Assembly (NCBI GenBank): GCA_022447555.1
Contig: JAKVBF010000004.1
Location: 77,314 to 141,313, forward strand
Source: Mariniblastus sp.
Lineage (GTDB): Bacteria > Planctomycetota > Planctomycetia > Pirellulales > Pirellulaceae
Length of the DNA: 64,000 bases
Direction of reading: 5' to 3'
This document shows, one piece after another, positions 1 through 64,000 of the stretch (its first letter is position 1; every line of letters starts with the position of its first letter). The translations under genes and the position numbers were made by a program. The notes under the pieces were generated by a model. The model was given only the letters and a program-made list of their open reading frames with translations. It ran no database searches and was not told where the DNA came from.

Positions 1-1
1 A

Positions 2-1141
2 AACCAAGATGGAGCAGTGCTGGAGTTCGCCCCTTTAGTCGATGAGTCCACGCCACTGATTAATTTTGACCTATTCACTCCCAGCAGCGCGTCCAGTCTT
101 CTGGAGTGCGGGATTCGAGACGTCAAAGATCTGTTGAATCATAACCCGAAACAGATGGATTCCAGTCTCACAAACCACGGTTTTCAGGCGGCAGATTTAG
201 AAAACTGGCAATCTATCACATGGCTGATGATCTGCGTCCCCGGGTTGAGAATCCAAGACGCAAGTCTACTTAGATCCATTGGAATCGCAGAACCCGAACA
301 ATTATTCACCACAACCATCCTGAATCTGTCCGAACGGTTGCAACGAGAAATCAATTCCAATGGCGACCAATACCCACACCTCAACCCCGGCGATTACTCA
401 GCCGAACGATTGAACCGATGGTATCGAGCCTTGGATCGAACTCAATTTCGCTGGCAAACGTCCACCGGTTATAGCCGCTCCATACGCAACCAGAAAACAA
501 AGAGACCCTCGAAATATTCTCAGCGAGTCGAGAACCATCGCAAGCGCGGTCAAAACGAGCGGGCCGATTCAAAACCCTCAAGCGTGCGACGTCGACAACG
601 CCCCGCTCAGCCGGCCCGCGAGCCCGAACTCTCTATCGCCAATACCTTCGCCGAACGCAAAGCCAAAAAAAAGAAACAAACTCGAACAAAACAGCCCGTC
701 CTCAATAAGTTCCACTTGGACTTGCATGATCACGTACAAGCAGCCCCCTCCATAGGTCCAAAAACCGCGGAACGATTTCAGAACGTGGGTGTCTCTACGA
801 TCAGTGAATTCCTCGACCGGGATGCTAAATCGATGGCACAAGAAATTAATCACAAAAGGATCTCCGCAAGCCTGATTCAAACATGGCAGAATCAAACGAT
901 CCTTGTTTGTAGGATACCCAACCTTAGAGGTCACGATGCCCAACTGCTTGTCGCATGCGGGATCACAGCTCCCGAGATGCTGACCGACATGTCACCTGAA
1001 AAACTGTTCGATATCGTTGAACCTTTTTCGGAAACCAAGGCTGGGTTGAAAATCATTCGTTCGGGTAAGAAGCCGGATTTGGCTGAGATCGCCAACTGGA
1101 TCCAGTGGTCAAACAAAAACCGACTGCTGAATGCCGCATAA
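2..1141 (+). CDS. DUF4332-like helix-hairpin-helix protein, 5' end cut by window
   Basis: The reading frame is open to the left edge, so the true start may lie outside the window; the first possible start inside is a GTG at 17. The product has two similar alpha-helical modules, roughly residues 15-130 and 230-370 counted from that GTG. Each contains a segment of the type 'P..G/I....L...G/I..-..E.L', and the second has an I-G-P-K-T-A stretch (about residue 245) typical of helix-hairpin-helix/DUF4332 domains. The modules share the phrase 'W-Q-[SN]-[IQ]-T' followed by 'C-x-[IV]-P-x-L/G-L-R'. A basic, Lys/Arg-rich linker (about 155-230) joins them. The fold suggests DNA or protein binding, but no catalytic motif is visible. 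The family assignment is from recognition of the pattern, so the function is open. Confidence 0.65.
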   Translation, partial: NQDGAVLEFAPLVDESTPLINFDLFTPSSASSLLECGIRDVKDLLNHNPKQMDSSLTNHGFQAADLENWQSITWLMICVPGLRIQDASLLRSIGIAEPEQLFTTTILNLSERLQREINSNGDQYPHLNPGDYSAERLNRWYRALDRTQFRWQTSTGYSRSIRNQKTKRPSKYSQRVENHRKRGQNERADSKPSSVRRRQRPAQPAREPELSIANTFAERKAKKKKQTRTKQPVLNKFHLDLHDHVQAAPSIGPKTAERFQNVGVSTISEFLDRDAKSMAQEINHKRISASLIQTWQNQTILVCRIPNLRGHDAQLLVACGITAPEMLTDMSPEKLFDIVEPFSETKAGLKIIRSGKKPDLAEIANWIQWSNKNRLLNAA

Positions 1142-1162
1142 GCCTCTGGAACCCACCCCTTA

Positions 1163-1684
1163 TCAATTGATCATTAAACCAAGAGAGTGAATCAACTCGT
1201 TTGTCTCAGCTCGCTTTTTAATTCTTGCCTCTTTTCGAGCTTTCGCCTCGTCAAATACCGCTCGCTCTTCTTCGGTTTCAGGCTGAACATTGGGCACCTC
1301 TGTGGGCCGCCCATCTTTATCCAATCCAACAAACGTCAAAAATGATATGGCGGCTATTTGCCCTGGCTCATCGCGAGACGCATTCTCGGTCATGATTTTC
1401 ACAAAGATTTCCATCGAACTTTTACCTACGTAACAAACGTAGGACTTGAGTGTCACAATGTCATCGCGTTGAACAGGCCGATGAAAGTGAACACCATCAT
1501 TAGACGCCGTTACCACGGCACCTCGACAATGCCGTCGAGCAGAGATCGCCGCAGTCTCATCTATCCGTTTCATCAGAAGGCCACCAAACATCGTATCGTG
1601 AGCATTGGTATCCCCAGGTAAAACAATGTTCTCTTGTACGGCCACCGACTGCTTCATCGAGACGGTCGCTCTGTGATTCGTCAT
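1163..1684 (-). CDS. Acyl-CoA thioesterase, hotdog fold (YciA/BACH type)
   Basis: Hydrolyses acyl-CoA thioesters to free acid and CoA, by family. The core shows G-D-T-N-A-H-D-T-M-F-G-G, the conserved M-K-R-I-D-E-T-A-A helix with the catalytic Asp, and the strand V-H-F-H-R-P-V, all typical of the hexameric cytosolic acyl-CoA hydrolases. After the hotdog domain comes a charged helical tail rich in Glu, Lys and Arg. I chose the ATG at 1684 because GGTGGGG sits just upstream. A TTG at 1732 would add 16 residues and overlap the pckA stop by a few bases. The gene follows pckA on the same strand and may be co-transcribed. The substrate cannot be read from the sequence. Confidence 0.85.
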   Translation of the reverse strand: MTNHRATVSMKQSVAVQENIVLPGDTNAHDTMFGGLLMKRIDETAAISARRHCRGAVVTASNDGVHFHRPVQRDDIVTLKSYVCYVGKSSMEIFVKIMTENASRDEPGQIAAISFLTFVGLDKDGRPTEVPNVQPETEEERAVFDEAKARKEARIKKRAETNELIHSLGLMIN

Positions 1685-1728
1685 CAAACCCCACCCGTTT
1701 AAATTACCGCTTGATCGTAAATACGTTT

Positions 1729-3333
1729 TCAATCTCGTATGACAGGGCCACCTTCAACCACTTCTCGAGTTGCCTGATCGGCATACAATTCGAAATTTTC
1801 ATTGAATCCCGCGGCTAGTTTTCGAGCCGTCGCATCAAAGGCCGCCATATCCGACCATGTTTTTCGGGGATTCAAGATTGCTTCGGGTACGCCCGAACAA
1901 TGAGTGGGGATCGCTAGACCAAAAATCAGGTCTTGGTCGAATTCAACGCCCTCTAAGTCTCCGTTATGAATGGCATCGACAATGGCCCTTGTGTGTTTCA
2001 ATTGAATGCGTTCGCCCACGCCGTAGGCCCCTCCGCTCCAGCCGGTATTAACCAACCAAGCCGTGGTTCCGTGATCCCGCATTTTTTCGGCAAGAAGCTC
2101 AGCATATTTCATCGGATGCCACACAAGGAAAGCCGCTCCGAAACAGGCTGAAAAAGTGACCTCTGGCTCATTCACACCAACCTCGGTCCCGGCAACTTTG
2201 GCCGTGTAACCGCTAATGAAATGATACATCGCCTGCCCCGGGGTGAGCTTGCTCACTGGCGGCAAGACACCAAATGCATCGCAGGTGAGTAAAATGATGT
2301 TACGCGGATGAGAACCAACACATGGAATCTTGGCATTTTCAATATAATCAATTGGATAGGAGCAGCGTGTGTTGGGTGTCACCGAAATGTCAGAAAAATC
2401 GACTTCATGCGTCACCGGGTCTTGAACGGTATTTTCTAAAATCGCTCCATAACGAATCGCGTTAAAAATCTCCGGCTCATTTTCGGCGGATAGATTAATG
2501 CACTTTGCGTAACAGCCACCCTCTATGTTAAACACCCCCGTCTCATTCCAACCGTGCTCGTCATCACCGATCAGCCGACGCTCGGGATCTGCTGATAGAG
2601 TGGTTTTACCCGTACCCGAGAGTCCAAAAAACAGGGAAACATCCTGATTCGCTACACCCTCATTGGCAGAGCAATGCATCGACATCACATCGTTTTTGGG
2701 CATTAAGAAATTCATTATCGTGAATACGCCCTTCTTCATTTCCCCGGCATACTCAGTTCCCAAAATCACCATCTCACCGCAGTCAAAATTGACCGCGACG
2801 CACGTTTCGGATTCCACTCCGGAGATCGAAGGATTCGCCGTGGCTTGTCCCGCATTATAAATCACATAATCCGGCTTCCCAAAATCTTGTAACTGTTCAG
2901 GGGTCGGCCGAATCAGCATGTTATGCATGAACAAAGCGTGATAGGCCCGCGAACAAATGATCCGAACTTTGATCTGACTGGCCGGATCCCAACCCGCGAA
3001 AGCATCGATAACGTAGAGCGGGCTACAGCCATTTAGAAAACCTATGGCCTGTGCGCGAAGCTCATCATAAGAAGACGACTCGAGCGGGATGTTAATATCC
3101 CCCCACCAAACATCATCATGGATCGAGACTTGATCAACTATTCGTTTGTCTTTTGGACTCCGCCCGGTCTTGGCACCCGACATACTCGCAATGCCACCTG
3201 TGCTGGTGATTTGTCCATTGTCTAACAGAAGTGAATCCTGATAGAGTCTGGCCGGACTTGCATTGTGAACGACATGTTCAGGAAAGCGACCATTAGCGAT
3301 CGCTTCAACCTGTGAATTTGTGACAGAAGCCAT
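1729..3333 (-). CDS. pckA: Phosphoenolpyruvate carboxykinase (ATP)
   Basis: Converts oxaloacetate and ATP to PEP, CO2 and ADP, the first committed step of gluconeogenesis, in the cytoplasm. At 534 residues from the ATG at 3333 it matches the usual length of about 540. The P-loop G-L-S-G-T-G-K-T-T-L-S is at 237-247, the kinase-2/metal motif I-G-D-D-E-H-G-W at 255-262, and E-G-G-C-Y-A-K at 271-277. R-S-P-K-D-K near 58-63 supplies the oxaloacetate-binding Arg. The frame extends 21 codons further upstream, but that extension is hydrophobic and unlike the family. The gene faces away from prpB-prpC, so propionate-derived C4 acids could be drawn straight into gluconeogenesis (inference). Confidence 0.97.
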   Translation of the reverse strand: MASVTNSQVEAIANGRFPEHVVHNASPARLYQDSLLLDNGQITSTGGIASMSGAKTGRSPKDKRIVDQVSIHDDVWWGDINIPLESSSYDELRAQAIGFLNGCSPLYVIDAFAGWDPASQIKVRIICSRAYHALFMHNMLIRPTPEQLQDFGKPDYVIYNAGQATANPSISGVESETCVAVNFDCGEMVILGTEYAGEMKKGVFTIMNFLMPKNDVMSMHCSANEGVANQDVSLFFGLSGTGKTTLSADPERRLIGDDEHGWNETGVFNIEGGCYAKCINLSAENEPEIFNAIRYGAILENTVQDPVTHEVDFSDISVTPNTRCSYPIDYIENAKIPCVGSHPRNIILLTCDAFGVLPPVSKLTPGQAMYHFISGYTAKVAGTEVGVNEPEVTFSACFGAAFLVWHPMKYAELLAEKMRDHGTTAWLVNTGWSGGAYGVGERIQLKHTRAIVDAIHNGDLEGVEFDQDLIFGLAIPTHCSGVPEAILNPRKTWSDMAAFDATARKLAAGFNENFELYADQATREVVEGGPVIRD

Positions 3334-3665
3334 AAGAAAATAAGTTAGTTTTAGATGAATTCTTATCGCCAAAATGAACAGGTTATTTGGCCGCATAGAA
3401 TCTGATTAGCCTACCCAGATCACCAGCCCTATGTAAGCCAGCTTCGTCACAAAAATCTGGTAAACCATCAATTTGTCAGCAATTAATTTCTACCCAATTG
3501 GAAGCCACCGCACGCTCCCTCGAGACGGTCCATCCCTCGCTGTAAGCCTCCCCATTTAGGCACTCAGCACCCCGTAGCGATGCAGCACGAATTCCCCCAT
3601 ACTAAGTGTGGGCGCTGGTCGTTTCGCCTCAGTCTATCATCTCCCGTCTAATCCCGTTCGATCTC
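3334..3665. other. Intergenic region between pckA and prpB (divergent)
   Basis: This 332-bp stretch separates two divergent metabolic genes and must hold promoters for both. I see no convincing sigma-70 pair, no strong Shine-Dalgarno before either ATG and no terminator. An in-frame GTG at 3606 could extend PrpB by 20 residues, but those residues do not resemble the family. Confidence 0.5.
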
Positions 3666-4544
3666 ATGACTCCAGGCCAAAAATTCAGCCACGCACTCAC
3701 ACAAGAGTGCCCATTGCAAATCGTCGGTACCATTAACGCTTACTGTGCTTTACAGGCGGAAAAATCTGGTTTCCGGTCCATCTATCTTTCTGGTGCCGGG
3801 ATCGCTAACGCATCGTTTGGCATACCCGACTTAGGCATGACCTCCATGACGGATGTCGTCCTCGAAATACAGCGCATCACACAAGCGACCGAACTCCCCC
3901 TGTTAGTAGATGCTGATACTGGATGGGGTCATGCATTATCGATTGCAAGAACGGTTCAAGCCTTCGAATCTGCCGGCGCAGCTGCGATGCATATCGAGGA
4001 TCAACAGGCGGCAAAACGATGTGGGCATCGGCCGGGAAAAGTTCTTGTCAGTCCTGCGGAAATGTCAGACCGAATTAAAGCCTGCGTGGACTCTCGAAAA
4101 GATAAAACGTTCAATATCATGGCTCGGACCGATGCATTGGCAAATGAAGGGGTTGACGCCGCAATTGATCGATGCAACCAGTACATCGAGGCCGGGGCTG
4201 ACATGATTTTCGCCGAGGCGATTACCGATCCGGAACAGTACCGACGTTTCACATCAGCCGTTTCGGTACCGGTTTTGGCCAATATGACTGAATTCGGCCA
4301 AAGCCCTTTGATGACGCGAGACGAGCTCCGTGCGGCTGGTGTGTCCATGATCCTTTATCCGCTTTCAGCATTTCGAGCCATGAGTTTAGCGGCGATGAAG
4401 ATTTATCATGGCATACGCGAAGAAGGTAGCCAACAAAATTTGCTCGACCAAATGCAAACCCGCGAAGCTCTATATGAGACGCTCGATTACCTCCGGTATG
4501 AAAAACAGATGGACGATATCCTTAACAGAACGAAAACGGAATGA
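3666..4544 (+). CDS. prpB: 2-methylisocitrate lyase
   Basis: Cleaves 2-methylisocitrate to pyruvate and succinate, the last step of the methylcitrate cycle for propionate oxidation. From the ATG at 3666 it has 292 residues, close to the 296 of E. coli PrpB. The signature K-R-C-G-H-R-P-G-K (isocitrate lyase family K-[KR]-C-G-H) carries the catalytic Cys. Preceding elements are Y-L-S-G-A-G, the Mg-binding D-A-D-T-G-W-G, and H-I-E-D-Q. The R-P after CGH favours PrpB over isocitrate lyase (which has CGHLGG) and over oxaloacetate hydrolases. The stop overlaps the start of prpC by ATGA, so the two genes are translationally coupled. Confidence 0.93.
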   Translation: MTPGQKFSHALTQECPLQIVGTINAYCALQAEKSGFRSIYLSGAGIANASFGIPDLGMTSMTDVVLEIQRITQATELPLLVDADTGWGHALSIARTVQAFESAGAAAMHIEDQQAAKRCGHRPGKVLVSPAEMSDRIKACVDSRKDKTFNIMARTDALANEGVDAAIDRCNQYIEAGADMIFAEAITDPEQYRRFTSAVSVPVLANMTEFGQSPLMTRDELRAAGVSMILYPLSAFRAMSLAAMKIYHGIREEGSQQNLLDQMQTREALYETLDYLRYEKQMDDILNRTKTE

Positions 4545-5668
4545 CCGCGCAAAAGAAAAAAACCGACGGCTTAGCTGGCGTCACTGCCGGGCAAACCTCC
4601 ATTGCCACCGTCGGGGCCGCTGGTAAAGGTTTGCAGTACCGAGGATACTCCATTCACGAACTAGCCGCACATTCTACCTTTGAAGAGGTGGCATTTCTGC
4701 TTCTCTACGGAAACTTACCTCGCAAACCTGAACTCGACAACTTCGTGTCTCGATTAATGCAAAACCGGGCATTATCTGAGGACCTGAAACAAACGCTTCG
4801 GGTCATTCCAGGGAACGCCCATCCCATGGATGTCTTAAGAACCGGCTGCTCTCTACTAGGCGTCCTTGAACCCGAGACTTCCTTCGACCAACAAATGGCC
4901 AAAGCAGAAAGATTGATCGCCTGCCTGCCCTCTATGCTTCTATATTGGTATCGATATTCCCACGACGGCATTCAAATCGATTTTAAGTCATCCCAATCAA
5001 CCTTGGCCGGTTATTTCCTTGAAAAACTACATGGGAGCGAACCTTCCAAATTGCATATTCGCGCCATGGATGTCTCCTTAATCCTATATGCGGAACACGA
5101 ATTCAATGCCTCTACCTTCGCTGCCCGCGTTTGCACCGCTACCCTTTCGGACATTTTCTCCGCCATTACCGGGGCGATCGGCACCTTACGAGGACCACTT
5201 CATGGGGGAGCCAACGAAGCCGCGATGGAATTAATACAGAAATTCCAGACCCCCGACGAAGCAGAATCTGGAATCATGGAGATGCTAACCAACAAGTCAT
5301 TGATTATGGGATTTGGGCATCGGGTTTACACCATTTCGGATCCTCGCAGCGACATCATCAAAACTTGGGCAGAGCGATTAGCAGAAGAAAAAAAAGACGA
5401 GGTGTTGTTCCCGGTCTCGAAACGAATTGAAGAGATCATGTGGCGAGAGAAGAATTTATTCCCTAATCTCGATTTTTACAGCGCTTTGGCCTATCACTTT
5501 CTGGGAATCCCCACGCCCATGTTCACTCCAATATTTGTACTTTCCCGGGTCAGTGGCTGGTGCGCTCACGTATTTGAACAACGTTCCAATAATCGCCTTA
5601 TTCGACCGGGAGCTAAATATATCGGACCCGAGGAAACACCCTACATCGCTCTTGAAGAACGGGAATGA
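4541..5668 (+). CDS. prpC: 2-methylcitrate synthase (citrate synthase family)
   Basis: Condenses propionyl-CoA with oxaloacetate to 2-methylcitrate. The opening L-A-G-V-T-A-G-Q-T, the stretch Y-R-G-Y-S-I, the segment L-Y-A-E-H-E-F-N-A-S-T-F with its His, G-A-L/T-L-R-G-P-L-H-G-G-A-N-E, and G-F-G-H-R-V-Y with the second catalytic His all match PrpC of Proteobacteria closely. At 375 residues it is the short PrpC size rather than the roughly 430 of hexameric citrate synthase. It overlaps prpB by four bases (ATGA). No prpD or acnD/prpF lies in the window, so dehydration to methylaconitate must be encoded elsewhere. Some citrate synthase activity is also possible, as is known for the family. Confidence 0.93.
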   Translation: MTAQKKKTDGLAGVTAGQTSIATVGAAGKGLQYRGYSIHELAAHSTFEEVAFLLLYGNLPRKPELDNFVSRLMQNRALSEDLKQTLRVIPGNAHPMDVLRTGCSLLGVLEPETSFDQQMAKAERLIACLPSMLLYWYRYSHDGIQIDFKSSQSTLAGYFLEKLHGSEPSKLHIRAMDVSLILYAEHEFNASTFAARVCTATLSDIFSAITGAIGTLRGPLHGGANEAAMELIQKFQTPDEAESGIMEMLTNKSLIMGFGHRVYTISDPRSDIIKTWAERLAEEKKDEVLFPVSKRIEEIMWREKNLFPNLDFYSALAYHFLGIPTPMFTPIFVLSRVSGWCAHVFEQRSNNRLIRPGAKYIGPEETPYIALEERE

Positions 5669-5677
5669 ACGGACTTG

Positions 5678-6349
5678 GTGAATATCACCCCAATTCAATT
5701 TCAGGCCCACGATTCAGGGCCTAGCGTGTCAGCGCTTCTTCAGATGCCAGACGATCCCATCGGAATGGCGACACTGAGCCATGGGGCGGGGGCAGGAATC
5801 ACCCACCCTAATATGGAAAACATTAGTGCGGCGCTGGCGAGACACAATCTGGCTACGCTTCGCTATCAATTCCCCTTTATGGAACGTGGAGGCGGCCGCG
5901 AAAAGCCTGCCGTTTCCATCTCCACGGTCCGCCAAGCCTGCGCCACTGCGAATCAGTTGGCTCCCAACCTGCCCATCATTGCGGGAGGTCACTCGTATGG
6001 TGGGAGGATGACCTCGATGGCAGCAGCCGAGCAGGCGATCCCTAATATCTGTGGGCTCTTCTTTTGCAGCTATCCGCTACATCCAGCGAAAAAACCCTCG
6101 CGACAAAGAGCTCTACACTTACCTTCAATCGACGTACCAATGTTATTTTTGAGCGGCACTCGTGACCGAATGATGACCTATGACTTGTTAGAACCCACAC
6201 TCCATAAGCTGGGATCACTCGCCGAGTTTGAATGGTTGGAAACAGGCGACCACAGCTATGCAACTCTAAAACGTATCCGTGATCCCAAGGACGATATTTT
6301 CGATCAAATGGCCCGTTTGATCACACAATGGTTTTTACGGATTCAATGA
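5678..6349 (+). CDS. Alpha/beta-hydrolase of the KANL3/Tex30 (dienelactone-hydrolase-like) type
   Basis: A small soluble hydrolase of about 223 residues. The nucleophile elbow is G-G-H-S-Y-G-G-R-M, with catalytic Ser. The likely acid is in S-G-T-R-D-R-M and the His in G-D-H-S-Y, completing a Ser-Asp-His triad. An early S-H-G-A-G-A turn fits the oxyanion region of this family. It starts 9 bases after the prpC stop, so it is probably the third gene of the operon. Start choice is uncertain: GTG at 5678, or TTG at 5675. The substrate is unknown. A link to propionate or CoA metabolism rests only on position. Confidence 0.8.
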   Translation: MNITPIQFQAHDSGPSVSALLQMPDDPIGMATLSHGAGAGITHPNMENISAALARHNLATLRYQFPFMERGGGREKPAVSISTVRQACATANQLAPNLPIIAGGHSYGGRMTSMAAAEQAIPNICGLFFCSYPLHPAKKPSRQRALHLPSIDVPMLFLSGTRDRMMTYDLLEPTLHKLGSLAEFEWLETGDHSYATLKRIRDPKDDIFDQMARLITQWFLRIQ

Positions 6350-6351
6350 GA

Positions 6352-6386
6352 AAAACGCGATGTGCGAAATCCGCACACCGCGTTTT
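6352..6386. terminator. Bidirectional intrinsic terminator after the prpBC-hydrolase operon
   Basis: A 15-bp inverted repeat starts two bases after the hydrolase stop: AAAACGCGATGTGCG at 6352-6366 pairs with CGCACACCGCGTTTT at 6372-6386, with one A-C mismatch and a 5-nt loop. The ends are A-rich and T-rich, so it can act in both directions. It ends the plus-strand operon. Confidence 0.75.
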
Positions 6387-6738
6387 GGGCTTCAATTCGT
6401 TGACACGTCAACGATTACGAAGCGATCTATAAGGTATAAGACAATAGAACTTCTTATCGTCTTTTGAAACTCTTTTGCAGAACTTGTTTTAAGACAGAAT
6501 TCTCTTTTTACCGAATTTTCGAACAATTGGGCGATGGCATTTTGTTTTTGGGTTCCTTCACAAATCCCTCCCCTCGGTCAAAATCAGTCACTGGGACTCT
6601 CTCCCGCCCCGCCATCTCAGTAGGTTCATATAAATATCAGCCTCTGGACCGGCTGAAACATCGGCAGCCGTACCGTCGACAAACCGTTGACACAGGATCT
6701 TGAGAAGGCTTGGGACAAAATAGAATAGAGGTTGAAGT
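6387..6738. other. Intergenic stretch with no supported gene
   Basis: About 350 bp between the terminator and the stop of the minus-strand PaaI-like gene. Open frames here are short, show no recognisable motif and lack ribosome-binding sites. I see nothing else in it. Confidence 0.5.
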
Positions 6739-7206
6739 CTACCAACGGTGATAGGCGGGATGCCCAGGTTTAACGGAGACAAAGGTACCATCCCCGGTTG
6801 CCGTAACTTCTTCGCCAACCCCCAAAGTCGCCTTCACATTGACCCGGCGATCGCTGGATTCCACGACCCAAGCAACCAGCGCCAGTGATCTCTCAAGAGG
6901 CGTGGGGGCGGCAAACGTAACGCTGTATTTAGCCGTCACCGTACAGGGAGGGGCCTCAAGACCCAGCTTTTCCATCAGGTGCCAAGCAGCGGCCCAGTTC
7001 ATATGACAATCGAGTAATGCACCTACGATGCCGCCATTGAGCATCCCATTGTAAGCCTGGTGCTGAAGTTGAGGAACGAATTCAGCAAAGACTCGTTCGC
7101 CTCGCACATAGCTTTTGATCTGCAGGCCCAGCGGGTTGGCTGGCCCACATCCAAAACAGGCTAACTCAGGAGCGAATTGATCCTGCAGGCTGAGGTTTAC
7201 GTCCAT
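6739..7206 (-). CDS. PaaI-family thioesterase (hotdog fold)
   Basis: A 155-residue protein with the PaaI/4HBT opening C-F-G-C-G-P-A-N-P-L-G-L, followed by the hotdog helix H-Q-A-Y-N-G-M-L-N-G-G-I-V-G-A-L-L-D, where N-G-G-I and the following Asp line the acyl-thioester site. The strand T-A-K-Y-S-V-T-F-A-A-P-T-P completes the family pattern. It probably hydrolyses an aromatic or acyl-CoA thioester. The ATG at 7206 is well placed 23 bases downstream of the methyltransferase stop, on the same strand, so the two may be co-transcribed. The substrate is not visible. Confidence 0.85.
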   Translation of the reverse strand: MDVNLSLQDQFAPELACFGCGPANPLGLQIKSYVRGERVFAEFVPQLQHQAYNGMLNGGIVGALLDCHMNWAAAWHLMEKLGLEAPPCTVTAKYSVTFAAPTPLERSLALVAWVVESSDRRVNVKATLGVGEEVTATGDGTFVSVKPGHPAYHRW

Positions 7207-7229
7207 GCCATCCTGCCCAAAAGACCACT

Positions 7230-8204
7230 CTATTTCTGTAGAACCACAACCGACTGACGCACGTGGTGACAGTCCATAATCTCTCGCAGTTTAAGAAAAC
7301 GCCCCCAAACACGTTCCAGATAATCATTGGAGTGAAAAACCTGAGCTCGATAGGGCCCCAAATCGGTGAACCTGTACACGGTCCTGCCTTGAGGTAAGGG
7401 CTCCTGCAACTTTTCCTTCACACCGGGATCGGTTTTGAGTATCGACTGTACCAGACGGTTATTCTGATTGTCGATTTCGTCTCTCAAAACATCCCAAGTC
7501 GCTTCGTTATGAACCGTCAAATAGGCCACGCCGCCGGGTCGCAAAATTCGACTTAGCTCGGAAATCCAACAGGTTTCAAACGTATCGATGTGAGTGAATA
7601 CCGAAAACGCACTGATCAAATCCACAGAATTATCCGGAATCGGGATCGTCGGAATACAATGGTTGGCAATTGGTCTAACCTGCTTGGGCATGTAATCGCA
7701 CAACCAGCGGATATGTCGCGCATTGATATCACTACCATAAATAACAGGAACATCCGATTGGGCTGCAAAATGCCTCAGAACACGTCCAGTCGCACAGCCA
7801 AAATCAAAATAAGACTGAACATCGACTCCGTATTTGGCGGCACAATCAGTCATTCGTACGTAATCACGCATACCACTGATCCAATAGTAAGGATCATTAT
7901 CAGGCGCGTAACCTTCTCGATCTTGGCTCGAGGGGATTGGAAAGGTGTCACGAGCTGCCATTGCCAGAACATCGAAACGTTCTTGAATATCTTCCGGTAA
8001 TCGCTTCGCCAGTAACGCAATTTCGTCACCGCGTTCTGATATAGGCAAGCCTGTTTCAAACGGAACATTGTCTAATGAGTTGCGAGAGATATCTTCTTCC
8101 CAGGCATCAGGGCGCTGGGGCTGAAATTTCTTCAAGTTCCCTTGATCAACCGTATTATCAGCCGAATCAGTCACAGGCACCTCCGCCGTAGATTGTAAAT
8201 TCAT
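7230..8204 (-). CDS. Class I SAM-dependent methyltransferase
   Basis: A 324-residue protein. The SAM-binding motif I is Y-F-D-F-G-C-A-T-G-R-V-L-R (about 137-149), the acidic ribose ligand is in Y-G-S-D-I-N, and motif IV reads D-L-I-S-A-F-S-V-F-T-H-I. The later L-R-P-G-G-V-A-Y-L-T-V-H is the usual Methyltransf_11/25 post-motif. An N-terminal 130-residue acidic region and a C-terminal 90 residues probably form the acceptor site. The ATG has GAGGG seven bases upstream. The family covers many acceptors (lipids, quinones, small molecules), so no substrate is proposed. Confidence 0.85.
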   Translation of the reverse strand: MNLQSTAEVPVTDSADNTVDQGNLKKFQPQRPDAWEEDISRNSLDNVPFETGLPISERGDEIALLAKRLPEDIQERFDVLAMAARDTFPIPSSQDREGYAPDNDPYYWISGMRDYVRMTDCAAKYGVDVQSYFDFGCATGRVLRHFAAQSDVPVIYGSDINARHIRWLCDYMPKQVRPIANHCIPTIPIPDNSVDLISAFSVFTHIDTFETCWISELSRILRPGGVAYLTVHNEATWDVLRDEIDNQNNRLVQSILKTDPGVKEKLQEPLPQGRTVYRFTDLGPYRAQVFHSNDYLERVWGRFLKLREIMDCHHVRQSVVVLQK

Positions 8205-8397
8205 TCGTCACACCCTCACAAAGGTAAGCCGGGCAAATCAAAAGGTCTCATCCACAGGCCTGCCAGCCAACATTTCAATCCTGAATGCAAGTTGCATGCA
8301 GAAATCGTACCGAGAACAAATTGCCAACGGCAAGATCAATAACTGCTATCACTCACTGAAAAGCCTCGTCTGAGGCAGTAAAATATCGCCGGGCAAG

Positions 8398-8919
8398 TCA
8401 AATCCGCGGAGATTTACCCAAACCGCGATGGGCGACGGTCAGTTGCCCAAAATGGACAGATTCATGTTGAGGATTGAACATAAAGAGATACCCGACATTG
8501 GGAAACTTGCTAAACGGCGAAGCCGGGTCAATGGGCTGTTCCATCTCTTCATCCGTCAAACTTTCAAACACATTCCATACATTTTCCCGACGGTCTTCCA
8601 AGTAATCCAAAGCCTCTTGCGTTGCTATATTTTGGTCGTCCAGACCGTTTGGCACTGATCCAAACCAATAAGCTGCCTTCCACTCTGGCCCGAGCTCTCG
8701 ACTTTGCTCCGGTCGAATTTGTTTCATCATAAAGTCATCTGCCATTGCGAGATGAGTGACGATCCAAATGGCGTTGTTGGCTTTTGGCCCCGCTTGAAAA
8801 AGATAATCTTGACGTGTTTTAAATTGCTCCAAAACCGCAAGTGTCGATTTCCGCACGTGTTCTAACTGAAACCGTATATTATTTCGAATATCCAATCGAC
8901 TCGCTCTCAATCTTTTCAA
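8398..8919 (-). CDS. DinB-like (YfiT/DinB superfamily) protein
   Basis: A 173-residue four-helix-bundle protein. Candidate metal ligands of the DinB superfamily are the His in W-I-V-T-H-L-A-M-A-D and the pair in N-P-Q-H-E-S-V-H-F-G-Q, in the expected order. The start is read as TTG at 8919; no ATG in frame gives the full first helix. DinB-like proteins use a metal for thiol-dependent transferase or related chemistry, or are stress-induced. Nothing in the sequence narrows this further. It stands between the methyltransferase and the gamma-glutamyltranspeptidase on the same strand. Confidence 0.75.
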   Translation of the reverse strand: MKRLRASRLDIRNNIRFQLEHVRKSTLAVLEQFKTRQDYLFQAGPKANNAIWIVTHLAMADDFMMKQIRPEQSRELGPEWKAAYWFGSVPNGLDDQNIATQEALDYLEDRRENVWNVFESLTDEEMEQPIDPASPFSKFPNVGYLFMFNPQHESVHFGQLTVAHRGLGKSPRI

Positions 8920-8956
8920 CCATATTTAATCGAACTTCAAACTGACGGAACTCACT

Positions 8957-10711
8957 TTAATAACCCGAGGCCTGACCGTCCTTCCGAGATTCTGAAGCCC
9001 CGTAATAGACATCGTTTTCCAGGTCGTACATGATGCCCTGATAACCACCATACGAGCCAACATTAAATCCGACCCGGTGACCGGCATTCATCAATTGACG
9101 AATCACCTGATAGTCGTGACCCGTCTCTAACGAAAGACGACCACCATCAACCATCCTCTCACCCGTGGGTTGCGACGAACCGCTATGCAAGATTCTCGGA
9201 GCGTCGCCCGCCTCCTGAATGTTCATATCAAAATCAGCAAGATTCATAATGATTTGGGCGTGACCCTGCGGCTGAGTCGCACCGCCCATCACACCAAAAC
9301 TCATAAAGGGTTTACCGTCGCGCGTTACAAAAGCCGGTATGATCGTATGAAAAGGTCGTTTCCCCGGCGCGTAGGTATTAGCCCGCCCCAATTCTAAATC
9401 AAATAGCTCTCCCCGATCCTGAAGGCAAAAGCCAAGTCCGTCCGGACACATTCCCGACCCCATGCCTCGGTAGTTACTTTGTATCAGCGATACCATGTTC
9501 CGAGCTTCATCGGCAACCGCTAAATAGATCGTGTCTCCCGATTCCAGTTTGGGATTACCCGGGGAATAACTCCGGCCGGCTGAACGACTCCGGATTAATT
9601 TTCGCCTACGCTCTCCGTAGGCATCCGAAATCAATTCATTGACCGGAGCCTTACTGAATTCCGGATCTGCGTAAAATTTTGCACGATCCTCAAAAGCCAG
9701 TTTTTTGGCTTCGGTAAAGTAGTGGATATGCTCAAAGCTACCAAAACCTGCTTTCCGCAAATCATAACCCTTAAGAATCGACAGAATTTGCAAAGCAGCA
9801 ATTCCCTGACCATTGGGGGGCAGTTCCCAAAGCTCATAGCCACGGTAATCGACCGACACTGGCTGCACCCATTCGGAGCGATGGCTAGCTAGATCTTCAT
9901 AAGACAAAAAACCATCATTTTTTTTCATATACGCATCGATGGTCTCGGCGATCTCTCCTTGATAGAAAACTTCGCGACCTCCTTTTGCTATTTTTTCGAG
10001 AGTACGGGCGAGCATCGGATTTTTAAAAATCTCTCCCTTTTTTGGGGCGTCGCCCCCGGGAAGAAAGGTTTCTGCAAAACCTGGATACCGCCGAAGGCCT
10101 CGGCTACGACCCCAGTAATAAGCGATCAGTTCACTAACAGGAAATCCTTCACGCGCATATGATATTGCCGGCTGTAAGACCTCTGACATTGGAAGCGAAC
10201 CAAACTTGCCATGCAGCTCAAACCACCCGTCCACGCAACCCGGAACCGAAACGGGAAGGGGGCCTAAAGCCGGGATGCTATCGCGATCGCCAACTCGTTT
10301 CTTTAATTGGTTATAGCTCAAGCTTTTTGGGGAACGCCCGCTGGCATTAAGGCCGTATAGTTTTTTTTCTTTTTCGATCCAGACAATCGCGAAAAGATCA
10401 CCACCGATCCCGTTACCCGTAGGTTCCATCAAACCTAGTGCGGCATTCGCGGCAATCGCCGCATCCACTGCATTCCCACCACGCTTCAGCACATCAAGGG
10501 CAATCTGGGTCGCCAATGGTTGACTGGTGGCAGCCATCCCATTTTGAGCAATCACCTCAGAGCGAGTCGCGAATCCCTTACCTGTGACACGATCCTGAGC
10601 TCCAAGCGGCAACGAAAAGACAGAGGATAGGATCATCAAGATCAAACTTACAACCGAACACTTTCGACTGACGAGACAGGATGCCAAGCCGCCCTGTTGC
10701 ATAAGAACCAT
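8957..10711 (-). CDS. ggt: Gamma-glutamyltranspeptidase (Ntn hydrolase), exported
   Basis: Transfers or hydrolyses the gamma-glutamyl group of glutathione and related peptides in the periplasm. A basic N-terminus and hydrophobic stretch (about 17-38) form a signal peptide ending near G-A-Q. The core has N-A-V-D-A-A-I-A-A-N and G-N-G-I-G-G-D-L-F. The autoproteolytic site is E-S-G-D-T-I-Y-L, with the nucleophile Thr at about residue 394, and P-N-G-Q-G downstream is also typical. At 584 residues it has the full family length. The residue before Thr is Asp, where Thr or His is common in E. coli-type enzymes, but the Thr is kept. The start is taken at ATG 10711; a GTG at 10714 is adjacent. Confidence 0.93.
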   Translation of the reverse strand: MVLMQQGGLASCLVSRKCSVVSLILMILSSVFSLPLGAQDRVTGKGFATRSEVIAQNGMAATSQPLATQIALDVLKRGGNAVDAAIAANAALGLMEPTGNGIGGDLFAIVWIEKEKKLYGLNASGRSPKSLSYNQLKKRVGDRDSIPALGPLPVSVPGCVDGWFELHGKFGSLPMSEVLQPAISYAREGFPVSELIAYYWGRSRGLRRYPGFAETFLPGGDAPKKGEIFKNPMLARTLEKIAKGGREVFYQGEIAETIDAYMKKNDGFLSYEDLASHRSEWVQPVSVDYRGYELWELPPNGQGIAALQILSILKGYDLRKAGFGSFEHIHYFTEAKKLAFEDRAKFYADPEFSKAPVNELISDAYGERRRKLIRSRSAGRSYSPGNPKLESGDTIYLAVADEARNMVSLIQSNYRGMGSGMCPDGLGFCLQDRGELFDLELGRANTYAPGKRPFHTIIPAFVTRDGKPFMSFGVMGGATQPQGHAQIIMNLADFDMNIQEAGDAPRILHSGSSQPTGERMVDGGRLSLETGHDYQVIRQLMNAGHRVGFNVGSYGGYQGIMYDLENDVYYGASESRKDGQASGY

Positions 10712-10791
10712 CACTAAAATCCTTGTTTGTGTAGGAAAAGACTCGATTATTATTGGTGTTTCGACTTAGCAAAACAACGACCACTTCAAAA

Positions 10792-12141
10792 TCACGACTG
10801 ATTCATTGCGTCACCTGAACCAGCACCCCGATCGACCACCATAAAGTCACGGCCGAGGAGTGAAGCCCGATAAACCAGAATGGCGACGACTAACATCAAG
10901 ATAGAGGCCGCAAGATAGGGTAGAAAAAGAGTCGCTTTTAACATGGGGATGCCAAGTCCCGAACCAAAGATCCTGGCCAATGCATTGACACTTTGTCCAA
11001 CACCCAGAGTGGCACCCTGACTTTGGGGATCTGACCAACGTGACAACAACGCGTACAGATTTGGCTGCAGGCAAGCGTAGCCCACGACAATTATCACCAG
11101 TGAAACAAACAACCAAGTCACCGCTTGTTCTGGAGGGGCAAGCACTATGGCGAATGTCAAAACGGCGAAACCAATGACCTCAATGACAGCGCCCGAGATA
11201 GCCAGTCGAGCCTCTGAGACATACTTCGTCAACGGTCGAACCACACCCCCCTGAACGAGCGCTACTAAAAATCCAATCAGTGCAAAGGTGTAACAGACGT
11301 GTCGAAAACTAAAATGAAAGGGGACATCAGGGAAATCATCAGGCCCTTTTATTAACAAGCTAAGCGTCGTCTCAAAATTCGCAAATGAAAAAATACAAAC
11401 AAAGAAAGCTGCAAGCAGAATAGCGATGGCGCGATTTTCTCCTACCAAGCGCCAACGTTTTGTATCCCACCATTTTTTGACTGCGCTGGCCGACTTGCCT
11501 GCCACTCTCGATTCTGGCAACATGAAGATAGCCATCCCCAAAGCCAGAGCCGATAAACCGGCCGCCACAAATCCGGGACCGGGACCAGGGTTTGCATCGC
11601 CTCCCGGAACCGCGAATACGGCAAACAGTGGACCCAGAGTAAATCCAAGGCCAAATGCAATACCGATCAAAGCCATCCCGCGAGCGCGGTTTTCATTATC
11701 CGTGGTGTCAGCAATATAGGCTTGGGCGGTTGCCACGGTGGCACCAGCGATTCCTGCTCCGATCCGAGTTACAAACAACATCGGTAAACTTTTGTAAATG
11801 GTCGCGATTCCAAACAGTAAATAGAAAACCACCGAGCCAGTCAAACCAATAATGATGACCGGGCGACGGCCAATTCGATCTGACAATGCCCCCCATACCG
11901 GAGCGAAAAGGAATTGCATGATGGAAAAACTGGCCATCAACAAACCAATCAACCAGCCACCTGAATCAGTGGAAAACTGATCGGCATAAATTGGCAACAA
12001 AGGTAAGACGATACCAAAGCCCAATAAATCAATAAAAATTGTCAGGAAAATGACCAGCAGTGAACCCTTCCCGCCAGCCCGACGGCCGTTCTCAGCCCGG
12101 GGGGAAATGACTTCTTCCGATTTGTCCACGTGCTCACTCAT
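10792..12141 (-). CDS. MFS transporter, DHA1/TetA-like drug:proton antiporter type
   Basis: A 449-residue inner-membrane protein with about 12 hydrophobic segments. Motif A between TM2 and TM3 reads G-A-L-S-D-R-I-G-R-R-P. TM1 has D-L-L-G-F-G-I-V-L-P-L-L-P-I-Y, typical of TetA/multidrug MFS pumps, and A-Q-A-Y-I-A-D-T-T precedes TM5. The central cytoplasmic loop (about 215-235) is basic. The hydrophilic N-terminal tail is 30 residues. The start is ATG at 12141, one codon after a TTG. It is probably an exporter of a small hydrophobic compound; no substrate can be assigned. Confidence 0.88.
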   Translation of the reverse strand: MSEHVDKSEEVISPRAENGRRAGGKGSLLVIFLTIFIDLLGFGIVLPLLPIYADQFSTDSGGWLIGLLMASFSIMQFLFAPVWGALSDRIGRRPVIIIGLTGSVVFYLLFGIATIYKSLPMLFVTRIGAGIAGATVATAQAYIADTTDNENRARGMALIGIAFGLGFTLGPLFAVFAVPGGDANPGPGPGFVAAGLSALALGMAIFMLPESRVAGKSASAVKKWWDTKRWRLVGENRAIAILLAAFFVCIFSFANFETTLSLLIKGPDDFPDVPFHFSFRHVCYTFALIGFLVALVQGGVVRPLTKYVSEARLAISGAVIEVIGFAVLTFAIVLAPPEQAVTWLFVSLVIIVVGYACLQPNLYALLSRWSDPQSQGATLGVGQSVNALARIFGSGLGIPMLKATLFLPYLAASILMLVVAILVYRASLLGRDFMVVDRGAGSGDAMNQS

Positions 12142-12258
12142 CAATCATGCATCTCATTTGCGGTCATTACCAACCAAAACCATAACCCGTTTCCCGCCAT
12201 TTGCGAACCGCAAGCAATCCGTTTTAAATCATCGGCACACGCGAAACGAGCTGAAGCA

Positions 12259-12936
12259 TCATTTCGCACGATGGACACAACGTTTCGCTTGCTCGAAACA
12301 GACTGACATTCTGTCAAACAGCAATGCCGATATTTCATCATCTGACAGCCCTTCCATCTGCTCACTTTGAATTGGCTCACCAATCACAACCTGCACCCGC
12401 CCAAGCCGAGGAAGCGCTGTCCCTCGGGGCCATGCATCATGAGCGCCGTCAATCCCGATCGGCACAATAACGGTAGGAACGCGTTTAACCAAAGCAACGA
12501 ATCCGTTCATTAGCGGCAACAATTCTCCATCTCGGCTACGCTCCCCTTCCGGGAAAATCAAGACCGGCTCTTTTTTCTTAAGACGCCGCAGGGTCTCTTT
12601 CATACCCCCGATTCCCATCCCATGACGATCTATCGGTATGCAATCGAGTAAATTCAAAATCACGCCAAGAGGAAATTTGAACAGCCCTTGTTTGGCGAGA
12701 AAATTTAAGCGTCTAGGGCAGACGCAACCGATCACAATCGGATCCAAATTGCTCTGATGGTTCGAGCAAAGAAGCACGGCACCCGTTGCCGGAATTAAAT
12801 GCTGATTGTGAACACGGACCTTGTATGAAAGCAGTAAAATCACCTGCCAAACCGACTGCCAGAATCTATAGAAGCAACGCCGAAATGGAGAGCGACGAGG
12901 GTCGTTGATCAAGAAATCCGAAAACATTGCCGTCAT
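12259..12936 (-). CDS. 1-acyl-sn-glycerol-3-phosphate acyltransferase (PlsC type)
   Basis: Transfers an acyl group to lysophosphatidic acid or a related acceptor at the inner membrane. Block I is N-H-Q-S-N-L-D at 59-65 (the H-X4-D catalytic pair) and block III is F-P-E-G-E-R-S-R-D-G at 128-137, where the Gly and Arg bind glycerol phosphate. A hydrophobic segment (about 26-38) anchors it. At 225 residues it has the usual size. The start is ATG at 12936; another ATG at 12927 is nearly as good. The strand is shared with the MFS gene about 120 bp away. Confidence 0.88.
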   Translation of the reverse strand: MTAMFSDFLINDPRRSPFRRCFYRFWQSVWQVILLLSYKVRVHNQHLIPATGAVLLCSNHQSNLDPIVIGCVCPRRLNFLAKQGLFKFPLGVILNLLDCIPIDRHGMGIGGMKETLRRLKKKEPVLIFPEGERSRDGELLPLMNGFVALVKRVPTVIVPIGIDGAHDAWPRGTALPRLGRVQVVIGEPIQSEQMEGLSDDEISALLFDRMSVCFEQAKRCVHRAK

Positions 12937-13133
12937 CAAAAAGATAAAATCCAATCACTTCACATCTACAGCCCTGCTTTTACCAAGGACAAACCTAGTC
13001 CCCAGGCGAATCCGGCGAGCCGGCTCTTATCATAATTAAGGGCGCTACGGATTGTCGACCGCAAATACGTTCGTTCCAATAGACCTCGCAGAACTACAAA
13101 TTTTTTACCAATTCGTTTTACCAACTTTAAACG

Positions 13134-14042
13134 ATGCCCAACGAAACCATCAATTCAACAACGATCGAAGACACCTTTGCAGAAGCCTTTTCCATGCGCT
13201 ACACGAGGCTGATCGTGACGGCTCTGGATGAATACTGGCTGATGGCCGCACTGAGGGAATTTTGTGGATTTGGATCAAGTGTTATTCAATGCGACGCAGA
13301 AGTTGGAATCGAGCGATTCCTAAGTGCATCCAATACGATGGACGGTCGGGTCGGCGCTGCCCTTTTGATCTTTGGTTTCAACGATCAAAAATTAGCCAGT
13401 GCCGTTCAGAAGCGGACCGGGCAAAGCTTGATGACCTGCCCAACGACCGCAGTCTTCAACGGATTATTCGAAACGGAAACAAGAATCACCTTAGGTGATC
13501 ATCTCAGATTCTTCGGTGATGGTTTTCAAAAAAGCAAATCTATTGACGAGCGTCGCTTTTGGCGAATCCCGGTGATGGATGGAGAATTCCTCATTGAAGA
13601 TCAGGTGGGCGTTGCGGATGGTATTGGCGGTGGCAACTTCCTCGTGCAAAGTCGAGACCAAGCATCTGGTCTGGCGGCCGTTCGTCGAAGCACCAATGTC
13701 ATCGACGAACTTCCCGGCGTGATCACGCCCTTTCCAGGTGGCGTCGTCCGTAGCGGCAGCAAAGTAGGTTCGCGTTACAAAGGGTTACCCGCATCAACCT
13801 CCGACCGTTTTTGTCCGTCTTTGCGGGGAAGGGTTGATTCACAACTTCACCCAGAGGCCAATTGTGTTTACGAAATCGTCATCGACGGGGACAACTTTGA
13901 CAGCATCTCGACGGCCATGTCTTGTGGCATTCACGCTGCAGCGAGCCCCGACGTTGTCGCTATTTCCGCTGGCAATTATGGCGGTAAGCTCGGGAAACAC
14001 CATTTCCAACTGACCCAGGTTGTCCGAGAGTACGAGGACTAA
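13134..14042 (+). CDS. fhcD: Formylmethanofuran:tetrahydromethanopterin formyltransferase
   Basis: Moves the formyl group between methanofuran and tetrahydromethanopterin; in bacteria it works in the Fhc complex during formaldehyde or C1 oxidation. The long motif P-F-P-G-G-V-V-R-S-G-S-K-V-G (about 200-213) and the following A-S-T-S-D-R-F-C-P-S-L-R are signatures of Ftr. R-F-F-G-D-G-F at about 124-130 is also typical. At 302 residues it matches archaeal Ftr and bacterial FhcD (about 300). No fhcA, fhcB, fhcC, mch or mtd neighbour is seen within the window, so the rest of the pathway must be elsewhere. It has its own start and probably its own promoter, with no clear neighbour in an operon. Confidence 0.93.
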   Translation: MPNETINSTTIEDTFAEAFSMRYTRLIVTALDEYWLMAALREFCGFGSSVIQCDAEVGIERFLSASNTMDGRVGAALLIFGFNDQKLASAVQKRTGQSLMTCPTTAVFNGLFETETRITLGDHLRFFGDGFQKSKSIDERRFWRIPVMDGEFLIEDQVGVADGIGGGNFLVQSRDQASGLAAVRRSTNVIDELPGVITPFPGGVVRSGSKVGSRYKGLPASTSDRFCPSLRGRVDSQLHPEANCVYEIVIDGDNFDSISTAMSCGIHAAASPDVVAISAGNYGGKLGKHHFQLTQVVREYED

Positions 14043-14065
14043 AATCGCCTGCACCTCGAACGACT

Positions 14066-14749
14066 TTAGTCGTCTCCAATTTCGCCGGGGTGAAGCGTTG
14101 CATCGCCGCCAAACTGTTTTTGCACCTCGTAAAATTGCGAGACCAAATCGCGCGGAGTAATACTCTTGGAACTAATTACCCGAATCGCCTCGTCTTCAAT
14201 ACGAACCACACAAGCTACCGCTGATATTTTTATCTCACACCAAGTCGCATTTCGGTCATAATCGATCTGAATCGTTTCACACTCACCCTCTTCGAGCCGA
14301 TCGATGATGGTCTCAACTTCCAGAGGTGATTCAAGTTTAATTTCCAGCACTTTAAATTCGTCATTAAAGACTCTTTGAAATTGACTACTGAATACCGACG
14401 GTGCGTCCACAACGTCTGAAATCATTCTCCGCCAGATAACGCGACTGGAATCACTCTCGTCGATCTCTACGGTGATGTGATAACGGAAAGCAGGAGTCGA
14501 AATGGTTCCGGCACAATCAATTGGTCCAGCCACCGATAATTCACGACGCTTGAAACCGAATTCGGTTCGCAAAGCATTGAAGCGGGCATCTAAATCCGAT
14601 TCGATATCGAGTCGCGTGATAAGTTCTAATTGCCGGGAACTGGTCGCATTGAGCGTTTGTTTTTTGGAAAAGCCGACCAGCTCTTTAACCAACTGGCTCT
14701 TTTCACTTAACAATTTTACTTCGGTGTTTGGTGTGATGCTGAAATTCAT
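14066..14749 (-). CDS. Hypothetical protein, convergent with fhcD
   Basis: A 227-residue soluble protein from the ATG at 14749, which has GGGG seven bases upstream. A further eight codons up to 14773 are possible. It has no signal peptide or membrane segment. It is acidic, with predicted alternating strands and helices. Three parts can be described: a helical N-terminus (to about 65), a middle with 'F-R-Y-H-I-T-V-E-I' and 'R-R-M-I-S-D', and a beta-rich C-terminus containing 'T-W-C-E-I-K-I-S'. I do not recognise the family. It converges on fhcD with 23 bases between stops, and nothing links the two beyond position. Confidence 0.65.
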   Translation of the reverse strand: MNFSITPNTEVKLLSEKSQLVKELVGFSKKQTLNATSSRQLELITRLDIESDLDARFNALRTEFGFKRRELSVAGPIDCAGTISTPAFRYHITVEIDESDSSRVIWRRMISDVVDAPSVFSSQFQRVFNDEFKVLEIKLESPLEVETIIDRLEEGECETIQIDYDRNATWCEIKISAVACVVRIEDEAIRVISSKSITPRDLVSQFYEVQKQFGGDATLHPGEIGDD

Positions 14750-15257
14750 TGTCGCCCCGTTACTTATACCCATCCGTAGATTATGCCATGAAACCGGTTA
14801 CTCGATAACCTTGGATCCGAAACGAGCCAACCTGACCACCGTTTTGCCACAAATAGGACATCCAAGTCGAGGCTTCCTTCTGAACCAGAAGAACCGACCT
14901 ATTTAGGATGGGGAACCGATCCAAGTGTTTCTCAAAAATGATTAACAAAAGTTCTTCTTGATGTAAGCATTGCCATTGTTTAACCGAAGTGTCCACTCCA
15001 CTGAAAACAACCGAGCTCTCAGCAGGCGACCTGCCTCTGTGAAGTCAGTCATCTTTAAAACAAAGCACCGTTGATCGCTGTTCAACCAATCCAACGCATC
15101 GAATCAAGGTTGCTTTTTTTATCAAGAAGAGGCTCCCACAGGGTAGAGACCTAACCAAATATCTGGCTCAACCTCATCCGCGCCTATACTTGTTTTTGCC
15201 CGCAAGCAATTATGATTCTTGCGTCAGACAAAACCTCAAATCAGAGAAACCGACACG
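14750..15257. other. 508-bp region between two divergent genes, no supported gene
   Basis: Contains a 71-codon minus-strand frame (14781-14996, GTG start) with no recognised motif and no ribosome-binding site. The rest is closed in all frames at gene length. Promoters for both flanking genes should lie here, but no clear -35/-10 pair stands out. Confidence 0.45.
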
Positions 15258-16388
15258 ATGAAATCATTTCGAACAACCACTCTGCTGATGGGACTTGCCC
15301 TCCTTGCCCATTCCCTTTCCGCAACCGAAACCACCGTCACTGACGACTTAATGACCGTTGGTTCGAAAGCCCCCGCCCTCGACATCGAACACTGGCTATC
15401 TGACGGCAACGGAACCTTTCACAAAGTGCGAGGATTTGAACCAGACAAAATCTACGTGATCGAATTTTGGGCCACCTGGTGTGGCCCTTGTATCGCGAGC
15501 ATACCCCACCTCAGTGAGTTACAAAAAAAGTATGCGGACAAAAACGTACAGATCATCAGCGTTAGCCAAGAGGATTTAACTACGGTTGAGGGGTTCTTGG
15601 CAAACAAAGTGACCGGGAAAGCAGAAACATACGGGCAGCTAACCAGTAATTACTGTCTCACGTCTGACCCCGATGGATCCGTCCAAAATGCCTACATGAA
15701 GGCCTCTCAACAAAACGGCATTCCCACGGCATTTATCGTTGGCAAAGACGGTCGTATCGACTGGATTGGGCATCCCATCGAGATGGACCAACCGCTGCAA
15801 TCCATCGTCGATGACCGTTGGGATCGTGAACAATTCGCGACCGACTTTAAGCTGAAACAGGAAATCGAACAGGGACTGCAACGGGCAATGAAGTTCGTTG
15901 AACAGGGAAAATTCAAAGACGGCCTCGTGATTCTAGAAACACTGATTAATAAATCACCCGCGGACAGCGACTTGATCGGCCAGGTGAAAATGATCCGGTT
16001 TTCCATTTTGCTATCGACCCAAAATCCGCTGGCAACCACTGCCTTGGAACAAATGACTCAAGAAAACAAATCGGACCCTGGACTGTTGAATCAACTGTCT
16101 TGGGGCGTTGTGGAATTATCACTTTCTGGAAAGCCGGTGGAGCGATCTCTGATTGACGCCGCTCGTAGGTCAGTGGATATCGCCGTTAACACCTCCCCGA
16201 ATGATGCAGCAATCCTCGACACTCAAGCGCACCTAGCATTGATGCAGGGCCGCTTGAATCAGGCCATCCAAATCCAAAGCAAGGCCGTCCTACAGGCCAA
16301 CCGTGAAATCAAATCAGATCTCGAAAACTTTTTGGAATACCTTCAGTCTCGAAAAGAAAAAGAAGGGAACGAACAAGACAACGACTAA
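15258..16388 (+). CDS. Exported TlpA-like thioredoxin fused to a TPR-like region
   Basis: A 376-residue protein with a signal peptide (K-S-F-R-T-T followed by a hydrophobic stretch ending at S-A-T). The thioredoxin-fold domain (about 35-190) has the active site W-A-T-W-C-G-P-C, and the cis-Pro stretch reads N-G-I-P-T-A-F-I-V. The remaining 185 residues are helical with tetratricopeptide-like spacing and end in a charged tail. It is likely a periplasmic disulfide oxidoreductase with a protein-binding part. The ATG at 15258 sits right before the signal peptide. A frame-consistent earlier start at 15219 would spoil it. The stop codon lies in the first copy of an 18-bp tandem repeat. Confidence 0.85.
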   Translation: MKSFRTTTLLMGLALLAHSLSATETTVTDDLMTVGSKAPALDIEHWLSDGNGTFHKVRGFEPDKIYVIEFWATWCGPCIASIPHLSELQKKYADKNVQIISVSQEDLTTVEGFLANKVTGKAETYGQLTSNYCLTSDPDGSVQNAYMKASQQNGIPTAFIVGKDGRIDWIGHPIEMDQPLQSIVDDRWDREQFATDFKLKQEIEQGLQRAMKFVEQGKFKDGLVILETLINKSPADSDLIGQVKMIRFSILLSTQNPLATTALEQMTQENKSDPGLLNQLSWGVVELSLSGKPVERSLIDAARRSVDIAVNTSPNDAAILDTQAHLALMQGRLNQAIQIQSKAVLQANREIKSDLENFLEYLQSRKEKEGNEQDND

Positions 16389-16421
16389 TGTCGCGACCAC
16401 TTATAATGTCGCGACCACTTA
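16386..16421. repeat. Perfect 18-bp tandem duplication
   Basis: TAATGTCGCGACCACTTA occurs twice head to tail (16386-16403 and 16404-16421). The first copy supplies the TAA stop of the thioredoxin-TPR gene. Each copy contains the 8-bp palindrome GTCGCGAC, and the junction makes TATAAT at 16402-16407. Confidence 0.9.
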
Positions 16422-16612
16422 TTTAGCCAACGTTTTGTAAGGAATCGCCATATTTTCGTATTCGGTCCCGATTTCTCTGGCAGACTTAATCCCACAAACC
16501 ACTAAACTATTTGATACACGACCGAAGTCGAATAGGAACAAGCCTAAGAATTCTACTGGCCTTATTTCTATTTGGTTCCAAGTCCTCTTTCCCTACCCCT
16601 TGCAACCGACTA

Positions 16613-18175
16613 ATGAATTTTAAAACACTGCTTTTCGCGCTCGCCTCACTCGCAGCATGCTCCCTACCAATCATTGCTGACGACCGCCCCAACATCGTTC
16701 TGATCATGGTCGATGACCTTGGATTCTCTGACCTCGGTTGTTATGGGGGTGAAATCGAAACACCCAATCTCGATCGCCTTGCCCATCGCGGTTTAAGGTT
16801 CACCCAGTTTTACAATTGCGCAAAGTGTGAAACCACACGATCCACCATGTTGAGCGGGCGTTATTACCCGGAAGTGAACAACCAAAAACTCGAGAACTGT
16901 GTCACTATTGCAGAGGCTTTGTCGAACGCGGGTTACACAACCTTAATGACGGGCAAATGGCATCTCGAACCGCTTCCCAATGATCGCGGTTTTGATCGAT
17001 TTTTCGGTCACCTAAGTGGGGCAACGAATTTCTTTTGGGGCGACGATACTTTTCGGCTAGATGAAGACACATGGACAGTTCCCAAAACGGGTTTCTATAC
17101 CACCGACGCCAACATCGACTTTGCTCTACAGTTCTTAAAGGAATCAACCAAGCCGGAAAAACCATTCTTTCTATACGTCGCCTTTAACGCCCCTCACTAC
17201 CCGCTTCAAGCGCCGCAAAAAGACGTCGAAAAATACCTCAAACGTTACGAAATGGGTTGGGATCAGATTCGCCAAACAAGACTTAAAAGTCAAGCCGATT
17301 TGGGATTGTTTGCCAGCCCTCCCAAGGCGGCGGCGAGGCCCAATGAAGTACCCGAGTGGAATTCTTTGGGCGAATCAGAACGACAGACCCAACAACTGAT
17401 GATGGCGACCTATGCGGCGATGATCGACCGAGTTGACCAAAACATTGGACGACTCATGAACACTCTTGAGCAGCAGGGCAAAGCGGACAACACAATCTTC
17501 ATGTTCTTAAGTGATAATGGAGCCTGTCCTTTTCAGCGGACCCGCGAGACCACTCGATTGGAAAATCGAATGCCCTGGGATCCCTCATCTTACTGGACCT
17601 ACGACAAAGGCTGGGCTCACGCTTGCAACACACCCTTTCGGGAATACAAACAGAATCAACACGAGGGCGGGATCACCACTCCCTTCATTGTTCACTGGCC
17701 GAAAAGCATCGAACAGCCCGGTCGTATCACCCACCAACCGGGTCACATCGTGGACATCATGGCAACATGCTTGGACCTGGCCGAAACATCATACCCAACC
17801 GAATTTAAAGGAAGGGCAGTGGGACCACCTCGAGGGGTAAGTTTACAACCGATCATGAAAGGCAAAACGCGTTCCCCTCAAGATCTTTACTTCACCTTTT
17901 ACGGAAAGAATAATGCATTCAGATCGGGTGATTGGAAACTGGTCAATAAGAATACCGATGCATTCGAGCTATACGACTTAAGTTCCGATAGAACCGAACT
18001 CAAAGACTTGGCTAAATCTCATACAGAGAAGTACGATGAAATGAAATCAAAATGGGATCAACTAGCGAAACAAGTAGGGCAAGCCGAGAAGAAGAAAAAC
18101 AAGAATGGCAAGAAAAAGAACAGCAAAAACAATCCAAAAAGGCAAGCAGCGCCCACTAAAGCAAAAGACGGCTAA
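16613..18175 (+). CDS. Sulfatase, formylglycine type with active site C-E-T-T-R
   Basis: An exported arylsulfatase-family enzyme of 520 residues, with a signal peptide at 1-22 ending before D-D-R-P-N. Metal ligands are in M-V-D-D-L-G (34-35). The formylglycine Cys is C72 in C-E-T-T-R, followed by S-T-M-L-S-G-R. The T-G-K-W-H segment gives the conserved Lys and His. The later F-L-S-D-N-G-A motif carries Asp and Asn ligands. The C-terminal 35 residues are Lys/Asn-rich and low complexity. The start is ATG at 16613; an in-frame TTG at 16511 would mask the signal peptide. The site has Thr in place of the usual Pro at +2. The substrate is probably a sulfated polysaccharide, but this is inference from the family. 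Confidence 0.92.
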   Translation: MNFKTLLFALASLAACSLPIIADDRPNIVLIMVDDLGFSDLGCYGGEIETPNLDRLAHRGLRFTQFYNCAKCETTRSTMLSGRYYPEVNNQKLENCVTIAEALSNAGYTTLMTGKWHLEPLPNDRGFDRFFGHLSGATNFFWGDDTFRLDEDTWTVPKTGFYTTDANIDFALQFLKESTKPEKPFFLYVAFNAPHYPLQAPQKDVEKYLKRYEMGWDQIRQTRLKSQADLGLFASPPKAAARPNEVPEWNSLGESERQTQQLMMATYAAMIDRVDQNIGRLMNTLEQQGKADNTIFMFLSDNGACPFQRTRETTRLENRMPWDPSSYWTYDKGWAHACNTPFREYKQNQHEGGITTPFIVHWPKSIEQPGRITHQPGHIVDIMATCLDLAETSYPTEFKGRAVGPPRGVSLQPIMKGKTRSPQDLYFTFYGKNNAFRSGDWKLVNKNTDAFELYDLSSDRTELKDLAKSHTEKYDEMKSKWDQLAKQVGQAEKKKNKNGKKKNSKNNPKRQAAPTKAKDG

Positions 18176-18192
18176 AAAAGCGCCACCCGAAT

Positions 18193-18606
18193 TTAACTAG
18201 CGCCAAAAACGAGCTTGCCGCTGGAAAAAGAACCGCCAAAATTCTTGGCCAGATGGGCTACCTGAGACAAGGCTGACTGAAAATACTCTTCACAAAGCGA
18301 ATCTAAGGGATGGATAAAAGCGCCCCATACCGTTTCATCATGAATGCAATAGCGTGCGTCAAGCGTTCGATCAAAATTGGCCGCCAAACACTCTCTCAGT
18401 ACCTCAGGCGGAAGTTCGTCTACATTGGCGATCGGTGAAATAACCCGTAATCGATTGTGCTTTTCGTCGGTAATACAATACATCAGTACGGAATCCAGCT
18501 GAAAACGCCAAGCTCCGAAAACCCCATCCACATTATCACCCAAAACGCGGATCACATTGTCCACGCGCTGATTAGTCATTCCAAACAAACTGGTTTCACT
18601 CACCAT
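18193..18606 (-). CDS. Small conserved protein, YbjN/CesT-like (tentative)
   Basis: A 137-residue soluble protein with a strong Shine-Dalgarno (GGAGGTG) nine bases before the ATG at 18606. The layout of an N-terminal helix, strands containing W-R-F-Q-L-D-S-V-L-M-Y-C and L-R-V-I-S-P-I, a helix with E-C-L-A-A-N-F-D, a strand Y-C-I-H-D-E-T-V-W-G-A-F-I, and a final helix resembles the YbjN / type III secretion chaperone-like fold. That reading is tentative. It lies between two sulfatases but on the opposite strand, so it is not part of their transcription unit. Confidence 0.6.
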   Translation of the reverse strand: MVSETSLFGMTNQRVDNVIRVLGDNVDGVFGAWRFQLDSVLMYCITDEKHNRLRVISPIANVDELPPEVLRECLAANFDRTLDARYCIHDETVWGAFIHPLDSLCEEYFQSALSQVAHLAKNFGGSFSSGKLVFGAS

Positions 18607-18757
18607 CTTATTGGCACCTCCGTTTTGCCGTCTATCGTCGTGCCTCTATAGTAGTCGACTACAAATTCTAATCCAGTGAATTAAGATGGTATTTCCAGAG
18701 GCATACCCGTCGATCACCAATCCACTTCAATTTAACAAACTGGGCTGTTTAACCAAA

Positions 18758-20389
18758 ATGAACCTTCCATCCAAAATTGCCAAAACGACTCTTTCAGCGT
18801 TTCTTTTCCTTGCTTGCACTTCGGTTTTGGCCCAGGAAAACACTCCTTTAGCTGAGAAAAGCGAAGCACCCAATATCGTTTTCATTTTCTCAGATGACCA
18901 TGCCCCTCATGCGATCGGGGCCTACAACGGTTTTCTCAAAGAGGTGAACCCAACACCGCACATCGACCAATTAGCCCGTCAAGGGATGTTGTTTCAGAAC
19001 AGTTTTTGTACCAATGCGATTTGCGGCCCAAGTCGTGCGGTCATTCAAACTGGCAAACACAGTCACATCAACGGTTTCATGGACAACGGAAACCGATTTA
19101 ATGGTGACCAGCAGACCTTTCCAAAAATCCTTCAAAAGTCCGGGTATCAAACGGCCATGATTGGTAAATGGCACCTCGGAACCGACCCACAAGGTTTTGA
19201 CTATTGGGAAATCCTGAAAGGCCAAGGGGATTACTACAACCCACTTTTGCTTTCTGAGAATGGCAAGCGAACCGTCGAGGGGCACTGCACCGACATTGTC
19301 ACCGATCTGGCTGTGGAATGGCTCGACAACCGGGATGACAAAAAACCTTTCATGTTGATGTGTCAACATAAGGCACCCCATCGGTGCTGGATGCCTGCAG
19401 CGCGCCACCTCGACCTATACAGTGATGGAGATTTACCAGAACCGGCAACGCTATTCGACAGCTACCAAGACAACGTTGATGTGGTGAGGGGTCAAGAAAT
19501 GGAAATTGACCGTCACATGAGCATTGTCCACGATCTGTTCATGTACCCCACCGAGCAGTGGATGCCTCCCAAAGGACTCCCTATCGATCGATCGGGACGG
19601 CGCAATATGAGCAAGATGACAGAGACACAGCTCGAAAAATGGCGAGCCGCATTTGGACCTCGAAACGCAAAGTTGCAAAAGGCTCAACTGAAGGGCAAAG
19701 ACCTCGTTCGCTGGAAATACCAGCGTTACATCAAAAACTACTTAAGATGTGTGCGAGGTGTTGACGACAGCGTAGGGCGATTAATGGAATATCTTGAACA
19801 AAACGGATTAGCCGAAAACACGATTTTCATCTACTCATCAGATCAAGGCTTCTACCTCGGTGACCATGGCTGGTTTGACAAACGATGGATGTATGAAGAG
19901 TCTCTGAAAATGCCATTAATCGTTAAATGGCCTGGGGTCACCAAAGCAGCCAGCGTGGACACTCATTTAGTTCAAAACTTGGATTACGCGCAAACCTTTC
20001 TCGAAATGACAGGAGCACCGTGCCCACCCGACATGCAAGGACGTTCCTTGGTCCCGCTGCTGAAGGGTGAGAAACCGGAATGGCGAGACTCAATCTATTA
20101 CCACTACTACGCATACCCCAGCGTTCATATGGTCGCCAAACATAATGGCGTAAGAACCGAACGTTTTAAACTTATGCATTTCTATCAGTTCGACCAATGG
20201 GAGTTTTACGATCTAGAAAAAGATCCCGACGAATTGACGAATCAATACCTCAACCCTGAATACGCCACCACGATAGCGGAGATGAAAACTCGGCTGGAAG
20301 ACCTGCGGACCCGCTACCAAGACCAAACGGTAACCGGGGAAATGCCTCAAGACTGGCAAGATCAGCATTTAAAAACGACCCAAAAATAG
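18758..20389 (+). CDS. Sulfatase, formylglycine type with active site C-G-P-S-R
   Basis: An exported sulfatase of 543 residues. A signal peptide runs to about V-L-A-Q (25). Metal ligands D46 and D47 lie in F-S-D-D-H-A-P. The nucleophile is C89 in C-G-P-S-R, followed by A-V-I-Q-T-G-K, and M-I-G-K-W-H follows. The D-Q-G-F-Y-L-G-D-H-G motif supplies the second Asp and the His. The C-terminus ends with the D-P-D-E-L-T-N-Q segment common to many iduronate-2-sulfatase-like planctomycete enzymes. The start is ATG at 18758. The consensus C-X-P-S-R suggests normal maturation by a formylglycine-generating enzyme or anaerobic maturase, neither of which is in this window. Confidence 0.93.
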   Translation: MNLPSKIAKTTLSAFLFLACTSVLAQENTPLAEKSEAPNIVFIFSDDHAPHAIGAYNGFLKEVNPTPHIDQLARQGMLFQNSFCTNAICGPSRAVIQTGKHSHINGFMDNGNRFNGDQQTFPKILQKSGYQTAMIGKWHLGTDPQGFDYWEILKGQGDYYNPLLLSENGKRTVEGHCTDIVTDLAVEWLDNRDDKKPFMLMCQHKAPHRCWMPAARHLDLYSDGDLPEPATLFDSYQDNVDVVRGQEMEIDRHMSIVHDLFMYPTEQWMPPKGLPIDRSGRRNMSKMTETQLEKWRAAFGPRNAKLQKAQLKGKDLVRWKYQRYIKNYLRCVRGVDDSVGRLMEYLEQNGLAENTIFIYSSDQGFYLGDHGWFDKRWMYEESLKMPLIVKWPGVTKAASVDTHLVQNLDYAQTFLEMTGAPCPPDMQGRSLVPLLKGEKPEWRDSIYYHYYAYPSVHMVAKHNGVRTERFKLMHFYQFDQWEFYDLEKDPDELTNQYLNPEYATTIAEMKTRLEDLRTRYQDQTVTGEMPQDWQDQHLKTTQK

Positions 20390-23393
<3,004 letters not shown>

Positions 23394-23429
23394 ACAGATC
23401 GCTTTAGAACCGTAACGAGTGTAATCGCG

Positions 23430-23464
23430 AAAGGGTATCTCTTAAGAGAGATACCCTTTTTTTT
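23430..23464 (+). terminator. Intrinsic terminator of katG
   Basis: Arms AAAGGGTATCTCT (23430-23442) and AGAGATACCCTTT (23447-23459) form a perfect 13-bp stem with the 4-nt loop TAAG. A run of eight T follows the last C (23457-23464). It lies 37 bases past the katG stop. Confidence 0.92.
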
Positions 23465-23641
23465 GAGGGCAACAAACGTGTTCTTGACGTTACGCTTACG
23501 TCGACGGTGAAACGTCTTAGTCCCCAAGCAACAACAGTCAATCTTGACACGTCTCATTGCTCAATCCAGATCGTCCCGTTACTGATACCTCCATTGGGGA
23601 GATCATTTTGCATTCGCGAATCATTAGGACTTAATCCGACC

Positions 23642-24337
23642 TCAATTGCGGGCAAAAAAAAGCCAGTCCGTGCGAGTCTCATTGATCAGCTCATTTTGAT
23701 GGGTGACGGGAACAACAGTCACCTCGTTGAAAACATCTCTCAATGATTCCGCAAACGGTGAATCTTTCGCGTAAGACCAAACACCAAGGACTCCGTCCGA
23801 TTGCAGATGACTTTGGGCGGCCTGCAGTCCACTCGTCGAGTAAAAAGAAATATTTTGGTCTGCCAACCGTTCTTCGGGTGAATGATCGACATCGATCAAT
23901 ATCAGATCAAACTTTTCCGAGGGCGGAGCTTGCATTCGCTGGTAAACATCGCCGCAGGTTAGCTTCAGTCGTGATTCCTGATTCAACTCTGCCGAAAGTG
24001 GAATAAGGCCATCCCGCGTCCAATGAATCACCTGGGGTAAAAACTCAATCACTTCTAGGTGAGAGACGCGATCCGACTTCAATGCTTCATATGCGGTGTA
24101 CCCCAATCCCAAACCGCCAACCAAGACACTCAACTCTCGGCCGCCGTGCATCCCCAAAGCATGCTCTGCCAATACGCGTTCGGAATCCGTATAAAGGCTG
24201 CTCATTAAGAACTCATGATTCAAGGTCACCTCGGTTACGACCGTTCCCGGCTGCGACAATAACTCGCGTCGCCGTAAAAACAGCAAGCCTAGGGGTGTTT
24301 CCTCGTAGGCCAGTATTTCGAGATTCAATTCAGACAA
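23642..24337 (-). CDS. Spermidine synthase-like (aminopropyltransferase fold) protein
   Basis: A 231-residue soluble protein. The nucleotide-binding loop is V-L-V-G-G-L-G-L-G-Y-T-A (about 71-82), then V-I-E-F-L-P-Q-V-I gives the acidic residue after beta-2. Next come C-G-D-V-Y and the core D-L-I-L-I-D-V-D-H-S-P, where aminopropyltransferases have a catalytic Asp. An 'L-Y-T-D-S-E-R' segment stands in for the usual spermidine-binding region. It could be a polyamine synthase or another SAM-type methyltransferase of this superfamily. A hydrophobic N-terminal fusion, as in some family members, is absent. It is divergent from the symporter. Confidence 0.75.
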   Translation of the reverse strand: MSELNLEILAYEETPLGLLFLRRRELLSQPGTVVTEVTLNHEFLMSSLYTDSERVLAEHALGMHGGRELSVLVGGLGLGYTAYEALKSDRVSHLEVIEFLPQVIHWTRDGLIPLSAELNQESRLKLTCGDVYQRMQAPPSEKFDLILIDVDHSPEERLADQNISFYSTSGLQAAQSHLQSDGVLGVWSYAKDSPFAESLRDVFNEVTVVPVTHQNELINETRTDWLFFARN

Positions 24338-24586
24338 AGTGGCACCTTTTTTGGTTTAATATTTATCTCAGACGCAGCGAGCAAGCTCGCACCTCCTTGC
24401 AGACCTCGCTGCCTGCAAACCCTCTGGCAGAGTTGTAAGGTTCGCTCAATCACCGCTGCCCCTGATCTGAACGCCCGGTACCCATCGCTTATGACTGCGA
24501 ACCCCACCGCATCTTTACTTTGGGTTTGTATTGTCTCACAATCGAGCCTGAAACTGTATCCCATCAACCGACCGGACCGCTTCCCC

Positions 24587-26416
24587 ATGGAACTCACCAC
24601 AATTGACTGGGCCATCATCATTGGGTATTTCGTTCTGACGATTGGCATCGGGCTCTATTTCACCCGCCGCGCTGGTAAAAACCTGACCGAGTTTTTTGTC
24701 TCCGGTCGAACGCTTCCCTGGTGGATTGCCGGAACCTCGATGGTTGCAACCACCTTTGCCGCAGACACGCCTCTGGCGGTTACTGGATTGGTAGTCAAAA
24801 ACGGATTGGCCGGAAACTGGTTTTGGTGGGCGTTCGCCATGGGAGGCATGTTCACCGTTTTCGTATACGCCCGACTTTGGCGTCGTTCTGAAGTGATCAC
24901 GGATGTCGAATTGATCAAACTGCGTTACTCCGGAACAGCAGCCTCGGGATTGAGGTATCTTCGCGCCGTCTACGTGGCCTTGATTGTTAACCCGATCATC
25001 ATCGGCTGGGTCATTGGTGCGATGCTGACCATCCTTGAACAGACCATTTTTTTCAACGTCGGCAACGCCAATCTGGAAACGTTTTGGAACCAAGCTTCAC
25101 TGTCATGGGTCACCATCATCGGCATGCTGGTTGTGGTTGGAATTTACTGCACTCTCTCGGGAATGTGGGGTGTGGCATTTTCCGATATCATCCAGTTCTC
25201 GCTGGCCATGTTTGGCTGTATCTGGCTAGCGATCGTCGCGGTTCAGGAAGTTGGAGGCGTTGAAATCCTACAACAAAAAGTGGAAGCAAACTTTGGCAAC
25301 TCACAAGCGCTGAGCTACTTACCTGACTTCAGTAACGCCGATCCATGGATGCCGATTCATGTCTTTTTGATCATGCTCACAATGCAGTGGTGGGCAACGT
25401 GGTACCCAGGTTCAGAGCCAGGCGGGGGAGGCTATGTAGTGCAGCGAATGGCTTCCTGCAAAGACGAAAGAAACAGCGTCCTCGCAACACTCTGGTACCA
25501 GATCGCGCACTACTGTGTCCGCCCTTGGCCTTGGATCATGATCTCATTTGTCGCCTTAGCCCTGTACCCTCAACTACGCGAGAACTATCTAGCTGACAAC
25601 GGTTATGACCCGGGCATTGGATTCCCAATGGTGATGCGAGAACTTTGTGGCCCCGGTTTAAGAGGATTAATGTTGGTCGCTTTTTTCGCGGCCTTCATGT
25701 CAACCATCAGCACCCAAATGAACTGGGGCGCCAGCTACCTAATACGCGATTTTGTCCAACCGTTGTTTCTAAAAAATGCCTCGGATCACAAATTAACACA
25801 ATGCTCAAGGATCGTTTCCGTCGTGGTTTTGCTTACCGGCTTGACTGCTGGTTACCTGATGAAACAACGGGGCCTGAGTGTCGATGACGCTTGGAAAATG
25901 CTGGCGGCTCTGGGAGCCGGAACGGGCCTCGTATTCATGTTGCGATGGTTCTGGTGGAGGATTAATGCTTGGAGCGAGATCGCCGCCATGCTTGCCTCAC
26001 TGTTTTTCTTTACCCTTTTGAATTGGTCTACCACGCAGAACTTATTGCTAGGTGACGTCACACTTAAATCAGAGGAAGTGATGGCAATCGTCGCTGGTCT
26101 GACGATCGCAACTTGGTTGTTAGCCACCTTTGTAACCCCCCCCGAATCGAGCGAAGTCCTCAGTAATTTTTATTGCAAAATCCGACCTGGTGGTCCTGGA
26201 TGGAAGCCTGTGGCGCAACAGAATCCGAATGTTGACGTCGATAAAAATCTGGGAATCAGCATTCTCGGCGCCCTCTTTGCCGCGGGCATCGTCTATTCGA
26301 TGATTCCCGCAATGGGATACCTCATTTTTGGCCAAATGACCGCCGCGATCACCTGTTTCGGGATTGCCGGGGCTTGTGCGATAGCGGTCGCTTTTATTCT
26401 TAAACGGGTTTTCTGA
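24587..26416 (+). CDS. Sodium:solute symporter (SSS family)
   Basis: A 609-residue inner-membrane transporter with about 13-14 hydrophobic segments. The start is ATG at 24587, directly before T-T-I-D-W-A-I-I-I-G-Y-F, the first membrane helix. SSS signatures include R-R-A-G-K-N-L-T-E-F-F-V-S-G-R (loop before TM2), W-I-A-G-T-S-M-V-A-T-T-F-A-A-D-T-P and the glycine-rich P-G-S-E-P-G-G-G-G-Y-V-V-Q-R-M loop. The substrate is uncertain: members in planctomycetes carry sugars, sialic acid, amino acids or carboxylates. An in-frame ATG at 24491 would add 32 residues that resemble no helix. Confidence 0.9.
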   Translation: MELTTIDWAIIIGYFVLTIGIGLYFTRRAGKNLTEFFVSGRTLPWWIAGTSMVATTFAADTPLAVTGLVVKNGLAGNWFWWAFAMGGMFTVFVYARLWRRSEVITDVELIKLRYSGTAASGLRYLRAVYVALIVNPIIIGWVIGAMLTILEQTIFFNVGNANLETFWNQASLSWVTIIGMLVVVGIYCTLSGMWGVAFSDIIQFSLAMFGCIWLAIVAVQEVGGVEILQQKVEANFGNSQALSYLPDFSNADPWMPIHVFLIMLTMQWWATWYPGSEPGGGGYVVQRMASCKDERNSVLATLWYQIAHYCVRPWPWIMISFVALALYPQLRENYLADNGYDPGIGFPMVMRELCGPGLRGLMLVAFFAAFMSTISTQMNWGASYLIRDFVQPLFLKNASDHKLTQCSRIVSVVVLLTGLTAGYLMKQRGLSVDDAWKMLAALGAGTGLVFMLRWFWWRINAWSEIAAMLASLFFFTLLNWSTTQNLLLGDVTLKSEEVMAIVAGLTIATWLLATFVTPPESSEVLSNFYCKIRPGGPGWKPVAQQNPNVDVDKNLGISILGALFAAGIVYSMIPAMGYLIFGQMTAAITCFGIAGACAIAVAFILKRVF

Positions 26417-26630
26417 GGCCGTTAGAAACGCGATAAGGTGATTAGGATCCGCAAACAAGTTATTTCAAGCAACAGAATCAGGTACTTTTCAAGTGTCGAC
26501 GAAAAGTTCAACCAACATTCTCCATGTTATTGCATCAGACGGTTGGCATTTGTTTTTTCCTCGTATCTCCCTAAAATCTCGAGCACGCCAAAAAATTATT
26601 TCTACATCCTGAAAAGATCTTTGGACAATC

Positions 26631-27452
26631 ATGGCTGACCCAGGAAGAAGAGAATTCCTTAAAAAGACATCGGCTGGCATTATTTCTGGCGTCGCCGCCA
26701 CCAACCAAACAACAGCCGACGCTGTTGTCCCACTCACCAAGCGGGAATTAGCTACCGATGTTTCTCAACGCCAGACTCCGCCGGATGACGGTAAAAAATA
26801 CGGGTGGCTGATTGATACGCGTCGCTGCTTCGGATGTCATGGTTGTGAGGTTTCCTGCAAATCTGAAAACGACGTCCCTCTTGGAAATTATATTCGACAA
26901 ACGATTTATAAAGATGTCGGTGACTTTCCAAAGGTTGCCAGAATGTTCCTACCCATGTCCTGTCAACACTGCGAGGACGCGCCGTGTCTTAAAGCCTGCC
27001 CGACTGGGGCCATCAGTAAAGGAGTGGGTGGCAGTGTATTGATCGACTATTCGGTATGCGACGGAAGCGGAGAATGCATCAACGCCTGTCCTTATGGCGC
27101 CATTTACATGGACCCGGTAGCGGACAAAGCAGTCAAATGCCACAACTGTCACCATCGACTTGAAAATGATATGGAACCCGCATGCGCATCAACTTGCCCT
27201 GCAGATGCAATCTATTTTGGCGACCTAAACGACCCGCAATCCAAGGTATCGAAAGCGATGGCCGAAGCTGACTCGGGGCAACTCCCCTTGGTCCAATTAC
27301 GAGCAGATAAAGGGACCAAGCCTCGCATGTGGTTTGTGGGTCCAGCACCCGCTGAAATTGAAGAACGCGTGCCGGTTGAAGGCCAATCCTATTCACCTAA
27401 GGCTTACGATATTTTTAATTGGAAAGAGGGGGCGAATGAAGAGGGTAATTAA
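26631..27452 (+). CDS. Iron-sulfur electron-transfer subunit of molybdoenzyme (NrfC/PsrB/DmsB type)
   Basis: A 273-residue Tat-targeted ferredoxin-like subunit. The N-terminus G-R-R-E-F-L-K-K-T-S-A-G is a twin-arginine signal. Cluster ligand sets are C66, C69, C72, C76; C111, C114, C119, C123; C143, C149, C153; and C170, C173, C185, C189. The third set has 15-Cys geometry: Ser146 stands where the second Cys is expected, so this cluster may be [3Fe-4S]. It transfers electrons between the catalytic subunit and a partner. The catalytic subunit follows 73 bases downstream and was probably transcribed with it. No membrane NrfD/PsrC-like anchor is adjacent. Confidence 0.92.
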   Translation: MADPGRREFLKKTSAGIISGVAATNQTTADAVVPLTKRELATDVSQRQTPPDDGKKYGWLIDTRRCFGCHGCEVSCKSENDVPLGNYIRQTIYKDVGDFPKVARMFLPMSCQHCEDAPCLKACPTGAISKGVGGSVLIDYSVCDGSGECINACPYGAIYMDPVADKAVKCHNCHHRLENDMEPACASTCPADAIYFGDLNDPQSKVSKAMAEADSGQLPLVQLRADKGTKPRMWFVGPAPAEIEERVPVEGQSYSPKAYDIFNWKEGANEEGN

Positions 27453-27525
27453 TTTCTCAAGCATTTGATCGTTCGTTGACTCGCACAACCCATCGTCTTT
27501 TTTAACTATCCCATCGATCCCAAAC

Positions 27526-30285
27526 ATGATCCAAAGTTCTCAACCAACACGACGAAAATTTCTAAATCTCGGTGCGGCAGCGCTTTCATCCGTCGCCTTA
27601 GCGAAAACGCCAGCCTTTGGTCATTCACCGGCCCCTCTACCTAACAAACCGACTCAGCCAACCGAAGAAACGTTTCGAATGCCCGGCAACAACAACCTGC
27701 CAATACTAGGGGAAGACCGACCGTGGCCTGATCCGGAAAAGTATAAAGGTACTAAAACGATTCCTGGAATGTGCCAGCTGTGCAGTACGATCTGCGGGAT
27801 CATCGGCCACGTGAAAGATGGCCGAGTCATAAAAATAGAGGGAAACCCGAACGATCCAAACAGTCGTGGGCGACTGTGCGCCAGGGGCCAGGCAGGTCTA
27901 AACCATCTCTACCATTCGGAACGACTGCTCTATCCTCTCAAGAGAATCGGGCAGCGTGGAGAAGGCAAATGGAAACGAATCAGTTGGGATCAAGCATTAG
28001 ATGAAATTGCCCAACGCCTGAAAACCATTCGCGAATCGGGACACCCCGAAAATTTTGCCTTCCATCAAGGCCGACAGCGTTCCAAAGACGCACTCAAACG
28101 ATTCCTCGACGCCTACGGCACGAAAACACAACTTTCCCATCGATCACTCTGTAGTGGCAATCGTCGCGCAGCCAATCTCAGCTATCTATGGGAGAGTGAT
28201 TGGGATCTCAACGACGTCGAGCATTCCAAATATATTCTAAACTTTGGATCCAATGCCTTCGAAGCCCATCAAGGACACGTCCCTTTTGCCAATCGGATCC
28301 AAAACGGTCGATTCAAAAACGGCGCGAAAATGGTAACCTTTGATGTGCGACTGTCCAATACAGCAGGCAACAGCGATGAATGGTTCAGCCCCTTTCCGGG
28401 AACCGATGGAGCTGTAGCGCTCGCGATGTGTTATGTGATCCTTTACGAAGGCAAAGTCGACGCCGATTTCATCAATACCTGGACGACCTCGAGTGTTGGG
28501 GAACTCAAAGAACATTTAAAAGAATCAACACCTGAATGGGCTTCCCGAATCTCCGGGATCAATGCGGCTGACATTCGACGAATCGCGCTCGAATTTGCCG
28601 CGGCTGCCCCGGCCGCAACCACCATGTGCAACCGCGGATCCTCAGCCCACTTAAACGGATTTTATAACGATCGAGCGATCCAACTGCTAAACGCTTTGGT
28701 CGGCAGCGTGGGTAAAAAAGGGGGCTGGTGCTGGTCTCCATGGGGCGGCTTGGACCCGAATGTTAAAACACCTTCCATGCCACCCGGTGCAAAAACGTGG
28801 AATGTATTGGAAGATCCGCCGGAGTATCCACTGGCCAATGTATGGAGGCGAATGAAGGTTGGCGAAATCATCTACCTCTACCTGCTACAGGGGCGAGCCA
28901 AGCTGGATGCCTACATGACCTACAATCTTGACTCACCGATGACTTGGCCGGAAGAAAGCCTGACAAAAGAAGTCATGTGCAATGAAGAGTTGATTAAATT
29001 CCATGTTTGCATCAACCCTTTTTACAATGAAACCGCGCACTACGCCGACATCGTCTTGCCATGGACGACGTATATGGAGCGATGGGATCTGGACGCACGT
29101 GCCAGTTACAACCTGCGACCCTATGTTGGGCTTCGGACACCCATGGTGGAACCACTGGGAGAATCGAGAGACGTCCGCAGTTTCTTCCCTGAATTGGCAA
29201 AACGTATCGGTGGCGGCATGGAGGATTGGTATCAGGAAGATGTCGAGCAATACATGCAGCAATGGGCATCTAACGTACCGACCAACCCAATCACCGGTAA
29301 ATCCGGTCTCGAACGTTTATTGGAAGAGGGCTGTTGGGAAGACACTCGTCGGGAACCTTTTTACGAGCCTCACCTGAAACCCCTGACACTTGAAGAGATG
29401 GCTGGGAGCATTACAGACGAAACGACCGGCATTATTTCACGTGATGGAATCGGAATCGGAATCGTCATCAATGGAAAACCAGTCCGTGGATTCAAAACAC
29501 CCAGTCGAAAATTCGAAATCCGCAGCGTTTTTCTAAGCCAAACGGGTTTGAATCAAGACACCACAGAGCTGATTAAAAAATCAGGAATGATCAAGACCAA
29601 GCCGCGACCCGAACAACATCAGTCGCATGATTTGGCGATTGACGAAATGCCCATATGGCTACAACCCATTGAGCATCGCGACATTGCCGATGACCATCTG
29701 ATCATGACCTCGTTCAAGTGGAATGTCCACAACCACGGCCGAACCATGAATCTCAAATGGTTGGCGGAAATTGTTCACAGTAATCCGGCCTGGCTCAATC
29801 CAAAAACCGCCGCCCAATTCGGACTTCAAGACGGCGACTGGATCGAGCTAACGGCCTATTTTTCAAAGATGCTCGAGACAGAAAGCCCTCATCTGAGATC
29901 CGATCATTACAAAACCGATGCGGAGGGTCGATTGATCGCAGGAACGCTTCGAGTCCCCGTTGTTACCATGCCGGGAATTCACCCAAGAGCGATCGCGATG
30001 AGCAACAGTTGTGGACACTGGCAATACACCAACGTCGCCAAAGCGAGGAAACAACCGTCGCCCCGGGATCGTGGGCACTTGGCGGGAGCCGATGGGGTTC
30101 GCTATAAGGACCCCGACTGGGAAAATAATATGTGGTGGCAAGACACTAGCGAGCAGGACACCACAAAATGGAAAAGGAATACTGGAAATGGGTGGAATCA
30201 AAACCAAATCATGCCCATCGCACCAGACCCCATCACAGGTCAGCAGGCATTTCACTCGACGGTTGTCAGCTTGAAGAAAATCTAA
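27526..30285 (+). CDS. Molybdopterin-dependent oxidoreductase, DMSO-reductase family catalytic subunit
   Basis: A 919-residue periplasmic enzyme. The Tat signal is T-R-R-K-F-L-N-L-G-A-A-A. The N-terminal [4Fe-4S] ligands are C83, C86, C90 and C118 (M-C-Q-L-C-S-T-I-C and G-R-L-C-A-R-G), so it is of the type with C-x2-C-x3-C-x27-C. The Mo ligand is likely C209 in H-R-S-L-C-S-G-N-R, so it would be the Cys form, not Ser or Sec. The C-terminal molybdopterin-binding domain contains V-H-N-H-G-R-T-M-N. The family includes PsrA, TtrA and ArrA; the substrate (sulfur, selenium or arsenic compound, or other) is not decided by the sequence. A TorD-type chaperone lies 6.4 kb downstream. Confidence 0.9.
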   Translation: MIQSSQPTRRKFLNLGAAALSSVALAKTPAFGHSPAPLPNKPTQPTEETFRMPGNNNLPILGEDRPWPDPEKYKGTKTIPGMCQLCSTICGIIGHVKDGRVIKIEGNPNDPNSRGRLCARGQAGLNHLYHSERLLYPLKRIGQRGEGKWKRISWDQALDEIAQRLKTIRESGHPENFAFHQGRQRSKDALKRFLDAYGTKTQLSHRSLCSGNRRAANLSYLWESDWDLNDVEHSKYILNFGSNAFEAHQGHVPFANRIQNGRFKNGAKMVTFDVRLSNTAGNSDEWFSPFPGTDGAVALAMCYVILYEGKVDADFINTWTTSSVGELKEHLKESTPEWASRISGINAADIRRIALEFAAAAPAATTMCNRGSSAHLNGFYNDRAIQLLNALVGSVGKKGGWCWSPWGGLDPNVKTPSMPPGAKTWNVLEDPPEYPLANVWRRMKVGEIIYLYLLQGRAKLDAYMTYNLDSPMTWPEESLTKEVMCNEELIKFHVCINPFYNETAHYADIVLPWTTYMERWDLDARASYNLRPYVGLRTPMVEPLGESRDVRSFFPELAKRIGGGMEDWYQEDVEQYMQQWASNVPTNPITGKSGLERLLEEGCWEDTRREPFYEPHLKPLTLEEMAGSITDETTGIISRDGIGIGIVINGKPVRGFKTPSRKFEIRSVFLSQTGLNQDTTELIKKSGMIKTKPRPEQHQSHDLAIDEMPIWLQPIEHRDIADDHLIMTSFKWNVHNHGRTMNLKWLAEIVHSNPAWLNPKTAAQFGLQDGDWIELTAYFSKMLETESPHLRSDHYKTDAEGRLIAGTLRVPVVTMPGIHPRAIAMSNSCGHWQYTNVAKARKQPSPRDRGHLAGADGVRYKDPDWENNMWWQDTSEQDTTKWKRNTGNGWNQNQIMPIAPDPITGQQAFHSTVVSLKKI

Positions 30286-30309
30286 TGGAGCTGACAGACC
30301 CGCCTGTAC

Positions 30310-31770
30310 TTAACGAGACCGGATATCCCAATTCTTCCAAGGCTGAAAGTTTTTTTTACCGACGCCAAAAACGGGAATGCTATTTTCAGGTTGAAGCTTG
30401 CGATGGTTGACCAACCGACGGCTTAAGTCAGCAACCAGCTCGGGGTACTGATCCGCAACATTGACTGTTTCATGCGGATCTTTGCAGATTTCAAACAGAA
30501 ACACTTTGTGTTTTTGGCCAATCGCATTTTGTCCAATATCAGGTCCCACCACTACCAGTTTCCAATCTGCGGTCCTCACCGCAATCGTCTCTTTTTCCGC
30601 ACCCGCCTGACCGTGGTAAGAGTACCACTCGCGTTCCGGTAGCGTCGACGATCTGCCCTCTAAAAGTGAGCCTAACGATATACCGTCTAGGGCTTGGCCG
30701 CCCGTCCTATCGGCTTCCGGTGATAGACCAGCGCTCTCCAAAATCGTCGGAAAGATATCAATGTAACCCATCGTGTTTCGCAGCTTTCGCTGGCCTTGCC
30801 ACTTCAATGGCCACCGCACACTCGCAACGACTCGAATGCCCCCTTCAAACGTCGTTAACTTACTTCCACGCAGCGGGAGGTTATTCCCCTTGAATTGCGA
30901 TACACCACCATTATCACTAAAAATCCAAACTTGCGTGTTGTCTGATTCACCACTCCGTTCGATCGCTTCCAGAATCTTCCCGATCCCCTGATCCAACGAC
31001 CAGATCATGGCCTTCAGCCGGTTGACTTGGGCGACGTTACCATCCTTTTGATAGCGGGCGATCGCTTCCTGGGGTGCCTGAAATGGAGAGTGCGGGGCGT
31101 TAAAGGGTACGTAACAAAAGTAGGGGTCAGTCTCCGCCGCCGACTCCTCGATAAAACGCACCGCCGCATCAGCAATCAAATCGGTTGAATAACCCTGCTT
31201 TTCTGAGGGCTGGTAACCTTCGTGCCAGTCCCGCTGTCCGTCGCGCGTCAGATCAAAATAGTCAATTGCACCATTGTAATGGCCCTCAAAATGAGTGAAT
31301 CCTCGGGAAAGCGGATGCCACTTAATTTGATGATGCCCTAAATGCCATTTTCCAAAAACACCCCGTCGCTGGTAACCTGCGTTGGCCAGCACTTCTGGCA
31401 AACTCACCTCAGTTGTGGGTAACCCAAAATTACGCTGGGGAGGGATCACAGCGCGAGCCAAGCCAAATCGGATCGGGTATCGGCCGGTCAATAAGCCTGC
31501 TCGCGTCGGGGAACACATCGGGGCAACATAAAATTGATCAAGTTCTATTCCACTGGCAACGAATCGATCGAGACAGGGCGTTTCGGCAAAATCTGAATGG
31601 TAACTAACGGCTCCCCATCCCAAATCATCCGCCAAAATGACCACGACGTTGGGACGTTCAGCGCAGCTGCCGTGATCAGGAAAAGCCAGCAGCTTTTCAC
31701 TCGGCAAGAACAGCCAGCAAAAGCACGCAAAAGCAAACCAAGCCACTTCGATTTTAAAAGGAAATAGCAT
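30310..31770 (-). CDS. Sulfatase, arylsulfatase B-like, active site C-S-P-T-R
   Basis: An exported sulfatase of 486 residues. The N-terminus has a strong hydrophobic run (10-22) followed by A-F-P-D-H-G as a signal peptide. Metal ligands are D48 and D49 in L-A-D-D-L-G-W-G, and the nucleophile is C86 in C-S-P-T-R-A-G-L-L-T-G-R. F-G-K-W-H-L-G and I-F-S-D-N-G-G supply the remaining active-site residues. The ATG at 31770 overlaps the stop of the upstream sulfatase gene by one base (TGATG), so translation is coupled. Family members desulfate N-acetylgalactosamine or other sulfated sugars, but the substrate is not fixed. It is convergent with the molybdoenzyme gene, with 24 bp between. Confidence 0.93.
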   Translation of the reverse strand: MLFPFKIEVAWFAFACFCWLFLPSEKLLAFPDHGSCAERPNVVVILADDLGWGAVSYHSDFAETPCLDRFVASGIELDQFYVAPMCSPTRAGLLTGRYPIRFGLARAVIPPQRNFGLPTTEVSLPEVLANAGYQRRGVFGKWHLGHHQIKWHPLSRGFTHFEGHYNGAIDYFDLTRDGQRDWHEGYQPSEKQGYSTDLIADAAVRFIEESAAETDPYFCYVPFNAPHSPFQAPQEAIARYQKDGNVAQVNRLKAMIWSLDQGIGKILEAIERSGESDNTQVWIFSDNGGVSQFKGNNLPLRGSKLTTFEGGIRVVASVRWPLKWQGQRKLRNTMGYIDIFPTILESAGLSPEADRTGGQALDGISLGSLLEGRSSTLPEREWYSYHGQAGAEKETIAVRTADWKLVVVGPDIGQNAIGQKHKVFLFEICKDPHETVNVADQYPELVADLSRRLVNHRKLQPENSIPVFGVGKKNFQPWKNWDIRSR

Positions 31771-33194
31771 CAACGTTCTCGCCCATGTAAATGCTGCCCC
31801 TTTCGAGCTGCCTTCAGAGCCCTCTCTGTATCTACATCAGCTCCTGGGTCTTGCTGTTCAAACATCCAATAATCAAGGGCATCACTCAGTCTGTTTTTCG
31901 TCTCAGCCAACTCAGGTTGCTTGACGACATTATCCATTTCGTAGGGTTGGCTTGCAGTCCGATAGAGTTGCTCGGGAGGGCGTCGCATGTATCGCTTCAC
32001 CAACCGATAAACCTGCTTTTGTTCCAGCGGGTCGGCCCCCACCCAAGTGGCCCAGTATGGATTGTTCAACCTACCCCCTCCCATCAAGTGTTTCTCGACA
32101 TATATTTCTTGGGACAACAGATTGCGGATATAACGGTGCTTGCCATCGGTTACGGAGCGAATCGCATACCGAGGGCCTTCCGGTAAATTATTGTGCATAC
32201 CAAATGCAAAGTCTCGATGCCTGTCGGCCTGCCCTCTCAAAACAGAAGCAAAACTAGTGCCATCAAATGCATCGGATGGCTCGCCCCCTGCTAATTCAAT
32301 TAATGTGGGTGTGATATCTGCATACTGTACTAACGCATCCGTTCGCTTTCCTTTTGGAATTTGGCCAGGCCAAGAGACCACCAACCCCGTATGAAGCCCG
32401 GTGTTCCAATTGGTCCATTTGCATCCGGGAAACTGTGACCCCTGTTCCGAGGTAAAAATCACGACCGTGTTATCTCGCGCCCCTGTTTGTTCTAAAACCT
32501 CGAGAATCTCTCCTACTTGCTGATCCATGTAGGTGATTTCTGCTAAGTAATTTGCAAAGTGTTGCCGCGTCGATTCGGTATCGGCAAGATTCGGTGGCAA
32601 CTCCAATTCGCTAGGCGGGTATTGAGAGGCGTCTCCCATGGTCCAAGGTATATGCGGTTCGACGAGCGCAATGACCAAGCAAAATGGACTCCCATGCTTT
32701 TCTGGACTCATGTATTCACGAATCCCCTCAAGCGTGTGAGGGTTGGTTGGCTCCCGGACACAGTTGGAATCGAATCCGGCGACGGGATCAAAGGGAAATG
32801 CTTTTTTGGGCTTAACATGGACCTTACCCGCGATCCCGACTCGATACCCTAATGGTCTCAAATAGTGAGGGAGGCTCTGAGTGGTGGGCCGACTCGCTGA
32901 GTGGTTCCAAGCGCAGCCATTGGACATCGGGTATTGCCCAGTAAAAAGTTCCGCGCGACAGGGCTGACACATCGCAGAGGCTAAGTAAGCCTGGTTGAAA
33001 ACAAGACTCCGCTGGGCGAGGGCATCAATGTTGGGAGTCTTAGCGTTTTGACCTCCGTAAATCGCGAGATCGTTATAAGTGCAATCGTCCGCCATAATGA
33101 TCAAGACATTCGGTTGATCTAACGCGAGCGTTGTGGTGATCGGTAACAGCAATAACCCGAACAGAAACCAAACCAGCAATCGTACGACACTCAT
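31770..33194 (-). CDS. Sulfatase with unusual active site C-Q-P-C-R
   Basis: An exported sulfatase of 474 residues. The signal peptide R-L-L-V-W-F-L-F-G-L-L-L-L-P runs to about A-L-D (25). Metal ligands lie in M-A-D-D-C-T-Y (36-37). The formylglycine position is C76 in C-Q-P-C-R-A-E-L-F-T-G-Q. The residue three after it is Cys instead of the Ser or Thr typical of the C-X-[PA]-[ST]-R motif. The S-E-Q-G motif (usual S-D-x-G) has Glu where Asp is expected. It is first in a two-gene unit with the CSPTR sulfatase downstream. Function by family is sulfate ester hydrolysis. Activity and substrate cannot be inferred with confidence. Confidence 0.9.
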   Translation of the reverse strand: MSVVRLLVWFLFGLLLLPITTTLALDQPNVLIIMADDCTYNDLAIYGGQNAKTPNIDALAQRSLVFNQAYLASAMCQPCRAELFTGQYPMSNGCAWNHSASRPTTQSLPHYLRPLGYRVGIAGKVHVKPKKAFPFDPVAGFDSNCVREPTNPHTLEGIREYMSPEKHGSPFCLVIALVEPHIPWTMGDASQYPPSELELPPNLADTESTRQHFANYLAEITYMDQQVGEILEVLEQTGARDNTVVIFTSEQGSQFPGCKWTNWNTGLHTGLVVSWPGQIPKGKRTDALVQYADITPTLIELAGGEPSDAFDGTSFASVLRGQADRHRDFAFGMHNNLPEGPRYAIRSVTDGKHRYIRNLLSQEIYVEKHLMGGGRLNNPYWATWVGADPLEQKQVYRLVKRYMRRPPEQLYRTASQPYEMDNVVKQPELAETKNRLSDALDYWMFEQQDPGADVDTERALKAARKGQHLHGRER

Positions 33195-33409
33195 TTATCT
33201 ATCCCAAAAGAAACCAACGACAACCGGTTGCTGAAACACCCCCAGTAACGCCACCCCTAGTTTAGACGATTCCCTAGCATTCAGCCCTCACTTATTACTC
33301 CATCCGGTGGCATTTTCCAGTAAACTGTTGGGCGGCAATCCCGTAAGCCAGGCCCTGTCGAGCCACCTTTGAGCGGACAGGCTCGCAAAAACAGTAACGA
33401 AAGTCTGAC

Positions 33410-34279
33410 ATGAATCTGATGTGGACCCTAGCAATATTAATGACCGCCTGCCCGGTCATTGCACAAACACCATCCGAAATTTTCCTACTGGATATCCGAA
33501 CCGATCCAAAGGGTACTATTTCATTGACTCACCCCAAAAATATCAGCCAGCATCGGGGATATGACAACCAACCCTTTTTCCATCCATCGCAGCCTATTCT
33601 TTATTACTCGTCCTTTAATGACGACGGGCGGTCTGATTTACGTGGCTATAACTTAAACACGAAAGAAACAGAAGAAATCACCCGAACAAACGAACGAGAA
33701 TATTCACCCACCATCACACCCGATGGCAAACACCTCTCCTGCATTATTCAGCGAGATGACGACTCACAGGATCTAGGCAAATACCCGCTGGCAGGAGGGC
33801 CTGCCGAAGTCTTGATTGATTCTCTCAAAATTGGATACCACGCTTGGATGAACCCAAATGAATTACTGCTGTTCGTCCTTGGCGAGTCAATGACCCTGCA
33901 AATTTACAACTTAAAAAAGGGAAGCCACCGAGTACTGGCCAGCAACATTGGTCGTTCACTACACCGCATCCCAAGCCAATCAAAAATGAGCTTCGTTCAA
34001 AAAACGGAGAGCGGGGATGATTGGACCATCAGGACCTATGATATGAATTCACAGCAAATTAAAACACTGATCCCCACCTTAAAGGGACGAGAAGACCTAA
34101 CGTGGACGCCCGATGGAAGCCTATTAATGAGTGATGGAACGCAAATCTTTAGCTGGAACTTAAAAGAATCGACGCCTGCTTGGAAACCGATAGCGATGTC
34201 CTCCGCAAAGTTGACTGGAATAACGCGGTTAGCAGTCAGTCCCGACGGAAAAAAACTTGCTCTGGTGGCCGACGAATAA
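33410..34279 (+). CDS. TolB-like WD40/PD40 beta-propeller protein, exported
   Basis: A 289-residue protein with a signal peptide (M-N-L-M-W-T-L-A-I-L through A-Q). Propeller repeats are visible: 'D-N-Q-P-F-F-H-P-S-Q-P-I-L-Y-Y-S-S', 'E-Y-S-P-T-I-T-P-D-G-K', 'D-L-T-W-T-P-D-G-S-L-L-M' and the last 'L-A-V-S-P-D-G-K-K-L-A-L'. This spacing matches PD40 (WD40-like) blades of TolB and prolyl oligopeptidase N-domains. No hydrolase domain follows, so it is probably a protein-interaction module in the periplasm. It is a stand-alone gene with promoters not recognised. Confidence 0.75.
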   Translation: MNLMWTLAILMTACPVIAQTPSEIFLLDIRTDPKGTISLTHPKNISQHRGYDNQPFFHPSQPILYYSSFNDDGRSDLRGYNLNTKETEEITRTNEREYSPTITPDGKHLSCIIQRDDDSQDLGKYPLAGGPAEVLIDSLKIGYHAWMNPNELLLFVLGESMTLQIYNLKKGSHRVLASNIGRSLHRIPSQSKMSFVQKTESGDDWTIRTYDMNSQQIKTLIPTLKGREDLTWTPDGSLLMSDGTQIFSWNLKESTPAWKPIAMSSAKLTGITRLAVSPDGKKLALVADE

Positions 34280-34305
34280 GGCTCGCTGAATTCGGTTGAA
34301 ACCGC

Positions 34306-34770
34306 CTAGGGAGCTTTCGTTGTCGAGCTCTCCACCACGACCAACTCGTGATTTTGGACATCGTATTGATACACCCAATTACCGGGTAACACAGCCAATT
34401 CAATCTGATTGGCACGAATCACCTGCTCCATGAATTCAGCATGGTCTTTGGGATACCTACCCTTAGCGGCCTGGAAAAAATTCAATGCCTGTTGAACTTG
34501 AAGTTTCATCAGTCGCTCAACCGCTGGCTTGTACGCATTCATCGCACCGAGAGGGTTAAGCGGGCTGGTTGGCTTCATTTTGCCATCGCTGACTTTTGCC
34601 CCCGCAGCCGGATCATACTCGCCAATATCCTGCGTCGTTTGACCTATGATCCCCGTCGCGGTTGCTTCTCGTTTTGGCTCTTCTGGTTCCGCTGCAACAC
34701 GCGGATCCTTACATCCAGTCAGAACACAAAATAGCAATGACGCCAATCCAATCATCTCGAAACGATTCAT
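34306..34770 (-). CDS. Putative lipoprotein
   Basis: A 154-residue protein from ATG 34770. A short signal with lipobox L-T-G-C near residue 20 (L-A-S-L-L-F-C-V-L-T-G-C) predicts N-terminal lipidation. The 60 residues after it are Pro/Glu-rich and probably unstructured. The remainder has a helix with 'V-E-R-L-M-K-L-Q-V-Q-Q-A-L-N-F-F-Q' and 'G-R-Y-P-K-D-H-A-E-F-M', which resembles type II secretion pseudopilin C-terminal segments (GspG-like) seen in other planctomycete proteins. The last strands include W-V-Y-Q-Y-D-V. Its function is unknown. The N-terminal extension up to 34848 would block the lipobox signal. Confidence 0.7.
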   Translation of the reverse strand: MNRFEMIGLASLLFCVLTGCKDPRVAAEPEEPKREATATGIIGQTTQDIGEYDPAAGAKVSDGKMKPTSPLNPLGAMNAYKPAVERLMKLQVQQALNFFQAAKGRYPKDHAEFMEQVIRANQIELAVLPGNWVYQYDVQNHELVVVESSTTKAP

Positions 34771-34900
34771 AATATTCACTTGATCAAACCTATGTTTCAC
34801 AGCCGTTTCCGAGCCTGCCAAGATAACCGATCTCAGCGATTGTTTCACTGGCCGCAGCTAGACTTTTAAAATTCTGCACGAATTCTACCAAGATTGGGAA

Positions 34901-36226
34901 TTATCCCATTCGAAAGTTATGCATGTAGAGATCCAGTAATTCTTGACTGTCTTGCATCGAGAAATAAAAGGGGTCCGTTCGGATCCCAATTTTTAAAAGT
35001 CGTTTATAGGTGAAGATACCAACAGCCAATCGTGTCTTATCTCGCAATGGAGAAACCGCTGTCATATCATCCAGCCGAAGGTTTCCGCATTGCACTACTC
35101 CTTTTTCGCGAGGCAGATCTGCCTGAAACCTACGCGACTGGTCACCCGTATTAGAAAAAATGGCGGTCGCCAAACAATCATTACTAGCATAGCTGGTTTC
35201 CGCGTCCCGCAAATCAACCGGGGACTGCACTAGTAGTCGCATAAAAGGCGATTTGAGCCGCGAGTGCTTAACTCGAATCGCCTCCTCTCGCAAAAACGTA
35301 GACAATCCTTCCCGATCTTTAATCTGTTGATTACTCCGCCGAATAAAAGAACAGGTGACAACATTGATTGCAGAAAATGGGGGGTGTTCTGACTGTCTTA
35401 AATCAAGCGGCATGTTGATACAAATATCACCGGCCGGATTCTGTTGATTAGCTTCATTCCAATCCGCAAGAGTCACCAGCAACGTTTTTAGCAATCGGTC
35501 ATTTACCGTTTGGCCATCGTCTTGAGCTTTTAATCGCAGTTCCCGATACTCGGCCTTGTCAAAAGTATGTGACAAAAACCTCGGAAATTGAAAACGTTTC
35601 CCGGTCGGCTGACTCGAGTCTTTTTTAGGCGCCAGCGGCTGAGCGGTATCGTGCGATAATTTTTCGCCATCTTTTTCGACTAGCAACTCTCGACTGACAT
35701 TGGCGTTCAAACGCTTTCGCAAATCTTGGGGATCGATTTCTGGCAATGGAGCGACGTCGGCTCCCAAGGATTTGGCATAGTACCAAAACAGATCCCCGAA
35801 AAACTGATAGGCTCCAATGCCGTCCGTTGCGGTATGGTGGAAAGCGGCAACAATCACCGCCTGCTCCTGATTGTTTCGTCCCCAAATCCGCACACCAATT
35901 TCTTCCCGAAGGTTGATATAGGCTCCAGCTCCATTCACGTAGATCGGTTCATGCAAATCAGCCCATTCAATCTGGTTGTTGTAGCCTTCAGCATGCACCC
36001 AACAATCACGATTCGATTTGGCCGGGCGAATGACCGATCGTAACATCGGGTGCCGCAACAAAGCTTGGTCAAATGCGGACTGAAATGCCTGGCGATCGAT
36101 TTCGCCTGTCAGTTTGTATTCCATCACAAACGTCATCGGATAATTCGGAGAATCATCGACAAACATGTAAGACTCGAAAGGAGTCATGTGGAGAGGGAAT
36201 ACATCACGTTTTGTCGTAACAATCAC
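34901..36226 (-). CDS. Condensation-domain acyltransferase (PapA5/WS-DGAT-like)
   Basis: A 441-residue stand-alone condensation or acyltransferase domain. The catalytic H-H-x3-D-G motif is F-H-H-T-A-T-D-G-I-G-A-Y (about 130-140). A later segment, A-I-F-S-N-T-G-D, matches the D-F-G-W-like latch region only loosely. The domain is of the CoA-dependent acyltransferase fold used for ester or amide bonds in wax esters, polyketides and NRPS. No ACP, adenylation or thioesterase domain is attached or nearby. The start is read as GTG 36226; ATG 36187 is the alternative. The product is unknown. Confidence 0.75.
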   Translation of the reverse strand: MIVTTKRDVFPLHMTPFESYMFVDDSPNYPMTFVMEYKLTGEIDRQAFQSAFDQALLRHPMLRSVIRPAKSNRDCWVHAEGYNNQIEWADLHEPIYVNGAGAYINLREEIGVRIWGRNNQEQAVIVAAFHHTATDGIGAYQFFGDLFWYYAKSLGADVAPLPEIDPQDLRKRLNANVSRELLVEKDGEKLSHDTAQPLAPKKDSSQPTGKRFQFPRFLSHTFDKAEYRELRLKAQDDGQTVNDRLLKTLLVTLADWNEANQQNPAGDICINMPLDLRQSEHPPFSAINVVTCSFIRRSNQQIKDREGLSTFLREEAIRVKHSRLKSPFMRLLVQSPVDLRDAETSYASNDCLATAIFSNTGDQSRRFQADLPREKGVVQCGNLRLDDMTAVSPLRDKTRLAVGIFTYKRLLKIGIRTDPFYFSMQDSQELLDLYMHNFRMG

Positions 36227-36718
36227 TTAGACGTTTAACCTGAAATAAATAATTGGCTCAGATACAGGGAGATTTTCCAAAGAGGATCAATCGCGTTTCC
36301 TCACCCTCTTTTTTTACCTGATTTTAAGGATGGCCGGCAACATCAGCCCAACAATTCCAAAAGGAATTCCTCACCCCTACGATTTTGTCACAATTCTTCA
36401 AACTTCCCACGATAGTTTGAACCTCCGCCACGCCAAGCACCGCTTTTTGCCCACAAAATCGCTCGGTTGCAACGGTTGGTCGGCAAACCAGAGTGAAATG
36501 CGAACTACACCGACTGGGAATCCCACAAAGCTGCGTCAACGGAAATCCAGAGTTAAAGGCAAACTGGAAACCAGTTGAGATGTTTTGTCGCAAACAGGAC
36601 CATTTCCATAACATCCCCTGCCAACTGTAGAATGAGACGGATCGAGGACAAACTTTTTCCCTTGCCATACGAACCTGGCCGTCTTTAAACTACGAAATCT
36701 TTCATTTGCCATTTGATA
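36227..36718. other. 492-bp region between the condensation-domain gene and torD-like gene
   Basis: No supported gene. An inverted repeat TTCAAACT (36397-36404) / AGTTTGAA (36414-36421) with a 9-bp spacer is present; without a T-run it is not a terminator, so it may be an operator or chance. The region should contain divergent promoters for the two flanking genes. Confidence 0.45.
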
Positions 36719-37318
36719 ATGAGTAACCATCATTTGAACACGAACATAAACATTGAGCCCAATGACTGCTTGCAATTGGCCGCCGTCTACGAACTACTCA
36801 GCTGCCTCTGGCTCGAGGAGCTCAACGCGGAGCGTCTTGAGGCATTGGGCAGTAGCGAGCTACGTCAGGCGATCGAATCCCTAGGAGGATCGGTGCCAGC
36901 AGAGGCAAACGCCGAGATGGTCGAGACATTGGCGATTGACTACTGCCAATTATTCATTGGCCCCAAGGATCAACTGGCACCAATACAATCGGTCTACAAA
37001 TCCGGACAATTTCAATCACCCACCGCGGCATCCTGTAATCGATTCTACGAAATGGTATCGGGATACGAATTAAAATCGACCTTTCCAGACCATTTAGGAG
37101 TGCAGCTAGGGTTTATGTCGTTCGTTCTCAATCAAGCCGCCCATTCCGAATCGCGCGAAGCCTATCTGGAAATCGGAACGCAGTTTTACGACAAGCACCT
37201 CGGATGGACTGCTGACTACCTCAATGCGGTCGAGGAAAAAGCGACTACCGATTTTTACCGCGGATTGGCGATCATCACACGAGTTTTTTTAAAAGAGGAT
37301 TTTCATGAAACTAAGTAA
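36719..37318 (+). CDS. TorD/DmsD-family molybdoenzyme chaperone
   Basis: An all-helical 199-residue chaperone from ATG 36719. The TorD family signature 'Y-x-x-L-F-x-G-P' is I-D-Y-C-Q-L-F-I-G-P, with 'P-I-Q-S-V-Y' replacing the usual 'P-x-E-S-V-Y'. The helix with D-H-L-G-V-Q-L-G-F-M and the C-terminal L-G-W-T-A-D-Y also fit. TorD-type proteins bind the Tat signal of a molybdoenzyme and help cofactor insertion. The molybdoenzyme in this window is the obvious client, but linkage is inference because eight kilobases and five genes separate the start of the client gene from this one. The end overlaps the next gene by 14 bases. Confidence 0.85.
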   Translation: MSNHHLNTNINIEPNDCLQLAAVYELLSCLWLEELNAERLEALGSSELRQAIESLGGSVPAEANAEMVETLAIDYCQLFIGPKDQLAPIQSVYKSGQFQSPTAASCNRFYEMVSGYELKSTFPDHLGVQLGFMSFVLNQAAHSESREAYLEIGTQFYDKHLGWTADYLNAVEEKATTDFYRGLAIITRVFLKEDFHETK

Positions 37319-38294
37319 CATCCCCAATTGGAACTTTAAGGTTTGGATCTTGCTTTGGACATGTGTCCTTTTCCAGCTTTCTGGTGTGAGCACAGCCCAA
37401 ACTCGCCAATTCGAATTCACCTATGCAGCAACGATCGAAAGCATTCCCCAAGACTCTAATTTGAGAGTCTGGCTCCCCGTAGCGAAAACTTCAGAATTCC
37501 AAACCGTCCCAAGCATGGAAATTAAAATACCGGCCAATTATGAAATCAATCGAGATCAAAAATACGGCAACGAGATTTTGTATTTTGAAATTGACAACTG
37601 CCAATCTCAAGATCTTTCTTTTGAGATCCAATTCAAAGTGAATCGGAACAAAGCCAGCACAACGGGCAAAAACCCTCTTCTAAACAGCGAGGGCAAAAAG
37701 AAATTCTTGGAGGCCAATCGCCTCGTGCCAATTGACGGAGTCCCCCTTAAATTACTTGATGGCCAAAACTTCTCGGCAAACAATTTGGATTCTGCTCGTT
37801 TAATTTACGACGTTGTAGAAAATCACATGAAGTATGACAAAACTGAACCGGGATACGGTAATGGTGACGTTTTGTGGGCCTGTGACAGTCAAACGGGCAA
37901 CTGCACCGACTTCCATAGCCTTTTCATTTCACTAGCCCGCAGTCGTCAGATACCGGCTCGATTTGAAATTGGATTCCCAATTCCTGCCGATTCACAATCA
38001 GGTCCAGTCAAGGGCTACCATTGTTGGGCTTGGTTTTTGAATGACGCCAACCAATGGGTACCCGTCGACATTTCAGAAGCCGATAAACACCCAGAAATGA
38101 AGGATTTTTATTTCGGTAATTTAACGGCCGACCGAATCGCATTCTCAAACGGGCGAGATATAGAACTGGTTCCCAAGAACCAAAGTGGGCCCAAAAACTT
38201 CTTTGTCTATCCACATGTGGAAATAGACGGCAAACAGATGGCCAAAGACCAAATCAAGTTAAATTTTCGTTTTCGTGATATCGCTAACAAATAA
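37305..38294 (+). CDS. Exported transglutaminase-like cysteine protease domain protein
   Basis: A 329-residue protein with a signal peptide (V-W-I-L-L-W-T-C-V-L-F to about A-Q, 32). The transglutaminase triad is C200 in G-N-C-T-D-F-H, H239 in G-Y-H-C-W-A-W and D255 in W-V-P-V-D-I-S. The N-terminal 120 residues form a beta-rich domain. The ATG at 37305 lies inside the end of the chaperone gene, with AGAGGA five bases before it, so the two are coupled. It probably cleaves or crosslinks cell-envelope peptides. The link to the chaperone's client is unexplained. Confidence 0.85.
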   Translation: MKLSNIPNWNFKVWILLWTCVLFQLSGVSTAQTRQFEFTYAATIESIPQDSNLRVWLPVAKTSEFQTVPSMEIKIPANYEINRDQKYGNEILYFEIDNCQSQDLSFEIQFKVNRNKASTTGKNPLLNSEGKKKFLEANRLVPIDGVPLKLLDGQNFSANNLDSARLIYDVVENHMKYDKTEPGYGNGDVLWACDSQTGNCTDFHSLFISLARSRQIPARFEIGFPIPADSQSGPVKGYHCWAWFLNDANQWVPVDISEADKHPEMKDFYFGNLTADRIAFSNGRDIELVPKNQSGPKNFFVYPHVEIDGKQMAKDQIKLNFRFRDIANK

Positions 38295-38330
38295 CGGTAG
38301 ACCTGCGAGTGCCGAAACAAAGACAAAAAA

Positions 38331-38352
38331 ACCGCCGGCAATTACCGGCGGT
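38331..38352. terminator. Bidirectional intrinsic terminator
   Basis: ACCGCCGG (38331-38338) and CCGGCGGT (38345-38352) form an 8-bp perfect stem with a 6-nt loop. A-rich sequence lies before it and T-rich sequence after it, so it can end both the transglutaminase gene and the HU gene. Confidence 0.9.
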
Positions 38353-38381
38353 CTTCTTTTTTTAGAACGTTAAAAGCCGTT

Positions 38382-38708
38382 TTAGACAACCATGTCTTTG
38401 AGGCCTTTGAGTGGGCGAACTTTCACCTGACGACTTGCAGGTCGTGGCTTGGCCCAAACCATTTCGCCTGTTCCTGGATTCCGAACTTCGCGTTTTGGCA
38501 ACGCAGGACGGTCTTTGACAACAACTTTGCATAAACCAGGGATCGTGAACTGGCCGGGGCTACCCTTTTGACCAATGTTCTTTTCGATTTCCCCAGTCAA
38601 AGCTTCAAATACCGCAGCGATTTCCTTTTTGGTCAGCCCGGTAGCTTCCGCGATGTTGTTCATGATTTCAGACTTTGTAGGTGGTTTTGGGCCTTTTGCA
38701 GTGGCCAT
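38382..38708 (-). CDS. HU/IHF-family DNA-binding protein
   Basis: A 108-residue nucleoid protein. The helical dimerisation part (T-K-S-E-I-M-N-N-I-A-E-A-T-G-L-T-K-K) and the beta-arm motif R-N-P-G-T-G-E are present, with the arm hairpin intact and Pro at the tip for DNA intercalation. The C-terminal 10 residues are R-P-L-K-G-L-K-D-M-V, slightly longer than E. coli HU (90). A basic N-terminal extension of about 12 residues is planctomycete-like. The Shine-Dalgarno is a perfect AAGGAGG, which is exceptional for this window and fits high expression. Confidence 0.93.
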   Translation of the reverse strand: MATAKGPKPPTKSEIMNNIAEATGLTKKEIAAVFEALTGEIEKNIGQKGSPGQFTIPGLCKVVVKDRPALPKREVRNPGTGEMVWAKPRPASRQVKVRPLKGLKDMVV

Positions 38709-38717
38709 ATGTGATGT

Positions 38718-38724
38718 CCTCCTT
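38718..38724 (-). promoter_or_regulatory. Perfect Shine-Dalgarno of HU gene
   Basis: AAGGAGG on the minus strand, 9 bases before the ATG at 38708. Neighbouring genes have weak or no such site. Confidence 0.85.
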
Positions 38725-39031
38725 GGATATCGGTATTACGAAAAACACGGTTTCGGTCGCTAAAACGCGAATATTTGAGCGATTCAAGGCGATTTATCAA
38801 CTAGTTTGAAGGCTAAAACTCGGGAAAAGCCGCATTTTTTCGGTAAAAACCCTAATTTATTCAAAAAACAGGCCTCATATGGCCGTTTTCGGGCCCCATT
38901 TCATTCAGCTCGAAGGTCTCGGGACCTACGGCTGCCCCCCCTTTCCCACCCGATTTCGGATTGCTCATTCCAATAATACTGGGTCGAATTAAGGTAATGG
39001 TCAGCTGCCTTCAATTAGGAAAATAGAAATT
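38725..39031. other. Divergent region between HU and the DUF1592 gene
   Basis: About 300 bp with A/T-rich segments. The HU promoter is expected here, but no -35/-10 pair is convincing. No gene or repeat was found. Confidence 0.45.
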
Positions 39032-41404
39032 TTGGCTCACGTCGCTTTATCGACCTCTCGCTTCACCGAAGGATTTAAAAACCCATCAATTTGCTGCATT
39101 GCAGTGAGATTTTTTTTCTTGGTCAGCGTGGTCAGTCCGTCGACAAGTCATGCTCTTCAAGCGGAAAACCCTCTCCGTTTACAAAAGCAGATGACGGAAC
39201 AAATCCTGCCTTTAATGGATTCGTATTGTGCCGATTGCCATACGGGTGCCGATGCCGAAGGCGGATTGGATCTAGAACGATACCAACTTCTAAAAGACTT
39301 GCTGGCAGATACCAAGCGATGGCAGCGACTAAAGGATCGCGTACGCAGAGGGCAGATGCCCCCCCCTGACTCGGAGCCTTTACCGGAACAAGAAAAAGAA
39401 CGCTTACTCAACTGGATCGATGCTAGTCTTAATTCGCTGGATTGCACCGAAGCCAATCCTGGAAACGTGACAATCCGCAGGCTTAATCGTGTCGAATATC
39501 GAAATACTATTAAGTCGCTGACAGGAGTCGATTACCCAGAAGCACTCGCATTTCCAGGTGATGACGTGGGCTACAGCTTCGATAATATTGCAGACGTTCT
39601 ATCACTTCCCCCTTTGTTAATGGAGCGGTACCTCGACGCAGCAGAGAAAATCACCCAACAAGCCATTATTGATCCAAAAGAAATTCTCATGGACACCCAG
39701 TTTCCTGCTGACGATTTCACCTCACGCGACAAAGGGGTAATCGATCGCAAGGGGACCAAGGTATTCTTCAGAGAAGGCACCATGTCCAAGTCTATTGCCT
39801 TGCCAACTGCGGGGCGTTACGAGGTATGGGTGAACGCATCGCAAAGATCTAACGAAGGACGCGAGGCCACTTTAAATTTCGTCAAAGACGGAACTTCGTT
39901 AGGGACCGTTCCATTAAAAACGGGCCGCGAAAATCCGTTTAAATACCGTTTTACCTTCACCACAAAAACCACCAGCCCTCGTCGATTCAGAATTGGAGTG
40001 ATCGGCAAGGAAACGGACGAAGAAAAACCTTTAAGCAGTTCGAATCGGGTGACCATTTCAAATGTGGCGATTCGCGGCCCCATTGAAGTGGACGGCTCTG
40101 ACAAACTTCTCGCTTACGATGCAACTGACCGAGACCATGAGGAAAAACGTAAAATGGCCCAGTTGTTTCTAAACGGGTTTGCAGAACGCGCATTTCGGCG
40201 ACCCGTCGATCCCGAACAACAGCAACGGTTGCTCCAACTTTACGACCGCTCTTATGAAAGTGATCCATCATTCACGCGGGCCGTGCGGACCGTGTGTCAG
40301 GCTATTCTGGTGACACCCCAGTTCCTATTTCGAATCGAGCGTCCCGTTATTTCCGACAAAAGCCGCGCTTTGGATGACTACGAATTGGCAACCTCACTTT
40401 CCTATTTCTTGTGGAGTGACATGCCGGACTCCGAGTTATTTGAACTGGCGGAAAAGGGTGAGCTCAAGCGGCCTAAGGTGATGCAGCAGCAGGTGCAACG
40501 AATGCTTAACGACGATCGAGCCAAAGCTTTGCTCGACAACTTCGGTCTGCAATGGCTGCAATTACGGTCATTAAAAGACTCCGAGCCAGACCCCAATTTA
40601 TTCCCGCAGATCAGTCGGCAGCTACTCCGAGACATGAATCAAGAAACGCGTTTACTATTTCAGGATATTTTGCGCCGCGACGCGAGCTTATTGGAATTGT
40701 TGGATGCCGACTTTACTTACTTGAATAAACGACTTGCACAGCATTATGGAATTCCGATTGAGGCAACTATTTCAGGATTTCAACGAGTCGAATTGACTCC
40801 GCTAAGTCGTTTCGGTGGGTTGCTGACTCACGCGAGCGTGTTGACGCTGACCTCAAATCCAAATCGGACATCGCCGGTAAAGCGAGGTAAATGGATTATG
40901 GAAACGCTCTTGGGACGAGCGGGCCCGCCGCCGGCCCCCCCCGGCCGCCCCGGGGCCGAGCCAAAAGAGTTAACGGGAACACTTCGCCAGCGACTAGAGC
41001 AACATCGAGCCGATCCCAATTGTGCTTCCTGTCACGAAACAATGGACGCCTTCGGGTTCGCCTTGGAAAACTTTGATGCCGTCGGCAGGTGGCGAGATCA
41101 GGACGAGGGGCTGCCGATTGATTCCGGTACGCAGCTACCTGACGGCACGAAAATTAAAGGGATCACAGGCCTTCGAGACGCCCTGACCAACCAATTGAAA
41201 CGAGAGTTTATAGCATGCCTCACTGAAAAAATGCTAATTTATGCACTCGGCCGAGGTCTTGAGTACTACGATCAGTGTGCGATCGACGAGATCGTTGATA
41301 AACTGGAAAGAGAAAACTACCGCTTTTCGGCTCTTGTCTTGGCAGTCACAGAAAGCCAGCCATTCAAAACTCGTCGCGGTCAGTCTGCCCCCACCAACGA
41401 GTAA
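39032..41404 (+). CDS. Planctomycete cytochrome c / DUF1592-DUF1588-family protein
   Basis: A 790-residue exported protein. The start is TTG at 39032, with AGGA upstream, followed by a basic N-terminus and hydrophobic stretch (about 20-34). The planctomycete cytochrome c domain has C-A-D-C-H at 66-70. DUF1587/DUF1595/DUF1592 segments follow (F-A-E-R-A-F-R-R-P-V-D and the L-S-Y-F-L-W-S-D-M-P block). DUF1588 holds N-C-A-S-C-H-E-T-M-D-A-F-G-F-A-L-E-N-F-D, and DUF1585 ends the protein. A very GC-rich stretch (40919-40962) encodes a Pro/Gly linker before DUF1588. It is probably an envelope heme protein acting with DUF1552 proteins. The function is not established. The next gene starts 36 bases on. 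Confidence 0.9.
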   Translation: MAHVALSTSRFTEGFKNPSICCIAVRFFFLVSVVSPSTSHALQAENPLRLQKQMTEQILPLMDSYCADCHTGADAEGGLDLERYQLLKDLLADTKRWQRLKDRVRRGQMPPPDSEPLPEQEKERLLNWIDASLNSLDCTEANPGNVTIRRLNRVEYRNTIKSLTGVDYPEALAFPGDDVGYSFDNIADVLSLPPLLMERYLDAAEKITQQAIIDPKEILMDTQFPADDFTSRDKGVIDRKGTKVFFREGTMSKSIALPTAGRYEVWVNASQRSNEGREATLNFVKDGTSLGTVPLKTGRENPFKYRFTFTTKTTSPRRFRIGVIGKETDEEKPLSSSNRVTISNVAIRGPIEVDGSDKLLAYDATDRDHEEKRKMAQLFLNGFAERAFRRPVDPEQQQRLLQLYDRSYESDPSFTRAVRTVCQAILVTPQFLFRIERPVISDKSRALDDYELATSLSYFLWSDMPDSELFELAEKGELKRPKVMQQQVQRMLNDDRAKALLDNFGLQWLQLRSLKDSEPDPNLFPQISRQLLRDMNQETRLLFQDILRRDASLLELLDADFTYLNKRLAQHYGIPIEATISGFQRVELTPLSRFGGLLTHASVLTLTSNPNRTSPVKRGKWIMETLLGRAGPPPAPPGRPGAEPKELTGTLRQRLEQHRADPNCASCHETMDAFGFALENFDAVGRWRDQDEGLPIDSGTQLPDGTKIKGITGLRDALTNQLKREFIACLTEKMLIYALGRGLEYYDQCAIDEIVDKLERENYRFSALVLAVTESQPFKTRRGQSAPTNE

Positions 41405-41440
41405 ACACAATATCGATCGATGAGATTAGGGATAAAAGCC

Positions 41441-42796
41441 ATGCAGCGACAAATATCGAGAAGGACGGTCCTTAGAGGTCTCGGCACCGCCGTCGCCCTT
41501 CCATGGCTTGAGAAACTCGCACCCGCACCCGTCACCCGAGGTTCCGGTTCCCTTACTGGTGCACCAATCCGAATGGCTTACTTATATGTTCCCAATGGAA
41601 TGCATATGCCCGATTGGCAGCCCGAAGGAGATAGTGAAACGGATTATAAAATTCCGGGCATCCTGCAACCCGTTGCTCGGCATCGCAATCAAATGAACCT
41701 ACTCAGCGGTCTGGCACTAGACGGTGCCAATGCCCACGGTGATGGCGGAGGCGACCATGCGCGAAGTGTTGCCTCGTTTCTCACCGGAGCGCATCCTCGA
41801 AAAACCGATGGCAAGAATATCGCCAATGGAATCTCCGTGGATCAAGTCGCGGCAAAACAAATTGGTCATTTAACACGTTTTCCATCTCTGGAGCTGGGCA
41901 CCGAAGAGAGCTCTCAGGCGGGGCGTTGCGATTCGGGGTACAGCTGTCTTTACACTTCGAATATGTCTTGGCGCACCAGTAACAGCCCGCTGGCTAAAGA
42001 AGTCGACCCGGCCGCAGTTTTCAACCGGTTATTTGGTGGCCCAAACAAACAAGAGACCCGAGCCGCCCAAAACCGTCGTGACAAAACGCGACAAAGTATC
42101 CTAGATTTCATCAAGGAAGATGCCAAGCAACTAGAAAGGCAGCTGGGGGTATTTGATCGACGAAAAATGGATGAATACTTGTTCGCTATTCGAAACATCG
42201 AACGTCGTATTGCCTCCAGCCAAAAGTTAATGGAACGTGAAACGAAAGTCCCCGACTTCCCCCGTCCCAAAGGCGTCCCTGTCGAATACGAAGAACATAT
42301 CAAATTATTGTTCGATATGATGGTGTTAGCTTTCCAAACAGATTCAACTCGCGTGATTTCTTTCATGTATACCAACGCGGGTTCCAATCGCAGCTATCGC
42401 AATTTGGGAATATCCGACGGCCACCATCACTTATCACACCACGGTGGCTCCGAAGATAAACAAAACAAGATCAGTCAAATCAACCAATACCATGTCAAAT
42501 TGCTGGGCTACCTATTAGACCGATTGGAACGCGTTGACGAAGGGGGCACGTCCCTGTTAGACAACTCCATGCTGGTATACGGCAGCGGAATTGCTGACGG
42601 CAATTCGCATCGCCACTCAAATTTACCAATCGCCATGTTTGGCAAAGGAGGCGGCACCATCAAAACGGGTCGCCATATCCGATCAAAGCCTGGAACGCCA
42701 CTCACAAACCTCTATTGTTCCATGCTTGAGCGAGTCGGTGCAAAAGTGGAATCGTTTTCAGACAGTAGCGGTCGAATTGACCAAATTGGTGGTTAA
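41441..42796 (+). CDS. DUF1552-family protein, Tat-exported
   Basis: A 451-residue protein that regularly follows DUF1592 proteins in planctomycetes. The N-terminus I-S-R-R-T-V-L-R-G-L-G-T-A-V-A-L-P-W-L-E is a twin-arginine signal. The central part carries a conserved H-G-D-G-G-G-D-H block (about 101-108) and the C-terminal half has S-D-G-H-H-H-L-S-H-H-G-G. These histidines and aspartates suggest metal binding. The start is placed at ATG 41441 (AGGG upstream); ATG 41420 is the alternative. It is sulfatase-like in general fold by family annotation, but its activity is unknown. Genes 39032 and 41441 form one unit with ribD directly behind. Confidence 0.9.
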   Translation: MQRQISRRTVLRGLGTAVALPWLEKLAPAPVTRGSGSLTGAPIRMAYLYVPNGMHMPDWQPEGDSETDYKIPGILQPVARHRNQMNLLSGLALDGANAHGDGGGDHARSVASFLTGAHPRKTDGKNIANGISVDQVAAKQIGHLTRFPSLELGTEESSQAGRCDSGYSCLYTSNMSWRTSNSPLAKEVDPAAVFNRLFGGPNKQETRAAQNRRDKTRQSILDFIKEDAKQLERQLGVFDRRKMDEYLFAIRNIERRIASSQKLMERETKVPDFPRPKGVPVEYEEHIKLLFDMMVLAFQTDSTRVISFMYTNAGSNRSYRNLGISDGHHHLSHHGGSEDKQNKISQINQYHVKLLGYLLDRLERVDEGGTSLLDNSMLVYGSGIADGNSHRHSNLPIAMFGKGGGTIKTGRHIRSKPGTPLTNLYCSMLERVGAKVESFSDSSGRIDQIGG

Positions 42797-42797
42797 A

Positions 42798-43907
42798 ATG
42801 TCTGCTGACATTGCGGAACAAGATGCACGGTGGATGCGACGCGCGATCGAACTATCCGCACGGGGCCGCGGTTCTGTTGAACCCAATCCAATGGTCGGCT
42901 GCGTCATCGTTCAAAATGGTGAGGTCATCGGTGAAGGCTGGCATCAAGAATTCGGTGGTGCCCACGCAGAGGTAAACGCTTTGCAACAGTGTTCGGTGGC
43001 AACCGATGGCGCTACGGCTTACGTCACGCTGGAGCCGTGCTGCCACCACGGCAAAACGCCACCCTGTACGGAGGCCCTGATTCGGGCGGGTATTACCCGC
43101 GTCGTGATTGCTCACCCCGACCCCTTCTCAGAAGTCTCGGGCAATGGAATCGTTGCCCTGCGAAATGCTGGAATCGAAATCGAAATGGGTGTCTTGAAGC
43201 AAGAAGCCAGCAGTGCCCTCTCACCCTACCTCTATCGAATCCGCGAAGGTTTGCCCTGGTTGATTGCCAAGTGGGCCATGACACTCGACGGGCGAATCGC
43301 GACCAAAACGGGTGATAGTCAGTGGATCTCTAACGAGCATTCAAGGGCCAAGACCCACCTAATCCGCGGGCAAGTTGATGGTGTCATGGTAGGAATAGGA
43401 ACCGCCTTAGCAGATGACCCTTTTCTGACGCCTCGTCCTTCGGGCCCTCGAATCGCCAGCAGGATTGTGATTGATTCAAAAGCTCGACTTCCTCTCGATT
43501 GCAAGTTGGTTCAAACCGCCTCAGAATACCCTTGCCTGATTGCGGTCGGTCCTGAAGCGGATCCCTCTCGGTGTGAAAAACTGGCAGCTAGGGGCTGCCA
43601 AGTTTGGCAGGGAAAAGCACTCGATCCTCAAAAACGCCTCAAGGATTTTTTAAAGGAACTTGCATCTGATGGAATGACCAACCTGTTGGTGGAAGGGGGT
43701 GGGGCCCTTCTGGGCAGCTTGTTTGATTCTCAACTGATCTGTGAAGCCCATGTCTTCATCGCCCCAAAGATTATCGGAGGCGATCATGCAATCGCTCCTA
43801 TCGGTGGAATCGGCATAAACCAACTAAGTGATTCTCAGGTGTTTTCGGAAACTCAAATCGACGTCTTGGACGGCGACATTCACTTTTCGGGACGTTTGAT
43901 GCGTTAG
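42798..43907 (+). CDS. ribD: Bifunctional diaminohydroxyphosphoribosylaminopyrimidine deaminase / 5-amino-6-(5-phosphoribosylamino)uracil reductase
   Basis: Two successive steps of riboflavin synthesis. The deaminase domain (1-145) has zinc ligands H56 (G-A-H-A-E-V-N-A), C81 and C90 (T-L-E-P-C-C-H-H-G-K-T-P-P-C) and catalytic E58. The reductase domain (about 150-369) begins with W-A-M-T-L-D-G-R-I-A and includes the N-L-L-V-E-G-G-G-A-L-L glycine turn. At 369 residues it is normal. The start is ATG 42798, two bases after the DUF1552 stop; no other riboflavin gene is seen. The long open frame upstream is only the overlap with DUF1552. Confidence 0.95.
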   Translation: MSADIAEQDARWMRRAIELSARGRGSVEPNPMVGCVIVQNGEVIGEGWHQEFGGAHAEVNALQQCSVATDGATAYVTLEPCCHHGKTPPCTEALIRAGITRVVIAHPDPFSEVSGNGIVALRNAGIEIEMGVLKQEASSALSPYLYRIREGLPWLIAKWAMTLDGRIATKTGDSQWISNEHSRAKTHLIRGQVDGVMVGIGTALADDPFLTPRPSGPRIASRIVIDSKARLPLDCKLVQTASEYPCLIAVGPEADPSRCEKLAARGCQVWQGKALDPQKRLKDFLKELASDGMTNLLVEGGGALLGSLFDSQLICEAHVFIAPKIIGGDHAIAPIGGIGINQLSDSQVFSETQIDVLDGDIHFSGRLMR

Positions 43908-44138
43908 GCAGCAGCGAATCTTCCATGAAGACATGGTAAATTCCTCCCTTTTTGAGGCACCTGCCCATCGGCATCTATATCACCAAACAACTTCCCGGCT
44001 GAGACGACTCGACACCCACCTTTCTCATTCAACGATTTGGCATGTTTCACGGGTAACCATCGGCATCTGAACCGCAAAGTCGTAGTACAATGAGAGTTGC
44101 TAAGACGTAATCTCTTCCTTCATTCCGCCAAATTTTTG

Positions 44139-45455
44139 ATGCGAACCTTCACATTCACTTCGCTAACTTGCCTCGTTGTAATGACCCTTCCGCTAACGCA
44201 CCAAAATCTGAGCGGCCAGGAAGGTGGACCCGCTGAGCCGGCCACTATCGTCGCCGCTAAAGTAGTTAAAGTAAAACGCTCAAGCCAACAAACATTTATT
44301 GGGACCGTACAGCCGATTCGTAAATCGATGGTAGGCACCGCCGTTGCTGGGCGAGTTGTATCGGTGTTGATCGATGCGGGGGATCCCGTAAAAATCGGCA
44401 GCCAAACAAATGCTCCCAACGAATTGCCAGGTCAACCGTTAATTCAGCTTCGAACGGAAACCTTGAAAATCGAAATGGGTGCGGCAAAAATCCAGCTGCA
44501 AATCGCGCAGGACACACTCACCGAACTCTTAACCAAATTGCCCACCGATCTTGAATTGGCTCAGGCAAAGGCCTCTGAGACTTCTGCGATGTACCGTAAT
44601 GCCGAGGCAGAGTTTCGCCGAGTTGAGAAGATGAAAGACTCCATATCTGGATTGGAACTGGATCAAGCCCGGCTGAAGTACCAAATCAACCGACAGTTAT
44701 CCACGGCGGCAGCGATCGCTTTGAAACAATTCGAGGCCACTAAGAATATACGGATCTCGCAAGCGAAATCGGGAGTCGCCGCCGCTGAGCAGGAATTATT
44801 GAGGCTGAGTAACCTGCAAGAAAAATACACCATTCGTGCTCCGTTCGATGGATTTGTAACGCAAAAACTGACAGAGGTTGGTGACTGGGCTGCAGCCGGA
44901 CAATCACTGGTCGAAGTGGTGCAATTAAATCCAATCGATATCGTTATCAACGTGCCTCAGTCGCAAATTTACCGGTTGCAACAATCGATGGCCGCCGGAA
45001 TTGATGCGGCTGAGGTAAGCATTGATGGTGTTGACAATTCCTTTACGGGAAAGATTGATCGAATTGTTCCTCGAGCGGATTTGAAATCGAGAACTTTCCC
45101 CGTCCGAATTCGGATCGAAAATCAAAAGCTAGGCAAAACTTACGTAATCCAACCAGGGATGTTAGGGCGGACCGTTCTTGGATTGGGTAAAGAAATTGAA
45201 ATGTTAATGGTCAAAAAAGACGCTCTTGTTCTTGGCACCGTCAACCCAGTGTTATGGGTGGTTGACCCCCAAACGACTCCGCTAAAGGTCTCTCGAGTTT
45301 CGGTTAAGACCGGAGAAACGATCGGTGAATGGATCCAAGTCATTGGCAATTTATCTGAAAACGACATCGTCGTTTTGCAAGGAAACGAGCGACTTCGCGC
45401 GGGCCAATCAGTGACCATCACAAAAATGGAAACGGATTCCGTCCCGAAAAAATAA
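44139..45455 (+). CDS. RND efflux periplasmic adaptor (HlyD/MFP family)
   Basis: A 438-residue adaptor. The signal peptide runs from M-R-T-F-T-F to about L-S-G-Q. A biotinyl-lipoyl-like half motif is 'G-R-V-V-S-V-L-I-D-A-G-D-P-V', with the partner I-R-A-P-F-D-G-F-V-T-Q-K-L after a long helical hairpin (about 110-235, heptad-rich). It links the inner-membrane RND pump to an outer-membrane channel. No TolC-type protein is in the window. The pump gene follows 80 bases later, so they probably form one operon. Confidence 0.9.
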   Translation: MRTFTFTSLTCLVVMTLPLTHQNLSGQEGGPAEPATIVAAKVVKVKRSSQQTFIGTVQPIRKSMVGTAVAGRVVSVLIDAGDPVKIGSQTNAPNELPGQPLIQLRTETLKIEMGAAKIQLQIAQDTLTELLTKLPTDLELAQAKASETSAMYRNAEAEFRRVEKMKDSISGLELDQARLKYQINRQLSTAAAIALKQFEATKNIRISQAKSGVAAAEQELLRLSNLQEKYTIRAPFDGFVTQKLTEVGDWAAAGQSLVEVVQLNPIDIVINVPQSQIYRLQQSMAAGIDAAEVSIDGVDNSFTGKIDRIVPRADLKSRTFPVRIRIENQKLGKTYVIQPGMLGRTVLGLGKEIEMLMVKKDALVLGTVNPVLWVVDPQTTPLKVSRVSVKTGETIGEWIQVIGNLSENDIVVLQGNERLRAGQSVTITKMETDSVPKK

Positions 45456-45535
45456 AACTAATAAAACCTTGAGCTCCGCAACTAACGCACTTCCAACGAA
45501 AACCACCCTTCATCCCATTCGCATCAAGTTAAAAC

Positions 45536-48500
45536 GTGCATCCTACTACCTGGTTTATCGAGAACCCCGTCAAAGTGGCCGTTGGCATCATTCTTTTGAT
45601 GATGTTCGGCTTGCTTGCCATGGTCAACATGCCCATGCAGATGTCCCCGGACGTGGAGCGGCCCCGGATTTCCGTCAGGACCCGTTGGCCAGGAGCCAGC
45701 CCTCAAGAGATCGAGAAAGAAATTGTCAATGAGCAGGAAGAGCAATTAAAAAGTGTTGAAGGCATTACCAAAATGTCCTCCGAGTGCTCTGACTCCAATG
45801 GTGAGATCAATCTCGAATTTTTGGTTGGCACCAACATGCAAGAGGCCGTTTTAAAAGTAAACAGCCAGCTTCAGCAAGTCCGCGAATACCCACTAGATGC
45901 AAGCAAGCCTGTCATTCGAACCAGCAGTTCTTCCGACCGACCAATCGCTTGGTTTATCCTTAGCGCCCGTCCGCCATCCCGAGAAGACATTTTAGCCTTT
46001 TCATTGGAACACCCCGATCTGCGGGATCCTTTACAAAACGTACTGAATGCTCCCAATGCTGGTTTACTGACGTTTCGATTGCGAGAGCTAGCAGAGGCCT
46101 ATCCTGAGTGCTCGGCTTTACTGCCGCCGGAAATCAGTGTGCCAGAGTATCGCAAATTTGCCGAAGACATGATCGAATCTCAATTCGAACGCGTTGCGGG
46201 TATCGCTGATGCACAAGTCCGAGGGGGCGAAATTCGCCAATTACAAGTTTTAGTCGACTCCAACCAACTGGCTGCAAGAAGCCTGACCATCGACGATTTG
46301 CGGCAGGCTTTACTTCAAGACAACACGGATGTTTCGGCAGGTGATTTCTGGGAAGGCAAACGTCGCTACGTCGTCCGAACCTTGGGACAATACCGTAGTT
46401 TGGAGCAAGTTGAGAATCAAATCATCACCAGCCAAGCGGGGCAACCAATTTACGTCCGCGATGTTGCTGAAGTCCGAATTGGTTACCAAAAACCAACGGG
46501 ATTCGTCCGTCGTTTCGGTACCACTAATCTATCAGTGAATTGCTCTCGGGACTCTGGAGCGAATGTCATTGAAGTAATGGAACAATTAAAAAAAGAGGCC
46601 GAGAGATTAAACAGCGGGATTTTAGCTAGGAATAATTTGATTCTGACCCAAGTCTATGATGAAACCGTCTATATCAAGTCTGCAGTGGGACTGGTACAGC
46701 AAAACATTATCTTAGGCGGTGCCCTGACGGTCATCGTTTTAATGCTATTCCTGCATCTCAATACACAAGCCATCATTTTCGTGCCGCTTCTTGCTGCAAC
46801 CGCCTTGGCAGCCGTATTTTTGCAGCCTTGGTTTTTCCTTGGCACCATTGCGCTGATCTTGATGGCAGGCTTCTGGTTCGCCAGAGGAACACTGGTCGTG
46901 GCCATCGCAATCCCGACCAGTATTGTCGGCACCTTCATGATACTCAGTGGTCTTGATCGCTCATTAAACGTCATAAGCCTTGCCGGTTTGGCATTCGCGG
47001 TCGGCATGTTGGTAGACAACGCGGTCGTTGTTCTAGAAAACATCTTTCGGTATTACCAAATGGGCTACAAGCCCGCCATAGCCGCCCGGATGGCTGTATC
47101 GGAAGTCTGGGGTGCCGTATTAGCCAGCACTTTGACAACGCTGGCAGTATTCCTGCCAGTCATTTTTCTGCAAGGTGAGGCCGGACAATTATTTGCCGAC
47201 ATCGCATTGGCCATCAGCGCCGCGGTCGGTCTGTCGCTACTGGTATCTGTCATTGTGATACCAACGGCATCCGCTCGAATGTTACAAGGCCAACTGCGTG
47301 AATCCTCGCGCCGCCCGGGGTTCATTCAAAAAGCACTGGTTCGGTTTGGCAACGGATTCACCAAATTGATTTTGAATACCAACCGTTTTATTCAAGGCAG
47401 CTGGGTCCGAAGAACCCTTGTCGTGGCCTCTATTTTGACAGGTGCGATTGCAGTCGCCTTTTGGTTCATGCCAAAAGTAGAATACCTCCCCAGTGGAAAC
47501 CGCAATCTCATTATCTGCAGTGTCCTGCCACCGCCCGGTTATAATATCCAAGAATTGGCGAAAATGGGTGAGGCCGTGGAAAGGGAACTTCGCCCTTACT
47601 GGGATGTCAATCCGGATCTCGAAGACACCTCGAAACTTGCTTACCCAACGATTGCCGACTTCTTTTACGTGGCAAGGGGGCAGAGCGTTTTCATCGGCCT
47701 AAGGGCCCATGATCCGTTCCAGGCTCGCAAGTTAATTGATCTGATTCGCGATAAATTTCAGAGCCGCTTTCCCGGTTCCATTGTCGTCGCCTATCAAACG
47801 AGTATCTTTGGGCGCGGACTTTCGGGCGGTCGCAACATCGACGTCGAAATCACGGGTCCGGAGCTGGAGCGGTTGGTCATGATTGGCGGGGACATGATGT
47901 CCCAAATCAAATCGACCTTTCCCGAAGACACTCAAGCCAAACCCGAACCCAGTCTCGATTTAGCAAGCCCGGAACTGCATGTCACACTAAAAGCAGAGCA
48001 GGCCAATGCATCGGGAATCACAAATCGCGAACTGGGCTACGCGATCAATGCAATGGTGGATGGTGCCTACGCCGCGGACTATTTCATCGGGGGAGAAAAA
48101 ATCGACCTCGTGATCATGTCGAACGAAGACTTCTTGGCCAACTCACAAGACATCGAATCGAATCATATTGCCACTCGCGAATCGACTCAACCGGTGCGAC
48201 TCGATACCATTGCTAACGTCTCCATCAGCAGTGGACCGGAGCAAGTCAATCATCGAGAACGCGAGCGAGCCATCACTATTTCGATCTCGCCTCCACCCGA
48301 ACTATCGCTTGAAGACGCCATCAACATGATCAATGGTCAAATCATCGCACCTCTGGAAGACCAAGGGGTTTTAGGGGCCGAATACAAAGTGAACCTCAGC
48401 GGAACCGCCGACAAACTCGCAGAGACTTGGACTGCGTTAAAGTGGAACTTGCTATTGGCGGTCTTGATCACGTACTTACTCATGGCGGCATTGTTTGAAT

Positions 48501-49054
48501 CTTGGATTTACCCTTTCATCATTATCCTAGCAGTACCAATGGGGGCCGTAGGCGGAATCCTAGGCCTCCACCTATTAGGTTATTTTCTACATTTAAGAGG
48601 GGAGCCCATACAGAACCTAGATGTCCTTACCATGTTAGGCTTCATTATTTTAATCGGAACCGTGGTGAACAATGCAATCTTGCTGGTCCATCAAACCCTC
48701 AATTTCATGGAGGAAGGCAAGAACTCTTCGGAGGCGATTCTGCAAAGTATACAAACCCGAATCCGCCCAATCTTCATGACGACCACGACAACCGTATTTG
48801 GACTGTCTCCGTTGGTCTTCTTCCCCGGAGCCGGCAGCGAACTTTACCGAGGTCTAGGCAGTGTCGTTTTGGGAGGGCTGCTGCTGTCTACGCTCTTCAC
48901 GTTAATCTTGATCCCCACGCTGCTAAGCATCATGATCGACACCAAAACAAGTCTCGCGAAATGGTCTCGCACCGGTCGGAACAAAACCGGTTCCTCATCA
49001 GAATCGGATTTGAATGAAGTTTCCACGGCTCCTCCGAATCCCCCATTGGATTGA
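45536..49054 (+). CDS. RND efflux pump, AcrB/MexB-type permease with insertions
   Basis: A 1172-residue inner-membrane proton-driven pump. The start is GTG 45536, directly after an in-frame stop. It opens with TM1 (I-E-N-P-V-K-V-A-V-G-I-I-L-L). The porter segment 'S-V-R-T-R-W-P-G-A-S-P-Q-E-I' and TM4 'G-M-L-V-D-N-A-V-V-V-L-E-N' (D494) are family signatures. The length exceeds AcrB (1049) by about 120. Two insertions are visible: about 55 residues in PN1 (150-207) and a hydrophobic pair (409-449) between TM2 and TM3. The C-terminal half has the usual six TM set. The substrate is unknown; the family exports drugs, metals or lipids. Confidence 0.92.
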   Translation: MHPTTWFIENPVKVAVGIILLMMFGLLAMVNMPMQMSPDVERPRISVRTRWPGASPQEIEKEIVNEQEEQLKSVEGITKMSSECSDSNGEINLEFLVGTNMQEAVLKVNSQLQQVREYPLDASKPVIRTSSSSDRPIAWFILSARPPSREDILAFSLEHPDLRDPLQNVLNAPNAGLLTFRLRELAEAYPECSALLPPEISVPEYRKFAEDMIESQFERVAGIADAQVRGGEIRQLQVLVDSNQLAARSLTIDDLRQALLQDNTDVSAGDFWEGKRRYVVRTLGQYRSLEQVENQIITSQAGQPIYVRDVAEVRIGYQKPTGFVRRFGTTNLSVNCSRDSGANVIEVMEQLKKEAERLNSGILARNNLILTQVYDETVYIKSAVGLVQQNIILGGALTVIVLMLFLHLNTQAIIFVPLLAATALAAVFLQPWFFLGTIALILMAGFWFARGTLVVAIAIPTSIVGTFMILSGLDRSLNVISLAGLAFAVGMLVDNAVVVLENIFRYYQMGYKPAIAARMAVSEVWGAVLASTLTTLAVFLPVIFLQGEAGQLFADIALAISAAVGLSLLVSVIVIPTASARMLQGQLRESSRRPGFIQKALVRFGNGFTKLILNTNRFIQGSWVRRTLVVASILTGAIAVAFWFMPKVEYLPSGNRNLIICSVLPPPGYNIQELAKMGEAVERELRPYWDVNPDLEDTSKLAYPTIADFFYVARGQSVFIGLRAHDPFQARKLIDLIRDKFQSRFPGSIVVAYQTSIFGRGLSGGRNIDVEITGPELERLVMIGGDMMSQIKSTFPEDTQAKPEPSLDLASPELHVTLKAEQANASGITNRELGYAINAMVDGAYAADYFIGGEKIDLVIMSNEDFLANSQDIESNHIATRESTQPVRLDTIANVSISSGPEQVNHRERERAITISISPPPELSLEDAINMINGQIIAPLEDQGVLGAEYKVNLSGTADKLAETWTALKWNLLLAVLITYLLMAALFESWIYPFIIILAVPMGAVGGILGLHLLGYFLHLRGEPIQNLDVLTMLGFIILIGTVVNNAILLVHQTLNFMEEGKNSSEAILQSIQTRIRPIFMTTTTTVFGLSPLVFFPGAGSELYRGLGSVVLGGLLLSTLFTLILIPTLLSIMIDTKTSLAKWSRTGRNKTGSSSESDLNEVSTAPPNPPLD

Positions 49055-49154
49055 GCCAACCTTCCATTTCAACTCATAAGACTCGCAAACGTCGCGAATC
49101 AGCTCGACGCTTCAGAGTTACAGTCTTTAGACTTGGCTTTCCCAATCCCTGCTC

Positions 49155-50810
49155 ATGCGGTACCCTGAGAGTTGCCCCATTCGCGAAGACTGCCCTCGGT
49201 CAACGGAAGCGATAGCCGGCTTGAACTCAAGGCTCCGATCATTTTCAGAACCTGGTACCTTGCGCGACTCATCCCATGACAAATCTCTTGGCCGCCCGAC
49301 CAGCGTTCCTGCTTGGCGCATTGGTTTGCAACGATTTTTTTTCAATCCTTGGGTGGAAATCCTAGTTGGTGTTCTGGTTCTCTTAAGTGTTACCCTAACG
49401 CTACTTGAACTGTGGCTCGAATCCAAACTGAATGGAGCCCAAACCACAATCCAATCAGCTTTCGGGCAATTGTCCGATCTTGATCTGAATCGGTTGATGT
49501 GGTGCAACGGCGCCATCACCCTGATTTTCACCATCGAGCTGACAACCCGTTTTATTGCTGCAAATTCCAAAACGGGGTTTTTCAGAGAGTTTTGGATTGA
49601 CATTCTGGCGACCATCCCACTGTTCGGGTTGTACCCAGGGTTTCGCGCGCTGCGGCTGTTAAGGCTCTTTCGACTGGTCCGGCTGATGGGTGTCATGACA
49701 CGCCTCTCGGCTCACTTCCCCTACGTAATTAGACACGGTTTTATCGAGTTCGTGCGAATCTGCGGCCTTTTATTTGTGGCGGTCCTTTTTGGCACGATTG
49801 CAATCATGTACGTAGAGCAACATCCCGCAGTTGTTGCCACGCCCCAAACCCAAATGGCACCCGCCGACACGGTCAGCTCATCCGCTGAACCTGAATTTGA
49901 CATGGACGATTCGTTTTGGTTTAGTCTGTATACATTGTTTGCTGGTGAACCCATTCCGAGCACGCCAAAAACTCTGCTTGGTAAAGTAGTCACTGTTTTC
50001 CTAATGTTCATGGGACTTACGATTTTTGCAATTTTCGCAGGGACTGTTTCTGCATTCATGGTAGACCGATTAAGAGTGGAGGGCAGAGTTGTGCAATGGG
50101 ATGAATTGCGGGACCACATCATCATCTGTGGTTGGACCCCGAAAACCGATATTATCATTCGTGAATACCGGCACAGTAAGGCGACCAAATCAATACCGAT
50201 TGTTATCATCACGGAAGTTGAAGCCGAAAAATACCAAACTCAAAGCCGGAAAATACCGAACATCTTTTTTGTAAAAGATGACTTCACAAAAGTCACGGCA
50301 TTGAAAAAAGCCGGCATTGAACGCGCCAGAACTTGCCTGGTGTTAGCCGACACAACCGGTGGACGTAGTGAACAGGACGCCGACGCGAGGACTATCCTCG
50401 CCGCTCTTACGGTTGAGAAAATCAACCAGGATGTTTACACCTGCGCGGAGTTACTAAATCGCAGTTATGCGACCCATCTCGAGTTGGGTAAGGTCAATGA
50501 GTATGTGATCAGCGGTGAGCACGGAGCCTATATGATCGCCCAAGCGGGAATGCATCGTGGCTTGATCGACGTTTTGGGAGAACTGCTTTCTTACGAGCGC
50601 GGTAATGAGTTTTTTCGATCCGCAATTCCGGAGTCTTGGGTCGGACTGCAATTCGACAAAAAACTATCAGAGCTTAAACAGAATCAAAATGCGATTTTAG
50701 TTGCCGTTCATACGGCTCAGGGTGAAGGACACGTGAATCCAGAAAATTACGAATTCCAGCCTGGCGACGAAGTCGTCGCCATCAGTAAAGGTAATTTAAA
50801 GCTAACCTAA
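49155..50810 (+). CDS. Voltage-sensor cation channel with RCK domain and atypical filter
   Basis: A 551-residue membrane protein. S1 is about 65-88, S2 117-135, S3 144-160, and S4 has R164, R167, R170, R173 and R176, an Arg every third residue as in voltage sensors. S5 is about 200-221. The pore loop is D-S-F-W-F-S-L-Y-T-L-F-A-G-E-P-I, where the filter reads T-L-F-A-G-E-P (260-266) instead of the potassium T-V-G-Y-G. S6 follows (275-302). The cytoplasmic part is an RCK/TrkA-N Rossmann fold (from 320), with G-W-T-P-K-T where G-x-G-x-x-G is normal, and a TrkA-C domain at the end. It probably conducts a monovalent cation; selectivity is uncertain. Confidence 0.85.
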   Translation: MRYPESCPIREDCPRSTEAIAGLNSRLRSFSEPGTLRDSSHDKSLGRPTSVPAWRIGLQRFFFNPWVEILVGVLVLLSVTLTLLELWLESKLNGAQTTIQSAFGQLSDLDLNRLMWCNGAITLIFTIELTTRFIAANSKTGFFREFWIDILATIPLFGLYPGFRALRLLRLFRLVRLMGVMTRLSAHFPYVIRHGFIEFVRICGLLFVAVLFGTIAIMYVEQHPAVVATPQTQMAPADTVSSSAEPEFDMDDSFWFSLYTLFAGEPIPSTPKTLLGKVVTVFLMFMGLTIFAIFAGTVSAFMVDRLRVEGRVVQWDELRDHIIICGWTPKTDIIIREYRHSKATKSIPIVIITEVEAEKYQTQSRKIPNIFFVKDDFTKVTALKKAGIERARTCLVLADTTGGRSEQDADARTILAALTVEKINQDVYTCAELLNRSYATHLELGKVNEYVISGEHGAYMIAQAGMHRGLIDVLGELLSYERGNEFFRSAIPESWVGLQFDKKLSELKQNQNAILVAVHTAQGEGHVNPENYEFQPGDEVVAISKGNLKLT

Positions 50811-51000
50811 AAACCACGTGTCAATCAGCCCAACGAAAAAGCCTTAAAACAAACCCTGCGGGGGGGCGAAATCTCCCTTTCCTGATCGCCGCCCCACTCT
50901 CTGGAGAAAATGGGCGTCCTCGGATAGAATATTGAGTCTTAGAAACTCGCCTGAGTCTCCCGCTGCTTTTGAACCCAAACAGAACGACTGGTAATCTCTA

Positions 51001-52467
51001 ATGGGAAATTTTCTTACCCGTTTCCTTTTCACTTCCTTGCTTTTGATTTGGTTCCCTGGAACGGTCCATGCCGACATTACCCTGCCCAAGATCTTCTCGG
51101 ATCATATGGTCTTGCAACAAAACTCCACGATCCGAGTTGCCGGAACAGCAGACCCCGAAGAGAAATTAACCATCACCTTTGGTCAGCAGAAATCAACCGC
51201 TCAAGCAGATGCCAAAGGCCGCTGGTCTACCTCAATCAAGACCGGAAATCCCGGCGGTCCTTTCGAATTGTTGATCGCTTCGGAATCGAGCGAGACGCGC
51301 GTCTTGGTGTCTGACATCATGGTCGGTGAAGTTTGGATATGCAGTGGTCAATCAAACATGGCCTGGCCAACAAAAAAGGCGCTCAACCCTGAAATTGAAA
51401 TTGAAGAATCTAAAAACTATCCAAACATCCGATTATTCTCGGTAGAGAATTCAGCCATCTCAAAACCACAATCTGAATTTGCAAAAGTGAAACCATGGGT
51501 TTGTTGCTCACCGGAATCTGTCGAAGAATTCTCTGCGACCGCTTACCAATTTGCAAAACATCTCAGTAAAAAAATAGAAACACCCATCGGCTTGATCAAC
51601 ACGTCTTGGGGCGGAACGCGATGCGAGGCTTGGACGCCGGAATCCACGCTTCTGGCAGACGAGCGCTACGCGGAGATGCTAAAGATCTGGGCTGAAAAAG
51701 ATGAGCCGACCAACCGTCATCGGCCTGCAAATCTTTACAACGGGATGATCAACCCGCTAAAAGGTTATTCCTTCCGAGGTGTGATCTGGTATCAGGGCGA
51801 ATCGAACGTCGGGCGGGGTGCTCAGTACGCTCATCTGTTCCCCACGATGATCCAAAGTTGGCGAAAAGAACTCAACCAGGGAGACTTCCCATTTTATTTC
51901 GTCCAACTCGCCCCTTTCCGCTACCGGAACCAAGCTCCCCAAGCGTTGCCCGAGGTTTGGCAGGCCCAGTTGGATACGATGAAAAATATGGAGAACGTTG
52001 GAATGGCCGTTATTACGGACGTCGGAGATATCAAAGATATTCATCCGAAAAACAAACAGGAAGTCGGGCGACGTCTCGCACTATGGGCCCTAGGCGACAT
52101 TTATCAGAAACCTGAGGCGACCGATCGCGAACCGGTCAGCGGCCCTGTCTTTAAAGATTTCTCCGTGAAAGACAACACGATTGTTCTAACTTTTGATCAC
52201 ATCGCCAAGGGGTTAAAAATTCGCAGCCCGCAAACCGAATTGACCCACTTCATGATATCCGGTGACGATGAAAAATTCGTTCCAGCCGAGGCAATCATTC
52301 AAGGGAATAGCGTGGTCGTCTCAAGTCTCAAAGTCCCCCAGCCGGTCGCCGTTCGATTTGGATGGGAAGACACGGCCGAGCCTAACTTAATTAATTCAGT
52401 CGGTTTGCCGGCATCTCCTTTTCGAACAGATGATTTTAAGTTGTTATCCGAAGGTGTGGACCACTGA
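51001..52467 (+). CDS. Sialate O-acetylesterase (SASA/DUF303 family), exported
   Basis: A 488-residue SGNH-type esterase. The signal peptide runs from M-G-N-F-L-T-R-F-L to V-H-A-D. The catalytic Ser is S118 in C-S-G-Q-S-N-M. The oxyanion/Asn block is W-Y-Q-G-E-S-N, and the Asp-His pair is in D-I-K-D-I-H-P. The family removes acetyl groups from sialic acids and other glycans, so it complements the sulfatases in breakdown of modified polysaccharides (inference). At 488 residues it has full family length. The ATG at 51001 fits the signal peptide. Confidence 0.9.
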   Translation: MGNFLTRFLFTSLLLIWFPGTVHADITLPKIFSDHMVLQQNSTIRVAGTADPEEKLTITFGQQKSTAQADAKGRWSTSIKTGNPGGPFELLIASESSETRVLVSDIMVGEVWICSGQSNMAWPTKKALNPEIEIEESKNYPNIRLFSVENSAISKPQSEFAKVKPWVCCSPESVEEFSATAYQFAKHLSKKIETPIGLINTSWGGTRCEAWTPESTLLADERYAEMLKIWAEKDEPTNRHRPANLYNGMINPLKGYSFRGVIWYQGESNVGRGAQYAHLFPTMIQSWRKELNQGDFPFYFVQLAPFRYRNQAPQALPEVWQAQLDTMKNMENVGMAVITDVGDIKDIHPKNKQEVGRRLALWALGDIYQKPEATDREPVSGPVFKDFSVKDNTIVLTFDHIAKGLKIRSPQTELTHFMISGDDEKFVPAEAIIQGNSVVVSSLKVPQPVAVRFGWEDTAEPNLINSVGLPASPFRTDDFKLLSEGVDH

Positions 52468-52603
52468 ATCCAAACGACCAGAGGGCTAACAATTTTCTAG
52501 CGAGTCACATTTGTCGCTTGCGAGTCTGGCGAGTTGAAATTCTAATAATGACATTCGACGTACGGTCGAACCATCGAGCGGAACCAGTCTTTACCACTCG
52601 ATC

Positions 52604-52612
52604 TGGTATAAT
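52604..52612 (+). promoter_or_regulatory. Extended -10 promoter for the S1-domain gene
   Basis: TGGTATAAT matches the extended -10 consensus TGnTATAAT perfectly. The transcript would start near 52619, after the first in-frame ATG (52616) and before the second (52643). No good -35 is visible, which extended -10 promoters can tolerate. Confidence 0.55.
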
Positions 52613-52642
52613 GTCATGACTAACGTATCTGAAGAATCTAAT

Positions 52643-54127
52643 ATGGGAAACGAACCCACCCCCCAAACCACACCTGTCACCTCCGACCCCCTTCCCTCGG
52701 ACGACTCACAAGTGACTCCGGAAGGAACGGCGGAATCTGAGACACCCGCTTCCGAAGTGCGTCCAAAATCAAGAATTCAAATCGGAACACAGCGAGACAC
52801 CGCGGAAATGGCACCCAGCCAACCCAAAGCCGTAGCCGAAGCGAAAGCCAATCCCGTTGACCTGTTGCCATCGGATGACCCACCGGTGGTCATCACTGCA
52901 GAAATCCATTCTGTAGAAGGATTAGGAGAAGATGTTGAAGCGGAGATTGAAGCCGCTTTGGGTGAAGTCTCAATGGAATCTTTTATCAACCGGATACCCG
53001 AGGAAGCGACCGAGCTTGAACCCAACAGTCGTGTCAAAGCAACCATTTCCCGGATTCACGGTGAAAATGTCTTTGTGGCCGTTCAGGGACAATTTGAAGG
53101 CGTTATACCGCTTGTGCAATTCAAAACGCCCCCTGAAGACGGACAATTGATTGAGGTCATCGTTAAGGAACGTAATGAAGAGGACGGACTGTACGATCTC
53201 TCTATCCCGGGCGCTGCGGTTCAGATTGGAGATTGGGCCGATTTGACCGAAGGAGCCGTAGTGGACGCCCGAGTTACCGGTTCCAACACAGGTGGCCTCG
53301 AGGCTTCCGTGAACAACATTCGCGGGTTCATTCCGGCCAGTCAGATCGACGTTTTTCGAGTCGAGAACTTCGGTGACTACGTCAACAAAAAATTGCAATG
53401 TGTCGTTCAGGAAATCAATCCTCAAAAGAAACGCCTGATCCTCAGCCACCGAGCTGTAGTAGATCGCGAAAACGAAGCCAACCGCGCAGAATTACTGAAA
53501 ACCCTCGAAGTTGGACAGTTGCGTGCCGGGACCGTTACGAAACTGATGGATTTCGGCGCCTTTGTCGACTTGGGTGGCGTTGAGGGCTTAATCCACATTA
53601 GCAAACTTAGCTGGGACCGGGTAACGCATCCGAAGGAGATTCTCAAAGAAGGCGAGTCGGTTAAAGTCAAAATTGAAAAGATCGACTCGGAAACCGGAAA
53701 GATCGGCCTATCTCATCGAGACACGATGGAGCAGCCCTGGGCAAAAGTCGATCAAAAATATGCCGTGAGTGAAACCGTCACGGGCACCGTGACTCGTATC
53801 GCTCAATTTGGTGCGTTTGTAAAACTCGAACCTGGAATTGAAGGGCTTGTTCATATTTCCGAGATCGCGCATCACCGTGTTGTAACGGTCAAGAACCACT
53901 TAAAAGAAGGCGAGCAGATCGCTGTCAAAATCTTATCGATTGATCCCGACAGTCAAAAAATGTCATTGTCTGTAAAAGCAACGCAAGCCATCCCCGTCAA
54001 AGCGACTAAATCGCAAGAGGAGATCGACGAACCTGCTCGTGAAATGGCAGTCGCCAAACGTACTGAGCCGCTCAAAGGGGGTACCAACCGAAAAACGGGC
54101 GGAGAAGACATTGGTCTTAATTGGTAA
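52643..54127 (+). CDS. Protein with four S1 RNA-binding domains (ribosomal S1-like)
   Basis: A 494-residue acidic protein. The first 120 residues are disordered and rich in Glu, Pro and Ser. Four S1 OB-fold domains follow: 'V-K-A-T-I-S-R-I-H-G', 'V-V-D-A-R-V-T-G-S-N', 'R-A-G-T-V-T-K-L-M-D-F-G-A-F-V', and 'V-T-G-T-V-T-R-I-A-Q-F-G-A-F-V'. The last two are the closest to canonical S1 with G-L-I-H-I-S. It binds RNA and probably helps translation initiation on mRNAs with weak Shine-Dalgarno. Start choice: ATG 52643 is preferred because the extended -10 box would place the transcript start at about 52619, after the ATG at 52616. Confidence 0.88.
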   Translation: MGNEPTPQTTPVTSDPLPSDDSQVTPEGTAESETPASEVRPKSRIQIGTQRDTAEMAPSQPKAVAEAKANPVDLLPSDDPPVVITAEIHSVEGLGEDVEAEIEAALGEVSMESFINRIPEEATELEPNSRVKATISRIHGENVFVAVQGQFEGVIPLVQFKTPPEDGQLIEVIVKERNEEDGLYDLSIPGAAVQIGDWADLTEGAVVDARVTGSNTGGLEASVNNIRGFIPASQIDVFRVENFGDYVNKKLQCVVQEINPQKKRLILSHRAVVDRENEANRAELLKTLEVGQLRAGTVTKLMDFGAFVDLGGVEGLIHISKLSWDRVTHPKEILKEGESVKVKIEKIDSETGKIGLSHRDTMEQPWAKVDQKYAVSETVTGTVTRIAQFGAFVKLEPGIEGLVHISEIAHHRVVTVKNHLKEGEQIAVKILSIDPDSQKMSLSVKATQAIPVKATKSQEEIDEPAREMAVAKRTEPLKGGTNRKTGGEDIGLNW

Positions 54128-54235
54128 TGGTAAACACCCTTGAAGGGGTGGGAAATACACCCACGTCAAAGAATCTTTATGTCGCCTTGCACATCATCGC
54201 CAACATGAAAAATCTATCTTAGGAAAACATAACCT

Positions 54236-55384
54236 GTGCTTTGGAACTGGGTCGCGAAACCACTGTTATTCCTGCTCCCTGCAGAGCGAGCCCATTATGC
54301 TTCAATGGCAGCCTTTTCCAATTTACTTCGAGTCCCCGGGGTTCCGGGCATTTATCGAAAATGGCATGAAGTGAACGACCCGCGTTTGCGTTGTAAAGTT
54401 TGTGAAATGGACTTTTCCAATCCGGTCGGACTCGCGGCCGGGTTTGATAAGAATGCCCGCTGGCATGATGAACTTGGCTGCTTAGGTTTCAGCCACGTTG
54501 AGATCGGAACGATCACCGGAGAAGCCCAACCGGGCAACGAACAACCCCGACTATTTCGGCTTCCAATAGATCAAGCTCTGCTTAACCGAATGGGGTTTAA
54601 CAATTCCGGTGCCGAATACGTATCTCACCAGCTCGCTGGTCAAATTCGACCCGCGCACGCAATCCGAATACTGGGCGTCAATATCGGGAAAACAAAGGTC
54701 GTGGCAGCCAAAGACGCAACATCGGACTATCTAAAGAGTTTCCGGCTGCTATTTCCTCACGCAGATTATTTTACGGTAAATGTAAGCTCACCCAATACGC
54801 CCGGTCTGCGAAAACTGCAGGATCGAGAGCAGCTTCTTCGTTTGATCCCCGCGATCACCGACCTGAATGCCGAGCTAGCAACCGAGCAAGGCACTCAAAA
54901 ACGACCGGTCTTTCTAAAAATTGCACCCGATGTCACTGAATCTCAACTGGATGATTTCCAATACATCGTTGAAGAGACCGCTCTGAATGGAATCATTGCA
55001 ACAAACACAACCGTCTCCCGTAAGGACTTGAACACGCCTCCAGCAACGGTCGAAACCATCGGAGCTGGGGGGGTGTCCGGCTCACCGCTAACATTGCGTA
55101 GTCGCACATTGGTTGCACAACTTTACGAACGGGTTGGAGAACGTGTCCCGATCATCGGCGTCGGAGGTATCATGACCGGTCACGATGCTTGGCAGATGAT
55201 TTTGGCCGGGGCATCCCTTATCCAAATTTACACCGGCTTCATCTATGGCGGCCCCGGAACTGTCAAGCGAATCAACCGTTACCTGCTAAACCAACTAAAA
55301 AAGTACAACCTACCCAACATCTCTGCAGCGGTCGGATCCGGAAGTCAGCTCTTGGTAGATAAGGGACCCATCCAACGCTCTTGA
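54236..55384 (+). CDS. pyrD: Dihydroorotate dehydrogenase (quinone), class 2
   Basis: Oxidises dihydroorotate to orotate in pyrimidine synthesis, at the membrane with quinone as acceptor. The N-terminal helices (W-N-W-V-A-K-P-L-L-F-L-L-P-A-E-R-A-H) mark class 2. G-L-A-A-G-F-D-K-N, G-T-I-T, N-R-M-G-F-N-N and the catalytic Ser in N-V-S-S-P-N-T-P-G-L-R are all present, then I-G-V-G-G-I near the phosphate site. At 382 residues it is slightly longer than E. coli PyrD (336), with an extended C-terminal tail. The GTG start at 54236 fits the first helix. Confidence 0.95.
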   Translation: MLWNWVAKPLLFLLPAERAHYASMAAFSNLLRVPGVPGIYRKWHEVNDPRLRCKVCEMDFSNPVGLAAGFDKNARWHDELGCLGFSHVEIGTITGEAQPGNEQPRLFRLPIDQALLNRMGFNNSGAEYVSHQLAGQIRPAHAIRILGVNIGKTKVVAAKDATSDYLKSFRLLFPHADYFTVNVSSPNTPGLRKLQDREQLLRLIPAITDLNAELATEQGTQKRPVFLKIAPDVTESQLDDFQYIVEETALNGIIATNTTVSRKDLNTPPATVETIGAGGVSGSPLTLRSRTLVAQLYERVGERVPIIGVGGIMTGHDAWQMILAGASLIQIYTGFIYGGPGTVKRINRYLLNQLKKYNLPNISAAVGSGSQLLVDKGPIQRS

Positions 55385-55423
55385 CCTAAACAGACCAACC
55401 CTCTATCCCGTCAAAACAATGAA

Positions 55424-58400
55424 TCAGACGATGTTTCCGTAGCGGTGAACGGTTTCCGAAATAGACTGTTCCCGCAAATGACGAAGCAACTCAATTCGCC
55501 CGTTAGCCAGAACCGGCGTGGTGAACAAGGGTACGTTCCCAATCACCGCAGGAGCGAACACCTGAACGTCATATTGGCCCGCCACCCGCAAAGATCCCTC
55601 TCGCATTCCAGCTAGACGACCAGCCAGTTCCTCCGGAGTCTCATGGAAGACCGTCACGTGACTGAACTGACTCAAGCCCTCACTCCAAGAGGTCGGTCCA
55701 TTCAAACTAACCTGCAACTGTGTTCCCGTAACGAAACACGCGAGAACAGTTTGAACGACTGCCACGAGATTCTGTGCAGAACCGCTGTCCTGAATCCTCA
55801 ACACGTGCCAAGGACGAGGGACATAGCGAAAACAATTGGTTTCACCATGTACTTTGCTTGGATCATGTTCCAATGAAAACTCGACCTGCCACCAATGCAT
55901 GTAACTGCCGGCCGCTGCTGATACGGCGGCCTGCTCCTGACTATCCAATCCAAGCGATTGCACCTGAGAAAACAGCTGTTGCATCTCGGGAGACATGGGA
56001 CTGGTCATCTGTGGTAGCGAGACTTGCGTCCAGTCACAAAGTGCCGCTACGTAATTTGGTCCGCCGGCCTTAGGTCCCGGCCCGACACAAGAGTCTTTCC
56101 AACCTCCAAACGGCTGACGCTGAACAATGGCCCCCGTTGTGCCGCGATTAATATACGCATTGCCAACTTCCACGCGCTCGCGCCAAACCTTAATCTCTTT
56201 GGGATCCAACGAGTGTAAGCCGCCCGTAAGACCAAAGTCGCTGCTATTCTGAATTTCGATCGCGTGCTGCAAACTATCAACACGAATCAACCCCAGCACC
56301 GGGCCAAAACACTCATTGGTGTGATACCAACTTCCTGGCTGAACGCCCAAACGAATCCCAGGCTTCCAGAGACAAGGGTTTTGATCAACCATTTCCGGTT
56401 GCATCAACCACTTTTCACCGGGCTCCAAAATCGTCAAGCCTTTTTCTAAATACTCATCCGGCAGCCGGATGACTGGGGTCACCACCGCTGACGGATCCCA
56501 AGATGGACCCACCCTCAGACTTTCGGCAGCGTCCTTGAGTTGTTGCATAAAATGCGGGTCGTCATAGACCTCTTTCTGCACCAACGCCAGACTCGTTGCC
56601 GAACACTTTTGCCCCGCGTGTCCGAATGCCCCTCGCACCAAATCTTTAATGGCCAAATCCAAATCCGCCGCTGCCGTAATCACCATACTATTCTTACCCG
56701 AGGTCTCGGCATACAAACGTAAATTAGGCCGCCACTCCTGAAACATGGTTGAGGTAAAATGGCTTCCGGTCAGCACAACCGCCGCCACTCGAGGGTCCGT
56801 AATCATAAGCTTCCCAGTGGCGCCATCGATTAAAGGCAAAAACTGAAGCACGCGTTTGGGGACGCCAGCATCCCACAATTGTGTCGCCAGCCGCCAAGCG
56901 GTCAAAACCGACTCGCGCGCCGGCTTAAGAATTACCGAATTACCTGCAGCTAAAGCGGCCAACACACCACCAGCTGGAATCGCATACGGAAAATTCCAAG
57001 GTGGTGTTACCACGACAACGCCGCACGGTTTCATTTCGGTCCCGTCAAACCAACCACCATCCTGCAGCGACCTCGAATAATAATTGGCAAAATCGATCGC
57101 TTCACTGATTTCAACATCGGCCTCGGTAATTGCTTTGCCGGCATCCAGCATCATCGTACCAATGGTCTGGCCCCGCTGCTCCGCAAAGACGGCGGCGGCC
57201 TTTCTCAAGATATCACCACGATGTTCCGTTCCCAAAGCATCCCATTCTCGCTGCGCTTGAACGGCCGTCTGCAATGCAACTTCGAGATCTTCACGAACCC
57301 CTTGTGCAAATTGGTAGGCCTGATGACCCGGCCGCGAGGGATCAGCCCCTTTTCCAGTCAACCGACCGCTTGTCATTTCCCTCCCACCGAATTGAATGGG
57401 AACTGGCTGAGGAACCGCCGACTGCCACGATTCCTGAATCCTCCGGCACCATTCCCTATTGGGGGGTAAAGAAAAATCCGTATCCGCAACGTTTTGAAAG
57501 GCCTGCTCCGCTGACTCGGGAAGGAACGCCTCGGTCAATCTGTTTTGAGTTCGATTTGGGATCGCAGCAAGATCCACTGAACCCGCTCGCTCGCAGGCTA
57601 AGAGAAACCTCTCTCGCTGTTGGTTCCAAACATCACTGCCAGGTTCAAGAGCGAACAAATCTCCGAGAAAACTACCCGGAGCCGTGTTTTCATCCAGTCT
57701 ACGGACCAAATAGGCAACCGCAGACTCAAAATCTTTATCCAGACAAACCGGTGTGTAGACGACCATGCCTCCTGTCCGCTTTCGAACTTCCAAAGCTTGG
57801 GCATTGGCCATTCCCTCCAACATCTCAAACTCCACGCGCGTCTCCACTTTCCTCGTGTCTCGAAGCAACATGGCCAGAGCGATGTCAAACAGGTTGTGAC
57901 TGGCGACCCCCACACGCACCACTTCGGCATTCTCAGGTCGCGTAGCGAATTCCAACATTCGTTTATAATTCGCGTCGACGTCCGCCTTGGTATAGTACGG
58001 CGCCTGTTCCCAATCTCGCAAGCTCGCTTCGACCTGCTCCATTGCCAGATTCGCCCCTTTAACCAATCGGATTTTGATTCCCACACCATGACTACGATAG
58101 CGCCGCCGCGACCATTCCGTTAAAGACTTAAGAACCTCAAAAGAATCGGGAAGGTAGGCCTGCAAAACAATTCCTGCCTCCAAGGTTTCAAACTCTGGCT
58201 CGTCTAAAACCATCTGAAAGACGTCCACCGTTAGATGGAGATCTCTGTATTCCTCCATGTCCAGATTGACGAACTTGGGTTGCCCGGCAACACCCCCCTT
58301 CACTGCAGCTCTATAAATGAGCCGCAACTCAGCTTTCATTGCCTCTAAAGTGCTGTCATACCCGGTCAAACTGATTTGACTGACGATCGAGGAAAGTTTC

Positions 58401-58951
58401 ACCGACGCATAATCGATCTGCCCCCCATGAAGTCGGTCCAGGTATGCCTCACAACGCCGCTTCGCTTCGGCGTCACCTAAAACCGCTTCGCCTAACTGGT
58501 TAAAGTTGATTCGAACATCATCTGCATTTCTCTCTTGTACGTACTTTGAGAACTTGTCAGCTTCCGCCGAAATGATCACATGCGATGACTCAGCGCGAAC
58601 CTTGGACTTCACGAATGGCATGACCTGAGCGGGCAACCAACTGGCGAGACCGTTCCCCAACCATAATCCTAAGCGATCGATGATTCCGAAATAGTTTGGA
58701 ATCCCATACTCTTTAACCAAGCTGGCCAATCGATCGGCAGCCCGTCGAGGACGTTTGATTCGCAAGACCTGATCGGCCATTGCAATGGTAAATTTCTTGC
58801 CCGGCATGTCATTCATCATCCGAGCCATCAAACTGGACTGAGAGCGCTCCTGAGCTGACTCTCGCTGTCTTGACTCACAAAGAATTTCAGCCGCTAAAGA
58901 AGCGGCCTGTTCAGACAACGCGACCAGATCTCGGGAAGAAAAATCGGGCAT
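55424..58951 (-). CDS. putA: Proline dehydrogenase / L-glutamate gamma-semialdehyde dehydrogenase (PutA-like)
   Basis: Oxidises proline to glutamate in two steps. The FAD-linked proline dehydrogenase barrel (about 120-450) has R-L-V-K-G-A-N-L and Y-L-V-R-R-L-D-E-N, the substrate-binding segment. The aldehyde dehydrogenase domain has N653 (P-P-W-N-F-P-Y), E749 (Y-A-E-T-S-G-K-N) and nucleophile C783 (G-Q-K-C-S-A-T-S). A C-terminal region of about 200 residues resembles the beta-flap/ALDH-like tail of longer PutA proteins. No ribbon-helix-helix DNA-binding domain is present, so it should not repress itself. The start is ATG 58951; ATG 58990 adds 13 residues. At 1175 residues it is between short and trifunctional forms. 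Confidence 0.93.
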   Translation of the reverse strand: MPDFSSRDLVALSEQAASLAAEILCESRQRESAQERSQSSLMARMMNDMPGKKFTIAMADQVLRIKRPRRAADRLASLVKEYGIPNYFGIIDRLGLWLGNGLASWLPAQVMPFVKSKVRAESSHVIISAEADKFSKYVQERNADDVRINFNQLGEAVLGDAEAKRRCEAYLDRLHGGQIDYASVKLSSIVSQISLTGYDSTLEAMKAELRLIYRAAVKGGVAGQPKFVNLDMEEYRDLHLTVDVFQMVLDEPEFETLEAGIVLQAYLPDSFEVLKSLTEWSRRRYRSHGVGIKIRLVKGANLAMEQVEASLRDWEQAPYYTKADVDANYKRMLEFATRPENAEVVRVGVASHNLFDIALAMLLRDTRKVETRVEFEMLEGMANAQALEVRKRTGGMVVYTPVCLDKDFESAVAYLVRRLDENTAPGSFLGDLFALEPGSDVWNQQRERFLLACERAGSVDLAAIPNRTQNRLTEAFLPESAEQAFQNVADTDFSLPPNREWCRRIQESWQSAVPQPVPIQFGGREMTSGRLTGKGADPSRPGHQAYQFAQGVREDLEVALQTAVQAQREWDALGTEHRGDILRKAAAVFAEQRGQTIGTMMLDAGKAITEADVEISEAIDFANYYSRSLQDGGWFDGTEMKPCGVVVVTPPWNFPYAIPAGGVLAALAAGNSVILKPARESVLTAWRLATQLWDAGVPKRVLQFLPLIDGATGKLMITDPRVAAVVLTGSHFTSTMFQEWRPNLRLYAETSGKNSMVITAAADLDLAIKDLVRGAFGHAGQKCSATSLALVQKEVYDDPHFMQQLKDAAESLRVGPSWDPSAVVTPVIRLPDEYLEKGLTILEPGEKWLMQPEMVDQNPCLWKPGIRLGVQPGSWYHTNECFGPVLGLIRVDSLQHAIEIQNSSDFGLTGGLHSLDPKEIKVWRERVEVGNAYINRGTTGAIVQRQPFGGWKDSCVGPGPKAGGPNYVAALCDWTQVSLPQMTSPMSPEMQQLFSQVQSLGLDSQEQAAVSAAAGSYMHWWQVEFSLEHDPSKVHGETNCFRYVPRPWHVLRIQDSGSAQNLVAVVQTVLACFVTGTQLQVSLNGPTSWSEGLSQFSHVTVFHETPEELAGRLAGMREGSLRVAGQYDVQVFAPAVIGNVPLFTTPVLANGRIELLRHLREQSISETVHRYGNIV

Positions 58952-59174
58952 GGAATCAAACCTGACCGGAAGGAGAGCAAAAGCAATCATTTTACACGTC
59001 TGTAATGTCTCACAAACGTTGAAAGCCGTCTTGTCGATTTCAGAGATTCACGCACCGGTTTTATTCAAAACCACTCGACTCGCCGAAACGGTTTTTTGCT
59101 GGAAACTGGCGGTCAACCAACCGACCTCAGGAAGCCGTAACTTGCCACGCCACACCTCGCGAAAGCATAGAGAC

Positions 59175-59777
59175 TTAGCGACACCAGAAAAGATATTTTT
59201 TTTGCGTGTAGGGGGCTAAATTTCCGGGCCGACAATATCCCAATGGATATTCGCAACCCAAGGCGGGGTCACGATATATCTGGCAAGGCAGTGTAAGGGC
59301 CGATGCAAAAAAGTGGGCGGCAGAAAGAGCGACGGCCACACCGGAATCTTCGCAAGTCTGACCATAGCGTTCCAGTGGGACATTTTCGAAATACAATGGC
59401 TGATAAGTTATATCAGGCGCACACCAAGCAAAAACTTTCGCGGACGGATGAAAGTCACTCCAGCTGGATTTTGATTCATCCACCAACATTCCCGATCGAT
59501 CCATCGGTACCATTTTGGCTGTATCTCGAATGTCCAAACTGATTTGATCGATCGTCTGTATTGGCCATTTATCCAAATTGGTTCCCAACGCAGTCACTGC
59601 AGGAACTTTGTCATCTTGGGCCAATTCACCGGTCGTGGCAGACAACGTTGCTTGCGAGAAACATTTCAACGGCTGTAACGCCCCCAAACTTTCCTGAGTC
59701 TGGGAAAACCCCCAAGCCCCGGAAAAACCAATCGTAAACAATGAGACGATGAACGTGTGGACCAGATTCTTTTTCAT
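59175..59777 (-). CDS. Exported hypothetical protein, planctomycete-like
   Basis: A 200-residue protein with a signal peptide (K-K-N-L-V-H-T-F-I-V-S-L-F-T-I-G-F-S-G-A-W-G). The mature part has the block 'F-A-W-C-A-P-D-I-T-Y-Q-P-L-Y-F-E-N-V-P-L-E-R-Y-G', then a helix, and 'P-C-Q-I-Y-R-D-P-A-L-G-C-E-Y-P-L-G-Y-C-R-P-G'. Six Cys occur in the mature chain, so disulfides are likely. I have no reliable family name. The ATG at 59777 is preferred over 59801. It is upstream of PutA on the same strand, with a gap of about 220 bp. Confidence 0.7.
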   Translation of the reverse strand: MKKNLVHTFIVSLFTIGFSGAWGFSQTQESLGALQPLKCFSQATLSATTGELAQDDKVPAVTALGTNLDKWPIQTIDQISLDIRDTAKMVPMDRSGMLVDESKSSWSDFHPSAKVFAWCAPDITYQPLYFENVPLERYGQTCEDSGVAVALSAAHFFASALTLPCQIYRDPALGCEYPLGYCRPGNLAPYTQKKYLFWCR

Positions 59778-59960
59778 TAAAGCGCGCCAGCGTCGAGACA
59801 TTCGTTTTACAAGATCAACACAGATATCATCGACAGCCCCTGACCGACAAAGATGGAAAATCTGCTACGTCGCGATCCCCTTGCCGAACTGATTTTGACT
59901 CGTTAATCCAGAAATACCGCCTAACCCGTAAAGTTTATCATCCCCGCTACCACAGCCAAC

Positions 59961-61592
59961 TCATTGGCCTTGTTGACGCAAAAGAATTTGGGCCTTTTTA
60001 AGATTGTCTTGAGCGACTTCATCCTCAGGATTTAACGCAACGGCCTTCTTGAATTGCTCAACCGCTTCGGGAAGACGTCTCTTCGCCCCCAGCATTTCAC
60101 CCAGTGCATTGTGGGCCTCAGCAAAACCCACCTGACATTCCGTCGCATTACGAAACGATTCCAGAGCTTTGTCTAACAGGTTCATTTCTCGACAGGCCAC
60201 GCCTAAATTGTAGTGAGCCTCGGCAAAATCAGGTTTCAATCGCAAGGCATCGAGGTATTGGACGAGTGCCAAATCGGGGCGCCCCGCTTGCTGCAGATCA
60301 TTCCCAAACCGATATGACAGACGGACCGCTTTCTTCGTAGCTATTTCATCCACTCGGGGATGGTCAAGGTTACTGCCGGGCAGCAGGGCGGCAGCGAGAA
60401 ACCTTTGCTTTCGATCTCCCTGTGAGTGGGGTAAATCGTCCACCACCTGCTCTACCGTTACCGGACCTTTGTAAATCACCGCCAATCGACCATACTCATC
60501 AATCAAAAAACTCGAAGGCAGTGGCAGCTGTCTGTGAATGGCAATCTGAAGATTATGAATCACCTGAAACGCTGCGGCGATTTGTGGCGTGGCCTTGCCA
60601 ACGGTAAACGGGTAACGATTCTCCTTAACCATCATCCTCGCCTTTTCTTTATTCTCTTTTTCATCGCTCAGCTCGTCGATCGATAACGCAACCACCTCCA
60701 CTCCGGCTGCCTGAAGCTCAGCATAACGTTCGGTGAGTTCTTCGAGTTCTGCTTGACAATGCGGGCAAGTACTGGACCAAAAAGTGACAAGGATTGGGCG
60801 ACCCTTTAGGTCCATCAGCTGTTGTTTTCGACCATCGAAACCGACAAACGCATTATCGGGAACACTCAGCAAATCAACCATCGGGATTCTCGCAATCTGC
60901 GTTGGCTTAGCTACCGCCTGGTCCTGAGACGTCAGACTAATCGTTCGGTTCCCGATACTCAAACGTTCGGCTACACCCTGTCCCTGAATCAATCGAAAAC
61001 GGCCATCCGCCTCAACACCAGTGAATGTCTCCTCTGCTCCCCCGGGCCAGCGCACGACAACAGATCGAACTTTTTGGCTGGGGCCCAATCCAAAATGAAG
61101 CCATTTACTGGACTGCGACAGAAACCCCTCACCGCCTCGTAATGTTCGAACACTCCGAACACGTGAGGCAGCCTCCAACGTGTCATCGCCTAATTCCAAC
61201 TCAACGCGAGCACCGATCCCATCCTTATTGGTTTTAGCACCATCCCCTTCCAGTCGGAGCATGACATAGTGATTTCCGGCATCGTTATCATTTCGCATCA
61301 ACCGCAAGCGGGGTGAACTTCGATTAGAAATCCACAAATCCAAGTCGCCATCATGATCCCAATCTACAAGCGCCACGGCACGACCATCATCAGGAAAATC
61401 TAACCCACTAATCGACGAAACATCGGCAAACCGCGCCTGCGCGAGAGGGTTAGCGCCCGTATTTAAAAAAACACAGTTTTTCTCTCGCCCACTAAACGAA
61501 CGACCCTCCCGCATCATACGAGACCATTCCGAATTCGCACTATTTAATTTGTCTGATACTTCTTCACCTTCTTTTGTTTGTCCATTCGACAC
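59961..61592 (-). CDS. 3' part of CRTAC1-type gene: FG-GAP blade, UnbV domain, thioredoxin domain, TPR
   Basis: Continuous in frame with the preceding part, separated from it by one TGA. From the GTG at 61592, the first 90 residues contain the seventh FG-GAP calcium motif D-W-D-H-D-G-D-L-D-L-W. The ASPIC/UnbV domain follows (about 100-215). A thioredoxin-like domain (about 250-375) has W-S-S-T-C-P-H-C, and TPR helices fill the C-terminus (about 410-543). Alone, the piece lacks a signal peptide though the UnbV/FG-GAP parts are normally exported. This favours it being the second part of one protein of 1174 residues. Restart from the GTG is possible because GGTGG lies upstream. Confidence 0.75.
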   Translation of the reverse strand: MSNGQTKEGEEVSDKLNSANSEWSRMMREGRSFSGREKNCVFLNTGANPLAQARFADVSSISGLDFPDDGRAVALVDWDHDGDLDLWISNRSSPRLRLMRNDNDAGNHYVMLRLEGDGAKTNKDGIGARVELELGDDTLEAASRVRSVRTLRGGEGFLSQSSKWLHFGLGPSQKVRSVVVRWPGGAEETFTGVEADGRFRLIQGQGVAERLSIGNRTISLTSQDQAVAKPTQIARIPMVDLLSVPDNAFVGFDGRKQQLMDLKGRPILVTFWSSTCPHCQAELEELTERYAELQAAGVEVVALSIDELSDEKENKEKARMMVKENRYPFTVGKATPQIAAAFQVIHNLQIAIHRQLPLPSSFLIDEYGRLAVIYKGPVTVEQVVDDLPHSQGDRKQRFLAAALLPGSNLDHPRVDEIATKKAVRLSYRFGNDLQQAGRPDLALVQYLDALRLKPDFAEAHYNLGVACREMNLLDKALESFRNATECQVGFAEAHNALGEMLGAKRRLPEAVEQFKKAVALNPEDEVAQDNLKKAQILLRQQGQ

Positions 61593-61616
61593 GACCTGCC
61601 GCCACCAAAAACTTCA
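61571..61616 (-). other. In-frame TGA and downstream hairpin, candidate Sec codon and SECIS-like element
   Basis: The TGA (61614-61616, codon 624) is the only stop between codons 1 and 1174 of the combined frame. In the RNA downstream, UUUUUG (positions +3 to +8) pairs with CAAAAG (+38 to +43), and an upper stem UGUC (+23 to +26) pairs with GACA (+32 to +35) around the loop GAAUG (+27 to +31). The 14-nt bulge is asymmetric, so the hairpin is a weak candidate. The loop begins with G at 27 nt from the TGA, within the distance known for bacterial SECIS elements. No Sec machinery gene is in the window. Confidence 0.55.
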
Positions 61617-63485
61617 CAAGTCTCCCGTATCATCGGTCGTCACAAAGCCATTGGACACCATCAGGTCTTCCCAGCCATCGTTATCTAGATCAAAGAACAT
61701 GGAGCCCCATGCCCAGCGTCCCATTTCAATCCCAGCGGCTCCGCTCACGTCTTCAAAGGAACCATCACCCATGTTCTTGAGCAGGGTATTACCGCGAGCC
61801 AAGCGAGCCATGCGATCGCGAACCTCTGCCGGTGCATCCGGTTTGAATTGCTCTTGAAAGGCAATTCGATTTCCCGCTGAAGAAAACATATTACTGATAA
61901 AAATATCCATCAGCCCGTCTCGGTTGAAATCCCCAAACGACGTTGACATCCCACTGGCTGCATTTTCGACTTCGGCAGACTCAGCCACATCTGAAAATTG
62001 GATTTCTCCATCTACCTGATCATTTCGGTATAAGTTATCCCGTCCAAAATCATTGGCAACGTATAAATCCAGATCGCCGTCATTGTCGTAATCTTCCCAA
62101 GCCGCCGCCCAACTGTACTTGCGATTATTTTCATCCAAGCCGATTTCAGTGGTAACATCTTTGAAATCCCAGTTTCCTTCTGAGATTTCGTTATGAAAAA
62201 GGCTGTTACTCCCCCCATCGTTGGCATCGTGAATGACAAAATCAGCTGAGTCACTTGGAAGCTCATTACCCAAACTGGAATTGCTGAAATTAGTGCAGAC
62301 ATAAAGATCCAATCGCCCGTCAAGATCATAATCTGCAGCGGACACAGAAGTGGTATCATCCGTTGTCGGCAAAATGGTTTTAACGACGAATCGGGCTCCG
62401 GTGTTCTCAGCCAAAAGCAATCCACCCATTATCGCAATCACCAGGTCTTGATCCCCGTCATTATCCAGATCCACTAACAGTGAACTCCGACTGGTTTGCA
62501 ACCAATCGACCCCCCATTCCACGGAGCCGTCCTGAAGCGTTCCGTTGGCTTGTTGTAAAAAAAGCCGGTTTGGCAAACCGGTTTCCTGGCAAACGTAAAG
62601 ATCGTCTAGTCCGTCGTTGTTAACGTCTCCCACGGTCACGCCGGAAACCCCAATAAATGCGGAATATCTTTGATCCTGGACTCGCTCAAACCAATGATCC
62701 AGTCCCAATAGAAATTGACGATCACGCGTTGAATTCTCGCCGAAGGTCGCCGCCGTAACATCCGTGAACAGACCGGTTGAGCGGGCTCCTTTCGTCTGTT
62801 CAATGGACATTGGCTGCAGCGCAACCAATCGAGGTTTACCGTCCGGCTGGATTGACCAGCGGGCAAGCCAATCCGAATGTTGCTCCGTTCGGTTAACAGA
62901 ATTGGACCCCACCAACGACACTAATTGACGGGTTTCCATCTCCCCACTCTCAAGAGATTTGACACGATAGATTTTGAATTCACTTTGAATACTCGACGGT
63001 GATTCACCCTCTTTCTGAAAAGGGACCACCAAACTTTTAAGTGCCGTAACCAAACCCTCGACACCCACCAATGGTAAATCTGATTTCGGGATGGCTGTCT
63101 CATTGGCTCGCCATCGCTGAACGACTAAGTCGGCGTTTTCAAAGACTACCGGGAATGGATCCGGGATGAGTCGATCGCTCCGGAACTCTTCCATCAGCAA
63201 CGGCGTAAGATGCTCACTATCGATCTCATCCGGGTGAGAAAATAATTTCCCAAGTTGTTTTAGTTGCGTTTTAGCCTCTCCCTGAAAGGCTTCCGTGTCC
63301 CAACCATCCACTTCTGGATTATCGGCATCCGACCAGGCAGCGCCCAACTGCGTGGGCAAGTTCACGACATTATCAAATGTCTTATTCGATTTCTCCGGAG
63401 TTGTCTCCGCAGGGACGCCCCATATAACTAAATAGGCAACCGTTGCCACCGCAAACAGACTGCCAATCGCAATCAACCATTTCAT
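61614..63485 (-). CDS. 5' part of CRTAC1-type gene: signal anchor and six FG-GAP/VCBS blades, ends at TGA
   Basis: A 623-codon frame from ATG 63485. An N-terminal hydrophobic segment (I-A-I-G-S-L-F-A-V-A-T-V-A-Y-L-V) is a signal or anchor. After a 220-residue helical region come six calcium-binding FG-GAP motifs with D-x-D/N-x-D-G-x-x-D-[LI]: D287, D339, D385, D465, D519 and D599. A seven-bladed propeller needs seven, and the seventh is just beyond the TGA. The frame ends at T-G-D-L then TGA at 61614-61616, with S-F-W-W-R-Q-V-V following in the same frame. It is read as one gene with a recoded codon, but this is unproven. The full span would be 59961-63485. Confidence 0.85.
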   Translation of the reverse strand: MKWLIAIGSLFAVATVAYLVIWGVPAETTPEKSNKTFDNVVNLPTQLGAAWSDADNPEVDGWDTEAFQGEAKTQLKQLGKLFSHPDEIDSEHLTPLLMEEFRSDRLIPDPFPVVFENADLVVQRWRANETAIPKSDLPLVGVEGLVTALKSLVVPFQKEGESPSSIQSEFKIYRVKSLESGEMETRQLVSLVGSNSVNRTEQHSDWLARWSIQPDGKPRLVALQPMSIEQTKGARSTGLFTDVTAATFGENSTRDRQFLLGLDHWFERVQDQRYSAFIGVSGVTVGDVNNDGLDDLYVCQETGLPNRLFLQQANGTLQDGSVEWGVDWLQTSRSSLLVDLDNDGDQDLVIAIMGGLLLAENTGARFVVKTILPTTDDTTSVSAADYDLDGRLDLYVCTNFSNSSLGNELPSDSADFVIHDANDGGSNSLFHNEISEGNWDFKDVTTEIGLDENNRKYSWAAAWEDYDNDGDLDLYVANDFGRDNLYRNDQVDGEIQFSDVAESAEVENAASGMSTSFGDFNRDGLMDIFISNMFSSAGNRIAFQEQFKPDAPAEVRDRMARLARGNTLLKNMGDGSFEDVSGAAGIEMGRWAWGSMFFDLDNDGWEDLMVSNGFVTTDDTGDL

Positions 63486-64000
63486 TATTTCACGCTCGAC
63501 TTCTTAGGACATGAATGCCAAGGCTCAAGTCGACAATCTTGCAGATCCCGGTCCATTCCGAAAACGAAATGCGCCACATCATCAAGCCCGCGTTGACATC
63601 TTAACAGAAATTTCGTCTAGAACCACATTCCGCCAAGTCTGGGCAGGCTCTTGGAAACGCGTAAACCGAAAGCAGTCGTTACAAAATCCCATGAGTTTCG
63701 CAAAACAACAACTCGGTGAATCAGCGAGTCGGACGACGCCAAATGACGCTAAAGTGACTCGCGCTGTTGCGCCCTGCCGTTTGACGTCCAACGGCCGCCG
63801 GGCTCGGAAACTAAGCTGGAAGTTGCCTCCCAAACCGAACCCCCTTTCTTTGACTCCAGCCGATGACTTGTTCCTAGAGAGAGCTCGCCAACAAGAAAAA
63901 ACGTTGCTTCGAATAGGCTGAAACGCAGCATGTCCATCGATAGCGACACGACGATCATCAAGTGCCTTGGTCCACTCGCGAATATCCGGACGTTTAATAG
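63486..64000. other. 515-bp end region, no supported gene
   Basis: Upstream of the CRTAC1-type gene. A 136-codon plus-strand frame starts at ATG 63511 and ends at 63921, basic and without a recognisable motif or Shine-Dalgarno. Minus-strand frames overlap it. Real coding here is possible but not supported, and the window ends 80 bases later. Confidence 0.4.

Follow-up and report, generated by a model that had tools for sequence, protein, structure and literature searches.

The majority of selenoproteins characterized so far adopt a thioredoxin-like fold (PMC13188914, section 7), and the prokaryotic families of that 2026 catalogue share a UGA followed 3' by a hairpin in the coding sequence, homologues with cysteine in place of selenocysteine (Sec) and, in most members, a Sec that lies close to a Cys. 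Here we analyse a window of 64,000 nucleotides from Mariniblastus sp. (Planctomycetota), in which one gene resembles these proteins in its UGA, its hairpin, its Cys homologues and, for most members of its family, a Cys near Sec, but differs from most of the characterized ones in that its Sec would lie in a beta-propeller. It is a member of a large selenoprotein family, widespread in the phylum and apparently undescribed, which comprises a long class (class I), with a partner Cys about 45-54 residues after Sec, and short classes, mostly with U-x-C. Table 1 of the catalogue names no FG-GAP, CRTAC1 or UnbV family among its 119 families and subfamilies, in keeping with the suggestion of an undescribed family made in an initial annotation of this DNA. 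We place the probability of the overall explanation, namely Sec insertion directed by a hairpin in a new propeller selenoprotein family, at roughly 0.9.

Two minus-strand open reading frames, 61614-63485 (623 aa) and 59961-61592 (543 aa, GTG start), lie in a common frame whose sole break is one TGA, and seven sense codons (SFWWRQV) separate this TGA from the GTG, as the initial annotation had described; read through, the gene encodes a product of 1174 aa. Read by eye, the translation shows six D-x-[DN]-x-D-G motifs ahead of the TGA and a seventh behind it, and Pfam detects seven FG-GAP_3 stretches in the read-through protein, with the UnbV, thioredoxin and TPR domains behind them in the predicted order. 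The hydrophobic residues 2-22 may form a signal anchor or a signal peptide.

Features of the read-through gene, in positions of the window
Feature	Positions	Strand	Evidence
Read-through coding sequence, 1174 codons	59964..63485	-	ORF listing and translation; purifying selection in both halves
Terminal stop TGA	59961-59963	-	Sequence
N-terminal hydrophobic helix, residues 2-22	63420..63482	-	Sequence; AlphaFold2 helix 2-22, low confidence there
Cys299, kept in long class	62589..62591	-	26/27 class-I rows of alignment A6
UGA codon 624, probable Sec	61614..61616	-	Same-column TGA in 138/177 distinct homologues examined, Cys in 11
Helix 623-634, Sec624 as second residue	61584..61619	-	AlphaFold2 model, mean pLDDT 88.6
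SECIS-like hairpin core, five pairs, loop GGUCG 61592-61596	61587..61601	-	Pairing, covariation, synonymous conservation
Cys671, ERN-C motif, probable partner of Sec624	61473..61475	-	26/27 class-I rows
UnbV_ASPIC domain, residues 756-829	60999..61220	-	Pfam PF07593, 65.8 bits
TlpA/ResA-like thioredoxin domain (AhpC-TSA), residues 879-1002	60480..60851	-	Pfam PF00578, 63.4 bits; Foldseek TlpA/ResA chains
CPHC motif, Cys907 and Cys910	60756..60767	-	Both Cys in 27/27 class-I rows
TPR repeats, residues 1061-1155	60021..60305	-	Pfam TPR families

The FG-GAP repeats followed by UnbV_ASPIC, both above the Pfam cut-off, mark the protein as CRTAC1-type, and CRTAC1 (PDB 9etn), itself an FG-GAP propeller, ranks first both in the PDB search with the AlphaFold2 model (Foldseek E 3.3e-24; TM 0.74, normalized by target length) and in the sequence search with the Sec-site profile (E 6.4e-5). 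The read-through protein, however, is 18% identical to 9etn and adds the thioredoxin and TPR domains, and CRTAC1 is not known as a selenoprotein. The C-terminal domain with CPHC is predicted from sequence and model to have the thioredoxin fold and CxxC of TlpA/ResA-type thiol-disulfide oxidoreductases (Pfam AhpC-TSA; Foldseek TlpA, ResA and StoA), from which it differs in being fused, without Sec of its own, to a propeller whose Sec it may serve in cis. The thioredoxin and TPR part also weakly matches the ResA-like NCBIfam family NF041054 WAxxUGC_long (36.6 bits against a cut-off of 300), whose Sec motif would, by its name, be WAxxUGC, whereas the window domain has CPHC.

A lone TGA in a draft genome of 62 contigs would look the same if it were a nonsense mutation or a sequencing error in a decaying gene, which the initial annotation judged unlikely while still listing both. 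Of 177 distinct homologues examined, however, 138, from many genera, have TGA at exactly the codon-624 column; the loci behind this set were retrieved because they matched the TGA gene best, or picked by hand at TGA and non-TGA places, so its proportions should not be taken as population frequencies. TGA also stands at this codon in two relatives of about 70% identity, and third-position-rich substitutions point to purifying selection on both halves of the gene (codon positions 1/2/3 against one relative, L040: 154/95/369 upstream and 123/67/324 downstream), including the half 3' of the TGA. Among the matches listed, the source genome itself holds at least five TGA-bearing copies. Conservation of the TGA across genera refutes decay or error, to which we assign next to no probability. 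Comparison of the column across homologues, as the initial annotation had advised, came out largely but not wholly as expected of Sec: TGA or Cys stands in 149 of the 177 genes (Cys in 11), and an ordinary non-Cys residue (Gly, Ala, Glu, Ser, Arg, Asp, Gln or Asn) in 28. These 28 rows, nearly all without the partner Cys, include a Gly subfamily, paralogues and divergent rows that align uncertainly; in the Gly subfamily, no SelB scored above the cut-off in the genomes behind 7 of the 10 rows. In the 177-gene count neither TAA nor TAG could show at the column, because the six-frame analysis split frames at both; tblastn, which reads through every stop, gave 35 TGA rows among 57 and no TAA or TAG at the column. 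Among the matches listed in the stop-reading searches, none has TAA or TAG inside the Sec region, and some longer matches carry one or the other elsewhere, extra or alone (e.g. G094 and G035).

The terminal stops of 81 TGA genes are TGA in 40, TAG in 21 and TAA in 20; UGA is therefore not reassigned, and whole-genome reassignment was rejected. Read-through without Sec, whether by near-cognate Trp or Cys suppression or as a regulated output of short and long forms, would be consistent with the A that follows the UGA in 124 of the 138 genes, and with an upstream piece that alone holds six of the seven FG-GAP motifs. It fits poorly with the use of UGA as an ordinary stop in these same genes, with the residues of the 39 sense rows (Trp in none, Cys in 11; the rows include the spurious second match L023 and the divergent L027, L028, L030, L031, L141 and L145), with a hairpin that shows compensatory changes and conserved synonymous sites, and with a strong co-occurrence with SelB and tRNA-Sec, and we consider it highly unlikely. 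The source genome encodes SelA (569 bits), SelB (358 bits), SelD (273 bits) and tRNA-Sec (68.6 bits), the complete set that the initial annotation had proposed to look for, and ARAGORN likewise reports a tRNA-SeC with anticodon tca. Sec machinery occurs in 52 of 54 TGA-carrier genomes versus 48 of 145 others (p = 3e-17; within phylum, p = 4e-11), where carriers were taken from the matches listed, further carriers being possible, and we chose 60 bits as the lowest score at which a tRNA-Sec was accepted. SelB and tRNA-Sec were both not found in two TGA-bearing genomes, G102 (91% complete) and G169 (69%). A UGA conserved at one column and Cys homologues at that column are features of bacterial selenoproteins, and we conclude that the in-frame UGA of the window gene is almost certainly translated as Sec, as the initial annotation had supposed.

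Within the coding sequence, a hairpin begins about 12 nt after the UGA and places its apical loop 17 nt after it. Across 89 sequences, 96.0% of the hairpin cells are paired versus at most 69.9% for slid versions, and 15 cells carry double, compensatory changes versus a shuffled mean of 2.4; this covariation comes from two base pairs in class I, with no double changes in classes IIb and IIa, and the covariation score is higher for hairpins slid by +2 (IIb and IIa) or +3 (IIa). Pairing is likewise high in class IIb (86.7% of cells versus at most 61.3% when slid) and class IIa (98.9% versus at most 67.8%). Synonymous-codon conservation peaks in the same region: the top five columns are +9, +6, +8, +7 and +10 in class IIa and the top four +6, +7, +5 and +8 in class IIb, while in class I +9 ranks first and +8 third, strong conservation is shared by codons -1 and +1, and codons -44 and +47 stand above +5, +6, +7 and +10. 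Published bSECIS limits (loop of 3-9 nt, G in the first two, 16-37 nt, at most -7.5 kcal/mol) accommodate the loop and spacing of the window hairpin, which at -6.5 kcal/mol, like the hairpins of two Mariniblastus genes, falls short of the energy limit. All limits of our own version of the bSECIS model were passed by 66 of 83 TGA genes (17 fail), some of them through a different hairpin from the conserved one, and by 4 of 26 sense genes; since 398 of 1162 in-gene control positions (34%) also pass, the test is weak alone and we relied on synonymous conservation and pair counts. An Rfam scan of 59-64 kb found no SECIS family; of two matches at E up to 1, neither reached the gathering score. Model R1, in which this sequence was included, matches the window at 61575-61616 (46.2 bits, E 1.9e-9), and its top three matches on the source genome are class-I TGA genes, all in the training set; a fourth (G000:C23, E 0.014) falls in a region whose frames show no propeller, and looks like chance.

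The GTG at the start of the downstream frame lies inside this hairpin and is kept in 30 of the 38 class-I genes and in all 30 of class IIa. The RNA sequence of a SECIS may here constrain the protein (GTC GTG). As the eighth codon after the TGA, with an open frame in each half, the GTG could in principle restart translation and yield two separate proteins, which the initial annotation had kept in view. Its place in a conserved hairpin, the seventh FG-GAP motif falling after the TGA, and the Cys homologues L132 and L137, in which a single frame runs across the site, make such re-initiation very improbable.

Of 138 U rows, 131 have a partner Cys, versus 3 of 37 non-U rows; one of either kind is absent from 7 U rows and from all four TGA proteins of other phyla. 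On a tree that left out two of the 177 rows, U and non-U interchange about six times, and an independent-contrast test of Sec with partner Cys gave three supported independent pairs, which is not significant. In class I, Cys671 is the probable partner of Sec624, whose surroundings are modelled with pLDDT of 76, 86 and 79 in ten-residue blocks over 611-640. We propose that the ordinary bacterial SelA/SelB/SelD/tRNA-Sec system would insert Sec at codon 624, directed by the short coding-sequence hairpin, and that the product, membrane-anchored or exported, would combine the seven-repeat FG-GAP propeller with UnbV, the TlpA-like thioredoxin domain and the TPRs. The enzyme would be an extracytoplasmic oxidoreductase dependent on thiol or peroxide, with Sec, at the start of its helix, as its reactive selenolate; Sec could form a selenenylsulfide with the partner Cys, and in class I the CxxC-bearing thioredoxin domain, fused to the propeller, may re-reduce it in cis. 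We lean, by a little, towards this redox mechanism. Were Sec instead structural or metal-binding, one could account for a fold that is not known as that of an enzyme, for the putative status of the redox activity, for paralogues that have a sense codon for Gly, Ala, Glu or Gln and for the four proteins from other phyla that have neither kind of partner. The bias of the partner Cys towards Sec rows, the CxxC domain fused in all 27 class-I rows and the helix-start position of Sec in the AlphaFold2 model speak against such a role, and we regard it as unlikely, though worth keeping in mind beside the redox reading.

The family did not appear in the literature searched, whose scope ended short of most subscription journals and of unpublished NCBI annotation; the table of planctomycete candidates in PMC4807772 could hold it. 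NCBIfam returned no such family for five proteins (for two of them, among the best 25 of 29 and the best 25 of 33 matches). Standard gene calling cuts such genes in two at the TGA, as in the window, and methods that require Cys homologues among the best matches, as PMC12013277 leads us to infer, may drop the family. That study reports at least 46 genes, over all families, for the largest bacterial selenoproteome seen; if true, the 24 TGA-bearing copies in one genome, counted from stops listed in matches and confirmed codon by codon for some copies, would rank beside it. Whether a phylum-wide superfamily on a calcium-binding beta-propeller forms a new selenoenzyme scaffold seems to us evenly balanced: Sec at a helix start would pair with a Cys two or about 50 residues on, and so in two geometries, the long class would carry its own thioredoxin reductant, and expansion to at least 24 copies would make the family the main use of Sec in some Planctomycetota. 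Four more TGA homologues and three more with Cys were found in genomes titled Latescibacterota, Latescibacteria or Gemmatimonadota, and a propeller family present in many Planctomycetota and some Latescibacterota-type genomes would, if true, extend the set of folds in which Sec is used.

ORF analysis of the window confirmed that the minus-strand frame is interrupted only by a single TGA, which seven sense codons separate from the GTG that opens the downstream ORF, and Pfam assigned the 1174-residue read-through product the propeller, UnbV, thioredoxin and TPR layout described in the initial annotation (see table). The TGA is kept at the same site in two other Mariniblastus MAG genes, L039 and L040 (71 and 72% identity in their best segments). 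In codon-by-codon comparison with the window gene, amino-acid identity upstream and downstream of the TGA is 0.693 and 0.736 for L039 and 0.699 and 0.761 for L040, with third-position changes predominating on both sides; in these sequences, the coding region beyond the TGA is under the same degree of constraint as that preceding it. Gene decay, already considered unlikely, and sequencing error are thus ruled out by the TGA in relatives and the constraint on both of its sides. The five matches to a profile of the Sec-site region in the window's genome each carry one TGA.

Positions of the features discussed
Feature	Position	Sequence	Basis
Read-through frame	63485-59961, minus strand	window	ORF analysis
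In-frame TGA	61614-61616	window	ORF analysis
GTG of downstream ORF	61592	window	ORF analysis
FG-GAP_3	seven stretches	read-through product	Pfam
UnbV_ASPIC	residues 756-829	read-through product	Pfam
AhpC-TSA/thioredoxin domain	residues 879-1002	read-through product	Pfam
TPRs	C-terminal to thioredoxin domain	read-through product	Pfam
Class IIb TGA gene (loci L004, L007, L008)	G000:C34:237997-239328	window's contig	
SelD frame, 733 aa	L330:484-2685 (G000:C3)	window's genome	
Histone3 stem-loop match, sub-threshold	59052-59097, + strand	window	Rfam, 24.3 bits (cut-off 34)

Among the 57 tblastn rows that span the site in the first 117 loci, 35 carry TGA (some genes fetched twice), the remainder are sense or gapped, and none has TAA or TAG. 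When 315 loci were aligned to a profile, this column could be read in 177 distinct genes: 138 have TGA, 11 Cys, 10 Gly, 5 Ala, 4 Glu, two each Ser, Arg, Asp or Gln, and one Asn. The counts are not population frequencies, since loci were picked for their relation to the TGA gene or to cover places without TGA. Most of these genes have TGA or Cys, the outcome named beforehand as support for Sec; the residues in the remaining genes are in part a result named as speaking against it. Cys forms retain the local motif (for example, DYC-SVFWRHDIY). No SelB over the cut-off is present in the source genomes of seven of the ten Gly rows, whereas those of the other three (G032, G049, G168) have it. SelB-bearing genomes also contain paralogues in which a sense codon stands within an otherwise complete motif (DLQSFFWRRV in G337, for example). 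Motif-bearing paralogues with Glu, Asp, Ala, Gln, Arg or Asn at the column (L269-L272, L275, L277-L280, L282, L284, L286, L287) are perhaps non-catalytic copies.

All four components of the Sec machinery sought in the window's genome were found over their cut-offs: SelA (569 bits), SelB (358 bits), SelD (273 bits, inside a larger frame) and tRNA-Sec (68.6 bits; called tRNA-SeC, anticodon tca, by ARAGORN). The N-terminal half of the SelD frame looks, by sequence, like an FAD/NAD(P)-binding dehydrogenase. Among the matches listed, at least 54 of 199 genomes of the family have TGA forms, and SelB or tRNA-Sec occurs in 52 of these 54 (exceptions, G102 and G169) versus 48 of the 145 others (p = 3e-17). 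Across 392 genomes of the phylum, 106 (77 of 267 genera) match the profile with TGA or sense codons and 234 have SelB, which is present in 64 of 69 TGA carriers among the matches listed versus 170 of 323 others (p = 4e-11). Reassignment of UGA is ruled out, because UGA serves as the terminal stop in 40 of 81 TGA genes. We infer that Sec is inserted in the Mariniblastus strain.

The TGA genes fall into a long class I (n=38, including the window gene; motif DL-U-SFFWRQVVSQ) and the short classes IIa (n=30; DG-U-TCLWRAVVTQP and variants) and IIb (n=15; U-SCLWRxVVR), complete members of the latter two having about 780-1020 residues. A C-x-x-C pattern lies in the C-terminal part of 37 of 38 class I genes and was not found in class IIa or IIb members. 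In most of class I, an ERN-C or ERN-x-C motif supplies a Cys some 45-54 residues past U, and U-x-C occurs in 30/30 class IIa and 13/15 class IIb genes. Counted as any of these three patterns, a partner Cys is present in 131 of 138 U rows versus 3 of 37 other rows. Although U and non-U forms interchange at least six times in the tree, no more than three independent pairs are supported; the coupling of Sec to a partner Cys is therefore suggestive without reaching significance.

A hairpin follows the UGA in each class: typically 5'-GCGRC-A-GGUCG-U-GUCGC with its loop 17 nt after the UGA in class I, GGCUGU-CGUGWC-ACAGCC in class IIa, and GCAC-GGUC-GUGC in some class IIb members, with a mismatch in others. 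In 89 sequences (88 distinct, nearly all of class I) whose U protein lacks U-x-C, pairing holds in 96.0% of cells versus at most 69.9% with partners slid; one stem pair occurs as AU, GU, GC, CG and UA and another as AU, GC and GU, with 15 double-change cells against a shuffled mean of 2.4. In classes IIa and IIb the hairpins also pair well, but double changes are absent. Synonymous conservation, scored per alignment column as codon choice given the amino acid, is highest at codons +9, +6, +8, +7 and +10 in class IIa (164 columns) and +6, +7, +5 and +8 in class IIb (141 columns); in class I (153 columns), +9 ranks first and +8 third, -1 and +1 are also high, +5, +7 and +10 moderate, and +6 low. 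The published bSECIS limits (PMC13188914), including -7.5 kcal/mol, are satisfied by 66/83 TGA genes, 4/26 sense genes and 398/1162 in-gene control positions, passes not always being due to the conserved hairpin; that of the window gene (-6.5 kcal/mol) falls short of the energy limit.

An AlphaFold2 model of the window protein (35 sequences; mean pLDDT 88.6, pTM 0.89) places Sec624 as the second residue of helix 623-634 and Cys671 at the start of strand 671-675. Conserved class I cysteines are 299 (26/27), 397 (20/27), 671 (26/27), and 907 and 910 (both 27/27). Among solved structures, murine CRTAC1 (9etn) is the nearest; TlpA and ResA come next, matching the thioredoxin domain. The protein may be an exported or membrane-anchored calcium propeller, in which Sec would react with a thiol, disulfide or peroxide substrate and then close onto the partner Cys, to be reset in class I by the fused CPHC domain. 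The conservation of the site, the hairpin, the Sec machinery and the domains are demonstrated in the sequences; calcium binding, export, the Sec-Cys bond, electron flow and substrate are all predicted.

A May 2026 review counts 119 prokaryotic selenoprotein families or subfamilies (PMC13188914); none of the families in its Table 1 is listed as FG-GAP, CRTAC1 or UnbV, and the terms planctomyc, propeller, VCBS, CRTAC, integrin and FG-GAP were not found in the paper. The accessible part of the deep-Sep paper names nine new families, none of propeller kind by name, and states that its filtering may remove selenoproteins without Cys homologues (PMC12013277). Among the papers listed on selenoproteins together with CRTAC1, UnbV/ASPIC/FG-GAP, Pirellula or planctomycetes, none reports it; a Porphyra planctomycete study places its candidates, which may include this family, in a supplement (PMC4807772). 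For UnbV together with planctomycetes, a single paper was listed, its subject being Poribacteria genomes. An NCBIfam scan of five proteins showed no such family among the matches listed. Given this absence from Table 1, the searched literature and NCBIfam, we rate the propeller selenoproteins as a new family on a new scaffold, in keeping with the undescribed family first proposed.

Deeper scoring revealed expansions in G004 (26 matches, 24 with one TGA), G063 (29 and 24; genome 82% complete, 7% contamination) and G070 (17 and 15), where several TGA-bearing copies lie within a few kb of one another. The family also extends outside Planctomycetota: of a further 12 genomes, reached by way of other loci, the 4 with record titles naming Latescibacterota, Latescibacteria or Gemmatimonadota have the TGA form (L319, L324, L325, L326; motif PEDT-U-SLFWRTVVR, hairpin GCGCAC-GGUC-GUGCG), accompanied in three of the four by a Cys form (L316-L318); none of these four TGA proteins has either kind of partner Cys. 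The class IIb TGA gene on the window's contig adjoins further FG-GAP propeller sequence, and the Histone3 match in the window is probably just a terminator-like hairpin.
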